A stretch of DNA of 64,000 bases from Polytrichum commune (Eukaryota; Streptophyta; Polytrichopsida; Polytrichales; Polytrichaceae), in NCBI GenBank assembly GCA_950295325.1, contig OX485804.1, forward strand, positions 60,666,533 to 60,730,532. The letters run 5' to 3'. Position numbers and translations under genes: made by a program. How positions within the stretch are numbered: position 1 is the first letter of the stretch; every line of letters starts with the position of its first letter. Shown piece by piece: positions 1 through 64,000 of this stretch. The notes beneath the pieces were generated by a model. The model was given only the letters and a program-made list of their open reading frames with translations, did no database searches and was not told where the DNA came from.

Positions 1-1318
1 AAAAGAGCCATCTCGAAAGTTGAACACAACCCCGGCATCTTTGGTGATGAAACATAAAAAATCATCGTGAAAGAAACACTTGTAGATGTAGAGAGCACTG
101 TCTAGTTCCTTGCAATGTTGGTGAGGGATGAAAAATAACTCCACCCATGCTTTTGTCGTTGCATCCAAGGTATGGACAACAATGGTTCGAGATGTGGCAG
201 TATCGTAAAGATCTTGAGCCCCAATTAAACACAATTGACCTCTATGTTGAAGAAGGCAAGGAGGGAACCATGTGCTACGAAAGCTTCGTGGGAGTTTGAG
301 TGGTTCTCCTACCCACACACCATGCTCAACATCAAATGCCATCACATGCCGCCACTCATTGTCAATACAATAAAGAGTTTCATTGAGCACTTGTGATGTT
401 GTGCCGTGGCCACTCAACGATTGTGAGTTGATGCCAACGCTTCCACGCAATGAAATTTCCAAGGGTGGTGTTGGACTTACTTCTGACCTCCACTCACTTG
501 ACTTAGAGTCAAACACTTTTATCCGAAAATTACTTGGGCGGTGCCCAAGGTGGGAGTATTCATAACGCCCAATGATCACCTTGCCCCCAATGGTCACTCC
601 CCCAAGAATTTAGAAATTTCATGTAGAAATAATAGACTAGAAAACAGTTGCAAAGAGACTAAGTTATAAAAATCACAATGCCAAAAAAGTTGGTTTGGGA
701 TGTTTGTGCATATTGACTACATGTAGATTTTGTTGATGCATAGTAGTCAAATTTATGTGTGATGTAAAAAGTCTTTTAAGATTGTTTTATAAAACCACAT
801 GTTGTATTAGAAGTGCACATGGAGGTTTTTGGATTATAATTCACCTTATATGACAAACGATCATGTTCAAGCATAACGTGAGCAAATGTCCATGGGTTCA
901 AGGAGGGTTTGAATCCAGAAAGCGGTGGAAGAAGGCGCCACTTGTGAGTCAAGAAGTTGCACACCAACAAGGTGTTTGTGCATGCAAAGCAAAAGATGCC
1001 GCCCACTCCAGCAACAGGAGGGACTGACATAATATGTGGGACAAATGAGATGGAAAATGCCGTTCGCCACTTTCTTAAGGCATGATTGTACATGGACACC
1101 TCGCCATTCTCACGTTCCCAATAGAGGAAGACACAAGCCTCGGGCAATGAATGAACCTCCCGTCGGAGATGTAAAAAATGAGGTGTTTGGACCATGTTGT
1201 ACCATTTTTTGCAAACCATCCGAGCCCGTGCTAAGCTTGATAAAGGCAATCGAACTAAGATCTTTTTCATCAAGTCTTCGGGCAAGGTGCTCCATATGTA
1301 CCTATCCATTTCCATCAT
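1..1318 (-). CDS. F-box/kelch-like protein, 5' part (3' end off window)
   Basis: The first exon (1318-845, 158 codons) begins with the F-box signature near residues 8-45 (WSTLPEDLMKKILVRLPL, then VCKKWYN). This is the SKP1-binding part of an SCF ubiquitin ligase substrate receptor. The rest of exon 1 and exon 2 have the kelch/galactose-oxidase repeat style of plant F-box proteins (Y-N-H-A-L-R-K-W, VFDSKSSEWRS, AFDVEHGVWVG). I infer an intron at 844-580: donor AAG|GTGAAT at 845/844 and acceptor CAAG|GTGATC at 580/579. Exon 1 is 474 nt (phase 0), exon 2 is open from 579 to the edge (193 codons), and the join reads LSYK|VIIG, as expected for this family. The ATG at 1318 is followed by a second in-frame ATG one codon later. 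Without this splice, exon 1 would stop at 776. The F-box assignment is firm; the intron and the substrate role are inference. Confidence 0.75.
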
Positions 1319-1339
1319 ATCTAGTCTTGTGAGTCGTCA

Positions 1340-2100
1340 TATGTCATTGGTCAAATCTTGAAAACCTCTAATCTATTGTAAGCATTTTTCGTTGCATCAG
1401 TCACTACACATGTGATGTATGTGCAGAGCTTCAAAATTCAAAAATTGGCATATAGTAAACCTTTGTGTTTGAAGCTTATGGGGCCCCTATTGGAATGATA
1501 CTAAAATTTTACAATGTGCAAAGTTAGTAGCATAGCTTATCATGATGACCATGTTGATTGTAACCAATTTTGTTGGACAAAATTGATAAAGTAAGAGGGT
1601 CAAGTTAGAAGTCTTGAAGACCCGATGAATAAAAAATGCACATAATTCTAAGTACCACTTCACGTTACACTCGATGCTTTTGGATCAATTCACCAAAGGA
1701 CGCACCGATTTGGAGATGAAAAGCTTGCTATATTTCCAAGGGTGGAGATGGCATTTGGGGATTTTTCAAGATTTTCCTTAAGTTTTAAGGTCTAGAATAA
1801 ACTGATTCTTCAATAAATAAAAATTCCGTCAACATGCAGGCAAATAAAGCAATTCTTGTTGGAAACTTGGATTAAGATTATAATACATATATTTTAACTT
1901 ATTCTTCAAATTTTAATAACGTTTTTATGTTTCTAGGCTTTAGTGATCCAGTCACTAGTTTATTTGCTTTTGGATTCACACCTAACCACTCAGTATACAA
2001 ATATAAGTGTTTGATTAAGGTAGATGACCAAATTAGGTATGCTTAGCATAATATTGTATATTATGATGTTATTTTTTTGCAATAAATCTTATTTGTCAAT
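1340..2100. other. AT-rich intergenic stretch
   Basis: This stretch lies upstream of the F-box gene and should contain its promoter. I see no coding region, no recognisable repeat boundaries and no convincing single TATA element. Confidence 0.4.
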
Positions 2101-2937
2101 ATTAGCATGGCCTCGCTCCATCCGGGTTGTAACATGTATCTATTTATTAGTTACCTTTGTTATCTCTAATTCCAACTAGACTCTACTATATGTAAGACTA
2201 GAGGACAACTACACTCCACTATTTATGAGACTATAGGACTCCACCCTAGGAGATCTAATAATTTTAAAAGGTTAAAGGGAGTTACTCATTAGTTAGGACT
2301 ATGGTGTTACACGATGTTCTCACCTCCTAAGTAACAATCATTAGTTAAGAGCACTTAACTCAACCCAGAGGCATGGAGGGAGGGCCGGTTAATATATGCT
2401 TGAGGATTAGTTGAGGGGAGCTTAGTTCCTACAAGTATATAAGGCTCAAGGTTGGGTGGATCATGCCTCTTGTTTAATTTTCATTTTTAAAGATGCTACA
2501 TTGGTATTAGAGTGCCAAGATCTTGTGCCTTAGTGTTTTGGGTGTTGTTATTTTCCATTGGGTAACATTTGTGTTTCAAGCTAGGAAGACAAATACAATT
2601 ATTTTATGAAGGAAGGGAATGAGTTGGTTGCTTTCTGAAGTATAAGGAGTAGAGTTTTGTTTCATAAGAGGTGAGATGAGTGCTTAAGGCAGGTTTGTTA
2701 AAAAAAATCCTACAAATCATTGGTGCCTAGACCAACATGACATTTGCAAATTTTGATTTTAATGCAAGTGTTTGTCAAGGTTTTTTAGGAGATTCAAGTG
2801 CTTCTTTTTGAGTTCTTCTATTATCCCTTAAATATATTAGGACTTGTGAAGATTTTAAATTAAGTCCTAGGGCTTTTTGGTTTTAGAGTATTGTTACCAT
2901 ACGTTGTATGAGACACCATGGCAATGGAAATGGATAT

Positions 2938-3697
2938 GGGGCCATTCACGATCAGGGTACTACTTTCGGGACAAAGGACTTAAGGACTTTGTCGCATTAA
3001 TCTTGGTTTTTATCATGATTTACTATTATTTGATCAATAAATTTTACATAAACAAGTAGATAGTTCATAAGCTTTATCAAGAAATATTTTTATTATTTCT
3101 TAATAATCACCCTAAACCCTAAACCCTAAACCCTAGGCCACATCAGTGGCATTTTTTTGCTATTTAGTTGTGCATTGGTGGTCAATTATTTCCTGTTATG
3201 TATCTTGGTACCTTGGTAAAAGTGTCATGTGTCCATTCATATAAAAAAAATTGTCCAATTCTAATACTAGACGTTCCTTTTACATGTGGCCGTGAGTATA
3301 TGTATATTTGGACATGTTTGGTGCCACATGTAAAGTTGGGCAATTGCTATTCAATACATATTTGGTTCTATTGGTACACACTTGAACGATGAGTGTGAGG
3401 AAAAAATTTGGGATTGTTTCGATTGATTCTTGTTGTCCTTTTCATTCCTTGATCCTAAGGTGAACAATTAAGACAGCACTCCTGAATGTCCTTTAAGGAA
3501 TCAAAATGATATCTTAGATGACCCTATTCCTTCTAAATTAACTTTGTCAGTGTACTCGATATGGAGTATGAAATGTAGGTATGATCCAAAATATGCTTCA
3601 CAATACAAATCTAAGCATACCAAGCATGTGAAGTTATCCAAAAAAGTCCGTTTTCCGTTAGACGGCCAAAAGTAGTACCCTAACCGTGAATGGCCCC
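2938..3697. mobile_element. 760-bp TIR element, copy A (contains telomere-type repeats)
   Basis: The ends are inverted repeats of about 33 bp, starting GGGGCCATTCAC and ending GTGAATGGCCCC. They are flanked by a perfect 4-bp direct repeat, ATAT (2934-2937 and 3698-3701). A second copy of identical length lies at 8295-9054. Inside, at 3110-3135, are 3.5 copies of the plant telomere repeat CCCTAAA. A 74-codon open frame (3168-3392) is kept almost unchanged in both copies but matches nothing I know. It is non-autonomous; the 4-bp target duplication is unlike hAT (8), Mutator (about 9) or Harbinger (3). Confidence 0.8.
3110..3135 (+). repeat. interstitial telomere-type repeat (CCCTAAA)n in TIR element copy A
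   Basis: Three and a half units of CCCTAAA lie inside the 760-bp element. The same block occupies the same place in copy B, so it belongs to the element and is not a chromosome end. Confidence 0.9.
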
Positions 3698-3732
3698 ATA
3701 TCTATGCCCCCACTGATGAGGCCTCTCCTTCC

Positions 3733-4760
3733 ATGGTTAACCATGTTTATACCTTCTCAACAATTGAGATAGCTGAGGAAATGGTGGACAAATTGCTCAC
3801 ACATAAAATGCAAGAATATTGTGAAGGTAAAATGATCGATGATCACCATCAATTTGCGATGTTAGAACTAAATAATGAGAAGCTCAAGTCTTTCATGAAA
3901 AATCTTGACAAAGGCCAAATTACCCTAGGATTCAAGCTACATTTCTTGGAAACAATGCAAGAAGTTGAAAAATGTAAATTTGTTGAAACCTCAACAAACC
4001 CTAACAAGTTTAAAGTGCACTCTAAAATGACAATCTTGGCCTAGGTGGACCAGATTAAAAAGTTCCTCATTGCAAGTCATATTTTGCGGGATAGTTGGGT
4101 CAAAACAACATTCACTTACTTGAAGAGTAATGTGGCCTAGCATTGGGACATACTGGCAGAAAAACTACAAGCTAATAGGAAGGACCCATGGGATTGGCAA
4201 CATTTCATGGAAATTCTTATCCGATCTTACATGAATGTTGATCCAAAGATGGTTGCATGTAATAAGCTCCTGCTTCTTTTTTTTAAAAAAGGTTTGTGGA
4301 AAAGTATGCCAATGAGTTTCAACATTTATGCTCCCACACTACTAAATTTCCTATCTCCACTAGTGATAAGGTGGAAAGGTTTATGCAAGGCTCAAAGACA
4401 ATATTAGAAACAAAGTCGTGGTGGATCTGAAAGGAGATGGTAGTCGTTGGGAGGACATCAAGTGCCTCATTCACTATGCAGTCACCTTTAATGCCACTTA
4501 TGGTCAAATTGCAAATGGGAAAGACACCAAGTCTCAATTCGACACGATGTAGCCAAAGGGACCTATTAGTTATGGACATGTATGTGGGAAGGAGACTCAT
4601 CGGTCACACTCCCGCCGTTCCAAGGAGGAAATTACAAGGAGGAAATCAAAAGGAGCAATCCACAAAGAACGCAAACATGAAGGATTAAGGTTGTTTTATT
4701 TGCCATCATGAAGGTCATATTTCCCGGATTTGTCCTGAGAATAAGGACGTGGTACCCTAG
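3733..4760 (+). pseudogene. retroelement gag remnant with CCHC zinc knuckle
   Basis: Open segments at 3733-4044 and 4207-4407, together with frame-shifted stretches between them, read like a retrotransposon capsid region (for example WDWQHFMEIL and, in another frame, VEKYANEFQHLC). It ends in a clear nucleocapsid knuckle near 4688-4735 with C-x2-C-x4-H-x4-C spacing (CFICHHEGHISRIC). In-frame stops (for example after TILA at 4044 and near 4137) and frameshifts show that it is dead. It would have coded for the virus-like particle protein of an LTR retrotransposon. I cannot decide between Ty3 and other groups because no pol domain is left. Confidence 0.5.
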
Positions 4761-5173
4761 ACCTCAAATAAAGAAAAGAAATATTTTCCCAAGACCAACA
4801 CTTAGACAGTGGGCTAGTGTCTAGATAAGGTCAAATTTTGGAATACTTCTCTAATTTATCGTTAAGTATGTTGGAAGTTATTTAAGGTAAACCTAATAAG
4901 CAATTTGATGTGATTGTATGTGATATTTTGAATAAAGACATATAAGTAAGAGCAATCATCCTTCAAGTAGCTAGGAAGACCTATTGTCTTTAAAAATAGG
5001 ACATTCTCCTCTATTGAAATTATAGCATTGGAAAGCAAGAGTTATGAGCAATTGAGCATGTCATACAAACAGTGTTACTTAAAAGGGTTGACTACAATGT
5101 GGTGACAAACCACAATCCATATGTGTATTTAAAGACACAACATAATTTATCAAAGCATCAAGCCGAAATTCTT

Positions 5174-5503
5174 CTAGTGAGGGTGGTTTGGGAAATGGTT
5201 TTTATAATGCAACAAGATTGCCAATATCCGAGGAAATACAAGGTTCCTGGTTGTCAACAAAGCTACCTCTAAGTGGCTTCTAGATGCATCTACAAGCACA
5301 AAGAAATATCGGAATGAACCTGATGGAGGGTTGATTGGTCCGCATACATCCCCTTGTAGCCGGTGTAGAGGTGGTGGCAGTTCACTCGATAGTTGCCATT
5401 GGGATGGCCGTTTGATCATCTTTCCGTAGATGCATGCTTCACAAGGTGCCGCTTTGGTGGCGTCAGTTGGTGTAAGGTTATGCCCGGCTAGGAGGGGAAG
5501 CAT
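5174..5503 (-). pseudogene. copia GAG-pre-integrase and integrase start (truncated)
   Basis: The frame contains the GAG-pre-integrase signature CEACIYGKMIKRPS followed by an integrase-core start (LHRLQGDVCGPINPPS, then FVLVDASRS). This matches the copia order and the D..G.P..S context of the first catalytic Asp. About 240 residues of the catalytic core and everything after it are absent; the frame changes after roughly position 5262. It would have inserted the element cDNA into the host genome. Confidence 0.7.
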
Positions 5504-5719
5504 TTTCCGGAAGATCGTTGTGCCAGGGTGTCCAAGCCTGTTGTGCCATATATCGGGCAGGGTTGCTGCCGTGAGATATAGGCCATGTTTTCTTTTTCTG
5601 GGCTAGATTGGAGGTTCTCGCACCGAGACCGCCCTCCCATGCAACCTTTCCAACCCCTTCCTCATTCCTAAGGGAGGGGCTAATTGCTTTGATAGCAATC
5701 TCGTACAGGCCGTCGGCTC

Positions 5720-6157
5720 TCACGAATGCGGTGGCAAGGGATCACTGCCCTTGCCGGAGATCCAAAGCCTCTTCATATATTTTTTTAACGTTGTAGAGAT
5801 GTGGATATTATTGGCCCTTAGGTCCCGGTAGTTGATCAGGCTCCGGGGGGCAGTAGGGGCATACATGGCCTTCCTGCATATTATGGGGTGGTCCCCAAGC
5901 AATAATATTGTTACATCACCTTCTTGAAAGCTTAATTTTTTTCGACCAGCAATAGTGGTTCTCGTAGTGGTTACATGACAAGTATTCCACTTTGAAATGC
6001 CTATTGGGAAAGAGAAAAATTGCAAACTCCTTAATATTGTGTGAGTGGAGGCGCTATCTAGGAGAGCGACCTCCAAACTTTGGGTCATTGGAGTCTGTAG
6101 TACCATGAAATTCTCAACATTTACCTCGGATGGAGTGGGTATAGAGACGGCATGCAA
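5720..6157 (-). pseudogene. copia aspartic protease region
   Basis: The segment VALLDSASTHTILR is the copia protease active-site motif (usually LDSGAT or LDSGASTH); here a Ser replaces Gly after the catalytic Asp-Ser pair. The following residues (NYRDLRANNIHIST) resemble the linker to the GAG-pre-integrase domain. A stop and a frame change at about 5720 separate it from the integrase part. It would cleave the element polyprotein. Confidence 0.65.
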
Positions 6158-6194
6158 TTCTCTAATTTGACCAGGGAGTTTTTGTAACTCTCTA

Positions 6195-7060
6195 TCTATC
6201 TCAACTATGTACGTTGAGGCCCGGCAGTCACGAGCAAAATGGCCTTGCCTACCACACTTGTGACAGTTGGAAGAAGATGATTGTGACTGCCTTGGTTGAT
6301 TATGTTTATGAGGAACATACCTTTGTTATTGGTCACGATGTACATGCCTTGGCTGCTTGAAAGGTGGTTGGTGCTCAAAGCCTCTGGGTGTGCGGCGTGG
6401 AGCCTCTAAGAGGTTGACATTAGAAGAGTAGGAGAAATCGTGGCATGGATTTCTCGGGTAGGTCTGGACTCGGCGCTTTTGAGTAAAATTTGCTGATACG
6501 TTTCTCTGCAAGGAGCAGATGCGACATCAGTTGGCTATGCTTCTTGAACTTCATGTTCCTATACTGTTGTGCTAGGATTGCAGTTGTTGGAGGAAAGGTG
6601 GAGAGAATTTTATCTATCAATTGAGTTTTGGTGACTTGCTCCCCACATAATCGAAGTTGTGCGGTGATTCGATGAATTTATGAATTGAAAGATACAAAGT
6701 CGGGGAAGTCCAGTACCCGCAGGTTGATCCAATCATTTATGGCCTGTGGCAGAAATATCGTTTGCTCATGATGGAATCTTACAAGTTGGTCCCACATGTC
6801 AGCAGGATCATCGACTTATATGTATTGTATCTGAGTGATGGTTCTAAATGCTTGTGGAGGACAATTACAGTTTTCCATTTCATGACATCGGGGAGCCCTT
6901 CGGCAGTCTTGGCATAGAGGTAATTAGACAGACCTTCAGCGGCTAGGACCACTTTAGCGTTATTTAGTCACTCTAGAAAATTGGTTCCATCTGCATCTAA
7001 GGGACTAAATAAGAGAGGTTGCAGACGGATATCGGGAGAGTCCATATATGTGGCCATTGA
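6195..7060 (-). pseudogene. copia gag remnant with zinc knuckle
   Basis: Frame-shifted pieces read like the UBN2-type gag of copia elements ([17 protein letters not shown] at about 6480-6530; [15 protein letters not shown] near 6580-6615). A nucleocapsid knuckle NCHKCGRQGHFARDC lies at about 6228-6272, with C-x2-C-x4-H-x4-C spacing. Several stops interrupt the frame. It lies directly upstream of the protease, as expected. Confidence 0.6.
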
Positions 7061-7639
7061 TACTAGGCTGTTGGTTCCAAGGGTTCCTGATTTCCGGTTT
7101 AGGGCCATTGTAGAATACTTTGGTCTGGTGTCTAGTCAGATACTACATTTGTATGGGAGTATGGTAATGGTTGGACTCTGGACTTAGAATCGATATATAC
7201 CTATGCTATGCATCAAGTCTATCAAACCAAGGTGTGCTAGATAGACATATGTTGTTGTTTTGTAAGCTTAATGGTCTCTAAGGGGCTACCAAAGATAGGG
7301 GTCTATCATGAGGTGTGTCTATCATGTCTGAAGGTTGATAGTAGTGGTTTTCAGGATATAAGAAGTTGTTCTGAGGTTCTAAATGAAGATATATATATAT
7401 GGGACTGGTGATATCAGTGGATCAACAGTTCGACTAGAAAAGTTTTACTTTCTCAGAAAACAAAACACTTGCTGTGGGTTCTCAACCTACTTGGATGCAT
7501 TCAATATGATTGTACATAAGGATAAAAAATGCATTAGAGTTTAAGGGGAGTAGAAGCTTAGCAGGTAGCTTAGAGTCCCTGATATTGTTGTGGTTGTCAG
7601 GTCTTTGATATGCAAGTTGAACTCTTTGCTGCAGATGGT

Positions 7640-7950
7640 GCTCTAATGTAGGAAGATCGACATTCCAGGAGTAGATAGTTCGATGCTCCGGAAGTAGATA
7701 GTTCAGCGCTCTTGGAATAGAGAGTTTGGCGTTCTTGGAGTAGAGAGTTCGGCGTTCATGGAGTTTCAGAGCTTAGTTGTTGCATCAGAACTTAGGATGA
7801 GTTGCTACGGCTGCGTACTAAGAGGAGTTGCTACAACAGTAATCAAGCTAAGAGAAGTTGCTACAGGAGCAAGTAAACTAAAAAAAGTTGATACAACAGC
7901 AAGCAAACTAAGAGAAGCTGCTACAGCAGCAAGCAAAGCTAAGATTCTAG
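7640..7950. repeat. two short minisatellites in the copia leader
   Basis: From about 7655 to 7762 there are four degenerate units of roughly 25 bp built on GTTCGGCGTTCTTGGAGTAG. From about 7815 to 7945 there are four units of about 36 bp with the core AAGCTAAGAGAAGTTGCTAC. Both lie between the LTR and gag of the copia element. Confidence 0.6.
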
Positions 7951-8129
7951 CTAGAATGTCTAAATTGTAATAGAGATCCGTCTTTCCGAACGTGGACAAA
8001 AAGTTTGGAGAAGAGGAAACAAGTAGTACTTTCTGTTCTAGCAAAGGAGAATGTAAAACTGTGCCAAACGTTATATCAGAGAGTGTGAGAATGTTGTTGG
8101 CAGGTGTATGAGCTATCGTACTGATAACG

Positions 8130-9390
8130 TGTTGAGAGCATGAACGTAACCTAGATAATTAGTAGATAGAATCAACGTGTAAAATGAATATTCTGCCCGG
8201 TATCGGACACATGTCCATATATATATACTACTGTAGTTAATGCAGTTAATGCATATAGCCGTCATTGGCATGGTCTACTGTATTACTAGGTGTAGGGGGC
8301 ATTCACGGTTGGGGTACTACTTTTGGGACAAAGGACTTAAGGACTTTGTCGCATTGATCTTGGTTTTCATCATGATTTATTATTATTTGATCAATAAATT
8401 TTACATAAATAAGTAGATAGTTCATAAGCTTTATCAAGAAATATTTTTATTATTATTTAATAATCACCCTAAACCCTAAACCCTAAACCCTAGGCCACAT
8501 CAGTGGCATTTTTTTGCTATTTAGGTGTGCATTGGTGGTCAATTATTTCCTGTTATGTATCTTGGTACCTTGGTAAAAGTGTCATGTGTCCATTCATATA
8601 AATTTTTTTGTCCAATTCTAATACTAGACATTCCTTTTACGTGTGGCCGTGAGTATATGTATATTTGGACATGTTTGGTGCCACATGTAAAGTTGGGCAA
8701 TTGCTATTCAATACATATTTGGTTCTATTGGTACACACTTGAGCAATAATTGTGAGGAAAAAAATTGGGATCATTTCAATTAATTCTTGTTGTCCTTTTC
8801 GTTCCTTGATCCTAAGGTCAGGAAGTAAGACAACACTCCTGAATGTCCTTTAAGGAATCAAATGGATATCATAGATGACCCTATTCCTTCTAAATTAACT
8901 TTGTCGTTGTACTCAATATGGAGGATGAAATGTAGGTATGATCCAAAATATGCTCCACAATACAAATCCAATTATACCAAGTATGTGAAGTTATCAAAAA
9001 AAGTCCTTAAACCGTTAGACACCCAAAAGTAGTACCCCAACCGTGAATGGCCCCTGTAGCCCTGCCTAATCCTGATTAGGGAGGTTAATTATACCCTGGA
9101 CCTAGCTCTCCTCGGGGGTAGTGCATAGGTTGTATCATGCCTATCTCAACAGATCAACATAAGATTGGATTTCCATGGATGAAATTCCACATCTAAGAAT
9201 TGGTTACCGATTAAGGGGTGAGTCCCGAAAGCAAAGTAGGAGGGTTGGTTCCCCTCCTATGAACTATAAGGTCCGGGGTCAAAGGGAGCTAACCATTAGC
9301 ATGGTGGAATGCGAAGGGTTAGCGCTCGTGACCCTTGCTAGAAATGAAAATGATCAATATAATTAAGGGGAGCTATTGAGGGTTGCGACA
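8130..9390 (-). repeat. copia LTR interrupted by TIR element copy B
   Basis: On the minus strand the LTR starts TGTCGCAACCC at 9390 and ends CTCTCAACA at 8130, giving the usual TG...CA ends. It is followed by a degenerate primer site (GTTATCAG). Removing the 760-bp element and one 4-bp duplication leaves an LTR of about 497 bp. Its first 245 bp or so match the first part of the LTR-like insertion at 28590-29559. Confidence 0.6.
8295..9054. mobile_element. 760-bp TIR element, copy B (contains telomere-type repeats)
   Basis: It has the same length and inverted ends as copy A at 2938, with the 4-bp direct repeat TGTA on both sides (8291-8294, 9055-9058). The telomere-type block is at 8467-8492. 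The 74-codon internal frame (8525-8749) differs from copy A by only a few residues. It landed inside the copia LTR, so it is younger than that retroelement. Confidence 0.8.
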
Positions 9391-9472
9391 TATACAGTAT
9401 TGTAACAGATGTCGATGTGAACCTATATACGCTCTAGCCATGTTGTTGTCACATATTGATTGCCAATAGTCA

Positions 9473-10640
9473 ATCACAAGCAATTTTTAACAGTATCTCA
9501 TGGGAAGAACATGGGACATACCCCTTAAATCCCATGGGTCACAATGTTATAGATGGGAAGTTTGCATATCCCATAATAGAGGGGAATCATTGTGGAACAA
9601 ACCAAAGTGAGATGCATCAACTATGAGAATTTATTTCATCTCATAATTGTCCCTCTCAATCACAGGGGCATTTTTAACTTTTCAATAATGAAAATACAAT
9701 AATTTTATTTCAAAACATGATGGCCCCTCCACACTTTACTATATCTCCGCCGGTTTAGGGTTTTTACTATGACAGTGAATAGCGTATCATTATGACCTCC
9801 AAAAATTATCGGAAAAGTGATTACAACTTCGATTTAAATTTGCTAATCGTCTCATACTAATCGTACGTTTATTATTAGATGTCCATGAAAGAATGTTCTA
9901 TCTTTGTTTCATTTTAGAGATCTTGTAGATCTAATATAGATCTAGATGTGAGTCACCTTCGTAAGTAATTACCTATGTGAGGGAGAGAGAGGGAATTACA
10001 GCCTACAAGTGTTTTTTATTCATCCATAAAGAAGCCTTGAAATAATAAACAAGCCTCAATTTAGTATTTTTAGTAATTTAGACACCGGATTTAGGTTCAA
10101 AGACCCCAAATTAGTCTAGTCCAAATTATTTGAGATGAATATGCCAAAAATCTATAAGGAACAAGTTTTTATGTTAGATGGAGGAGAGGTGTTTTAATTT
10201 CTACATTCTTACATTACAAGATAAATGCCGGTTTTTTTTATAAAGTGCTCAAAAATCCTCCATATACACATGGAATGTGCAATGAGTTGGTGGCTAGGAT
10301 GTTGAAGTAGAGTTGAGAGGTCCAAGGTTCAAGCCCATTCATCAACACCCCTAGATCTTATACATAAGTGGGAAGAGCCTACTTATAGGTTAGACCAAGT
10401 TTCTACGATCATTTGTTTTTGGAAATTTTTCTTTGAAAAAATTCCCAAGTAGCACATTCCCATCATCCATACAAAATGTCCCATCTACATAATTTCCCAT
10501 GTCCAATAAAACATTATCATTATCAATCAAGGGACATGAGCAAAATTCCCACACTTTCCACATTCCCTTTCAAGGCTTATGAACCACAGGACATGAAAGA
10601 GAATTTTGAGAAATTTCCCCATTGGGATACAAATGAAAGT
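9473..10640 (+). repeat. dispersed repeat, also at 49237-50312
   Basis: It is long and similar to 49237-50312, where the same sequence sits inside a larger Harbinger-like element. It contains a tRNA-like promoter signature near 10285-10335 (GTGGCTAGGATG as A box, GGTTCAAGCCC as B box), and the second copy keeps it at about 49945-49995. There is no coding capacity. Confidence 0.55.
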
Positions 10641-10649
10641 TCCATGTGA

Positions 10650-12850
10650 ATGAACCTTTGCAAACCCATAACAACATCTTCCAATTTAGCCATACCTTGA
10701 GGTCTTGCAAGAAAGGATCCCAAATGAAATACATGGATCCTATTTTATATTAGATTTCCACATCAATATACACTCTTTGGGCAATCATTTGTCATGCATA
10801 CTAAGCACTTTGTATTGCATAACAAGCCAACCATCATCTTGGAGATAGATAGAAACTCTGGTCCCTTTTTAGCAAGGGGCCGGCGTGAATAAAGCGTCCG
10901 TTCGTAATGTCAATGAACCGATGCCCACCGGACAAGGGGACATTGGGGCAATACTACTCTCCCCTTTCGAGGATGGACACTATAATGACACACTATACTA
11001 GTTCCTAGGTAGTCACTAGTGCCTTGAAGATACCGGACATGGTATCCCCCCAAAGGGCTTTGAGGTACCCATACAACAAGGTCCAAGGACCCCCACCATA
11101 GTTGGGTGGACTAAGGTGGTGAGCACCACGCCGGCATGGGGAATGGAACTGTAGTTAGCTTTTTGGATTACAAACAAACCCAGGGAAACAATCAGGGAAG
11201 ACTTAAAAGGTGATTCTTATATCATCTAGGTGTCTTAGACAAGGTTTGTTAGGTAAAACACAAGGTTATAACACTTCATTTCCATTTAGGTGGGTCAATT
11301 AATTAGTTTACGGGCAGAGGTAAAAACACCTAAAAGATCACTCCATAGCAGTGCATGCAAATGTGACAGTCTCTCTTCTCACTCTAAGTTTCCAGTCAAT
11401 AGTTTGGCAGTGAGTTCATTTTATTTGGACCAAGTGCGGTGCGCAGGCATAGGCACAGCCATAGTCCATAGTCTTGTGTAAGTAACTCGTGTCCGTCTCA
11501 TTCCCAAAGCCACGGGCACTTTGGTGTTACAATAGCCTCTTGTTAATTAATTCACCTTTAGTATAACTAGAGAGGTTCGTAACAAATTCATTTAATTATG
11601 AACACATTCTCAATGTCATGGGTACACAATCCTTACCAGTCTATGCAGGAATGAAACAGTTGATCAATCTCTCGACCTTTCGTGGCCAAAGGTTTTATTT
11701 ACGCCACAACGCCCTTCTCCTGCCATAGTCAAAAAGAGAAGCGACAAAAGTTTCCCGAGGGAAAAGACCATATGCTTGTACGAATTTCCGGAATCTAAAT
11801 CATCTTATAAAGCATGAGATCAGATCCCGCCAAGTACATAATCAATAATACCCTCTCAAGTAATCTATCGAATGGATTATCGCAGCACGGATGAACAGTC
11901 AAGCATCAACCACCACTTACGACTTCCTCATGACAGCACAAAGGGATTTATAATTAACTGTTCTTCTTTTATAAATTGTGCCAGTAGTAATACAATTATT
12001 CTCATAGTAAACTTAATGATCATCATTTCACATCACAATCACTAATTCTCGAGAAAGCCTGATTTCACTCGTCCCTAGTCTTGTAATTCCCTTGTACAGA
12101 GATTGTCATGAGAAGTTATAACATCAATTCCCCACTTCTGGAGTTACAATATCATTCGGTTACTCAAATAAAGATCTTCCTCTTACACTCATAGGCATTC
12201 CCATACTCGGGATCAGTAATTCATTCAGGAGGATAATAATATTCTTGACATCGGATTACACAATGTTGTGAACTCACAATCATACCACTGAGATTGCCTA
12301 ACTTAAGTAATGTGGACCAGAAGGTTTATCAACATTGAGTCCCATAGGTACATGGCATTCATTCAGACATTATCAGACCATTGCCCACTTCTCATAATAC
12401 AAAGACTTTGCGGCACAGAATCCGAGACTGCAATGGAAATCACAATGATCCAAACACCACTTCTTTTCCACTCAGGATTTCCAACCAGGATTATCCACGA
12501 AATTATTCGCTTAAAGATTAATTCCCAGTACGTTCACCCTGGTTCCAATCTCTTGACTTTACAACAACATACGTTCATAAAAGACTTCAGTGTTCAAGAG
12601 GCTTAGTGTTCCAGAAGTATATGGTAGTTTCATAGGGGGCTATCCCGGCCAGCCCTACTCTCCCTTCCCCAGCTTTTTATATGCTTTTCACTACAGAGGT
12701 GACAACTCTTCCTATCAGATCATAGTCTCCACAATCCTCCCTTTTCCGTATCTCCTAGACTATGGCATGTTCTTTCACACCAGAATCACCCAACTAGTTA
12801 TATTTTACCCTTATTTACATTTCCTTTCTATTTCGACTGAAAGAAACCAA
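10650..12850. other. gene-free stretch
   Basis: I see no coding region with recognisable domains. The composition is more even than in the flanks and it looks like decayed repeat sequence. Open frames at 11290 and 12310-12904 have no family features. Confidence 0.35.
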
Positions 12851-12854
12851 AAAA

Positions 12855-12930
12855 TGTGTTCCACAGGAACCCACAACCTCCTCATTGGGGGCCATGAGCC
12901 CTAACCACCAAGCCAAGGCCCGTGGTGCCT
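12855..12930 (-). repeat. tRNA-like (SINE-like) fragment
   Basis: On the minus strand an A-box-like TGGTTAGGGC is followed about 30 bp later by a B-box-like GGTTGTGGGTTCC. This is the internal pol III promoter layout of tRNA-derived SINEs. No complete cloverleaf was found. Confidence 0.3.
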
Positions 12931-12939
12931 TCCATCACC

Positions 12940-14877
12940 TTGGACATAGAAGTTGAGTTGTTGGGCCTTCGTGTGCTCAATGAATTTGTCCTTACCATCG
13001 AGAATGTACTTACTGACAAAGGCCCTCCAATCAAGAAGATCCTCCATCACATGTAGGATGACAACAAGCTTTTCGTATATCCATGAAGGATTTTATGATG
13101 AAGGGGATAGTGGGGTAATAATGTTCACACAAATACAAACTCCATCTTCCAAAGGACACATCGATGTCATCAAGGGTATGACCAACCAAAAGATAAGACA
13201 CATGCATCTCTATGAATAATCCTTTCACTATGAAGATACCTTTACAAAATACCTTTACAACCACATGTTTGTTGTCTTTCCAATAATTATCGAATTGAAC
13301 ATACATAATGGATGGGAGAGAAATAGCCGGGATAGAATCTATGGGTGGAGCACGTAATCCTTGCGATCATATGTCTCTCCCATGGAGAACAACATGATAA
13401 AAAGGTGAACACCCAACATTGTGGAAAAGAAGGCAAGATGGTGACATTGGAAAATCCTCCAAATCACAGAGAAGTCTCGCGAATGAACCTACAGTATAGT
13501 TGCAATCTCCATGATACATGTCCACTGCATAGTGGGCATATCTCTTATCCCTATGTTTGTGAGCCATCATACATGCTACAGAATGTGGTAGTTTTGTGAA
13601 CATATTAGTATATTTGTTATTGGAAGCAAAACAAGGAATTTTTTTGCCATGGTCCATTTTGCCATAAATGATAATCAACAGCTTCCGGGGTTGTTCAATT
13701 CAAAGAGCCCTCATGCAACGGTAAGCATTACGAGCAAATTCTTGCTATGCTTGGTACTTCTCCAATTGTTTCAAAAAACTAGTGTGGACAACTAAATCTT
13801 TGACATGTTGAAGAATAATTACGGTAAACGAATTACACTTCTTACTTCCAGCAAAATTGTCACCAACCCTCTTCTTTACATAGTACTTAAAGTAATTATT
13901 TTGTACTTTACTCAGAGTCAAAAAACAGAGTAGTAGAAAACCACATTTTTCATTTACCTGCAAATACGCAAGAGATGCAAAACATTAGGAACACATCCCA
14001 CAAACATCAATCCAACAGTCCGATTGGTACTATAATAATTATAAACCATTCATTTTATGTTAACCAAATGAAACTTACACCAAGCGAATAAGTCAACTCT
14101 ATTATATGCTTACCTCGTTTATTGTAACAAAAAAATTCTTTCATTTTGTTACACCAACAAGACCATTTTAACAACACGTGTATCATTTGGCAAAGTGCGG
14201 GCCTTGTGAGGCATTATGTCTGCTTTATCTTCCAATAACGTCAAAAGTGTGGCAGTAGCTTGCTGAGTAGATACACGATTATATTTCTTGTTTAGGTTCT
14301 CATGGTCGTGTGGACACATAACCACACTTGAATGTTAAACAATTTCTATAGAATGTTATTTTTGAGATAGCAAATATGTGTCTCCATGTTTTTTCAGGTA
14401 CATCGCGACCACTCCAAGTGACAACATTCCTAGAACCTCCTGGAAGTGCATGTAATTGCCTATGGACCTCGAGTTGTTTAGCATGTCTCATCCTTATGCA
14501 ACACAAATGTTTTATCCTTGGGAAAGTTTCTAGTGCATTCGCGATCACAACACACAATAGGAGAAAGTTAATAGATGTTGGTATTATTAAGTATTTGTAA
14601 TTTTTTGGTCCGTTTAATATACTAGATTGTGCGTGATGAGACATATGCCCTCTTTCCTCATTTTTTTTTGTTTCTCTAGCAATTTGGTTTATGCACGCAA
14701 CTTATGTGTACTCACCAGAAGGTGGTGTACAAGAGTACATCTTTGGTGGAAAACATGAGAAAGTGACCACATTCTCAATGAGATCATCGATCCCATGTCC
14801 ATCATTCCCTCAAGTGGTTCCATAATAAAGACACCAACATGATCTAGTCTAAAACATTTATCTTCCATACAATCCAT
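12940..14877 (-). pseudogene. old DUF7869-type transposase pseudogene
   Basis: Minus-strand fragments align in order with the intact protein encoded at 44920-47982. They are HVGVFIMEPLEG (about 14830); VHRQLHALPGG with ISKITFYR (14644-14300); KKRVGDNFAGSKKC (13963-13745); GKMDHGKKIPCF to GSFARLLCDLED (13678-13367); VQFDNYWKDNK with VGHTLDDIDVSFGRWS (13306-13031); and, without an ATG, FIEHTKAQQ (about 12950-13010). The catalytic-looking motifs survive in altered form. The reading frame is broken between fragments, partly by introns and partly by decay. Protein divergence from the copies at 45 and 63 kb is large, so this is an older subfamily. Confidence 0.65.
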
Positions 14878-15080
14878 TAGGTTGATATTACGGCAAAATT
14901 ATTTTGCCACGTTTTGTTCATATTCATTCACAAACATTACTAGAATGTTCACCTATTCCTTCCTTTCAAGCCCACTGCATTGTATATCAATATCCTCAAT
15001 GCCGACCTCAATCTCTTCTTCCGTGAACCTTCAAGCGAATCCACTTGGTCGAGTAGAATCTCTCAAAGGTAAGGGGCTAT

Positions 15081-15106
15081 CACTTCCACTTGATTAAGTA
15101 GAAGTA
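15081..15106. repeat. palindromic motif CACTTCCACT...AGTGGAAGTG, copy 1
   Basis: This is an imperfect 26-bp palindrome whose arms resemble CACTTCCACT and AGTGGAAGTG around a TCGAT-like centre. Sister copies lie at 15190-15215, 17593-17614 and 17757-17782, each followed by a GAGTGAGTAAGTAAGTGG-type simple repeat or by GAAGGGG. Confidence 0.55.
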
Positions 15107-15189
15107 TAAAAGCTTGGAGAGGGTGGTGAGTGAGTAAGTAAGTGGATAAGTGGGTGAATGATTGTAATTTGTAGAGAGAGAGGGGGTAT

Positions 15190-15215
15190 CACTTCCACTC
15201 GATTGAATGGAAGTG
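15190..15215. repeat. palindromic motif CACTTCCACT...AGTGGAAGTG, copy 2
   Basis: A 26-bp near-perfect palindrome with CGATTG at the centre. It belongs to the same family as 15081 and 17757. Confidence 0.6.
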
Positions 15216-15284
15216 TGAAGGGGTCCAATGAATGAGTGATTGTAATTTATAGAGAGAGAAGGGCGCTAAAAGGAAAGAGGGTCA

Positions 15285-17580
15285 TTTTCCACACAAAAAA
15301 TGACACTAATTTGATATTTTTTAGGTGACCAGCACGCATGTCATTGAAGTTGTAGCCAATGTGGAGAAGGTGTCATCCTGGACCAATCCTACTTTTTAGC
15401 AAACGGGTGTTAAACTTATGTCGTGGTTTTAGCTATTTGACTTTGACCTCATCGGTAATTTTTTGCTATGGGTAAAATTTAGGGATAATTTAATTTAATT
15501 TTTTTTCATGCATATATAATTAAAAAATAGTATATGTGTAGTAGGTACTTGTACCTCCCTATACACCACCACCTACCTTTGGTGGGTATCTACCCACCTA
15601 CAAAGCTAAGCAATGAACAGAAGGTCAAAGGATTCAAACCTTAAACCTCATGGTTCCCACTTGAAGGCCTTAGCCACTAAGTCATTTAACTTCACATAAT
15701 ATATATGAAACGCTTTAAGCCTTTGTATAAGAGGCCCACTATTTGCTCTGTATTCCTATTATTTATTGTCTACTATAATTTTTTTATTGTCCATTACTTA
15801 TTATTTAATCATTATTGTTTATTGTTTAATGCCTACTATTTCCTATTTATTGTCTTCTATTTAATATTTATTGTATATTATTTATTAATTACTTCATATT
15901 ATTTCATATTTATAATATATTATTATTATTTACTACATATTCTTCTTTAATAATATATTAGTATTCTTTTCAGTACTTTATTATTATTTTTTATTTATGG
16001 TTTTTAATTATTTAGGTATTATCTATTATCTATTATCTATTATGAAATATTTATTATTTACTATGTATTATTACAATGTTTTCATGTTGGATGAATGAAA
16101 AATACACTTGTATCCAGTAATTGCCTCTCTCCTATCTTGATAGTTAATGAAGAAGATGACTCACATCTAGGTCTAGATCTAGCTAGAAAATCTATAAAAC
16201 TAATTAAAGATAGAACATTCATTCACGGATCTTTTGCATGATAATAAAGTGACACAACTCCCACACAAATAAGAAATATGTCACGGAGCTCAAAATTTCA
16301 ATACAATTTTTTTTTTATCATGGCCACATGTCAAAGCAACCGGGTTTCCTTTTGGGGGTCACTACTAGAAAAGAGGGTCCTTTCACACACAAAAATGACA
16401 CATGTCGTGGAAGTTGCAGTCACTGTGGAGAAAATGTCATTTTGGACCAATCTTATTTTTAAGCAAATGGGATGTCAGAATCATGTCATGGTTTTAATTA
16501 GCAAGTGCAGACTTTGACCTCGATCAGCAATAATTTTTTTATTATGGATTTTTTATTTATTTTTTATTTTTTATACATATCTCATTATAAGTAATGTATA
16601 TGTATTAGGTAGGTGCCTACCTCCGGTGGGTACCTAACCACCTCCTGCCTACCCCCAGTGGGTGGCTACCCACCTACAAAGCTAGGTAATGGGCGGAAGG
16701 CCAAGGGATTCAAACCATAAACTTTATGGTTCCCACTTGGAGGCCTTAGCCACTAAGTCATTCAACTTCACGTGATATATAAGGAACGCTTTAAGACTTT
16801 GTATATGAGGGCCACTATTTTCTCTCTACTCCTATTATTTATTTATTGTTATTTATTATTTATTGTCTACTATTTACTATTTGTTGTCTATTATTTACTA
16901 TAAATATCTTATGATTTATGATTTAATATCTATTATTTATTATTTACTGCATACTATTTATTGTTTGCTACCTATTATTTACTATTTACTATTTACTATT
17001 TACTATCATTTTCTTACTATATATATTTTACTATTTACTACCTACTATTTATTATTCACTATTTACAGTATGTTATTTATTATTAAAATTTTGTAATATA
17101 TTATAAATTATTTACGGTCTATTATTTATGATTTACTGGTTATAATTTATAATTTATTATTTACAATATGTTATTTACTATTTAATTTTTATAGTATATT
17201 ATTCAATATTTACAGTATGTTCTTATTATTTATTATTTATAGTATATTATTTAATATACTGTGAAATATTTGATGTTTATTATTTACTATGTACTATTGC
17301 AATGCTTTGATGTCGGATGAATGAAAGATACACTTGGATACGGTAATCGCCTCTCTCCTACCTTAGTTGTTAATGAAGAAGGTGACTCACATCTAGGTCT
17401 AGATCTAGCTAGAAGATCTATAAAACTAATTAAAGATAGAACATTCCTTCACGGACCTTTTGCATGACAACAAAGTGACAGAACTCTCACACATGTAAGA
17501 AATATGTCACGGAACTCAAAACTCCAACACGAAAGTTTTGTATGTCATGGGCCACATGTCAAAGTGACCCTCCTTCCTTG
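15285..17580. repeat. tandem duplication of a 1.1-kb repeat with AT-rich minisatellites
   Basis: Two diverged copies lie head to tail, about 15285-16370 and 16375-17580. Each holds, in order, a CACACAAAAATGACA start, a CCACCTAC/GGTGGGT-rich piece, a tRNA-like signature read on the minus strand (TTAGTGGCTAAGGC, then GGTTTGAATCC), a long run of ATTTACT/ATTTATT-type units (15760-16080 and 16840-17290) and the phrase GACTCACATCTAGGTCTAG. Open frames in the AT-rich runs are low-complexity artefacts. Confidence 0.7.
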
Positions 17581-17592
17581 TAGTGGGTATCT

Positions 17593-17614
17593 CTTTCACT
17601 CAATCGAGTGGAAA
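17593..17614. repeat. palindromic motif, copy 3 (variant arms CTTTCACT)
   Basis: A shorter 22-bp member of the family, with arms CTTTCACTC and GAGTGGAAAG around AATC. Confidence 0.5.
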
Positions 17615-17756
17615 GTGTGAAGGGGCTGAGTGAGAGCTAATTGACTGGATGTTGAATAAGTGAGTGAGTAAGTAAGTAAGTGGATGCTAAGTGATTGGGT
17701 ACTAAGTGGGTGTTGAGTGAATGAGTTATTGAGTGGGTGGGTGAGGTAGGGGCTCT

Positions 17757-17782
17757 CACTTCCACTCGATCAAGTGGAAGTG
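17757..17782. repeat. palindromic motif CACTTCCACT...AGTGGAAGTG, copy 4
   Basis: A 26-bp palindrome with one mismatched centre position (CGATCA). It is preceded by a GAGTGGGTGGGTGAG simple repeat. Confidence 0.6.
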
Positions 17783-17799
17783 TGAAGGGTGTGAGTGTG

Positions 17800-20700
17800 T
17801 ACATGACATAAAGTTAATAATGTGTCAAGGGTTACTACACCAAATATTGTGTTTAGTCTCATATAGTAATTTATGTCATTATGTCAAGATTTCTAATGAC
17901 ACTTCTTACGGATAAACTTACAAATATTATCATCCCAATTTACTTTCAATTCATCCGCTTTTGGTATATTATGCATCTTAACATTTTTATAATGAATTAC
18001 GTCGTAGATAATTGAAATTTTGATGAAACACCACCTAGTGAGTGACAATAATTGCAATGTTGTAAGTGTATATTGTCCATTTTTTTTACAAGGAATGACA
18101 AATGATGTTGGGTTTACATTTAGTGTTGGTGATATTACACGGGCAGTTCATAATTAATATTGAACTAGAAAAAAAACAATTATACTTAGTGCAAATTCCA
18201 TGACAAATCCACCTAAAAGAGATGGCTCCAACTCAAAATCAAAAGGCCATGACACTTCAAAATCTCATTATCCTTGATGTGGAGTGAGAGTAAGGTTGAT
18301 GTATCTTGTTAGTTAGATTGATATTCATGAATCATTGTGCAAACAATAAATGTTACATGACATCCTCTTTATCATCCACCTAGTTATTGCAACACTAATA
18401 ATGTGGTCAATGTACATTAGTTGTTTAGGGCACTGGTATCAAATAATTGTATACTCTTATCTCTTTTGGTTGGGGATTCGTGGCACTCATGTGTTTTCAT
18501 TAGTGAGAGTTCATTCATCTTTGCGGATGAGATGAACCACTTTAGACACTACCTTACGTCGTCGACTTCTTGTCTAAAGGGTTTCAAAAATACCTAGTTT
18601 TAGTAGTTCTAAATAATCCTAGTCTAATCTAATACTTAAGGCAATAATACAAAGGGGGTTAGACATTAAAAAAAAATTGCCACATAGAAAAGCAAGTGGG
18701 TGCATCATGAGTTGCCAACCTATCATCACTAGTCTAGTTATTTTTAAAATAAAATTTTGAACCCGACTAAAAATTGTTGCCCATCCCGTCCAACTTAAAA
18801 AAAAACATTGCCCTTGCATTCTTGAAGGCCGCTTGACTACAAATCCCATATTGAGTGCACTTCACCTTCAAGGTCTAAAATCCAATATATATGTGCACTT
18901 CCAACTAGTAAATAAGCAATTGATTGGGATTTCATTCCGGAAGTGAAACCATCAATGAAACACATAATTAACTTGGAGGTCTTAAACATTAAAAATTTCT
19001 CATTAACATTGAGGTTATAATTTTGTGACTTACTATTTAAATTTATCTTTGTCATTCTAATGATAGATTAGTGCAAGTGTTCATAAGATGACCAAAATGA
19101 AACAATGAAGATAGAATATAAAACATATAACAAAAATATTATATAAAAATCAATTTTACTTTTTAGGTAATATAATATGAGGTATAAATAGATGGTATAT
19201 TATTTGGAATTAGACTTGTGGGACAACGTTATGGATGGGGTATACTCAGAAAATCATAAGTTTTTTACTATTATAGCTTATTTGAATTATTGTAATATCT
19301 TATCCTCATCATATATTGTATTATCTTTAAAATCACATGGTGTATATTAATTATTTTCAAATAAATAAATTATGTAATAATAATAATAATAATATTGAAT
19401 TGATCTTTTAAGTTCACCAATTTACCATAAGGTGATATATATTATTTTGACATATTACAAAATTTGAGCAATCACACTTGTACAAAATAAATGAATTATG
19501 AACCAAAAAAATGTCCATGACAACACATCATAATTATATGTTGCACACGTTGATACCTTGCGATATTTATCAAAATGATCATGTGGAATTCAAAGCCACA
19601 TCATGGCCTTGGAAACAACTCATGGGAGGCTAGAAAATAGGCTTGGGGCATCCAAGGCCACATCATTGCCCCTTGTCAACTAATTGATATTTACAATATA
19701 GCTAATAGTTCACAATAGCTATTTCATGAGGGAGAAAATAGGTCGAACATGCCAACTCGGAGGCGTTTCACTAAAGTAAGCTACATCCAAGCTTCTTGAT
19801 GGACTCATCCGATTTTTGGCACTGGATAACATTACTTGAGTGCCACGAATCCCCGGCCATCTCTTTCTATCAAATAATTGTACCATGTTTGATACAAAGC
19901 ATCTTTGCCCGAATTTATTGTTGACATGATTGGAGGGAGATGATGACGGGAGGGAAATTGAAGAGAGAAAATTTTGAAATGGAAAACTACAAGTTGAAAG
20001 TGCATGAGGGAAGGAAGAGAAGTGGAAAAGGAAACAATGAAGAGATGACATAATTCCAAACAATCCCGCCCATACTAGGTTAGTTCAAATTGCTCTATCG
20101 TAGACCCGACACGTGGACCAACCATATTGTGAGATGGGGTTATTTTGGAATCTTTGAATTCACACATGAACATCTTGATTTCCATAAATCCTTTGTCCAC
20201 ATTTAATGACCCCAATCATAAATGGACCCAAGTCCAAAAGCCATCATTGTATAGATCCATATGGGAGACCTTAATCTAAGGTGGTGTGATGGAGCTCAAG
20301 TTGAGACGTCCATGCAATAAGGACACCCAACCCTAGGGGTGATCAAAGGCATCCAAGCGTAATAGACATCCAATCTCAAGTCTATTCTACCATATATTGT
20401 TAATCAAGGTGATTAGGGTCAGGGTAATCCCCTAACCCTTAATTAGCATTACAAAAATGGAGCTAAGCCCATCCTTTGAGGCAAGAGTTGTTTGGACAAT
20501 TGTTGAACTGGTGTTGGGACAGAGTGTGCAGTTAGACTTACACGTATCATGGTGTCTTCTAAGGTGCAGAGAGTTTTTTACTCTCATGGGTGCAAGCACG
20601 GTAAAGTGGACAGTTTGTGATCCATGCCTAGTCTTAAGTGAAAGTGATTCAATTTTATGTACTAACTTTGAATTTTGTGAAGAAAATAATCATGGACATT

Positions 20701-21990
20701 TTAAAGACATACTAATCTACAAAGCCAAGCAATTTATGATGACAAAAAAAATCCCAAGAAAAGTCTACATATTTTAGAAAACGGTGCAAGTGGTGTGCAA
20801 GTAGGTGATATTGAACAAGCGAATGTCTAAAATTTGTTTAAAATATGATAAAATTACATTAAATTTTTTTTTTTCTACAAAATTTTGCGATGGTGTCCTC
20901 AAGTACATAATGAATTCAAGGAATATATATATATTTTATAATCTCAACTTCAAAATAGTTAAGGTCATGAAATCTATGCCCAAAACCATACTCAATCATT
21001 TGATTTTGAGCATCACTTTTGATGTTAAGTGTTGAGGATCTCAACTTGATATTCTACAATTGAGTACTTTACACAACAATAGAGGTCATCATAAAAATAA
21101 ATTCAATTTAAAGAATGCTTTGCTACTACTTTTAGGCCTTGGACCAAAAAATTATGGTTTTAGTATATTGGAGCCCTTTTTGGGTCCACTCAACCATGCT
21201 TGCACCCTCACGATAGAACAATTTTATAGAGATTGAACATAGCAAGAGTTGGTTTCCCTCCTCTCTTATAGTTAAACTCTATCTATGCATACTTGCGACC
21301 TTGATAAGCGGAATATGCTATGAACACCTCGTGTACAAAACTAACCTCATTTTATGATTGTTGATTGAATGGACATAGGTGAGACAATTCCTTCAAGGAT
21401 GCAATCATAAGGGGCTGCTATTGTGGAGAAGGAGGATTTGAGTTGCTATGATGTGTGATGATTTTGTAAATGGGCAGAGAAAACATTAAGAAATGGCAAT
21501 GTGTAGATATAGTTGCCGATACTTCATGTTTCATAATACACTGAGCGATATCTCAACAAGTGGTAGATCAAATTAGGTCATATGTTGTGGAAACTTTCTA
21601 CTTGACTTAATGTGTGCCAACTATAGTATATATGTAGATCGCTTACATTTAGCATAGCTGCACTTTGAATGTGTTTCACATTTTGTTTGTGAATACGAAA
21701 AGCTTAGAATTGAGGGAATCTCATTGATCATGCATTCCATTTATTTTAAAGTAATAGGCAAGCCAGTAATGCCTTGAAAGAGGTAACCTCACCACCCTCT
21801 TGGGTATCTCTTGTTAAATTTTAACTTCAAATTTAACCCTCACTGTGGCATGAGGGTTCAAGGTGTCTGTAATGACAATGTTTGGGATGCCATTGGGCCT
21901 TATTACCACAATGTCATCAATCCATATGACACCCTATGGGTATGATGTGGATAAATAGCCTTGGGAAGCTCAGCTCAAGCAATCGCAAAA
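17800..21990. other. gene-free AT-rich stretch with one dispersed repeat
   Basis: No gene is recognisable. A segment at 18780-19060 is repeated in inverted orientation at 32650-32940. The open frames at 19719-20063 and 20457-20777 show no domain, no codon bias and no second copy. Confidence 0.4.
18780..19060 (-). repeat. dispersed repeat, inverted partner at 32650-32940
   Basis: About 280 bp match the reverse complement of 32650-32940 with high similarity (shared stretches such as AAGTGCACTTCACCTTCAAG in one orientation). Function and type are unknown. Confidence 0.6.
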
Positions 21991-22002
21991 ATTTCACTCT
22001 AA

Positions 22003-22522
22003 GGGCCGGTTTACACTAGGAGTTGAGACCAAAATTTTGTTTCATAAAGCTATAATTTGTGCTTCTCATTGGTGCAATTTATGAAATTGGTCCCAACCAT
22101 GTTACACCCAAGGTTAGACCGGTGATTTTAAAAGAATTTTATTTATTTAAAAAAAGACATGATTTGACATGGTCTGAGCTCAAGAAAATGAGTGCGCCAT
22201 GCTTGGGAAGTAGACTCTTGGCCCAGGACCAAATTCATATTTATAAAAGGATTACTTATCTTTATTTGATTTGTTTGAAACATATTAGGCAATTTGGTTG
22301 ATTGGAAATCTAAATGGCTCCCTCTCTTCTTCTCTTCTCTTTGAGGCTTTATGCAATGGTCTCCATTCTTTGGCCTCAAGGCCATTGGACATGGGAGACT
22401 TGGCCCCTGTTATAATCTTATTCTAATGAGTATTTGAGACTTGCCTCAAGGCTGATAGGGGCTAAAATCTCATTGAACCAACCCTAAGAAAATCGGTCTC
22501 GACTGCAAGTGTACATTGGCCC
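22003..22522. mobile_element. 520-bp MITE with TAA target duplication
   Basis: The ends GGGCCGGTTTACACTAGGAG and a degenerate inverted copy ending TACATTGGCCC are flanked by TAA on both sides (22000-22002, 22523-22525). A 3-bp TWA target duplication and G-rich ends fit PIF/Harbinger MITEs. There is no coding capacity. Confidence 0.65.
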
Positions 22523-23282
22523 TAAGTTGGGATTGCTAAGTGAGATCCACCACAAAATCAACTTTATTATAGGTGAGTCTTCTACTCAATGAAGGTTATG
22601 TTGTCCCCTTTTTATGGATCGATCACTTCTTACAATGCCTTGCTCATTGAGTGCACAAATCCTTAATTTACCATTGAGATGAAATGAAATTGAATTTAAA
22701 GTATGGGAAGCCATTATGATTGGCCATAGACTTAGAATGGTGTTATTTTGTACTTAACGCCACATATGATAACTCGCTTTTAATAAAAATTTACCCATGG
22801 CACCATTGCACTCAAAACTTGTTGATGGCTTAAACATGGAAAAATAGGTGTTGCCCAAAGGAAGAGTGTGTTACTTTAAGACATTGCTACCTTTATCCGG
22901 AATGCCCTCAAAAGCCACCGAATGAGGGCTCCCGGAGAACCAAGGATTAGTTACAGATGAACTGGTTGATGTTCGAGACTTTAGGATAATTACCGATCAT
23001 TTTAGAGGAATCTTTAAAATATACCTCAAATAAATACAGAAAACCCAGAAGATGTCAACATATAACTAGTTGGATTTAGAATCACTAGGATCTTGACCAA
23101 CTATGCCCAAAAACTTCCCGGGCACTGCACCGAACCAAAGGATGGAATCTTGGCCCCACATCATTGGGTCCAGCCAATCACATGCTTGATGACTCCAACT
23201 ATGCTTGAAAATGGTCCCTGAATGAGCTGGTAGTGAATAACTACATCATCATAAATAGTAGGCAGTATACATAGGCCCTTTA

Positions 23283-23930
23283 GGGGTTGCTTGCACCATG
23301 GACCATGAAGGGTGGGGCGAACCAACCCGTATATTGGTTCTTTGGAGACAAGGGTTTATGCATTCAACAAGGAACGAGTGTATGCGTTGGTTCGCCCAAA
23401 TCGACCATGAAGTTGTCTCAAGGTCTTGTAAAATCTTTGATTGGTTGTTGAACTCGTCTTGGGACCACTTCGGTTTACACCAAGGAAAAAATGCCAGAGT
23501 GATTATGGAGTTTGAGGTCCCCAAAAGACATATTTTAAGGCCTACATTATCCACTGACATGGTCCAACGGGTTTTGTGATGGGAGAGGCAAAAGAGGCAG
23601 GGCCCATGGCAGAGAAATGATGTTATAGTCATTTTGTGATGAATTTTTTTTTGGGGGGGGAAGAGAAGACAAAGACAAGAGGAGACAAGAGAATGTTCAA
23701 ACTTTAATTCTTTTTTCAAAGCTGCCCTATTTGGACAGTTATTAAAAAAACCAGCACATTCACTTTTGGTGCTTGGTCATTCCTCTTGGTCCACATTCGG
23801 TTTACACCTAGTGAGGTGCCCGAAGACTTGGTGAACTAGTTTTTTTAAGAAATCGGACCACAAATGTTGGACCATCAAGTCAGACCACGAAAAAAGACCA
23901 TCTTCCATAGTCCATGGTGTAAACCAGCCC
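23283..23930. mobile_element. Harbinger-like MITE, 648 bp
   Basis: It begins GGGGTTGCTTGCACCATGG after TTA (23280-23282) and ends CCATGGTGTAAACCAGCCC before TTC. It belongs to the family with ends GGGGCGGTTTACACTATGG also found at 48621, 50732 and 53706. The left end and one target-site base have diverged. Confidence 0.65.
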
Positions 23931-26100
23931 TTCATACAAGAAGAGGCTTTACAGAGGGTAGACCTACACATGATGCTTGTGCTAAGCTTAGTTGTGGGCA
24001 CCAAATGGATAAGTTAGATGTACTCTTCAGGCATCAGAAGCCTTCCATTTTGCTGTTTGCAGGACCATTTTGTATAATACGAAGGCCAGCCTGGTGTGTC
24101 AGATAACTCCTGTGACACACAGGTAACACAAGAATCTGATCTGACTCGGTCCAGTTACGTTTAGGACGTCATTTGTCCAGGAGATGTTCGGACATAATCT
24201 GACAACATTCCAGTGTATCCAAGATGCACGAGTGACATTCTATGTTCGGGGAGCCCCGACGGCTAGTTCATTATCAGCCGATGGATTTCCCCTCATGGCC
24301 GGTCCACATTTCCAACCATCGGATGGCAATCCGACTGTAATTTCAATCCTCTGGCAATTAGCCGATGGACAAGAAAATGTCCCGGAAATGTAGTCGATTC
24401 TTCTTGTAAGTTACTGGATTTAAGCCGGAAGCATCCAGAGCGCTATTTGTCTGGGGCATCTGATGATGCACTTGAGGAAGTACCCTTAACCTTAAACTTT
24501 TTGAATTATGCAACCTTTCCATGACCAAATCCAATTGCTTCTATGAAGAATTGGGGGACCCTTGGCCTTCAAGCGGTGAAGGCATTGCTAGGTTCAATTC
24601 CTGCCAAGGATATTAACTCTTCAAATTTAAAGTTTTGAACATGCCTTTCTTTTCACTTATTCAAGATGTTGTACTAAGAAATGATTTCTAATAACTTTTC
24701 ATACATTTTGTAAACAATTAGTGCCGATATGAATTCCACTTAATCGGATATTGGCCAATGAAAATATGAAAATATAGGCAATTGGCCAATTGACTTTACA
24801 AAAGACCGGCTCTTGCCGATGTAAATTGGGAAAAATCCGACCCTTCGTAGCAACTACCGGCAATTAGCCACTAAGGCTTCAAAAACTTCCTGAACTCTGG
24901 TGACATGTTCACATTCTTCGGGCTTTCTTTATTGAATTGAAGAATGTTCTGTAAATTCTTCTAAATGGCAAGGTAATTTTCCTGAAGCCTTGAATTTGAA
25001 TCGGCTATTCATATATTAATATGTCTGTTTGAAGAGCTGCTTATATCAACTGCAGTAGATTCAAATTTTCTTAGAATATGAAACAAGGGATCTTCTTGTG
25101 GTTATGTAAAGGTGTGCTTTGAACCCAAAAGAGTTCAAAATATACTTGGAAGATGATACCTCTTCTCACCCTTAGAGATAGGCATTTCACCCTCACCCGT
25201 TATGACGCAAGCCATGACTTGGTATAATTTCAAGATAAGGATTTAAAGTTCTAAATATCTAAGGCTTGACATTCATGCAACCCGTCAAGCAACATATTAC
25301 ACCGTCTGAGGTTGAGAGACCTTTTTGACTTGACCTCAATATTCTCATTATAGGAGACTCACTTCATGAACTTCACACTCAACTACGAGACATACGACAA
25401 ACATGCCAAGTCTAATATGGTTGCTTTTACAATTGTGTAGGTAGATTTGATAATGAAACTATAAGAATTGATTCAATACCCATCGAGAAGCCCATTCGCA
25501 TTTGAGAGCCTTCAGTGGACTCAACAAGTTATGTTTGGAAACGGTCATTACGACATCATAAAACTATGCAGTCATACCTTGGGAGAGGTTTGTAGACTTC
25601 ATAGTTGGTGAATAAAATAACGACTTCTTACCTTGTAAATCATCTCATGAATTGGTTTCAGGTGTGGTATACTCCATTAGTAGTTGATATCAACTATTAT
25701 GCCATGAACCCTTATACATTTCATGTTCTCCTTGGACGAGTCATATCATCAAGAGGTGGAGGTAGTGATAGTTTCATTGTGTGGATAGTGAGAATACACA
25801 CCTTTGGTTATTTCTAGTTCAATCACAAGCCATTATAAACAAAAAGTAAGGGAGTTAGTAAAAATATACATTATGATTTAATTGCAAGAGATGTGGCATT
25901 ATTTCAAAAAGGAAAAACATATCATTATTCTCTGCATGTGACGGTGACCATTCACTAAAAATAAAAATAAAAATAAAAACTTTCTTGAATGATTTGTCAG
26001 AGGATCATTCAAGAGGCCTATTTCTTACGGGGGGGAAATAGAGTTTGCTAGGGTAGAACCATAAATATCAAATGAAATTGTATACATTCTGTGGGAGCAC
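23931..26100. other. gene-free stretch
   Basis: No coding region is supported. A tRNA-like B box (GGTTCAATTCC) lies near 24590-24600. The rest looks like decayed repeats. Confidence 0.35.
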
Positions 26101-26559
26101 GCGAACACCAACATATCCGGATTGGCGTTTTTAAGTGCCTAATCCGGTTTAGTCCAGATGACCCTAGCTAGTATCATCCAAGGATTCTGTGAAGTGTAGG
26201 AGGTCTAGAGCACTCCGTACCTGCTTATTTTCTCTTCCTTAGCCAAATTTCCGGAAACCCTGATTTTTGGATTTTTGGTCTTTGGGACACTCTTCTCCTT
26301 CTTCCGGAGTGTGCCTTTCCGGATGGTATCTCTAAGTCCTAATTATAATGCTTACCCCCTCCTCTACATCTACCCTCTAAAATGGGTGGTTTCTTCCGGT
26401 GAAGACATCCCTTATAAGATTGGAATCCGGAAACTCCCTCACAATCAATCCGGATTGATCAGATCCGTCTTGGCAGGTCACACAGAGAGATCCGGATTAT
26501 TTCTTAAGATCACAATGACCAGAGGAGTCCAAATTCCAACCGGAGATCTGACTTGATGG

Positions 26560-27035
26560 GATAAGTGGGTGACCCTTACCACTTTCCGGATTGTCCCGTC
26601 CACCGGCGCTGAGACCTCTTCGGAAGATCAGATTGGCGCAAGTCCGGATCCCTTCCGGTCCTTTGCCCAATCCTCCCCACGGCTATCTCATCTAGATGTT
26701 ACCCAGACATCTGGAACAATGAGGTTCCCTTCCCACTACACTCCGGAGATGACCTCCACCGCGGAACCCTAACTATTCTGGTCCTTCTCTTCTTCTTCCG
26801 ACGGATCAGTCCGGTTACCTCTACCTTGGATTTTGCTCAATCTGAGATAACTGGGCGATCCGTACCACTTTCCGGATTGATCCATCTAAGGGCGGTGGGA
26901 CCTCTTCAGAAGATCAGATTGGCGTAAGTCCGGATCCCTTCCGGATTTCACCCAATCCTCCCAGCGGCTATCCCACCTAGACGTTACTCAACCATCCGGG
27001 TCAGTGAGGTTTCCCTCCCACTACACACAGAGAGG
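26560..27035 (+). repeat. direct repeat of about 180 bp in a CCGGA-rich block
   Basis: Segments 26568-26745 and 26852-27027 are imperfect copies; both contain CCACTTTCCGGATTG, AGATCAGATTGGCG and CCCACTACAC. The block from 26.1 kb onwards is rich in the word TTCCGGA. It lies downstream of the gene at 27479-30523 and may be its 3' region. Confidence 0.6.
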
Positions 27036-27478
27036 ATCTACAAGGCAATAACCAGATCTGATCTGGGTTTCCTCTCCCATGTCCTATCCGGAACTCCTAT
27101 CCCTCATGCTCTCCCTCCTCCGCTAAACGATCTCCGGATCATTCATACAAACATCAATCAAGGAAAATCAAGGAGTAAGAAAAGCAAGGAACTTATTAGA
27201 GTAGGAGCAATCAGAATACAACAATGGAGAATGAACCCTTCCCCAACTCCTTATTCAGCCTTAAGTAGAGGCCCAAAATCCCTAACCTGAGGGCGGCGGC
27301 TCAGGCGGCCGCCCCTAAGGAAAACCCTAACAACATCCGTTCTCCCGGATTTCCCGGATCAAGATCCGGATTTTCCGCCGACAAACTGAAGGGATAATTT
27401 CATTCCTCATCTTCAAAAACTTCTAAGTCCTACCTTCCTACCTCTATTCTACCTAACTAATCTAGCTGCCATTCTAAG

Positions 27479-30400
27479 CTAAGAAGAGCGGGGCTTCTTT
27501 TGAGCCGATCCCTCCTTTGAATGGCTGCCTAGTCCACTGACGGCGGATGAGCCGCCTCCCGGCGACGCCTTCTGCAACCGCGTGAGCATCCTCCTCATGT
27601 TCGGAGAAGGGGCAATCTCATCCTCCGAGTCCGCGGTTCTCTCAGTCCGCGGTGTTCCGGTCCCTGGGGTTCCGGAAACTGTACTCCCCTTCCGAATGCT
27701 CCAGACCGGAGAAGGATCGCTTCCGGTACGCTGTTCCGGATTCTGCCCGCCCGAGATCGAAGCAGTCCGCGGATCCCTGTTGGAGGCTGCTCTTGAAGGT
27801 GGCGGAAGGAATGGACTAACCATTTGGCAGTCCAGCGGAGAAGACGGTGAGGCTTGAGTCATAGGGGTCTTACCCCTACTCGGAGTTGCCTCCCGATCCG
27901 AAGTTTGATACCGAATTGGCGTCCTAGCCCTATCCGGAGTCCGGGACCGATCCGAGGTCCGCGGAACAGGGAACTGGCCTCGTCCGGATCGAACGGACCC
28001 GGTGCTCTTCCTCCTCACCTGGGGAGAGCGGACCCTTTCCGGAGCCCCTCCGGAACTACCAGGCCGAGAGCCGCCTCCCTGCTGGCTGGGTCCTGCAGAC
28101 GTCGGCGGATTCTGAACCAGGGCCACTTCACCAACCACCTCATAGAGGGTTCCGGTTGGTGATCCAGGCGGACCCGGATAGAGTACCCGCCGGGGTGTTC
28201 CGCTTGGCGGAACCACCTTCTGGATTTCCGCCAGGAGATCCTTCATTGTCCGTGAATACTTCACGAGGATGGGGAGGGTCTGCCTGGCGGAAGCGGGTTC
28301 TCCGGACTCCATCATTCGGTCGTAGAGATGCGCCTTGTTGACGATCTCCGCCGGATGCCCCACCAACTCCCGGATCCGACTGAAGACCACTGCCTGCTCC
28401 GCGTGGTACTTCCGGATCTCCTCGCTCTTCTGACTTAGCTCCTGAGTCATGGCCGCCACCTGCGCGGTGAGGTGAGCATTCTTCGTCTTGGCCTGCTCGA
28501 GCTCCTTCCTGTCTGCCCTCTTGGCCAACTCCCGGAGAATATTTCCGGGTCCGCAGTCGTCCAGGGCCTGGTTTGCTCCTCGGACGATGTGTCGCAACCC
28601 TTGCTAGGTCCCTTAACAATCTTGCCAATTTTCGTTTCTAACAAAGGTTACGAGCGCTAACCCTTCGCATTCCGCCATGCTAATGGATAGCTCCTCTTAC
28701 CCCGGACCAATAGTTCATAGGAGGGAACCAACCCTCCTACTTTGCTTTCGGGACTCACCCCTTAATCGGTAACCCATTCCTAGATGTGGACTTCCATCCA
28801 TGGAAGTCCAATCCCATGTTGATCATCGCGTTGCCGGAGCAACACTACAACAACCCGAACCATACTAGGCAACTATGGCCTCACAATGGGCCAATGCCCA
28901 TGGAGGCCTTGCCGTTCGGCCTCGGGTGGGTGAGGCCACACCACCTCACCCATATAAGCCTCTAGGACTTCACGCGGGGCCCCTACCCCACCGTCAACCA
29001 ACCTCTTGTCTCTCTACCAAGAGTTGGGGCCAAGTGGACATTTTCCCTTAGCCGCTGGGCCTAGAAGCCCCCACAGCTTCAGACCATCATAACTTCCTTG
29101 TATGATGTCTGATCATAACAACCAACCACTCCATCCTCATCTACGCTTCACGTAGATGCCGATGGACTCCTCACTTGCCCCATTCGGGCAAGTGGTGAGG
29201 AAGTTATGCCTGTTTGAACCTTGGCAGTCCCGGGAATCACTCCCAGGCACTGCTGTACCAGGGCGCTGTCCCGGGACAGCGCCCCACTCAAATGGCCATA
29301 ACTCCTAGCTCACACCTCCGATTGAGGTGTTCTTGAGCATTCTAGAATCACCACGCCATGAGCTACGCATAGCTTATGGCCTTACCCTTGTGCCTCCTAG
29401 TGTCCGTGGGTGGGAGGCGTTCCCAACGCCCGGGGCCCTCACCCACACTAGGATCACTTGGGCCCTCTCACCAATGGCGCCACAAGTCCCGGGTGTCACT
29501 CCGGGGTCCCCCTTGTGCCCATGGTGTTTCGGGCACTCCTCATGGAGAGGTGCGCGACACGATGTGCTCCAGCCAGTAGTACTGGTTTTGCAGATCCTCC
29601 ATCCCCTCCTGAACCCGCTTGAAGGGATTTTCCGGAAAGTCCCAAGCGGAGAGATCCACATTCCGCCAAGTGGTCTCCCGGCTGGGCCCGGGTTCCGGAT
29701 GATGATGAGGAGGAGGAGAGAGTGGCCTCGAGATGGTGGGCGGCGGGCTTCCGGGTGAGGAGGGAGGTGCTTCCGGAATGATTGGGTCGCTGGAAGTCTC
29801 CGTCTCGAGGTCTCCGGCTTCCGGGAGGAGCTTGTAGGTGACCTCGTACGCCGCTATCGTTAGAAGGTCCTCCTCCTCTGCCAAGATGCAGTCGAAATGC
29901 TGGTAGAGATGCAGAATGAAGGGGGAGAGGAAGGAGGGTTTCCGGCCAATATGGGGGAGGGCCCGCCCTACTATTTCCTGGATAATCAGCCCCCAGTTCA
30001 CAGGCCAGACTCCGGATATAGCACCGAACAGGGTGTTAGCCATGGTAAGGCTAATCCGCTTCGGCTTGTCCGGGTTAAGGATAGGCACGAGGAACTCTAA
30101 CACCCTTCGCTCTCTCAGGTTCCGGCAGTTCCCGGGGTGGAAGCCGTCCTTCGGATCTGCGTCCCTTCTAAATTTTCCGGCGAACAGGCCGTCGCAGCGG
30201 CCGGCCCACCCCTCTGCAATCCCCCTAGGAAACCCGTAGACCCTATTCCAAGTATCCGGAGTCCAATTTTCCGGATCCCTCCTCTTTGTTCCTAGCCACT
30301 GATTTCCTCTCTCGAATTTGAATTCTCGGAGGGTATCTTCTGCTCGGAGGTTCCAGGGTTTGGCGAGCAACCCCGCGCAGCCCATAACCCGGAGATCTTC

Positions 30401-30523
30401 CGCGAGCTCCTGCAGCTCCCTATCCTCCCTCGGGATCGCAGGGATGAGGGCTTTGAGCGGAACCGGGATGGGTTCCCTCTGATCCTCTTCCCGTGCTTCC
30501 GGCATTTTCCTCTCCTTTCTCAA
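27479..30523 (-). pseudogene. unrecognised GC-rich gene split by LTR-like insertion
   Basis: Two open segments, 30523-29540 and 28597-27479, are parts of one former frame of about 690 codons. The 970-bp insertion at 28590-29559 with a CGATG duplication lies exactly between them. Removing it and one duplication joins ...LEHIV to RGANQ... in frame. The N-terminal part has an aromatic-rich region (NRVYGFPRGIAEGWAGRCDG; FILHLYQHFDCIL) that resembles element-borne plant mobile-type proteins more than a known enzyme. The C-terminal part has a coiled coil (about 55 residues with heptad-like K/E/A/L, from ELAKRADRKELEQAK) and a long Ser/Pro/Arg-rich tail. Base composition is far richer in GC than the flanks, with many CCGGA words. 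I do not recognise a family. Confidence 0.6.
28590..29559. mobile_element. 970-bp solo-LTR-like insertion
   Basis: It starts TGTCGCAACCC, ends GTGCGCGACA (TG...CA) and is flanked by the 5-bp direct repeat CGATG (28585-28589 and 29560-29564), the signature of an LTR-element insertion. The first 245 bp or so match the start of the copia LTR read from 9390 on the minus strand. There are no internal gag or pol sequences, so it is best read as a solo LTR. Confidence 0.75.
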
Positions 30524-30529
30524 TTTCCG

Positions 30530-33500
30530 GCTCGACTACGGAATCTCTCTCTCTCTCCTCCGGATTCCCTCTCTTCCGTCTAATTGCTACAGAGTCCCGG
30601 CAAGCCAACTGCCGGTGACTGGAAAGTGCGGAGTCCCAGCAATCCAACTGCTGGCGGCTCGAAATGACGACAAACTCACCACTCGTTCTCTCAACAATTT
30701 GCCTTTTGTGAACAAAGAAAAAAAAGTGGGAAGGAGAAGGAAGAGACCCTTAAATATCCTTCCTCCCTCTTCCTTCCCCTGTTACCGTTTGGTTTAACGG
30801 AAAACGGTTGCCAACTGTTTTCCGGCGGTTTTTACCAACGGTTTTACTAACAGTTTTACCAACGGCTTTCTCTTTCCCCCCCACCATCATAAGTTCGTTG
30901 TAACCATCTCTCCACTTCCGGGCCGTTAGTTGAATGTGGCATAACCGTTACTTGGTCCGGCCCAGCGGTCCGGACCATGATCAAACGGTCCCCCTAATCC
31001 AATTTACCGGACCGGTAATCATACCTTTTTTTACTCTTTTCATCGTGCGAGACGGATTTAGATTGCCCTATTCCCTAGTACCCTAAATTTTAACCTAAGA
31101 GACCCTATTGTCCTCATGTAGGCAAGCAAAAATACGGAAAATGGATCCGTATTTATGTATTTCCGTATTTCCGTCGAATTTGGACTCCCACACATTCATT
31201 GCAAAACATATTAAATTTTTAGTAAATGATGCATACTTAAGTGTTCTACATAACATATATTGCATGACACATTTTGCACAACATAGTCTACATAACACAT
31301 TATGCATGACATATTCTGCATGACACATTCTGCATGACACATTCTGCATGATGTTTTTGCATGACATTTTTTGCATGGTGCATTTTGTACAACATTTTCT
31401 ATATGACACTATCTGTATGGTTTTTTTACATACTAGAAAACATGATTATAGAATAGAAGTTTTTTTTAAAGGAATAATTTATTTCCATGGTCGAACATCA
31501 CCTTGAGTTGACATAATTAATCAAGTGTATCATTCTAATAGCAATGACACTATGGTATGAGCGGTGAGCAAAAATTCACGAGCGGTGAAGTGAAAATCTA
31601 TAACTTATGTGACCTAAACCGTGGATTTAAGGAAAATGAATGAATTTTTGGACCTATTACCACCGTTTTGAGATGATGTGGTGACAATAACTATTGTAAG
31701 CGACATAATTAAGATTGGTTGATGGGTGAACTACACTAGTGCATGTAAAATAAGAAGGCAAAAATAAATGAGAAGGATCTATGTACACCTACTTAGTAAA
31801 CTCTTTTTTATATCCGCTTACAAATTATTTCCTGCTTTACCACTAGCTCATTTTAGGATAACACCAGGCAATGCAACCAACCGGATTCAAACCCGGGTTG
31901 GTGCGGACCTTCTATCAGTCTCTTACACTACTCGCATCCACATGAGGATGTCTCAAACTTTTGTTGCCACCTATATATTGATTGTTTAGGGTTGTTTTCC
32001 TACACTCGACGCCATTTTGTTTAATTATATAATTATGCTAACAATGTTGGTTAAGTAAGGTTAGTTTGATTCCTAATATCTATCTTTAATTTTTAATAGA
32101 CCATGAGCTTTAATTCAAACTGCGAGCAGTATGAGTGGTTCATAGACAAAAAATATGAATAATTGCTTTTGAAATACTTGTATTTTTTTACTTAGAGTAT
32201 ATCAAATTAAAGTAATTTTTTCTAACAACATACAAGTTATGTAAAGAAAATAAAGCAATTCAACAAAGTTTACAATTGCAAATGTTCAAAATGATTATGA
32301 TATAATTTCAAAAATCCAAGAAATAAATGGAATAGATAATAAATTCACAACATAATACCATCCACATATACATGAATATCACAACATTTTATTTTTGAGT
32401 GGAATGTTGGTTAAACCACTAGGTAACTATCTTGGAGACAAAACGATCAACTCCAAGGTCCCAAAAAAATGTACTATGAACCTAAAATACGGTTAACAAT
32501 TCTGTTGAGAAGGAGATGTTTTATCTCGTTGAAGCTAAGAGATGTATTAAATGTATTAAATGTGTATGAATACTTGTGAAAGTAAGCGGCATTACTAAAA
32601 TATTATAAAATATACATACTAAATCAGCACACTAAATTTAAGTGTCATTTTAGAATGACAAAGACAATTTCAAATGGTAAGTCATAAAAATTATAACCTC
32701 AATGTTAATGAGGATTTTGTAATTTTATTTGACCTCCAAGTTAATTACGTGCTTCATTGATGGTTTCATTTCCGGAATGAAATCCCAATGAATTGCTTAT
32801 TTACTAATAGGAAGTGCACATATATATTGGATTTTAGACCTTGAAGGTGAAGTGCACTCAATATGGGATTTGTAGGCAAACGGCCTTCAAGAATGCAAGG
32901 GCAACATTTTTTTCGAAGTTGGGCGGGGTGGGCAGCAGTTTTCGGTCGGGTTCAGAAATTCCCCTGGAGGCTGCCCCTCGCCTAGATCTGACACCCCCAT
33001 AGTTCGTAGGGGCGAACTTAATGTCCGCCCTGATCCAATGGAGATAAGTTAAGGCAATGATGAACTCTCCTGAATTGAGGCAAAGTTTTGGCAGGGTGTG
33101 GGTACTGCAGCCATTAACAACTTGCCTGGAGATGATGGAGAGAGGGAATTAGGGCCAAGTTCCATGTGCCGGTCCCAGTCCGTTTTTTAAATGGGTGAGA
33201 AACGGTGACATCATCCAAAAAACGGGTGATGTCACCCATTTTATGAAGGGGTACTTCTATGTGGGGTGCTGGTTTATTTCGATTTCCTACTTTCTAACTA
33301 AATCTGATGAGTGATAAGACATGACACTTTGTGAAGGTCACCGGCAATGGAGGTCATCATCATTTAACTTTTCATAATTGATTTGCACATCAATTTCCAT
33401 ACATTTATTGAATGAATTCCAAATTGTTTGTTGTTGATATGCGTAGGTTGGTACTACTGTCATCTATGGAAATATGGAAATATGTAAATATTTATATATT

Positions 33501-33650
33501 TATGTATATGTTATTTTTTTAGTTGAAATCGTCATTGTACATTGTTTATAAGTGATTTTTGATACATTTTTTTTATTAAACCTGACACGTAACATGGGCC
33601 ATGATTAGTACATATTGACTAGAATTAAGATAGTGGTAATTGTTAAGTAA
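30530..33650. other. no gene seen; degenerate 15-bp tandem repeats
   Basis: 30530-30960 is the probable 5' flank of the split gene (GC-rich, with ACGGTTTTACCAACGG repeats). At 31250-31410 there is a degenerate tandem array built on GCATGACACATTCT. At 32650-32940 lies the inverted partner of the repeat at 18780. No coding region is supported. Confidence 0.45.
32650..32940 (+). repeat. dispersed repeat, inverted partner of 18780-19060
   Basis: High similarity to the reverse complement of 18780-19060, including the phrase TCAATATGGGATTTGTAG. The unit breaks off sharply near 32930, where an unrelated G-rich piece follows. Confidence 0.6.
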
Positions 33651-36600
33651 CATTACGACAAATGAGACCTAGGGAATTCGAGAAGGGTTGCTGAAGAAGA
33701 ACAAATCAAATGAGCACAAAAGGAAGGCAGTGAGTCGCAGTCTGTAGACAGAGAGGGGCACTTAGTGAGAAATTAGCCAGAACAAAGCCAATTGGGAGCT
33801 GGAACCACTTAGGAGCTGGAGCCACTTAGAATTAGCCGGCAGACACTTAGGAGCTGAAGTTGGTTTACAGAAGGAAGGCCATAGCCTGAATGCCGAGGAA
33901 GGCAAAGGAGAAAACCCCGGCCCCGACACTAAACCCTGGACCCCTCGGCCACGGGCTTAAGGCCTAGCACAGGATTGGGGGGGCTTACGCGCGGCAATAG
34001 GGGTCACAACCCACGAGAATGGGCTCCCGGCAGTTTAAGGGGATTAAGTACTTTGTAATAGGGGGAGTATTCGATAAGTATATTAGGACTTATAGGAAAA
34101 GCATATTAGGGCATATAGAATTTAAACTTGTAAGGACCAATGTTTAGGAAAGAGGCATTATGAAAGTATTTTAGAATATAGGATTTTGATGTTAATGAAG
34201 AGACATGATTATGGAATGTGAACCATTTTGAAGATACATTATGAGTATTTAGGACAAAGATAGATTCTACAAACCATTGGAATAAAATCAATCAATTATG
34301 AAGAATTGATTTGATTCTCAAGAAGAATTATAATGTAGTCACAACAAAGATATAGTAGAAATTTAGAGATTTGAACATTCAAATGGTAAAACGGTTATAA
34401 CCGTTTAGGATGGATAATATCTACATAGGTTAAAGATAGATAGCTATCTAGGATAGTAAAAGATTACAAACACTTAAACAAAGATTTTGAGATAGATAGA
34501 AAGACTATATAAGGGAAGCAATTTAGGAGACCTACACCTCATTTTCTACACAACGAAGTTATCTTAAATTTGAGTGTCAAGAATCACTTGAAGCTTTTAT
34601 AACTCTCCTCTCGAGGAACTTTTGCAATACACTTATCTTTTCTACAATATGAGTGATCTCTCTTACCTCTCCCTCTCAAATTGAACTACGAGTCGTCAAT
34701 GGTACTTTGTAGCTTAAGTGATTGAGCAACCGAGAGTAGAGTAGATTGAGTAGACTCTTTTGAGAAAGAACTCAAAAGATAGTGTGAGGGTGAGAACAAA
34801 GCGCTCAAGACAATTTGGAGAATCAATGGAACTTTGAGAGAGATTGATATGAGAAAGCAATTGTCAATTTATACAACTTGAGTGAAGGAAGCACGATTAT
34901 CTCTCAAAGCGGAACTTATCATTGATCTCCTCAAAAGAGAATTATAAATATAAATGTGATTGAATGCTTGAAGAATTATATTGCATGAATGATTAAAGTG
35001 AAACTTCTTAACGATTACAAACTCCTTCAAAAGAGGAGGAACTTATTATCAATAACTACATAATTGACTTACAAGTATTATGCATATAATATATGTTTGA
35101 GTATCAAAATTATTTTATGATAAACAAGAATGATGAAGACATAAAATTACATCAAAGTTTGAATCTATATGAATGAAGTAATATTGATATGAAATAATCT
35201 ACTTACTACAATTGTTATTGGAACTTCTTTCTTTAAGTTTCTTTGTGAGTTGTTGGATGTCATTATAAGTTAAAAAAATTCTCTCTCTTGAACAAACACA
35301 TAAGAGAGTAATGTAAGAATGATGTTCTAATCTTCTCGTCATCAAAAAACACTTTGTAAAAGTGCTTCTTCTCTTAAGATACTTTGTGAGTTGTTGGATG
35401 TCATTAACAATCAAAGAGGAGTTCTTTCTCTTGAATAAACCTCAAGAGAGAGTTATAATTATCGTCATCAAGAAACACTTTGAAGTTAAACGTGACATTG
35501 CAAAACAATCAATGATGTGTTCATGAATTTCAACTACTATATGTATACATGTCAAGTTACAATATTATAAGTAGTAACACTTGAGCTTAAAAAAGGAAAA
35601 CTCAAGAATATTAAATCTTCTTCATCATTATAAGTTTACTATCATTTGTATGATTGATGTTTATGAACTACGAACCTTAAGGATTCACATAACTTATTGA
35701 AACTATATTATTATTAAGGATATTGTTACACCTCTTGAAGCATTCTTACATCTAACGGTTCTTATTATCAATGATGCCTTACATTGAGAATAAGAATTAA
35801 GATAATGAGATTGTGTTCACTCCGATAAATATATTCATATCATAAGAAGAAGAGAGGGATTATTAATTCGAGGACCGAACATATTAATGAGGCACGGTAG
35901 TTCTCAAACGAATATAAATTTACGTGATGTCTCACCGTGAGTCTTCTTGAGCTAAATTGCAAGGGAACGACCCACGGGGTGCATCAATAATCTAGAATGA
36001 ATTTAAAGTAAAAGCACATAGTTCATTATTTTTGCGTTAATAGATTTGCAAAAATAACATGCATTTACATGGTTTAGGGTTTGCCTCGTAGAAAAATTGA
36101 ATTATTACAGAGGAGAGATTCCTCATGTGATTGTTAATATGTGGTTTAGCTTATTGATGCAATCCATGAATCATCTAATTACTTTGGCCAAGATTGGGTA
36201 AAAGGCTATAGCAAGACAACCTAATTTAGAATCATAATTAATCTAAGAATGTCAACAATTTTGATTAATGTTGACTACATTGTAAATTTAAAATTACACT
36301 AATTTTTAAATTTTAAATGCAAGAGTATGGACTATATCCAAGTGCCCCCGGTTTTGGTAAGTAAATGGCCTACTCACTAACGGATTGTTGTGCGGGTAAT
36401 TAGAGTGAGGCGAGTGGCTGCCAACATTGCATGTATTGATACATAGAGATTTTTTAAGTTTGTACCCCTAATTGAAAATTTAATTGTCAATGTAACCACT
36501 ACATAAAGTGAAATAATCATGTGTTTGTTTTAATAAAACTTAATTGTGACACCTAAATGATACCAAAATAGTCTTTTAAATATTTCATGAGTGTTTCCTT

Positions 36601-37410
36601 TGGTTTGTTTGCCTTATATATATATATATATATATAGTTAAGATCTAGATTCTAAAAACATCATGAAATACACATTCCCTAGGAGTACTCCTCAAAAGAA
36701 AGAACTTGAAGAACAAAGTGGCCTTTAGTATTCAAGAGTGTACCCTAGGTGACCGGCCGATCCGGTCACCGAAGCTCTCTAACTGGCACATGTCCTTTTT
36801 GTGACTGTTAGGACCGCCCGTCCTTCGGCACCCGTTCTTGCACAACACACAATGTGGGACAACCGTCCATGAGGAGTACCGGTCCTTGGGTGGGAAGGAA
36901 GGGCACATGGCACCACCCTCTTTTCACCGGCCCACCCATTTATTTTGAAAAAAACGGACCGGGACTGACACATGGAACTTGGTCCTTATTGTATATGAGC
37001 ACACCTCTCATCCATCCAACACAAAAACTTGACCCCCCTAAAGGTTTGTTGCTGATTCATTTCAAATGATCTTGACTACACTAAATCCGGGTCTTTAAAG
37101 CTAATTTTGATGTCGATTCGACTTTAAAAAAAATCTCTGAACTATATACTATTTCAAGGTTTTTATATTGGATGAATGAGAGGTGTGCTCGTGTGGAATA
37201 ATTTTGTCTCTGTAGAGATGATTTCCTAAAACTTTTTATGCTACTTAGTGTTACTTACTACATGGAATTAACCAATGCTATACCTTTTTTGAGTATAGGG
37301 ATCATTTTTTGCAAACAAAGCACAAATTTTGGGTAGTATGGATGTCTAAAAGGAATGATGTACAAATTATTTGAGGGCAGTTATGTTGGATGAATAAGAG
37401 ATTAAGTCGT
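33650..37410. other. AT-rich gene-free stretch
   Basis: No gene is recognisable. A TATA-like ACTATATAAGGG lies near 34504. A direct repeat of about 85 bp with a 140-bp period lies at 35220-35450 (TTTGTGAGTTGTTGGATGTC twice). An imperfect 23-bp palindrome GGTGACCGG-CCGAT-CCGGTCACC is at about 36750. Decayed LTR sequence is the likely origin. Confidence 0.35.
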
Positions 37411-37412
37411 AT

Positions 37413-37440
37413 AACACTATATTCGTTAAATTGAGACTTT
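37413..37440 (+). repeat. left 28-bp terminal inverted repeat of the 11.1-kb element
   Basis: An exact reverse complement of 48486-48513, preceded by GTAT at 37409-37412. The same sequence forms the end of the second copy at 62065. Confidence 0.9.
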
Positions 37441-37534
37441 TTGGGCATTTTGAGACATTCATAGAAATAAGAACAAGGATAAATGGAACACATATTGGTG
37501 AAAGTTGTAAGATGCGAACACTTTGAAGCGGGTG

Positions 37535-38175
37535 CTTAGACCAAGAACCCCATTAATAACTCATATTTGTGATGGTATAGGGTGGGCAATCGAAACCTTA
37601 GACCAAATTGAAGGGGACATCTTAAAACATTCATATTAATGCACACAAAATATGAGAGCTTGTATGAATATGGTTTAGGTAGGGCAATCCAAACCATAGA
37701 TCTTATTGAAGGGAAAATCTTAAAACATTCATATTAATGCACACAAAATATGAGAGCTTGTATGAATATGGTTTAGGTAGGGCAATCCAAACCATAGATC
37801 TTATTGAAGGGAAAATCTTGAAACATTCATATTAATGCACACAAAATATGAGAGCTTGTATGAATATGGTTTAGGTAGGGCACTCCAAACCATAGATCTT
37901 ATTGAAGGGAAAATCTTAAAACATTCATATTAATGCACACAAAATATGAGAGCTTGTATGAATATGGTTTAGGTAGGGCAATCCAAACCATAGATCTTAT
38001 TGAAGGGAAAATCTTGAAACATTCATATTAATGCACACAAAATATGAGAGCTTGTAATGTATGGTTTAGGTAGGGCACTCCAAACCATAGATCTTATTGA
38101 AGGGGAAATCTTAAAACATTCATATTAATGCACACAATAAGGCACTCCAAACCTTAGACCATATTGAAGGCAAAA
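37535..38175 (+). repeat. subterminal tandem array, about 6 units of 97-98 bp
   Basis: Units begin with ACATTCATATTAATGCACAC at about 37627, 37726, 37823, 37920, 38018 and 38115 (last one partial) and are nearly identical. Each holds GGTAGGGCAMTCCAAACC, the subterminal motif that recurs in inverted form near the right end (about 48303 and 48350) and in the second copy (about 62219 and 62262). Subterminal repeats of this kind are usual transposase binding sites in large DNA transposons. Confidence 0.85.
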
Positions 38176-38313
38176 TCATGTGACACTTATATTATTGCAA
38201 AAAAAACAAAGTATGGCACGTAAAATGCATAGCATGCTAACACCACACATCCATTGGATAGTGCGACCCAAAATCATATTGCCTATGGTCCAAAACCCTA
38301 CGCCTACTATGGC

Positions 38314-38631
38314 CTATCTAGCCTCGGAGACTGCCTCTATTTCTTTTGCCTTTTTTTCTTTTGCCTCTTTTGTTTTTGCTTCTTTTTCTTTTGCTGCGGC
38401 TTCTTTTGCTCGCATTGCTTCAACATTCCTGAAAATCTCCGCCCCGCGACTATAGCCATTTTTGGGTTGACCGCCCTCTATAACACATTTTGGATTCCGT
38501 CGGCCACCCGAATTATACGACGAAGAATTCGAATACGATGAAGTGGACTGTCTTGCATTTTTGGTCATGGAGTAGAAACGCTCCAACTCGACGGACACAC
38601 TAGACCGCATAGGTTTACGGGTGGGAGCAAC
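38314..38631 (-). CDS. possible last exon: Ser-rich segment and Lys/Glu/Ala coiled coil
   Basis: An acceptor TTGCAG|GTTGCTCCC at 38632/38631 opens a frame of 105 residues that stops at 38314. It has a Ser/Tyr-rich stretch and then a highly charged helix (RAKEAAAKEKEAKTKEAKEK). It lies 88 bp beyond the stop of the phosphatase exon. It would join the phosphatase frame in phase 0 only if a donor existed near 38726, where AACAAG is followed by CT and not GT. So it may be a former last exon cut off by a lost donor site, or a separate piece. Low certainty. Confidence 0.35.
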   Translation of the reverse strand, partial: VAPTRKPMRSSVSVELERFYSMTKNARQSTSSYSNSSSYNSGGRRNPKCVIEGGQPKNGYSRGAEIFRNVEAMRAKEAAAKEKEAKTKEAKEKKAKEIEAVSEAR

Positions 38632-38719
38632 CTGCAACGCGTGAATGCAAGAACACACGTGTTAGTTTAGGGAGGAAGACCCAAACGTGTCACATACACA
38701 TACAAACACACGTAGTGTC

Positions 38720-39532
38720 TCAAATGAGCTTGTTAAATTTCGCGTGAGATAACAACTCTCTGTACAAATGGTCTCGTGGATCCAAGTATCTCTCGCCTAT
38801 CGGATTGTTCCTAACAAAATTGTTTACGGGCAGTCCGCTTCCGCAGAGCGCCTGGAGGTATTTACCAAGGTCTAACAAAAATCGGTCCCGGACCTTCTCG
38901 ACCGTCCAGGTAGGGCAAACTATGAGGTTGGCCGTCGGGTTCAACATGTTCTTTGCGGCGCTGTCGTCCACCATGAGCGTGTTCTCGCGGGTGGGACGGA
39001 CGTCGTAGGGGACGCCTATCAAGGACGGCCGCTGGTCCCAAAAAATGGGCTTCAAGACCTTGAGGTATTGGGGGGAAGCGGGGTTGTTTGGTTTTTTGAC
39101 GACTTTGCCGTCCGGTGTGTACAATATTCTACAGGCTTCCTGTGCTAGGACCATGCAGGGGGGCTCGATGCCCTTGAAGATGAACTCCACGACGGCATTG
39201 GTGTTCTCGGCCGTCATGGAGCTCCAAACGACCACCCACCATCGTTGTTGGGCCATCTGGAGGAAGGTCCGAAGCCACGGGCAGAGGTGAACTAGCTTGC
39301 TCTTTATGAACGTGGGCGGGCCGTCGTAATTCGCGTCCGCGGGCTTGCAAAAGGGCACCGTGGGGGTCCTCGGGCAATGAACGCATTGGACGAGGACCCC
39401 GTTCAGGTCTAACACCAGGAATCGTTTCTTCGGCCGCGGGGGCGGGGCGGGTAAAACCGGGGGTGCCGCCGCGCTGCCCTCTCCGCTCCTTGGAGAAGAG
39501 CGTCGGGGAGCCGCTACGCTATGCTCCGAGCC
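38720..39532 (-). CDS. exon D: FCP1/NIF-like HAD phosphatase domain
   Basis: After a Pro/Arg/Ser-rich lead (about 30 residues) the frame reads KKRFLVLDLNGVLV, which is HAD motif I with Asn in place of the second Asp. It is followed by VVWSSMTAENT (motif II, a Ser after VW as in FCP1-like domains) and LMVDDSAAKN (motif III/IV, with the paired Asp). This order and spacing (motif I to motif III about 145 residues) fit the FCP1 homology domain, which removes phosphate from Ser residues of protein tails. The DLNG variant occurs in a plant subfamily of FCP1-like proteins, to my knowledge, and could be catalytically weak. The stop is at 38720. A frame starting at 39415 would lack the motif I beta strand, so the acceptor at 39533 is preferred. 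Confidence 0.7.
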   Translation of the reverse strand, partial: GSEHSVAAPRRSSPRSGEGSAAAPPVLPAPPPRPKKRFLVLDLNGVLVQCVHCPRTPTVPFCKPADANYDGPPTFIKSKLVHLCPWLRTFLQMAQQRWWVVVWSSMTAENTNAVVEFIFKGIEPPCMVLAQEACRILYTPDGKVVKKPNNPASPQYLKVLKPIFWDQRPSLIGVPYDVRPTRENTLMVDDSAAKNMLNPTANLIVCPTWTVEKVRDRFLLDLGKYLQALCGSGLPVNNFVRNNPIGERYLDPRDHLYRELLSHAKFNKLI

Positions 39533-40001
39533 CTGCGGATACGATCGAGAGAAAATGGTGGGTGACTTATGTCATGCTATGTCCAAACGAAGCATTAAAG
39601 AAACGAGTGTTCTCGGTGCAAACACAAAACCATTTGATTCATTTTGGAGGGGGTGCAACAAGGGACACAAGAGAGGCAAGAGCATACAACATACATTCAA
39701 ACACAGGATACAAGTATATAGGAGTAAAAAATGGCGATTATATTATATACAATGCTCTATGTACATCTTGATTGGGGGGAGCCGCGTTGAACGATGCGTT
39801 CAAACTAGCCTACTTCTACATCTAGCAAAAATTGAAGAGACGGGCCGCCGTGATGAAGACTTCGTCGCAAGCCGGGGGGTATGTGGACGAACGAATGGTC
39901 GGGGGGAAGTGGCGAAGGGCGCGAGTGCCGGGGGGGCGACGTGTGCGTGAGTTTAGGGTAGGTAGGGGACACGACCAAGGCAAGAAGTCAAAGACCCAGG
40001 G

Positions 40002-40025
40002 AGTTTGGGTCGACCGACCCAAACT
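40002..40025. repeat. TTTGGGTCG palindrome, copy 1 (intron C-D)
   Basis: 24 bp, arms AGTTTGGGTCG and CGACCCAAACT around a 2-bp centre (AC). It lies 20 bp past the donor of exon C. Confidence 0.9.
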
Positions 40026-40045
40026 GAGTGGGGTCAGTGCATTAC

Positions 40046-41518
40046 CTCGCCTTGGTCGTGCCTCGACGACGTTGATGCCGGCATCGCGTGCGTTGCCCCA
40101 CCTCTGTCACCGCCGCCTCCGACGACGACGTCAGCCGCAACCTGCTCCTGCAAAGGCTGACTGTCAGGCCTTTGTCCCAACCCAACCTCCGCATGCGCAT
40201 CATGCATTGGTTCATCGACTGGGTTAGGAGTAGAGGTATCACTAGGCCCTTGCGGGCCTTCAACATCTAACATGGGCTCGTCCACCGGGGTCTGGTCGGG
40301 GACGGGGTTTGGGTCGGCCGACCCAAACCCTGCTGCTTGGCGAGCGTCGCTCTGGGACGCTGCAACGTGGGCACTATTTGGGTCGGACGACCCAAACATG
40401 TGGGGGTCGTCCCGTTGGTGTTGTGGGGGCGAGAGGATGGGAGGCCGGAGCGGCGGGGGTGCCAACGAGCTGGAAGCTCCGGGGACGCGCCAAAGGTTGG
40501 GGTCGTCCACCTGCTGGACGGGCGCGTAAGGGCGGGCGTGCGGCTGCAGCAAGTGCGCGAAGCTGAAGGACTGTTGCGGCGCTGGCCGCGGGCGGATATC
40601 CTGTGGAGGGAAGCCTGCGGGCAAGTGAGGGAATGAACTCGGGGGAGCCATCACCAATCCCTGCGCCAGCATGCCCTGGATCACTTGCGTGATCAAGTCC
40701 GCTTGGGACGGAGGTGGGGCCATCGCCCTTTGCCGCTCCTGCTCCAACAGAAGAGCCCTCAACTCCGCGACTTCGTTGCGGACCGAGGGCTCCTCGGCGG
40801 CGGCCTTTTGCAATCGGACGCGTTGCTCCTCGTCCCGGAGCATCTTCGCGTTGGCCTCCTCCACGGTGAGGACCTCGGGTTTCACCCTCACCATCCCGGC
40901 GAACGCTGTGGGGGAGGCAGGATCCGACCTCAGCCTCTTCGCGAGCTCCATGTCGTCCTCGTCCTCGGAGCTTATGGCGATCGTCTCCTCCACCGCATAA
41001 TCGCTGTATAATTTCTTCCCCTTCAGCATTCGCCGCTCCCTGAAGGTGGCCGTCGCGTCCCTCGAATACATGTCCTTCGCGTCGGCCACCGTGAGGACGG
41101 GCACTAGCTTGCTCTGCGGCGTGGCAGCTCGCATGGCCTTCTTCCGCTGAGGGGCCTCGGATTCTTGAGTGAATCCTGTTGCCCCTTCCTCGACCTCCCC
41201 CTCCACTTTCTCTGCTTCCTCCTCATCCTCCTCTTCCTCCCCCTCCTCCGCAACCTCGCCACCTGCTCCCATAGACGGATTGCCCGGATGCAACCCGATG
41301 AGCGGCTCTGGCAATTGAACGGGGGCGCGCATGGCGAATTCACCCGGGTTGATTCGCCTCGCCATATCCAAAGGATTCTCGCCCCCCTCGACGATCTCTT
41401 CGACGTAGGATCCGGGTATCCAGTCGAGGATGTCCATTCTCTTTGCCAGCGTCTTCTGGGTCCTGTAGAATTGAACATCGGTATCCTCCACATAGGAGTA
41501 GATGTTCAACCCAGACAT
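40046..41518 (-). CDS. exon C: acidic and Pro-rich linker region
   Basis: 491 codons, phase 0 at both ends. The start, MSGLNIYSYVEDTDVQFYRTQ, is moderately ordered. It is followed by a long acidic run (EEGEEEEDEEEAEKVEGEVEE), a Ser/Asp patch (ISSEDEDDMELAKRLRSD, resembling a nuclear acidic linker), a coiled-coil stretch (RLQKAAAEEPSVRNEVAELR) and a Pro/Gln/Asp-rich tail. Two palindromes, at 40305-40330 and 40377-40396, lie inside the tail and are read as FGSADPN and FGSSDPN. No enzyme domain is visible. Confidence 0.55.
40305..40330. repeat. TTTGGGTCG palindrome, copy 2 (in exon C)
   Basis: A 26-bp perfect palindrome with GGCC at its centre and GGG/CCC outer arms. It is read in frame as GFGSADPNP. 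Confidence 0.9.
40377..40396. repeat. TTTGGGTCG palindrome, copy 3 (in exon C)
   Basis: 20 bp, arms TTTGGGTCG and CGACCCAAA around GA. It is read in frame as FGSSDPN. Confidence 0.85.
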
Positions 41519-41598
41519 CTGCACAATCCAAATCAATAGTATTAGTATCACCAATGAAGAATAAGGAAAAATGACACCCAAAAAAACAATAATAGTTA

Positions 41599-41620
41599 GT
41601 TTGGGTCGCTCGACCCAAAC
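41599..41620. repeat. TTTGGGTCG palindrome, copy 4 (intron B-C)
   Basis: 22 bp, arms GTTTGGGTCG and CGACCCAAAC around CT, in the middle of the 135-bp intron. Confidence 0.9.
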
Positions 41621-41653
41621 CAGGCATATACATCCACGAGGTTAGTTTCTTAC

Positions 41654-42995
41654 CATTGCTGCAAAAACCGGTTTGGAGCCCCCGACGACGTTGAAGATGA
41701 AGTCCCCCCTCTTCGTGAGGGTCCTCATCATCCGCAGGTAAAAATCCATCCGCAGCTCATCCGCAGCTCATCCGCGGGGTAGTTGGCGTACTTCGCCTCG
41801 TCGTACAAGCTTCTGCTGGTGCCCAACCCTTCTGGGACTTGGAAAACCTTTCCATCCGGGCTATAGGATGGTTTGGCACCTTCAGCAGCTCAGCTTTGTA
41901 CACGAAGTACAAGCACAACACACAGACTATCTTCGTCTTCTTGTCTTTCAATGAGTTGTACGCCCCCTCCGCCGGTGCAGCAACGTAATGAGATTTTGAG
42001 ACGGCGTACTCTGGTTGCAATTTACGCACGATCTCGTACACCTGCTCCGCCCTCCTGTCCTCGACAATCCACAACCAGACGTCAACCTCCCTGAATTTGG
42101 GGCTGGCGTAGTCCACGAACTTGGTGAAGAATGGCTCGTAAAACGGGGTGCTCATTGTCCCCTCGAATGACGCTCCAGGAATGTTCCTGAAGTCTATCAT
42201 TCCGAAGGGGAAGCGGTCCCCGGCTGCAGTCCTGATCGCCTTCCTAGCATCAGAGCCCGGCCAACCTTGGATCTTTAGAGGCTCAAGGGAGACCAAGTTG
42301 AAGTGAGCTTCGCCCTCGAACCTGACGATCTTCTTCTCCTTTATAAAGTTGGAGAAGGCACGCGCGGAGTGTTCGGGAAGCGCCCGGTTCCTCCCACCCT
42401 TCACGAACTTGGACCTGAGGAAGTCGTCTCCCGCCTCCCTCATGAGTGCCGCCATGGACGCACTGGTGAACTTGTACTCGGCTTTGAATGCCCTCCAGTG
42501 CGCCTCGTCAACCTCTCCGTCCACGATGAGCTTCTTCTCGGGCACCAGCTTGTGCAGCTCTTGGACGATGGTCGTCTTCTTCTTCCTGTTCTCCGTCCAT
42601 TCCTTCAAGGTGTAGCATGAAGGGACGAACATCTTAGGCTTCGTGAAGACGATCTTCGGGTGAACCCAGCATCTCTTCGCCGTCGGCTGCATGTGGAGGA
42701 TGTGGGACGCCGCCTTTCCCACCTCTGTCTCCGAGAGACCTTGAAGAGCTCTGAAGAGCTCCCTCACCAGTGGCTTCATTTGCTTGAAGCGCGTAGTCTG
42801 GTTGTACAGAATGCCGGTGTCGGGATCGATGAGGTCTCCCGTCTCGTGTTTTTCGAAGACAGTCTTCCATTTTGTCCACACGGAGTCGGACGCTGTGATC
42901 AAGTAGATTTCTCCTCTTAGCTCGTTATATTTTTTTTGCTTGTGGCTAGCGTTGTCAATAGAGGAGAATTTATTGATCATCTGGTATTTGAAGTC
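41654..42995 (-). pseudogene. exon B: unrecognised domain, two frame lesions
   Basis: From DFKYQMINKF the frame is open to about 41860 and encodes a well-mixed globular sequence (for example FWKTVFEK-like WTKWKTVFEKHETGD, CWVHPKIVF, WLWIVEDRRAEQVYEIVRKLQPEY). It then shifts. Reading the next frame gives SPDGKVFQVPEGLGTSRS, a natural continuation. A second shift at an 11-bp duplication (CATCCGCAGCT twice on the plus strand, 41747-41768) must also be undone to reach MDFYLRMMRTL and the donor at 41653. No family is recognised; a methyltransferase-like or nuclease-like fold cannot be shown by eye. Confidence 0.55.
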
Positions 42996-43054
42996 CTGTA
43001 CATGAAGTCAAGAACATATGTTAGAGAACACATCATGAAAAAAAATGGAACAGC

Positions 43055-43363
43055 AGTTTGGGTCGATCGACCCAAACTTTAAATCTCATGAAGACTATAA
43101 GACAATCCAGCAGTTTGGATCGATCGACCCAAACTTTAAATGTCATGAAGACTATAAGATAATCCAGCAGTTTGGGTCGATCGACCCAAACTTTAAATCT
43201 CATGAAGACTATAAGACAATCCAAGAGTTTGGGTCGATCGACCCAAACTTTAAATCTGATGAAGACTATAAGACAATCCAAGAGTTTGGGTCGATCGACC
43301 CAAACTTTAAATCTGATGAAGACTATAAGACAATCCAAGAGTTTGGGTCGATCGACCCAAACT
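43055..43363. repeat. 57-bp tandem array of six TTTGGGTCG palindromes (intron A-B)
   Basis: Palindromes of 24 bp start at 43055, 43112, 43169, 43226, 43283 and 43340, an exact period of 57 bp. The centre is always CGATCG; only the second copy has an arm change (GGAT). Spacers are nearly constant (TTAAATCTCATGAAGACTAT and similar). The array fills most of the 375-bp intron 42996-43370, so the plus-strand repeat frame here is not a protein gene. Confidence 0.95.
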
Positions 43364-43370
43364 TACTCAC

Positions 43371-44696
43371 CTCCCATTTTGGGTTCTTGTCTTTTGCATT
43401 CTCCCTTTCCTTGGGAGGCCTGCCATAGAACTCCCACACATCCCTCGAGGCCATTATATTCCTAATCCAGGATGCCTGATACGCCTTTTTTTTATTCCCC
43501 ATGTTGAAAAACTTGGAGATGTCACTGAGGACGGTCTCGTTGTCCGACCAAACCACCAGTGCCTTCCATACCTTCAGCTTCTCCTTCTGGTTGTTGGGGT
43601 CGTCCCATTCAGTCATCAGCTGGATTTTTTTGGAGGCCTCGACACTGTGCTGGCCATCAATCAACCAGAAATCTCCTTTAGAAATCGCCGGCCACATATC
43701 AGCCGTAGGCATTCTTTTTAGCCCCTGGGGCATCACGACAATTGTCTGCCTGTCGTCCTTGAACTGCCCGCCCAAGATTTGAGCGACCATCCAGTCGACA
43801 TAGGCATCCTCCTTGGCTCGGACACACTTTTCAGGTGGCGCAAGGTGGCATTGTGCAATGTTTACCTCGAACTTGAAGTCCCTGCCCATGAAGAAGCAAT
43901 GGAGGCATTTCGTGTCAAAATTGTCGTTGATTTTCTGAATTTCCCCAGCATCAACCTCTTGGCCAGGCTTGGGCATCCGCAACTCTGGCGAAACTGGCTC
44001 GGTGGTCATGACTGATGACTCCCTTGCCCTTTTCGACGGGGTCGTCTGCCGGCTTCCTGAAGGAGTTGGCGTCTCGCTGTCAGCCGGAGTCGAGGTAGTG
44101 CTCAGTCTTCTAGAATCTGCCGGAACCGCCAGCGGAATCCTCACAGATTGGGGTCTGGAGGAACCTGCTCCTTCTTCTGTCTTGGCCTTCCGCCTGACAG
44201 GCTGTTGCGTTTTTGGTTTGCTTTGCAATGCTTTATTCAAAACCGTGATCGCTTGTTTCAGTTTTGTGAACCTGCTAGCGACCTTGGTGTTCGATACAGT
44301 GCCATCTATGAAGATGGTCTCCAGTTTTATTATCTCCGGGTCAACGCACGTCTCCTTGGCGTATAGGGGGTCGAAAGCCTCGGAGAATTGGTGCATGAAC
44401 ATATGCACGTTCTGCACTGCGGAGTTCTCTAGAATAACGTCAACGTGCTCCCCGAGAGCTTGGACGGAAGCAACCTCCCATCCCGTCAGCGTTGCCCAGG
44501 TGTGTTGCTCGTGGGTCCCCACTTTCACCATGAACAAGAGCTTGTACTGGGAGGCTTTCACAACCTGAACGGACCACGCAAGAACGATCCCGTCCTTTGG
44601 GACGTATGAGTCGTCCTGTGGAGTTTCGTACTCCTCCCAAAGGTGGTCTGGGGCGAGCATGAACCACCTCTCTCCAGGTCTCTTTTTAGTGGCCAT
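43371..44696 (-). CDS. exon A: ParB-like (DGQH) domain protein segment
   Basis: 442 codons from ATG 44696, directly after an acceptor, so a leader exon probably lies further upstream. Residues 1-170 are a mixed globular region (WFMLAPDHLWEEYETPQ, then WATLTGWEV), followed by a Ser/Thr/Arg-rich linker. The last 190 residues contain KGDFWLIDGQHSVEASKKIQ, with DGQH followed by a helix, as in ParB/Srx-like nuclease and DNA-binding folds, then WKALVVW and FFNMGNKKKA. In phages and bacterial plasmids this fold binds or cuts DNA. Assignment rests on this motif and its context only. Reading on into the intron gives a false tail. Confidence 0.55.
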
Positions 44697-44919
44697 CTGT
44701 AAGTCCAGAAACAAAATTGTTAGTTTAGGTCGATCGACCCAAAGTTTTTCAACTTGGATTGAACATCAGTGCAAATTGAAGGGTGCTCTACTGGCCATCA
44801 TGAATAGGTTTGGGTCGACCGACCCAAACCCAAGCCTCGAATAGCCTAATCGTATAAGAATTATTGGTAGAGTTCGGGTCTTAAGAATATGAATATATTG
44901 AATATTGTGTAGTGGCAGA
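44697..44919. promoter_or_regulatory. divergent upstream region with two TTTGGGTCG palindromes
   Basis: This 223-bp interval lies between the transposase start at 44920 (+) and the first recognised exon of the large gene (-). It holds an imperfect palindrome at 44724-44743 and a 24-bp one at 44807-44830. An acceptor at 44697 implies a leader exon of the minus-strand gene within or beyond this interval. A shared control region is an inference. Confidence 0.5.
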
Positions 44920-47900
44920 ATGAATGGGTTTAGTGAAAGAGGGGATTGGTCATCTGAAGATATGGCCACTTGGCCATCTGCATCTGAGGATGAGATAGAC
45001 ATTGTCGGGGAGGATACTTTGGCTGACAGTGCAGATGAAGATCATTTGGATTTACCTTCGCCTTCCGTACCGCAATGTCCCATTGCTGAATGTACGGGAC
45101 TCTCAAGGGCTTCATGGGTGAATTTGGAGGTGGTACTTCTTAATGACAGTGGAGTTGTTGTGGCGGAGGGGATTTGTCGCAACACCCATCCACAAGATTG
45201 CATTGATGAAAACCCGCTTGGCACCGAGGACGTTGGGGTTGTCATATTGGAGTCGCTCGTTCATTCCGAGGTGGATCCCACTCATAGATTCTCCCTCCGG
45301 AGGTGGCCATTGAGGAATGTCACGATTGATGGTGTTTCCTTGTGTGAACATGAGCAACGACACTTGCAAATCCAAAAAGAGCAGCAATCAAACATGCGGC
45401 CACGCAAGGGTCAAAGAAAGTACGATACATTGGCACGTCCTGCTCCGTCTGCAACTGATTGTAAACGTCAAAGGTTGCTCGGGGAGGAGTCCATTAGAGA
45501 AGTTGCCACAAAGGATTGTTGTGTGCATCGTTGTTGCCAATTGTTTCCCCGGGATAAATTGTTGGCCATCCGCGAAGAAATGTGGCTTGGTGATTTCCGT
45601 CTAAGATCCACCAAAAAACTTGATGTGCATAGGGCGATACATGTGAATGGGGCGGGTCGCAAGGTCATCACCATTGAGAGCATAGACGTGTGTTGCAAGG
45701 CATGGTACACCATTCATGGTGTGTCGAAAGCGGACTTTTATAGACAAGCTGCTTATGCCAAGGAAGGCTGCCGGTCCCGTCACCATGGGAACGTGGGTTT
45801 AAAGAAACCTAGGGAAGCAACAAGGCAAGCAACGGCCACTCTAGCAACCATAATTGTCCCACTTGCCGATGCAATGCCGCACAAAACACGCACACTCACA
45901 ACTGGTGAAAAGGTTGTGGAGAAAGTTCTTCCCACAGGCACAAAATGGAAAGACATATTGTTGGATGTAAATGCAGTTGGGGAGAAGATTGGGTTGGAGC
46001 CAATTTCATCGTCAAAATTGAGTGCAATCAAGAAAGCAAACTTCAGCGAATACATTACAAAAAGACGAGGGGACAAATTTGCAAGGTGCTCTAATTGCGA
46101 GAAGTTGAAGCGCCTTCGGGATGCACATACGATGGGTACCGAGTCGTTTGCGGTGCATCAATTGAACTATTTCAAGCACGTAAACATGCAAGAGGCACAC
46201 CGTAATGATTACTACACAAATAGAGCATTGTCCATCTCCAGGCCCTTGGAAGTTCTTACGGTCATCCATGACAAAATGGACCATGCCAAGACAGCCTCCC
46301 CATGTTTTGCAAAACGAATCAAGGCCACAGATGGGTTTTTTAAGTTGCCTGTATCGGTTACAGGTGATCTTCGAAACAATGTTGACATACCCTAAATATT
46401 GTTGTATTTTATTATGTGATGTACTTGAGAACATTGATTCACTCAAAACGATTTAGACATACATAGATACTAATCACTTTGGGTTGGCATTGTAGGAATG
46501 ATTGCACATGGATACGGTGATGTCAAGTTTGCCCATTATGCTCTTGATTTGTATCCAGCAGATTCAAACCACACGATAGGGTCATTTGCAAGGCTTTTGC
46601 GTGATTTAGAGAAACCGCCAGCCTATTCTTCAGGATTGTTATTTGAAAATACGGGTTCAACACCTTTATATGAAGCAGTGATGGATGGAAAAGATGTATG
46701 CTTGCATTCGTTGCCCGAACCACCCAGTGAACCCGTGATAGCCAAGAAGTTGCCCCCCACTTTGCGTGTCCAATTGGACAATTGTGCCAAGGACAATAAA
46801 AGTAGATATGTATTTGCATATTGGTCGTTGTTGGTTGCGAAAGGCATTTTCAAGGAGGTTTTTGTGTCCTTCCTATTGGTAGGCCACACGCACGACGATA
46901 TTGATGCATCTTTTGGACGGTGGAGCATGAAGTTGCGGGAGGAGGATTTTCCTATAATCCCGTTATTGATGAAGTCATACATGGATTTGAAGAACGTTCC
47001 CGTCATCCCCCATATGATTGAGGAGGTGCCAGACTTCAAGGCATTTATAGAACCTTATATTCGAAGTGGAGCTCATCGATTGATTGGCCATACGAAGGCA
47101 CAACAATTCCGGTTCTACATGCGTGACGATGGTGTCCCGGCCATGCAATACAAGTTGTTGTGCACGACACAAGACTGGAGCCCGCCAGAGGGTCTCCTTG
47201 TGTGGTGCGTGGATGCAGATGGGAAGACCATGTTACCGGATGGAGAGCCTAGGCCTTGCAAGCCAATAGCCATGAAGAATTTGGAGGATATTTTGAAAGG
47301 TATATCAGGCTTCATTCAATATTGGGAGAGTTTGAAGATAGCGGATGTTGGCGGATCATGTTGGCATCATTATGGGAGTTGGATACATTATTGGACACGT
47401 GTTCGTGCGGCCTTGGCAGACCTCCACCAAGATAGCCCTCATACTTTGAGGCACGGATTTTGGCCACAAACTCGTATCGATGTACAAGCTTCGGAGGCTA
47501 GTCTTTTGAGTAATGGAGAGGTTCGTGAGGAGTTTGATATGGACGACCATTACGTTGGGCCTGCTAGTCAACGTCCCCCACCATCTTTCCGCATTGCAGT
47601 GGATTGTCATGAAGGTTATATGCTCATTTTGCGTCCTGGAGATGAGACATATGCAAAGCCAGTGTGGGTGGCAAGAGCTTTGTCCAATCCAAATTTTGTA
47701 TCTTCCAGCCCTCATTTTCGACAAATACAAGTAGAGTACTACCGACCGACAGCACGGAATGAAGATGTTGTTCGGCATTATACAGGCTGGGATACAAACC
47801 CTAACTTTCGGTGGAAGGTGGATTCTGAGCACGGTCCATCTTGGGTAGATACAGATTCCATATTCATAGCATGGAAACCACGGAAAAATCATAGTGGATC

Positions 47901-47982
47901 AGTGTCCATCCCTCAAAAGTACATAACTTTTGCAAAAGACAACCTTGCTCGGATCGCAGAAGAAGCAACCCACGTTGAATGA
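44920..47982 (+). CDS. DUF7869-type putative transposase, two exons
   Basis: Exons 44920-46363 and 46496-47982 join in phase 1 (donor ACAG|GTGATC, acceptor TTGTAG|GAATG) and give 976 residues. The first ATG is 44920. The N-terminal third is acidic and poorly ordered. The middle has Cys-rich pieces (CCVHRCCQLF; CSNCEKLK) that may bind zinc. Then come three acidic motifs in order: DKMDHAK near residue 450, QLDNCAKDNK near 580 and VGHTHDDIDASFGRW near 620. These are hallmarks of the DUF7869 family and are compatible with an RNase-H-fold DDE/D transposase, although I cannot prove catalysis. Its place between perfect terminal repeats makes it the best candidate for the enzyme that moves the element. 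No lesion was seen. Other copies: 62596-64000 (nonsense) and 12940-14877 (old). Confidence 0.75.
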
Positions 47983-48485
47983 GAAGTTGGTAGGATTGTG
48001 TTAGCATGATTATAGTGTAAACAGTAATTCGACGAATATATATTACTCATATGTGTGCTCCTCAAACTTGGGGCAAAGTTTGGGTAGAACTTGCGAATGC
48101 TATATTGTTTGGGGTTGGATGAATATCCATTTACTATATTTCAATACAATTGTGAAGTTCATTTTTTTATTAAGTTTGGGACTAAATTTTCCATTGAAGA
48201 AATATGCATTTATTGCATGCACTTTGTATGTTGCAATGTCTATATTTTATTGACCATGCTAATAATAGAAATCATTTTATATGTTTTTTGGGTGAAACTA
48301 GTTTGGAGTGCTCTACCCAAAGTGTTTTTGTTGATGAGGTTGGTGTTGAGTGCTCTACCATATGTGCTTATGTCCACACATAATAGATTTGGGATATTAG
48401 AACATATAATATATTTGAGATTGTTCGCAATATAGTTTCGGAACACGGAATGTTGTTTGATCCATATATTAATTTGAGACTAGAG

Positions 48486-48513
48486 AAAGTCTCAATTTAA
48501 CGAATATAGTGTT
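48486..48513 (-). repeat. right 28-bp terminal inverted repeat of the 11.1-kb element
   Basis: A perfect inverted match to 37413-37440, followed by the target duplication GTAT at 48514-48517. Two inverted subterminal motifs (GGAGTGCTCTACC-like) lie 150-210 bp inside. Confidence 0.9.
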
Positions 48514-48620
48514 GTATACAACAAACCCCTCTTGCCACCCCAAGTGGTACAAAGAGTGAAGAAAGCTTCATTCTAAAGCTTGCATGTTGGCTTGCCTTGA
48601 CTGCAACAACATGGGTTTTA

Positions 48621-50633
48621 GGGTCGCTTTACGCCATGGACCATGAACTCTAACCAGGGTGTTGTATGGGCATTTATTGGCTGTTGAACTCATCCAGGGA
48701 CCACTTTGGTTTACACCAAGGAGTGGCAAAGTGACCATGAAGGTCAAGGTCCCCAAAAGACACATTTTAAGGCCTAATTAATACATTGAAATGGTCCAAC
48801 GGGTTTTGAGGTGAGAGAGGCAAGAGAGGTGGTTTGGAAGGAAAAGACAAAGGCCCATGGAAGAGCCTAGAGGCCCATGGAAAGTGCCGTAATAATAATA
48901 TTAATGAATTTTTTTCTTGGGGGCTTTATATACAACTCTTCCCACTAGGTAGGGCTCAAAAGGCATACTTTTCAACATCTATGTGATGTAATGAATTTTG
49001 AGAAACAAGTCCACACTTTATGTGCCTTGATCATATCATAGGCCATGAGACACACTATTTCTTCCATGCCCTACCCCTTAAATTGGCTCCCACATGTTTC
49101 ACCAAACAATGTGGGACATTTAGAACTCAAGAATTCAAGTACACATGGTGAATCGGGTTGCAAATAATGCTCAATGTACAATACAAGGTACATGTCACAT
49201 GTAAATTACATTGAACATGTACAAATTAAATCGCTCATCACAAGCAACTTCCAACCATGTCCCGTGGGAAGAACATGGGACATATCCCATGAGTCACAAT
49301 GTTATAGATGGGAAGTTTGTTTGTCTCATGATGAAGGGGAATCATCATGAGACAAACCAAAGTGAGATGCATCAAATATGAGAATTTATTTCACCTCACA
49401 ATAATTGTCCCTCTCAAGCAAAGGGACAATTTCAACTTTTCAATAATGGGAATACAATAATTTTATTTCCAAACATGATGGACTGCAACTTCGATTTGGA
49501 TTTGCTAATCATCTCATACTAATTGCATGTTTATTATTGAATATCTATAAAATAATTTTTTATTTTTGTTTCATTTTAGAGATCTTGTAGATCTAGTCTA
49601 GATGTAGATGTGAGTCACCTTTGTAAATAATTACGAGAGAGAGAGAGAGAGAGAGAGAGAACCTACAAGTGTTTTTCATTCATCCAACAAGAAGCCCTGA
49701 AATAGTAAACAAGCATCAATTTACTATTTTTAGTCATCTAGACATTGGATTTAGGTTCAAAGACCGCAAATTAGTCTAGTCCAAATTACATGAGTTGAAT
49801 CCCCCAAAAATTTATAAGGGACAAGTTTTTATGTTGGATGAAGGAGAGGTGTTTTGATTTCTACATTCTTATATTACAAGGTAAATGTCGGCTTTACATG
49901 TAAAGTGCTTAAAAACCCTCAATTTACACATGTGATGTGCAATGAGTTGGTGGCTAAGGTGTCAAAGGAGGGTTTGGAGGTGTAAGGTTCAAATCCCTAC
50001 ATCCCTAGGTCTCATCTTGTAAGTGGGAAGGGCCTATCTGTAGGTTAGACCAAGTTTATGGAATGTATGATTATTTATTTTTTGACATTTCCCTTTGAAA
50101 AAACTACCAAATAGCATATTCCCATCATCCATACAAAATGTCCCATCTACACAATATCCCATGTCCAACTGAACATTCTCATTATCAATCAAGGGACATG
50201 AGCAAAATTCCCACTCTTTCCACATTCCCTTCCAAATCTTATGAACCACGGGACATGAAAGGGGATTTTGGGAAATTTTCCCATTGGGACACAAGTGAAA
50301 GTTCTATGTGCATTTCTTTTGTATAAATTGTTGTGAGAAGATTTGCAGGCCCATATTCGACACATTTACACAGAAGTGAAGACAAGTGAAGCCCAAGAAA
50401 AGACAAGAGAATGATCAAACTTGATTTTCTTTCAAAATTGCCCTTTTTGAACATATATTAAAAAAAATCAGCAGATTCACTTTTTGGTGCATGGTCATTC
50501 CTCTTGATTCACATTCGGTTTACACCTAGTGAGGGACCCAAAAACTTTGTAAATTGATTTTCTAAAAAATTGGACCATGAAAAAAGGTTGACTTCCATGG
50601 TCCGACTTCGTGGTCTATGGTGTAAACCAGCCC
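48621..50633. mobile_element. 2.0-kb Harbinger-like TIR element, composite interior
   Basis: It begins GGGTCGCTTTACGCCATGGA and ends CCATGG-like TATGGTGTAAACCAGCCC, with TTA on both sides (48618-48620, 50634-50636). The interior holds the dispersed repeat 49237-50312 (also at 9473-10640) and a stretch (49000-49240) that is inverted relative to 54050-54300 in the intron of the oxidase gene. No transposase remains. Confidence 0.65.
49237..50312 (+). repeat. dispersed repeat, also at 9473-10640
   Basis: It shares more than 1 kb with 9473-10640, including GGTCACAATGTTATAGATGG-like and CATGTCCAA phrases and a tRNA-like A/B box pair near 49945-49995. A (GA)n run at 49632-49660 is specific to this copy. 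Confidence 0.6.
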
Positions 50634-50731
50634 TTAGCAGCATGGGTTTTAGCAGCACCTTACTGACGTCCAGCTAGCTGGTTGCCCGAACTCCCAAGCT
50701 TCTGCCTACGTACACCTGATGCACCCCATTA

Positions 50732-51205
50732 GGGGCGGTTTACACTATGGACCATGAAGTTGTCCCACGTAAGAGGCCTATTTTGCGTGGGACAACTTCA
50801 TGGGACGACTTCCATGGTCCGAGTTACTAAAATATTAGTTTTCATGGTTCGTGGGCCCTTCACTAGGTGTAAAGCGAATGTGGACCATGAAGAATGACCA
50901 TGCACCAAAAAGTGGAGTCATTAACTAAGTTGGAAAAAAAATCATTAAAACGGCATTTTTCTGACATGGGCCCTTGCTATTTTTCCTAGACCACCTCTTT
51001 TGCTTGTCCCAACGGAAAACCCGTTGGACCATGGTAGTGGATAGAGTAGGCTTAAAAAAACAAATTTGTGGACCTCAACCTCCGTGGTCACTCTGCCATT
51101 TTTTCCTTGGTGTAAACCCAAGTCGTCCCGGGATGACTTCAACGTCCAATCACATCGCTTAGACGGCCGTGGGACGACTTCATGGTCCATAGTGTAAACC
51201 GCCCC
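50732..51205. mobile_element. 474-bp Harbinger-like MITE
   Basis: Perfect terminal inverted repeats of over 25 bp, outer end GGGGCGGTTTACACTATGG, are flanked by TTA on both sides (50729-50731 and 51206-51208). The 3-bp TTA target and the G-rich end fit PIF/Harbinger. It lies 511 bp upstream of the start codon of the polyamine oxidase gene and might influence its promoter. Confidence 0.85.
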
Positions 51206-51716
51206 TTATTTGAGGCAGGATCTTCTTCAGTACTTAGTCATTGGATCTTCTTCCGCATTCAACAGTCAGTTCCACACAGTGACTTCTCACAACAAGATCG
51301 TCTTACAAATTCAGCGTCGATCGACAGCATGCATCGGACACCTCTGCTGCTTACCGATCGGTGCTAACTAAGCGTCGACATTCCTGGACTGATTTCGAGG
51401 ACCTCATTTGATAACATCATCATCTTGGTACGTCTGATTAGTGTCATCGTTTATTTGCTGTTGCAGGTTTGCTCAGTCCTTTGAATCTGCATTCTATTTG
51501 CTTTGCATCACAAGGTGTGAATATAACATCCACCGCTACTAAGCCACATTTGTATGATGAATATAAGCACATGTCAAGTGGATGATGCATGTGTGTTGAA
51601 GCTGGTCTGTAGAGAAAGTTGACACATGAATATTATACGCGATTTATGAGCCGGTGATCTGAACCCTGTTTCCTATAACCGATCATCGATTCGGTGGGCG
51701 CAGGTTTTGAGCAGTG

Positions 51717-54700
51717 ATGAAAGTGGAGACTGCCTTAAATCTCATGGTAGCCATGGCCAGAAGTAGCAAACTGGTCTTGTGGCTGGTCGTACTTCAACTC
51801 ACAGCTGGAGCAGCCTCTGCTCGTGAAGACAGTGGAAAGCACACTACTCACGCCGATGTTATCATCGTTGGCGCTGGCATTGCAGGTATCATTTAGTACA
51901 GGAACGCATGGGACATCCATCAGTGAGTTCGCTCTTCAGAAACATACTAATTTGAAGAAGCTTTACAATACTAATTTGAAGAAGCTTTACAAATTAGTGT
52001 TAAGATTTGGCGTACCATTGTGGGTGACCACATTACTGTGTCTCGATCGATCACGCTTACCTTCCCTACAAACACCCGGAGGATGGTGAAGTTTCAAACA
52101 TACTTTAAAATATGAGGGCCTTGCAGGATATGAAGAGAAGATGACGTGGGAGCGTAGAGATTTCAAGACCAGAAAGCTCCCCCAATCATTTCAGCTAGTA
52201 TGTTGAATGCACCTTCCAGAAACTTTCAGCCTAGAGACTGGCCATCGAGAAACTGGCATGCCGCAAGCAACTGTGACAACGATGATTCTTTTAGTCACAG
52301 GCTTCCCAGCAAGCAATCCTTTTCGTTTCTTTAGTCCTCACAGCCTCAAGCTAACTGTTTGGTTGCAGCTCCTAGATTGCTTCTATCAAACTTTTTTACT
52401 GGTGTGATGCAGACTCTGACATCCATTTGCCGTTAACGGGAAATTCAACATACCATGTGTAATTTCAAACGACAGGGTATTGAAATAAAACTTAGCTGCA
52501 CTCAGCATCGCGAATGCACATCGCGTACAGTAGGCAGTGTACACGTGCCATTAAATGTAGCATTCAGTGATCTCAGCATCAATTTAAGTATTGGCTAACT
52601 TCCTAAATAGTCAGTCTTTCGTCACTAGTGAAGTACTGAGATAAAATGCTGAGGATTTATCCAAATAAAAGCGAAGGATACATCAAGAACTTAATTAAGG
52701 TGTACTCCTACATTGCAGGATCCTGATCAAATGCCATAATTCCAGTAATTTGCTCATTCTAGTCGTTGGAGTTCTTTACTGTACTTGATGTAGTCTATCA
52801 TGGGCATTTCAAGTCACCGATTTGTGTGCTGCAGGCATAATGGCAGGTAAGCGTTTAGCAGAGAAAGGCGTAAACGATTTCCTCATTCTAGAAGGACAGT
52901 CCATAATCGGCGGCCGCATGCACAAGCATAAATTTGGTGGACTGTCCATCGAGAAAGGGGCCAATTGGGTGGAAGGTGTAAATGGACCTGGACTCAATCC
53001 AATCTTGCCGTTAGTTCGGGAGCTGGGTCTACGAACTGCGAAATCCGATTACACCAACGTAAGCAGCAACATCTACAACGCTGGGTACGTGACTCAAGTC
53101 AGATCCTATATGCATTTACAGTATGCTACGTATTGCATTGGCATAACGCGGATTGTAAATATCGAGTGTTTACATTGGTGTGAGCCTTGAGGAAGTGATC
53201 GGCATGCAGTGCTCTGCGAATATACGAATAGTTAGCATTGATCTGTGGGTGTGCAGAGGTTTGTTGCCCCCACAGGCGGGCGCAGCAGGTTTCAACTTGA
53301 GTGACGCAATTTTCTCATTCGACTCCGATTTGGGAGCTACTTTTACATCCCGCAAACAGAAAGATATCTCCATTTTAACTGCCCAGAGGCTTTTCGGAAG
53401 GTAAACTCTACTCAACAGCACTACACCGTTTATGGTATCTAGGGTCATATGCGTCATAGTGTCACTTACTCTGTTTTGAGACATATGCTAAGTTACACTA
53501 ATGATCAATAATTTCCACATTAATGTCACTTCATGATTCTTGGTGCTCACATGCGCTTATTGATATCTTGGCATGAGTATTGTTAATAGTGTTATGAGGT
53601 GTAACCTTATGCCTATGTTACACAATGGTCTACCAGCTGACTCAAGTGTACACCAATGATGCTTGGCATTAGTACGTTGAATAATATCCTCTCCTTGGAT
53701 ACTGAGGGCTGGTTTACATCATGGACCATGAAGTTGGACCATGGAATTTGGCCTTTTTCCATGGTCCAACTTGATGGTCCAACTTCCATGCTCCGATTTC
53801 TTAAAAAACCAATTTACAAAGCCTTTGAGCCCCTCACTAGGTGTAAACCGAATGTGAACCAAGAAGAATGACCATGCACCAAAAAGGGAATGTGTTGATT
53901 ATTTTAGAATATATGCCCAAAAAGGACATTTTTGAAAAAAAACTCAAGTTTGACCATACTCTTGTCTTCTCTTGGGCTTCACTTGTCTTCTTTTCTTGTT
54001 AAATGTGTTGAAGATGTGGCTTGCAAATCCTCTCACAAACTATTTTTACCAAAAAAATGAGCGATTTAATTTTTACCTGTTCAATGCAATTTACATGTGA
54101 CATGTACCTCGTGTTGTACAATGAGCATTGTTTGCAACCCGCTTCATCATGTGTACTCAAATTCTTGAGTTCTAGGTGTTCCATGTTGTTTGGTGAAACA
54201 TGTGGAAGCCAATTTAACGGGCACGGCAAGGAAGAAATGGTATGTCTCATGGACTATGATATGATCAAGGCACATAGAGGGTAGACTTGCTTCTCAACAT
54301 TTAGTACATCACATAGATGTTGAATAGTGTTCCTTGTGAGCCCTACCTAGTGGGAAGAGTTTTATATAATGCCCCCAAAAAGAGATTTTAATTTATTATT
54401 ATTATAAGAGCGTTTCTTTGTCATGGGCCCCTACCTTTTCTACCAGACCACTTCTTTTGCCTCTCTCACCTTAAAATCCATTGGATCATGTCAATGGATT
54501 ATGTAGGCCTTAAAATATGTCTTTTGGGGACCTCAACCTTCATGGTCACTCTGACATTTTTTCTTTGGTGTAAACCGAAGTGGTCTTGGGACGAGTTCAA
54601 TAACCAATCAACACTCTTGCATGAGCCTGGGACAACTTCATGGTCCATGGTGTAAACAACCCCCTAACATGCAAACTATCATGTCAAGTTATCCCAATGC

Positions 54701-57700
54701 CTTGCGACAATTGCCATTATATAATTAACTTTCCACTTGAAGAAGTTACTTTCGCTGAAAAATAATATCTTATTGGCAATTAAAGGACGTGACACTTTAA
54801 GACCTGTAAGCATCTAGTTTAGGCCCTTCGCACGTGATACTAAATTCCATAAATGGTGCACTAGTTCTTCAACCTGTATGTCTGTATAGCTCAAAAGTGC
54901 ACTAGTACTGTGTTGCACGTTGTTATCTATCCATCAATGTATGTATGTATGTATGTATGTTGCCTGATGTATTTTGACTGCATCAATGAAAGCACTGGAT
55001 ATGCCTAAAGGAACTGCTGATCCATGTTGCAGTGTACCGGTGACTCCTGTGGAGATGGCACTAGACTACTACAACTACGACTATGAATTTGCAGGTGTTT
55101 CTTTTGTATTGCCTTGCAGTGTGAGCAGCACAGAAAGATATCGGCTGATGATAGCTAGACTTCTCCTTTGTCTGGGACCAGTTTTGGTCTGGTGTGGTCA
55201 TTTTTCTGATACACTTAGGGTATCTATAATGCGGATTTCACATTTATTTGATACCAGTAGGCTATGGGTATTTGACGGTATTATTTCTCAACACCATTCA
55301 GGTTTACATACCATGCAAGGACTTTCATATGTAGACAAGATTGCCCTAGTATCAAAATGGTTTACAATGCTATTGACCCATAATTTAACTTGGATATTCA
55401 AAAATTCGCACACCTTGAGATACCCACCAAATATTAATATTTGACTAGTATTACAATTTTGATACCCATAGGTAAGTTCTTTATAACATACTTGATGCTA
55501 ATTTATTGGTAACATGCGTTCACATATATACCGATAGACTGACATGCCGATATGATATTAAAGATCATTAATATTGAAGATGGATAGTTGATAAGAAAGA
55601 TGCCTCCTCACATTGCAGCTGGCACCTTACACTGAGTTGTAACTACTGTTCTAGAGCCTCCAAGGGTGACAAGTTTGGAGAACACGCAGCCGCTTCCCAC
55701 ATTCAAGAATTACGGCCCTGACCTACACTTTGTGAGCGACCCAAGGGGATATGGCACAATCATAGACCTTCTAGCGTCCAAATACTTGAAAACAAAGGAG
55801 GGGAATATTACAGATTCCCGCCTAAAACTTAACAAGGTAGTTGTCACGTCCTCTTATTTGGTGAATCGTGCTTATAATATCCTTTATATGAGAACATATT
55901 AAAGAAATTAGTTCCATTGCCCCTTGCTACTCAAGATTGATACGAATTTGCACTGAATAATTTGCAGGTAGTGCGGGAGATCAAATACTCTTCGAAAGGT
56001 TCAACACTGACGACTGAAGACGGAGACGTGTACACTGCCGAGTATGTCATTCTGACTGTCAGCGTAGGAGTTCTGCAAAGTCGGCTCATCGACTTCAACC
56101 CCGACCTGCCGGTGAGTTACGGGCCAGAGATAACAGTAAGGTAGACCGGTGTTAATCCAACATAACAATGTCATGTATGTGAGTTAGATGCGGATGTAAG
56201 AACGGACACCAAAAAAAAGCGTGTTTAAAAGAGATCAGATTACGTGTTCAAAATTTGTTGACCATTCTAGGTTCAATAGTCGATTTCATTGGGGGACCTA
56301 TATGACCATTTAATGAGCACAAGAATCTTTGCTTTGGTTGTGAAGAAGATATTCATATGAGCTCCAAAGATTATAAGGGAATGGTTGCGGACACGATTTG
56401 GATTTGGATTTGCGAACCATCTCGCACTAAATGTGTGTTTCATATCCTACGAGAAGTGGGTGCCAATAGAAAAGTGTCCGATTAAGACCCACTTACCTTA
56501 ATTGACATGCACCCCCAGAAACTCAGGATTCATTTGGTTCTGAATCAATTAAAGCTATTTTCATTTCAAGTTACAGGTCCATCTGCCATTTCCACAAGCT
56601 GTTGTATTTAATATCGGTCCTGACGAGTACTGGGTTAGGACTTATTCAAATACATGGCCCTATGAACATCAAACAGTACCAGTGCAATATCGTCGACTAG
56701 CTGCACCTTGAAGCTTCCAGAAAGCTAATAGTGTCACTTGAATAGAGAAGAAGAAGGTTACTAACTGATTCAGCAAGAGGACCTCGAGAGAGGGCTGGGG
56801 GGGGGACGTTTGAAACTCGGACCCTTCTGCAAAGGACCGTAGAAAATCCTAGTGACAACTCACGCTAAGTCTATTTTCTAATCATGACCTCTCATTCGCT
56901 GATTTACAGGCGTGGAAGCTGGTGTCACTTTATGAATTTAACATGGCGCTCTACACAAAGATCTTCGTCCAGTTCCCTTACACGTTCTGGCCCACCGGAC
57001 CCGGCACCCAGTTTTTCATTTATGCAGATGAAAGGCGCGGATACTATCCAATTTGGCAGGTACATTTTTTATTTGGGAACCTCAGTTTGTTCCCTGCAAA
57101 TATGTGAGCTTTGAACTGCTGATACTTCCATGACTTGATCGTGGTTGTGAAACATCCCCACCTGCTCTTCAATCTCAAATTTGCTACCAGTGGAGTAAAT
57201 CATCGAGAGATGTTTGTTGTAGCGATTAGACTTTGATTCAGTTTTGAGTCATCGAGATGTCCGAGGAATTCCAGGGCTATGTTACGAAGATTCGGCTGTA
57301 GTGATAATCAATTGGAGTCTGTGCTTTGGATGGCGTGGCTGATCAGCACCTAGAGGGAGAATACCCCGGTTGCAACGTAATCATGGTGACGGTTACCGAC
57401 GACGAGTCCCGCCGCATTGAGCAACAGTCTGACGAGGAAACGGCAGCAGAGATCAAGGGAGTCCTGGCTGCCATGTTCCGCAGAGAAATTCCTGACGTAT
57501 TGAACATTTTCGTACCACGTTGGGGGAACGACCGGCTGTTTCGAGGCGCCTTTTCAAACTGGCCCATCGGCGTCGACACGAAAACATTTGAGAGGATCCA
57601 AGTGAGCCCTCCTCCTTTTCGTACATAACGTGATCCAGTGAGTAGTTGGGAGGTTCCACGGTTCAGCTCTTCCTGGTGGAAACATCGGCTCCCGTTTTCT

Positions 57701-58195
57701 TTGAAAAGTAGTATACTGCAATATCTCATTTTCGTTTACTTGAGCTTCTGAATCTAGAACAAAAATTTGATATATATTTTCTTGATTTGATTCGAAAGCT
57801 CAGTATGTCGTGACGTAACATAGTACTGGAATTTCTAAGTGATTCTTCCGTCTACTGCAAGCAGGCCCCGGTGAAGAAGATTTACTTTAGCGGTGAGCAC
57901 ACTAGTGAGCATTACAATGGTTATGTCCATGGTGGTTACTTTTCTGGTAAGTTCGCCCTCAACCTTTCACATGCCTCCTGAAACAAGCATCTGAATTGAC
58001 TCTGGAAAATCATTGTGGTAGAGGTATGCTGGCCACTCTGACCGTAGATTTCTATATATGAATCGAAGTCACTTCAGTGCACATGATATCGATGTATTAG
58101 AGAGAAATTTTGACCATTGAGTCCATCTTGCGTGTGCAGGTATAGAATCAGCGGACAGGCTACTGCAATGCAAGCTACATAACAAATGCGAGTAA
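51717..58195 (+). CDS. PAO: secreted (apoplastic-type) polyamine oxidase, ten exons
   Basis: A FAD-dependent amine oxidase that oxidises spermidine/spermine and releases H2O2. Exons: 51717-51885, 52835-53084, 53257-53400, 55033-55094, 55655-55836, 55968-56111, 56910-57059, 57347-57601, 57865-57946, 58140-58195. All introns are GT-AG and all phases agree, giving 1494 nt and 497 residues, close to maize PAO1 (500). Residues 1-35 form a signal peptide (hydrophobic [16 protein letters not shown]). The FAD-binding [10 protein letters not shown] is at 48-57 and IIGGRMH follows about 30 residues later. NWVEGVNG holds the acidic residue that lines the substrate tunnel in maize [42 protein letters not shown] and [12 protein letters not shown]-like [19 protein letters not shown] are family hallmarks. 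There is no peroxisomal SRL-type tail, so it fits the apoplastic clade. Intron 3 holds a 0.96-kb element. No lesion was found; the codon at 51714 is GTG, so ATG 51717 is the start. Confidence 0.93.
53706..54664. mobile_element. 0.96-kb Harbinger-like element in intron 3 of the oxidase gene
   Basis: It starts GGGCTGGTTTACATCATGGA and ends CCATGGTGTAAACAACCCC, of the same family as 50732 and 48621. The flanks TGA (53703-53705) and TAA (54665-54667) look like a decayed TWA duplication. It lies wholly within intron 53401-55032. Part of its interior (54050-54300) is the inverse of 49000-49240. Confidence 0.75.
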
Positions 58196-59270
58196 GCAAA
58201 AGCGAAACCTTGCTAAATCCAAGTGATGGATGATCTGCCTTGGACTTTCGATGCCCTAGATTGACGTCATTTGAGGCTTCATGTGCCGGCTCGCAAGGAA
58301 CTTATTTTTGAGCATCGGCCACTTGCACCACAAGATTAGAACCACAGCGTCCGTGTTCCTGTCTTGAGAAATGTAATCTAACTTCTGTCAATACGTAATT
58401 CCATGTCATGTATTTTCCGATAATACAAGAACGGCCACATGATGCTTATTATAATTATATTGTTTCTCATCCGGCAGAATTGCCCGTGAAATTGGTCCGT
58501 GCACAATCTGTGAAGAAACACAAAGCACTTCAGTGTTTTCTGAATCAAAGCCTCTTTTGCTTGAAATAAAAGAGCAGGTTTGAAAGTAATGACTACCTCA
58601 CCTTAGCTTAGTGTACAAACTTGCAAGTTTGTGATTAAGGCTGGAAAGCAATAACTTGGACAATGTTCGTAAGACTAGAGTTCATGAACTACTGTACGGT
58701 CATATAAAGTCCGCCAGCTGCAAGTGCCGACCAGCTTGTACCTGAACCTCGTGTCTCAGAAAGACCCACCAAGCGGATCAACTCACTACTTCATCTCTAC
58801 CCTCGAATGTAAGCCTCTTGCTTTTTCGGACCTAATCTGTTCATGGGCTGGGACGTGATTTTACAAAATACCATGTGGGGAAATGATTAGGACCTTCAAA
58901 ATTCAAACTAAGTTACTCTCTAGATATTAATACCCATCCTGAATGAGAATTTGTAATTCTCAACCCTACGCAGTTCATCCAATAAGTGCAGCCACTAGCA
59001 ACCATTTGCAGCTCCCTGCTGGAAGATACTACGCTTGAAGGTATCAGGAATGTGCATTCCATTGAGGAGCTAGGTAGTAAGGAACATAGAAGTGGAAACC
59101 GTTACCACGTACCCAAGCATCGGAAGTAATGGCAGATTTTTTTGCAAAAATTGCAGGACTGCAATTGGAAATGGTTTTGTGGTAATATTTTACAACAAAA
59201 AAAGCACAGAAATTGTGCAGAGCTTAGCAGAGTTTAGCAGAGTTTGTCAGAATTAAGCGGATTGAGACCT
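58196..59270. other. 3' flank of the oxidase gene
   Basis: A plausible 3' untranslated region and terminator follow the stop (an AATACAAGA-rich piece near 58425 and an AATAAAA at 58565). No further coding region is seen until the fragment at 59280. Confidence 0.35.
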
Positions 59271-59279
59271 AATTCGTGT

Positions 59280-59345
59280 ACAGGGATAATTGCAGGCAGA
59301 CGCTTAGCAGAGAACACTACACTCAATATTGTATTCATTATTGTC
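59280..59345 (+). pseudogene. polyamine oxidase exon-2-like fragment
   Basis: The frame GIIAGRRLAENTTLNIVFII follows an ACAG acceptor-like end. It matches the start of oxidase exon 2 ([19 protein letters not shown]), including the GxxAxRLAE helix after the FAD loop. The conserved acidic end is lost and a stop follows, so it is a remnant of a tandem duplication about 1.1 kb past the gene, with no other exon recognised. Confidence 0.55.
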
Positions 59346-61440
59346 ACCAATTGTATTTGGCTTGCTCAATTGTTAACCGCCTGTGTAGTGTCACTAACCC
59401 TAAATATAAACCTTACATTTATTTGTCAATCCTTGTAAATAAAAATTGAGCATTATAGATTTACAATGATCCAATTACTGTCACTTACTAAGTGATTTCT
59501 CATCCAACTTTCAATGATCAATGACAATATATCTGAGAGAAATGTTAATAATACATAACAATAATGAATGTTAATGTCTCATTGCAAAATACACTCAAAT
59601 AGGGCAGTGGATGAAGCAAAAGTAAGTTGGGGTGATAGTAGTTGTAATCTTATTCGTAAGTATCATTAGAAAAGTTCCTATAGTTACATAAAATACCATA
59701 TGACACTAAATATATGATTTAGTGTAGTAGGATTGTGGGTACCATGTGATAGTCATTTGACTGAGATTTTACACAATATGAGTCTTCCAATAGGTGTAAA
59801 TGCGTGGACATTCTCTCACACAACCCAATAAAATTGTTATCATTGGGATTGTGTGCTAATGACCATGCACCACCAAGTGTCTTGTGATATAGCGTGTTAG
59901 ATTGTCAAAGGGCCCCAATCCTAGTGTCATTGTCTAAATGGCCTCTCTAGATTTATCCCAACCCATACTTTATTGCACATGTGACTTTAATAATCACCTG
60001 CAATAACGTACCGGGTGTTACTTATTGGGTCTATTGTGCTTACATAATTTGTTGGTTTTCACTTTTGTTGCAATTTATGTATGGTCGTCACTATTACTTT
60101 TGGTTATTTTTGTGTTCAGTGTTGCTACATAGTCATCACGCTATTATCACTATTGAGTTTATTTGATGTGTTTATTGTTTTGCGGACCTTCCTCAATGTT
60201 TGTGCCAACATTGGTGGTTTGAATGAGCATATGGATTCAAACGTGTAACATGAAAACAAATGGGTCTTCCTACCATATATCGAATGCAACAAGAACAAAT
60301 GCATTCCAAAATCTTGTGATTTTGCTATCAAAACAAATTCATCATCCTAACTATCAAATTAACATGATGGAAGTAGAGAAAGTAGGCATCTCAAGCACCC
60401 AATCAAAATTGTATGTGAAGGTGGAAGTGCGCACATCTTGAATCTTGAGCATGTTGCCCATATGACCATTGCATGCATGCCATTGAGTTGCCAAAGTATA
60501 AGAATCTATTGCTAATGATCACTTTACACTAGCAATAACCCTTGCAAACCATTTCAAGGAGGCCATTAACGTTTTACCTCACATCAAGGGGCATGGGCCC
60601 AAATAGGGGTCTAATTAGGGACCAAATAGGGCCTCATTAATGAATTTGTCTATTATGTTTTCAAGTAAAGCTTTCAAACAAGAACCGTAACCTCCTACTC
60701 AGGGGTTGCTATTTCATGAGCACACTAACATGAGGATGCTCATGTCAGACCCCTCGGTTATAGGGGTTATAGGGCTTTGACCCTCAATTATAAGGGCCTA
60801 AGGATCCATGGGTGTGAGCCCAAGATTGTGCCCACATGCGTAATTAATTTAAAGGCAAAGTAATCTTGGAGTTGATGACATTATTTAAAACCTAAGATCC
60901 ATTAAAAAGATAAGAGGAACCAAAATTAAGGTAACGTAAGGTAAGGTAAGTTAGGTTGAAAAGTTATTAAGTTAAGAGGCAAGGAGAAGGGAGATGAGAA
61001 AACGTCAAGCGGTAAGCTCATTTTTTCTTCAGGCTACCCTAAAGATGCCGGGCAACGTGGGGAAAAAAGAGGGAGTTGGAGGGGTCTTGGGAGCCAAGGC
61101 AGGAGAAGCTCATTAGGCATGTGTAGAGAGGAGAGGAGGTAGCAGGCGGAATACCTGTCTCGGAGTGGAATGAAGGTAGTGACAATGACATGATAGTAAC
61201 GGGGTATAATGGACTCTCTAGATCGGTGTGATGATATAGGGAGGTGAGAGTAGAAGAGAGAGTAGGAGAGAGCTAGTTGAAGCCTAGCTGTGTGGTGAAG
61301 TGCTAGCGTATTGGTGAAAGGTAAAGGATTTGGAGAGCGGTTGTGAAGGTAGAGGTAGGGGGTTAGGGCATGAACATACAAGTCTGAGGACATGTTGAGG
61401 GATTGCTAAGGGAGTCATCAAGGAGGCCATCGTCTGCTCA
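59346..61440. other. gene-free stretch
   Basis: No coding region is supported. The interval is AT-rich, with a GA-rich piece at 60900-61400 whose minus-strand open frame is low complexity. Confidence 0.4.
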
Positions 61441-61444
61441 TTGG

Positions 61445-61895
61445 TTACTTGCTCATGATGCGGTTGGCAAGATCATAAAGAGTGGGCTTAGGTTGCTCAG
61501 AAAGGAAGAATGACACTTCCAATTCAAATTTCTCAAGCAACATAGAAATATCATTATTTGATGTTGTCTTTTGGGATTGACAAAAAGCTAAAGCAGTCTT
61601 AGACAATGTAATTCCAACATAATCATGCATACTACATTCTATATCTCGACATTCATTTGTTTTACTAGGGTTACCCGCGATTGGAGTTGGCTTCGTAGTA
61701 GGATGTCCACTGCCCTACAAAGTAGGAAGTGTATGAGTCTAAACCGAAGATTCGGTGTTAATCAGTTGCAGTACACTCTTGTCATCAAAATGCATAATTG
61801 AAATAGGTTTAACATATTTAGGCACATATTTTTTAATAATATCATCCTCCACTTGATCCATAGACAGAATGTGTTCATCTATTGTAGCAAGGTTT
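61445..61895 (-). CDS. small two-exon gene fragment, unrecognised
   Basis: Minus-strand exons of about 61895-61745 and 61714-61445 join in phase 0 (donor TCG|GTTTAG, acceptor TTTGTAG|GGCAGT). They encode a sequence such as DDIIKKYVPKYVKPISIMHF, GHPTTKPTPIAGNPSKTNEC and ISMLLEKFELEVSFFLSE, ending LYDLANRIMSK. An upstream stop near 61908 means that an earlier exon or the start is missing. It lies 170 bp outside the second 11-kb-type element. Whether it is a host gene or element debris is unknown. Confidence 0.35.
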
Positions 61896-62064
61896 GAAGG
61901 ATTAAATTAATTCATTTATCATTTAACCTAGAAGTAGTGGTTAATAGGGTTTCAATAATAAAATATTAGATCGTTTAAAGAAATGTATATTTAGAAAGTA
62001 GCTTAGTAAATAAAATCCTAAGAGAATAAGCATCAATTCTTTTATTAAATGAATATTTCAAAAT

Positions 62065-64000
62065 AACACTATATTCGTTAAATTGAGACTTTCTCTAGTC
62101 TCAAATTAATATATGGATCAAACAACATTCCGTGTTCCGAAACTATATTGCGAACAATCTCAAATATATTATATGTTCTAATATCCCAAATCTATTATGT
62201 GTGGACATAAGCACATATGGTAGAGCACTCAACACCAACTTCATCAATAAAAACACTTTGGGTAGAGCACTCCAAACTAGTTTCACCCAAAAAACATATA
62301 AAATGATTTCTATTATTAGCATGGTCAATAAAATATAGACATTGCAACATACAAAGTACATGCAATAAATGCATTTTTCTTCAATGGAAAATTTAGTCCC
62401 AAACTTAATAAAAAAATGAACTTCACAATTGTATTGAAATATAGTAAATGGATATTCATCCAACCCCAAACAATATAGCATTCGCAAGTTCTACCCAAAC
62501 TTTGCCCCAAGTTTGAGGAGCACACATATGAGTAATATATATTCGTCGAATTACTGTTTACACTATAATCATGCTAACACAATCCTACCAACTTCTCATT
62601 CAACGTGGGTTGCTTCTTCTGCGATCCGAGCAAGGTTGTCTTTTGCAAAAGTTATGTACTTTTGAGGGATGGACACTGATCCACTATGATTTTTCCGTGG
62701 TTTCCATGCTATGAATATGGAATCTGTATCTACCCAAGATGGACCGTGCTCAGAATCCACCTTCCACCGAAAGTTAGGGTTTGTATCCCAGCCTGTATAA
62801 TGCCGAACAACATCTTCATTCCGTGCTGTCGGTCGGTAGTACTCTACTTGTATTTGTCGAAAATGAGGGCTGGAAGTTACAAAATTTGGTTTGGACAAAG
62901 CTCTTGCCACCCACACTGGCTTTGCATATGTCTCATCTCCAGGACGCAAAATGAGCATATAACCTTCATGACAATCCACTGCAATGCGGAAAGATGGTGG
63001 CGGACGACTACTAGCAGGCCCCACGTAATGGTCGTCCACATCAAACTCCTCACGAACCTCTCCATTACTCAAAAGACTAGCCTCCGAAGTTTGTACATTG
63101 ACACGTGTTTGTGGCCAAAACCCATGCCTTAAAGTAAGGGGTGTATCTTGATGAAGGTTTGCCAAAGCGCCACGAACACGTGTCCAATATTGTATCCAAC
63201 TTCCGTAACGAAGCCAACACGATCCACCAACATCCGCTACCCTCAAACTCTCCCAATATTGTATGAAGCCTGATATGCCTTTACAAATGTCCTCCAAATT
63301 CTTCATGGGTATTGGTTTGCAAGGCTTAGGCTCTCCGTCAGGCAACATCGTCCTTCCCTCCCCATCAACACGCCATACAAGGAGACCCTCCGGCGGGCTC
63401 CAGTCTTGTGACGTGCACAACAACTTATATTGCATGGCGGGGACACCATCGTCACGCACGTAGAACCGAAATTGTTGTGCCTTCGTATGTCCGATCAATC
63501 GGTGAGCTCCGCTTCGAATATACGGTTCTATAAATGCCTTGAAGTCTGGAACCTCCTTGATCATATGGGGGATGATGGGAATGTTCTCCAAATCCATGTA
63601 CGACTTCATCAACAATGGGATTGTCGGAAAATCCTCCTCGCGCAACTTCATGCTCCACCGCCCAAAAGATGCATCGATATCGTCGTGCGTGTGGCCTACC
63701 AATAGAAAGGACACAAAAACCTCCTTGAAAATGCCTTTCACAACCAACAATGACCAATATGCAAAAACATATCTACTTTTATTGTCCTTCGCACAATTGT
63801 CCAATTAGACACGCAGAGTTGGGGGCAAATTCTTGGCAATCACATCTTCACTTGGTGGCTCCGGCAATGAATGCACGCATACATCTCTTCCATCCAAGAC
63901 CGCTTCATATAGAGGTGTTGATCCCGAGTTTTCAAATAACAATCTTGATGAATAGGACGGCGGTTTCTCCAAATCACGTAAAAGCTTTGCAAATGACCCT
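62065..64000 (-). mobile_element. second copy of the 11.1-kb element type, inverted, cut by window end
   Basis: It starts with the same terminal repeat (AACACTATATTCG at 62065, preceded by AAAT), then the same subterminal motifs (about 62219 and 62262) and the 3' two-thirds of the DUF7869 gene on the minus strand. Similarity to 46500-48513 is very high over its whole visible length. The rest lies beyond 64000. Confidence 0.85.
62596..64000 (-). pseudogene. DUF7869-type transposase, second copy, nonsense mutation (5' end off window)
   Basis: It is nearly identical to the C-terminal part of the protein at 44920-47982, with the same last residues (EEATHVE). At 63807-63805 the codon for Gln in RVQLDNC is TAA (CAA to TAA), directly before the second acidic motif. 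An open frame can only restart after it, so the visible frame (402 codons from 63804) is a C-terminal remnant. The sequence upstream of the stop (PTLRV and GKDV.. continuing to 64000) is still readable, so the lesion is recent. Confidence 0.75.

Follow-up and report, generated by a model that had tools for sequence, protein, structure and literature searches.

An 11.1-kb DNA transposon of Polytrichum commune with a predicted DUF7869 transposase, a conserved second gene and internal palindrome arrays

The 64,000-nt stretch of the Polytrichum commune genome analysed here (the window, C2:60666533–60730532) contains an 11.1-kb segment bounded by inverted repeats, which raises the question of whether the segment is a mobile element in its own right and, if so, what moves it and what its large second gene contributes. 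The initial annotation had described it as a DNA transposon with perfect 28-bp terminal inverted repeats (TIRs), 4-bp target-site duplications, subterminal repeats at both ends and a second copy sharing the same end. The left (37413–37440, + strand) and right (48486–48513, − strand) TIRs match each other perfectly, and a search of the 407.8-Mb genome (64 contigs) at ≤1 mismatch returned 800 matches, split 393 and 407 between the two strands, against none for the reversed TIR in the same search, so that a chance repeat is excluded. The flanking GTAT duplication (37409–37412 and 48514–48517) has counterparts elsewhere, the outer 4 bp being identical in 13 of 14 two-ended copies drawn from nine fetched copies, the end-locus pairs and the window copy. 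Specifically, all nine fetched copies showed matching outer bases by eye (ATAA, TATA, TTTT, TTTG, AAGT, AATG, GAAG, TCAT and ACAT), and seven of the eight end-locus pairs agreed (four of the eight being also among the nine), the single mismatched pair being 36.9 kb long and differing at one base; wrong pairings of ends, used as a control, agreed in 0 of 56 cases. The proposed structure was confirmed, and the family was probably active recently.

The second copy (62065–64000, − strand) comprises a right end identical to the other two (62065–62092, reverse orientation) and part of transposase exon 2 before running off the window; an in-frame stop is apparent by eye in its transposase exon. Immediately beyond the element's left end, an inverted repeat of 43 bp (84%, arms 130 bp apart; 36986–37201) is possibly a small inverted-repeat transposon. 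The named proteins nearest by search were from Ceratodon and Physcomitrium.

The DUF7869 gene lies on the + strand and consists of exon 1 (44920–46363), a predicted GT-AG intron (46364–46495), at which point a relative (P0095) also departs from the frame, and exon 2 (46496–47982), which carries the DUF7869 match (PF25273, E=3.6e-41). Its predicted model has an RNase H-like topology with invariant aspartates, D451/D454 in exon 1 (46270/46279) and D576 (46777) and D616/D618 (46897/46903) in exon 2, the acids being placed by the model rather than by superposition on a solved structure. This points to a DDD transposase, the role suggested for DUF7869 in the initial annotation, and would tie this domain of unknown function, a term not found in the literature searched, to transposition. 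At the C-terminus (residues 820–925 of P0008) an SH3-like barrel is predicted, whose weak structural neighbours include BAH and PWWP chromatin readers; such a barrel could read chromatin at target sites.

The further suggestion of an undescribed superfamily appears doubtful, as the features fit the published description of Sola. In the passages cited here (PMC10741241, PMC9033089), Sola elements have 4-bp duplications, a DDD transposase, TIRs of 11–1124 bp and, for some, sizes >15 kb; they occur in moss, Sola1 being listed for Physcomitrella. The present element resembles them in its 4-bp duplication, predicted DDD transposase, 28-bp TIR, moss host and length, so that by description, rather than by sequence, its transposase is most likely of the Sola type. 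It differs in carrying palindrome arrays and a large second gene that encodes ParB-type and NIF domains, neither being mentioned for Sola in those passages (PMC10741241, PMC9033089). Three further papers (PMC7466625, PMC6431247 and PMC10045372) yielded no mention of Sola.

Gene 2 runs on the − strand through four main exons, with borders set by GT-AG, in a model that would yield a product of about 1,650 residues. Exon 1 (43371–44696, 442 aa) encodes a weakly recognized PH/PTB-like N-terminal part and, at residues 270–404, a predicted ParB/sulfiredoxin-fold domain; exon 2 (41654–42995), of which residues 1–390 were compared across copies, has a frame broken near its end in the window copy; exon 3 (40046–41518) is Pro-rich and acidic; and exon 4 (38720–39532) encodes a NIF/FCP1-like domain. 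The stop codon was kept in all seven other copies checked by eye, and an open frame of 115 aa rich in Lys, Ala and Glu (38314–38661, − strand) lies 3′ of the gene. The FCP1-like segment noticed earlier was borne out by a match to NIF (PF03031, E=1.1e-12, 48.4 bits against a cut-off of 21.8), with DLNGVL at the place of the catalytic acid motif, a reading made by eye on this protein. The ParB-like segment fared differently by method: it found no support by sequence in Pfam, NCBIfam or PDB sequences, nor any ParB family among the Pfam matches of 42 members of the gene-2 alignment (A2), whereas the fold itself was recovered by VIA-align from the predicted model alone. Like that of the transposase, this fold is a model prediction.

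Although termed cargo in the initial annotation, gene 2 is under purifying selection, with dN/dS of 0.04–0.13 in exons 1–2 where estimable (copies against the window copy), and pieces of all four main exons were found in all nine fetched copies. On these two grounds it is regarded as a conserved second gene of the element rather than a passive passenger. The two genes travel together, as the earlier reading had supposed, in the nine fetched copies and the window copy, in keeping with the placement of 13 gene-2 matches on contig C1. A Sola2 element with a second gene is known from Dictyostelids, where transposase and Fanzor1 passenger genes accompany 4-bp AT-rich duplications (PMC3627910); Fanzor1, in the part of that account cited here, lies in regions that differ between families, whereas here the same second gene recurs in 9/9 copies. 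A viral origin of gene 2 was set aside, as scanning viral_contigs with alignment A2 gave no relative.

The most unusual feature of the element, absent from the initial annotation, is a set of internal palindrome arrays. The 22-bp palindrome GTTTGGGTCGNNCGACCCAAAC occurs 9,231 times in the genome, against 0 for the genome-wide control, and at ≤2 mismatches there are 12 in the window copy (among them GTTTGGGTCGACCGACCCAAAC at 40003–40024) and 21–43 in each of the nine others. Their arrays, whose unit length varies, occupy the stretch between the genes, introns and exon 3 of gene 2; examples are the six-palindrome array with 57-bp spacing in gene 2 intron 1 (43055–43363) and the palindromes within exon 3 coding sequence (~40308, 40377). 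No site at ≥14/20 was found in 50.9 kb of the window lying outside the element. By number of mismatches, 223, 60, 14 and 5 sites had 0–3, followed by 28, 23 and 21 with 4–6; the spacer between exact arms was two bases in every site counted. In 48 sites whose flanks were dissimilar, information content was ~0.1 bit per flank position against 1.4–2.0 bits in the arms, a figure for sites preselected at ≤3 mismatches. The fairer control, a comparison of arms with centre within sites, gave arms 88% and centre 50% identical in neighbour pairs at 31% flank identity (n=42), and 93% and 47%, respectively, at 50% flank identity (n=88). Arm sequence is thus preserved, whereas the centre and the flanks change. 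Each arm contains a CG, which would allow methylation-sensitive binding. Three palindrome clusters on C1 (438279, 462875–478028 and 2154319–2159887), holding 23 of the first 100 palindromes listed, have no listed end or gene-2 match nearby, a point against the reading favoured below; they may be relatives that carry other ends, or another repeat may contain the palindrome.

Two linked, selected genes and a repeated exact site with degraded forms near the ends argue for an element-specific DNA-binding protein. The reading that we favour, at a probability of roughly 0.55, is that of a cut-and-paste two-gene transposon whose palindrome is bound by an element protein, most likely that of gene 2, with an anti-silencing role. 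The two genes would be transcribed divergently from a shared central region (44697–44919), short and with two palindromes in the window copy but longer and with palindrome arrays in the fetched copies. The DUF7869 transposase would act on the 28-bp ends and leave the 4-bp duplications, and the gene 2 protein, with its putative PH-like part, ParB/sulfiredoxin-fold domain and NIF/FCP1-like domain, would occupy the many palindromes and most likely keep the element expressed against host silencing, in the manner of VANC.

VANDAL/VANC is, among the cases found, the best worked-out plant transposon fighting silencing with its own sequence-specific protein. VANDALs are Mutator-like elements. Mutator duplications measure 7–12 bp according to a review passage (PMC10741241), and VANC, the anti-silencing protein encoded by a second gene of VANDAL in Arabidopsis, is described in the part cited here as having DUF1985/DUF287 and 8–9-bp motifs (PMC5735166). 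Also of note here are PMC10398659 and a paper concerned with TET/JBP genes of fungal transposons (PMC12730594). Compared by description, the likeness lies in a second non-transposase gene and in tandem arrays of a short motif, here too in non-coding parts; the present element differs in its 22-bp palindrome, its predicted ParB-fold and NIF protein and its 4-bp duplication, and no Pfam match to DUF1985/DUF287 was obtained in the element proteins or the gene-2 alignment. A hallmark of VANDAL/VANC is that the second protein recognizes the motif and relieves DNA methylation; in the present element a corresponding activity would fall to the gene 2 protein. If the favoured reading holds, anti-silencing would have been built here independently of VANDAL/VANC, in another transposase superfamily, and a fold known chiefly for its part in bacterial chromosome segregation would serve a plant transposon at a long, sharply defined site.

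The strongest competitor, which we hold possible but appreciably less probable, is that the palindromes are the transposase's own binding sites, amplified internally for regulation or titration, with gene 2 unrelated to them. Subterminal repeats bind transposase in many plant transposons, and closer examination of those in the window copy revealed sites that, by sequence, appear to be degraded versions of the internal palindrome, with 4–5 mismatches to it. About five 98-bp tandem units on the left (37571–38204) contain five such palindromes (15–16 of 20 matches; 0 in 200 shuffles), and at the right end lies a single related site (48301–48322, 15 of 20). Their subterminal position at each end, where the transposase would bind, favours this explanation, as do two invariant cysteines (C366, C369) before the transposase catalytic part. 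However, the exact copies are internal and those at the ends degraded, and exact sites are associated with gene 2, lying in its introns and exon 3. In 30 of 84 gene-2 relatives, against 0 of 104 transposase relatives, the open frame also continues into a palindrome that is thereby translated, each of the three frames being represented, a contrast that is weak because most transposase relatives are uninterrupted frames without introns to enter.

An extension of the favoured reading, put forward tentatively and rated slightly below the transposase-site explanation, is a parS/ParB-like system in a eukaryotic transposon, in which a protein combining a ParB fold with a NIF/FCP1-type phosphatase would load on the 20–40 palindromes, coat the element and act on RNA polymerase II or chromatin. 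Loading of this type would give each copy sequence-specific self-activation or self-marking, a mechanism that to our knowledge is undescribed for any known transposon family. No ParB-fold protein of a plant transposon was found in the titles and abstract openings of the papers listed by the literature search. The palindrome is unlike parS. The likeness consists in a predicted ParB-CTPase-fold domain in an element protein together with a repeated dyad-symmetric site, and, according to one account, an association of orphan ParB-fold proteins with mobile elements is common, sulfiredoxin being the commonest form of the fold in eukaryotes (PMC12704722). The same source has the GxxR arginine as needed for nucleotide binding by ParB-CTPases (PMC12704722), whereas the corresponding place in gene 2 reads GQHS, with Ser for Arg in 37 of 38 members and Asn in one, so that the predicted domain is missing the key P-motif arginine; the system here also differs in being eukaryotic and in giving no ParA or HTH family match.

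That the palindromes act instead as RNA or DNA structure, forming hairpins for splicing, small RNAs or replication, is unlikely: the dyads are near-perfect, many lie in introns and the variable centre would form a loop, but in 223 of 302 sites both arms match the palindrome at every letter, where pairing alone predicts paired arm changes, and sites also occur upstream of both genes. Least probable of all is that gene 2 is captured host cargo hitchhiking beside functionless satellite-like arrays, since, common as NIF/FCP1-like domains are in hosts and readily as slippage produces tandem arrays, it is disfavoured by the low dN/dS of gene 2, by its linkage in 9/9 copies and by arms that are conserved while centre and flanks drift (48 flank-distinct contexts, arrays of different unit length).

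The length of 11.1 kb given at first for the element does not hold for the family. Ends were placed for the first 100 listed of the 800, which are complete for C1 and extend into the start of C2. Among 35 neighbouring plus/minus end pairs on C1, one spanned 4.8 kb, 21 spanned 14.4–18.5 kb, 12 spanned 22.7–44.1 kb and one 146 kb, giving a median of 17,444 bp for the 34 pairs <50 kb; the window copy is thus shorter than usual. Fetched copies carry an extra 3.5–6.1 kb between the two genes, apparently non-coding; in the central region of the two copies listed there was no open frame >211 aa, the longer ones being palindrome arrays read through.

Some copies show more complex arrangements. In the copy at C1:72550382 (L055:1421–9919, L056:1–5916), the left end and gene 2 are separated by a 14.4-kb stretch that differs from the window element and contains several long open frames; it is probably another mobile element nested inside. 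At L057:5980, a slightly diverged internal right-end repeat is followed by ACAT, the outer duplication of that copy. Nested insertion is suspected for two sets of C1 ends: L029/L030, 146 kb apart with the same outer four bases (CTAC), and L031/L034, 80.6 kb apart with the same outer ATAG, between which lies a 22.7-kb pair flanked by ATTC at each end. Finally, L015/L016 (C1:3961117 and 3975699) are a right and a left end that point the same way and have a gene-2 match between them, and their reverse-complement flanks (GCTT/AAGC) are as a one-end inversion would leave.
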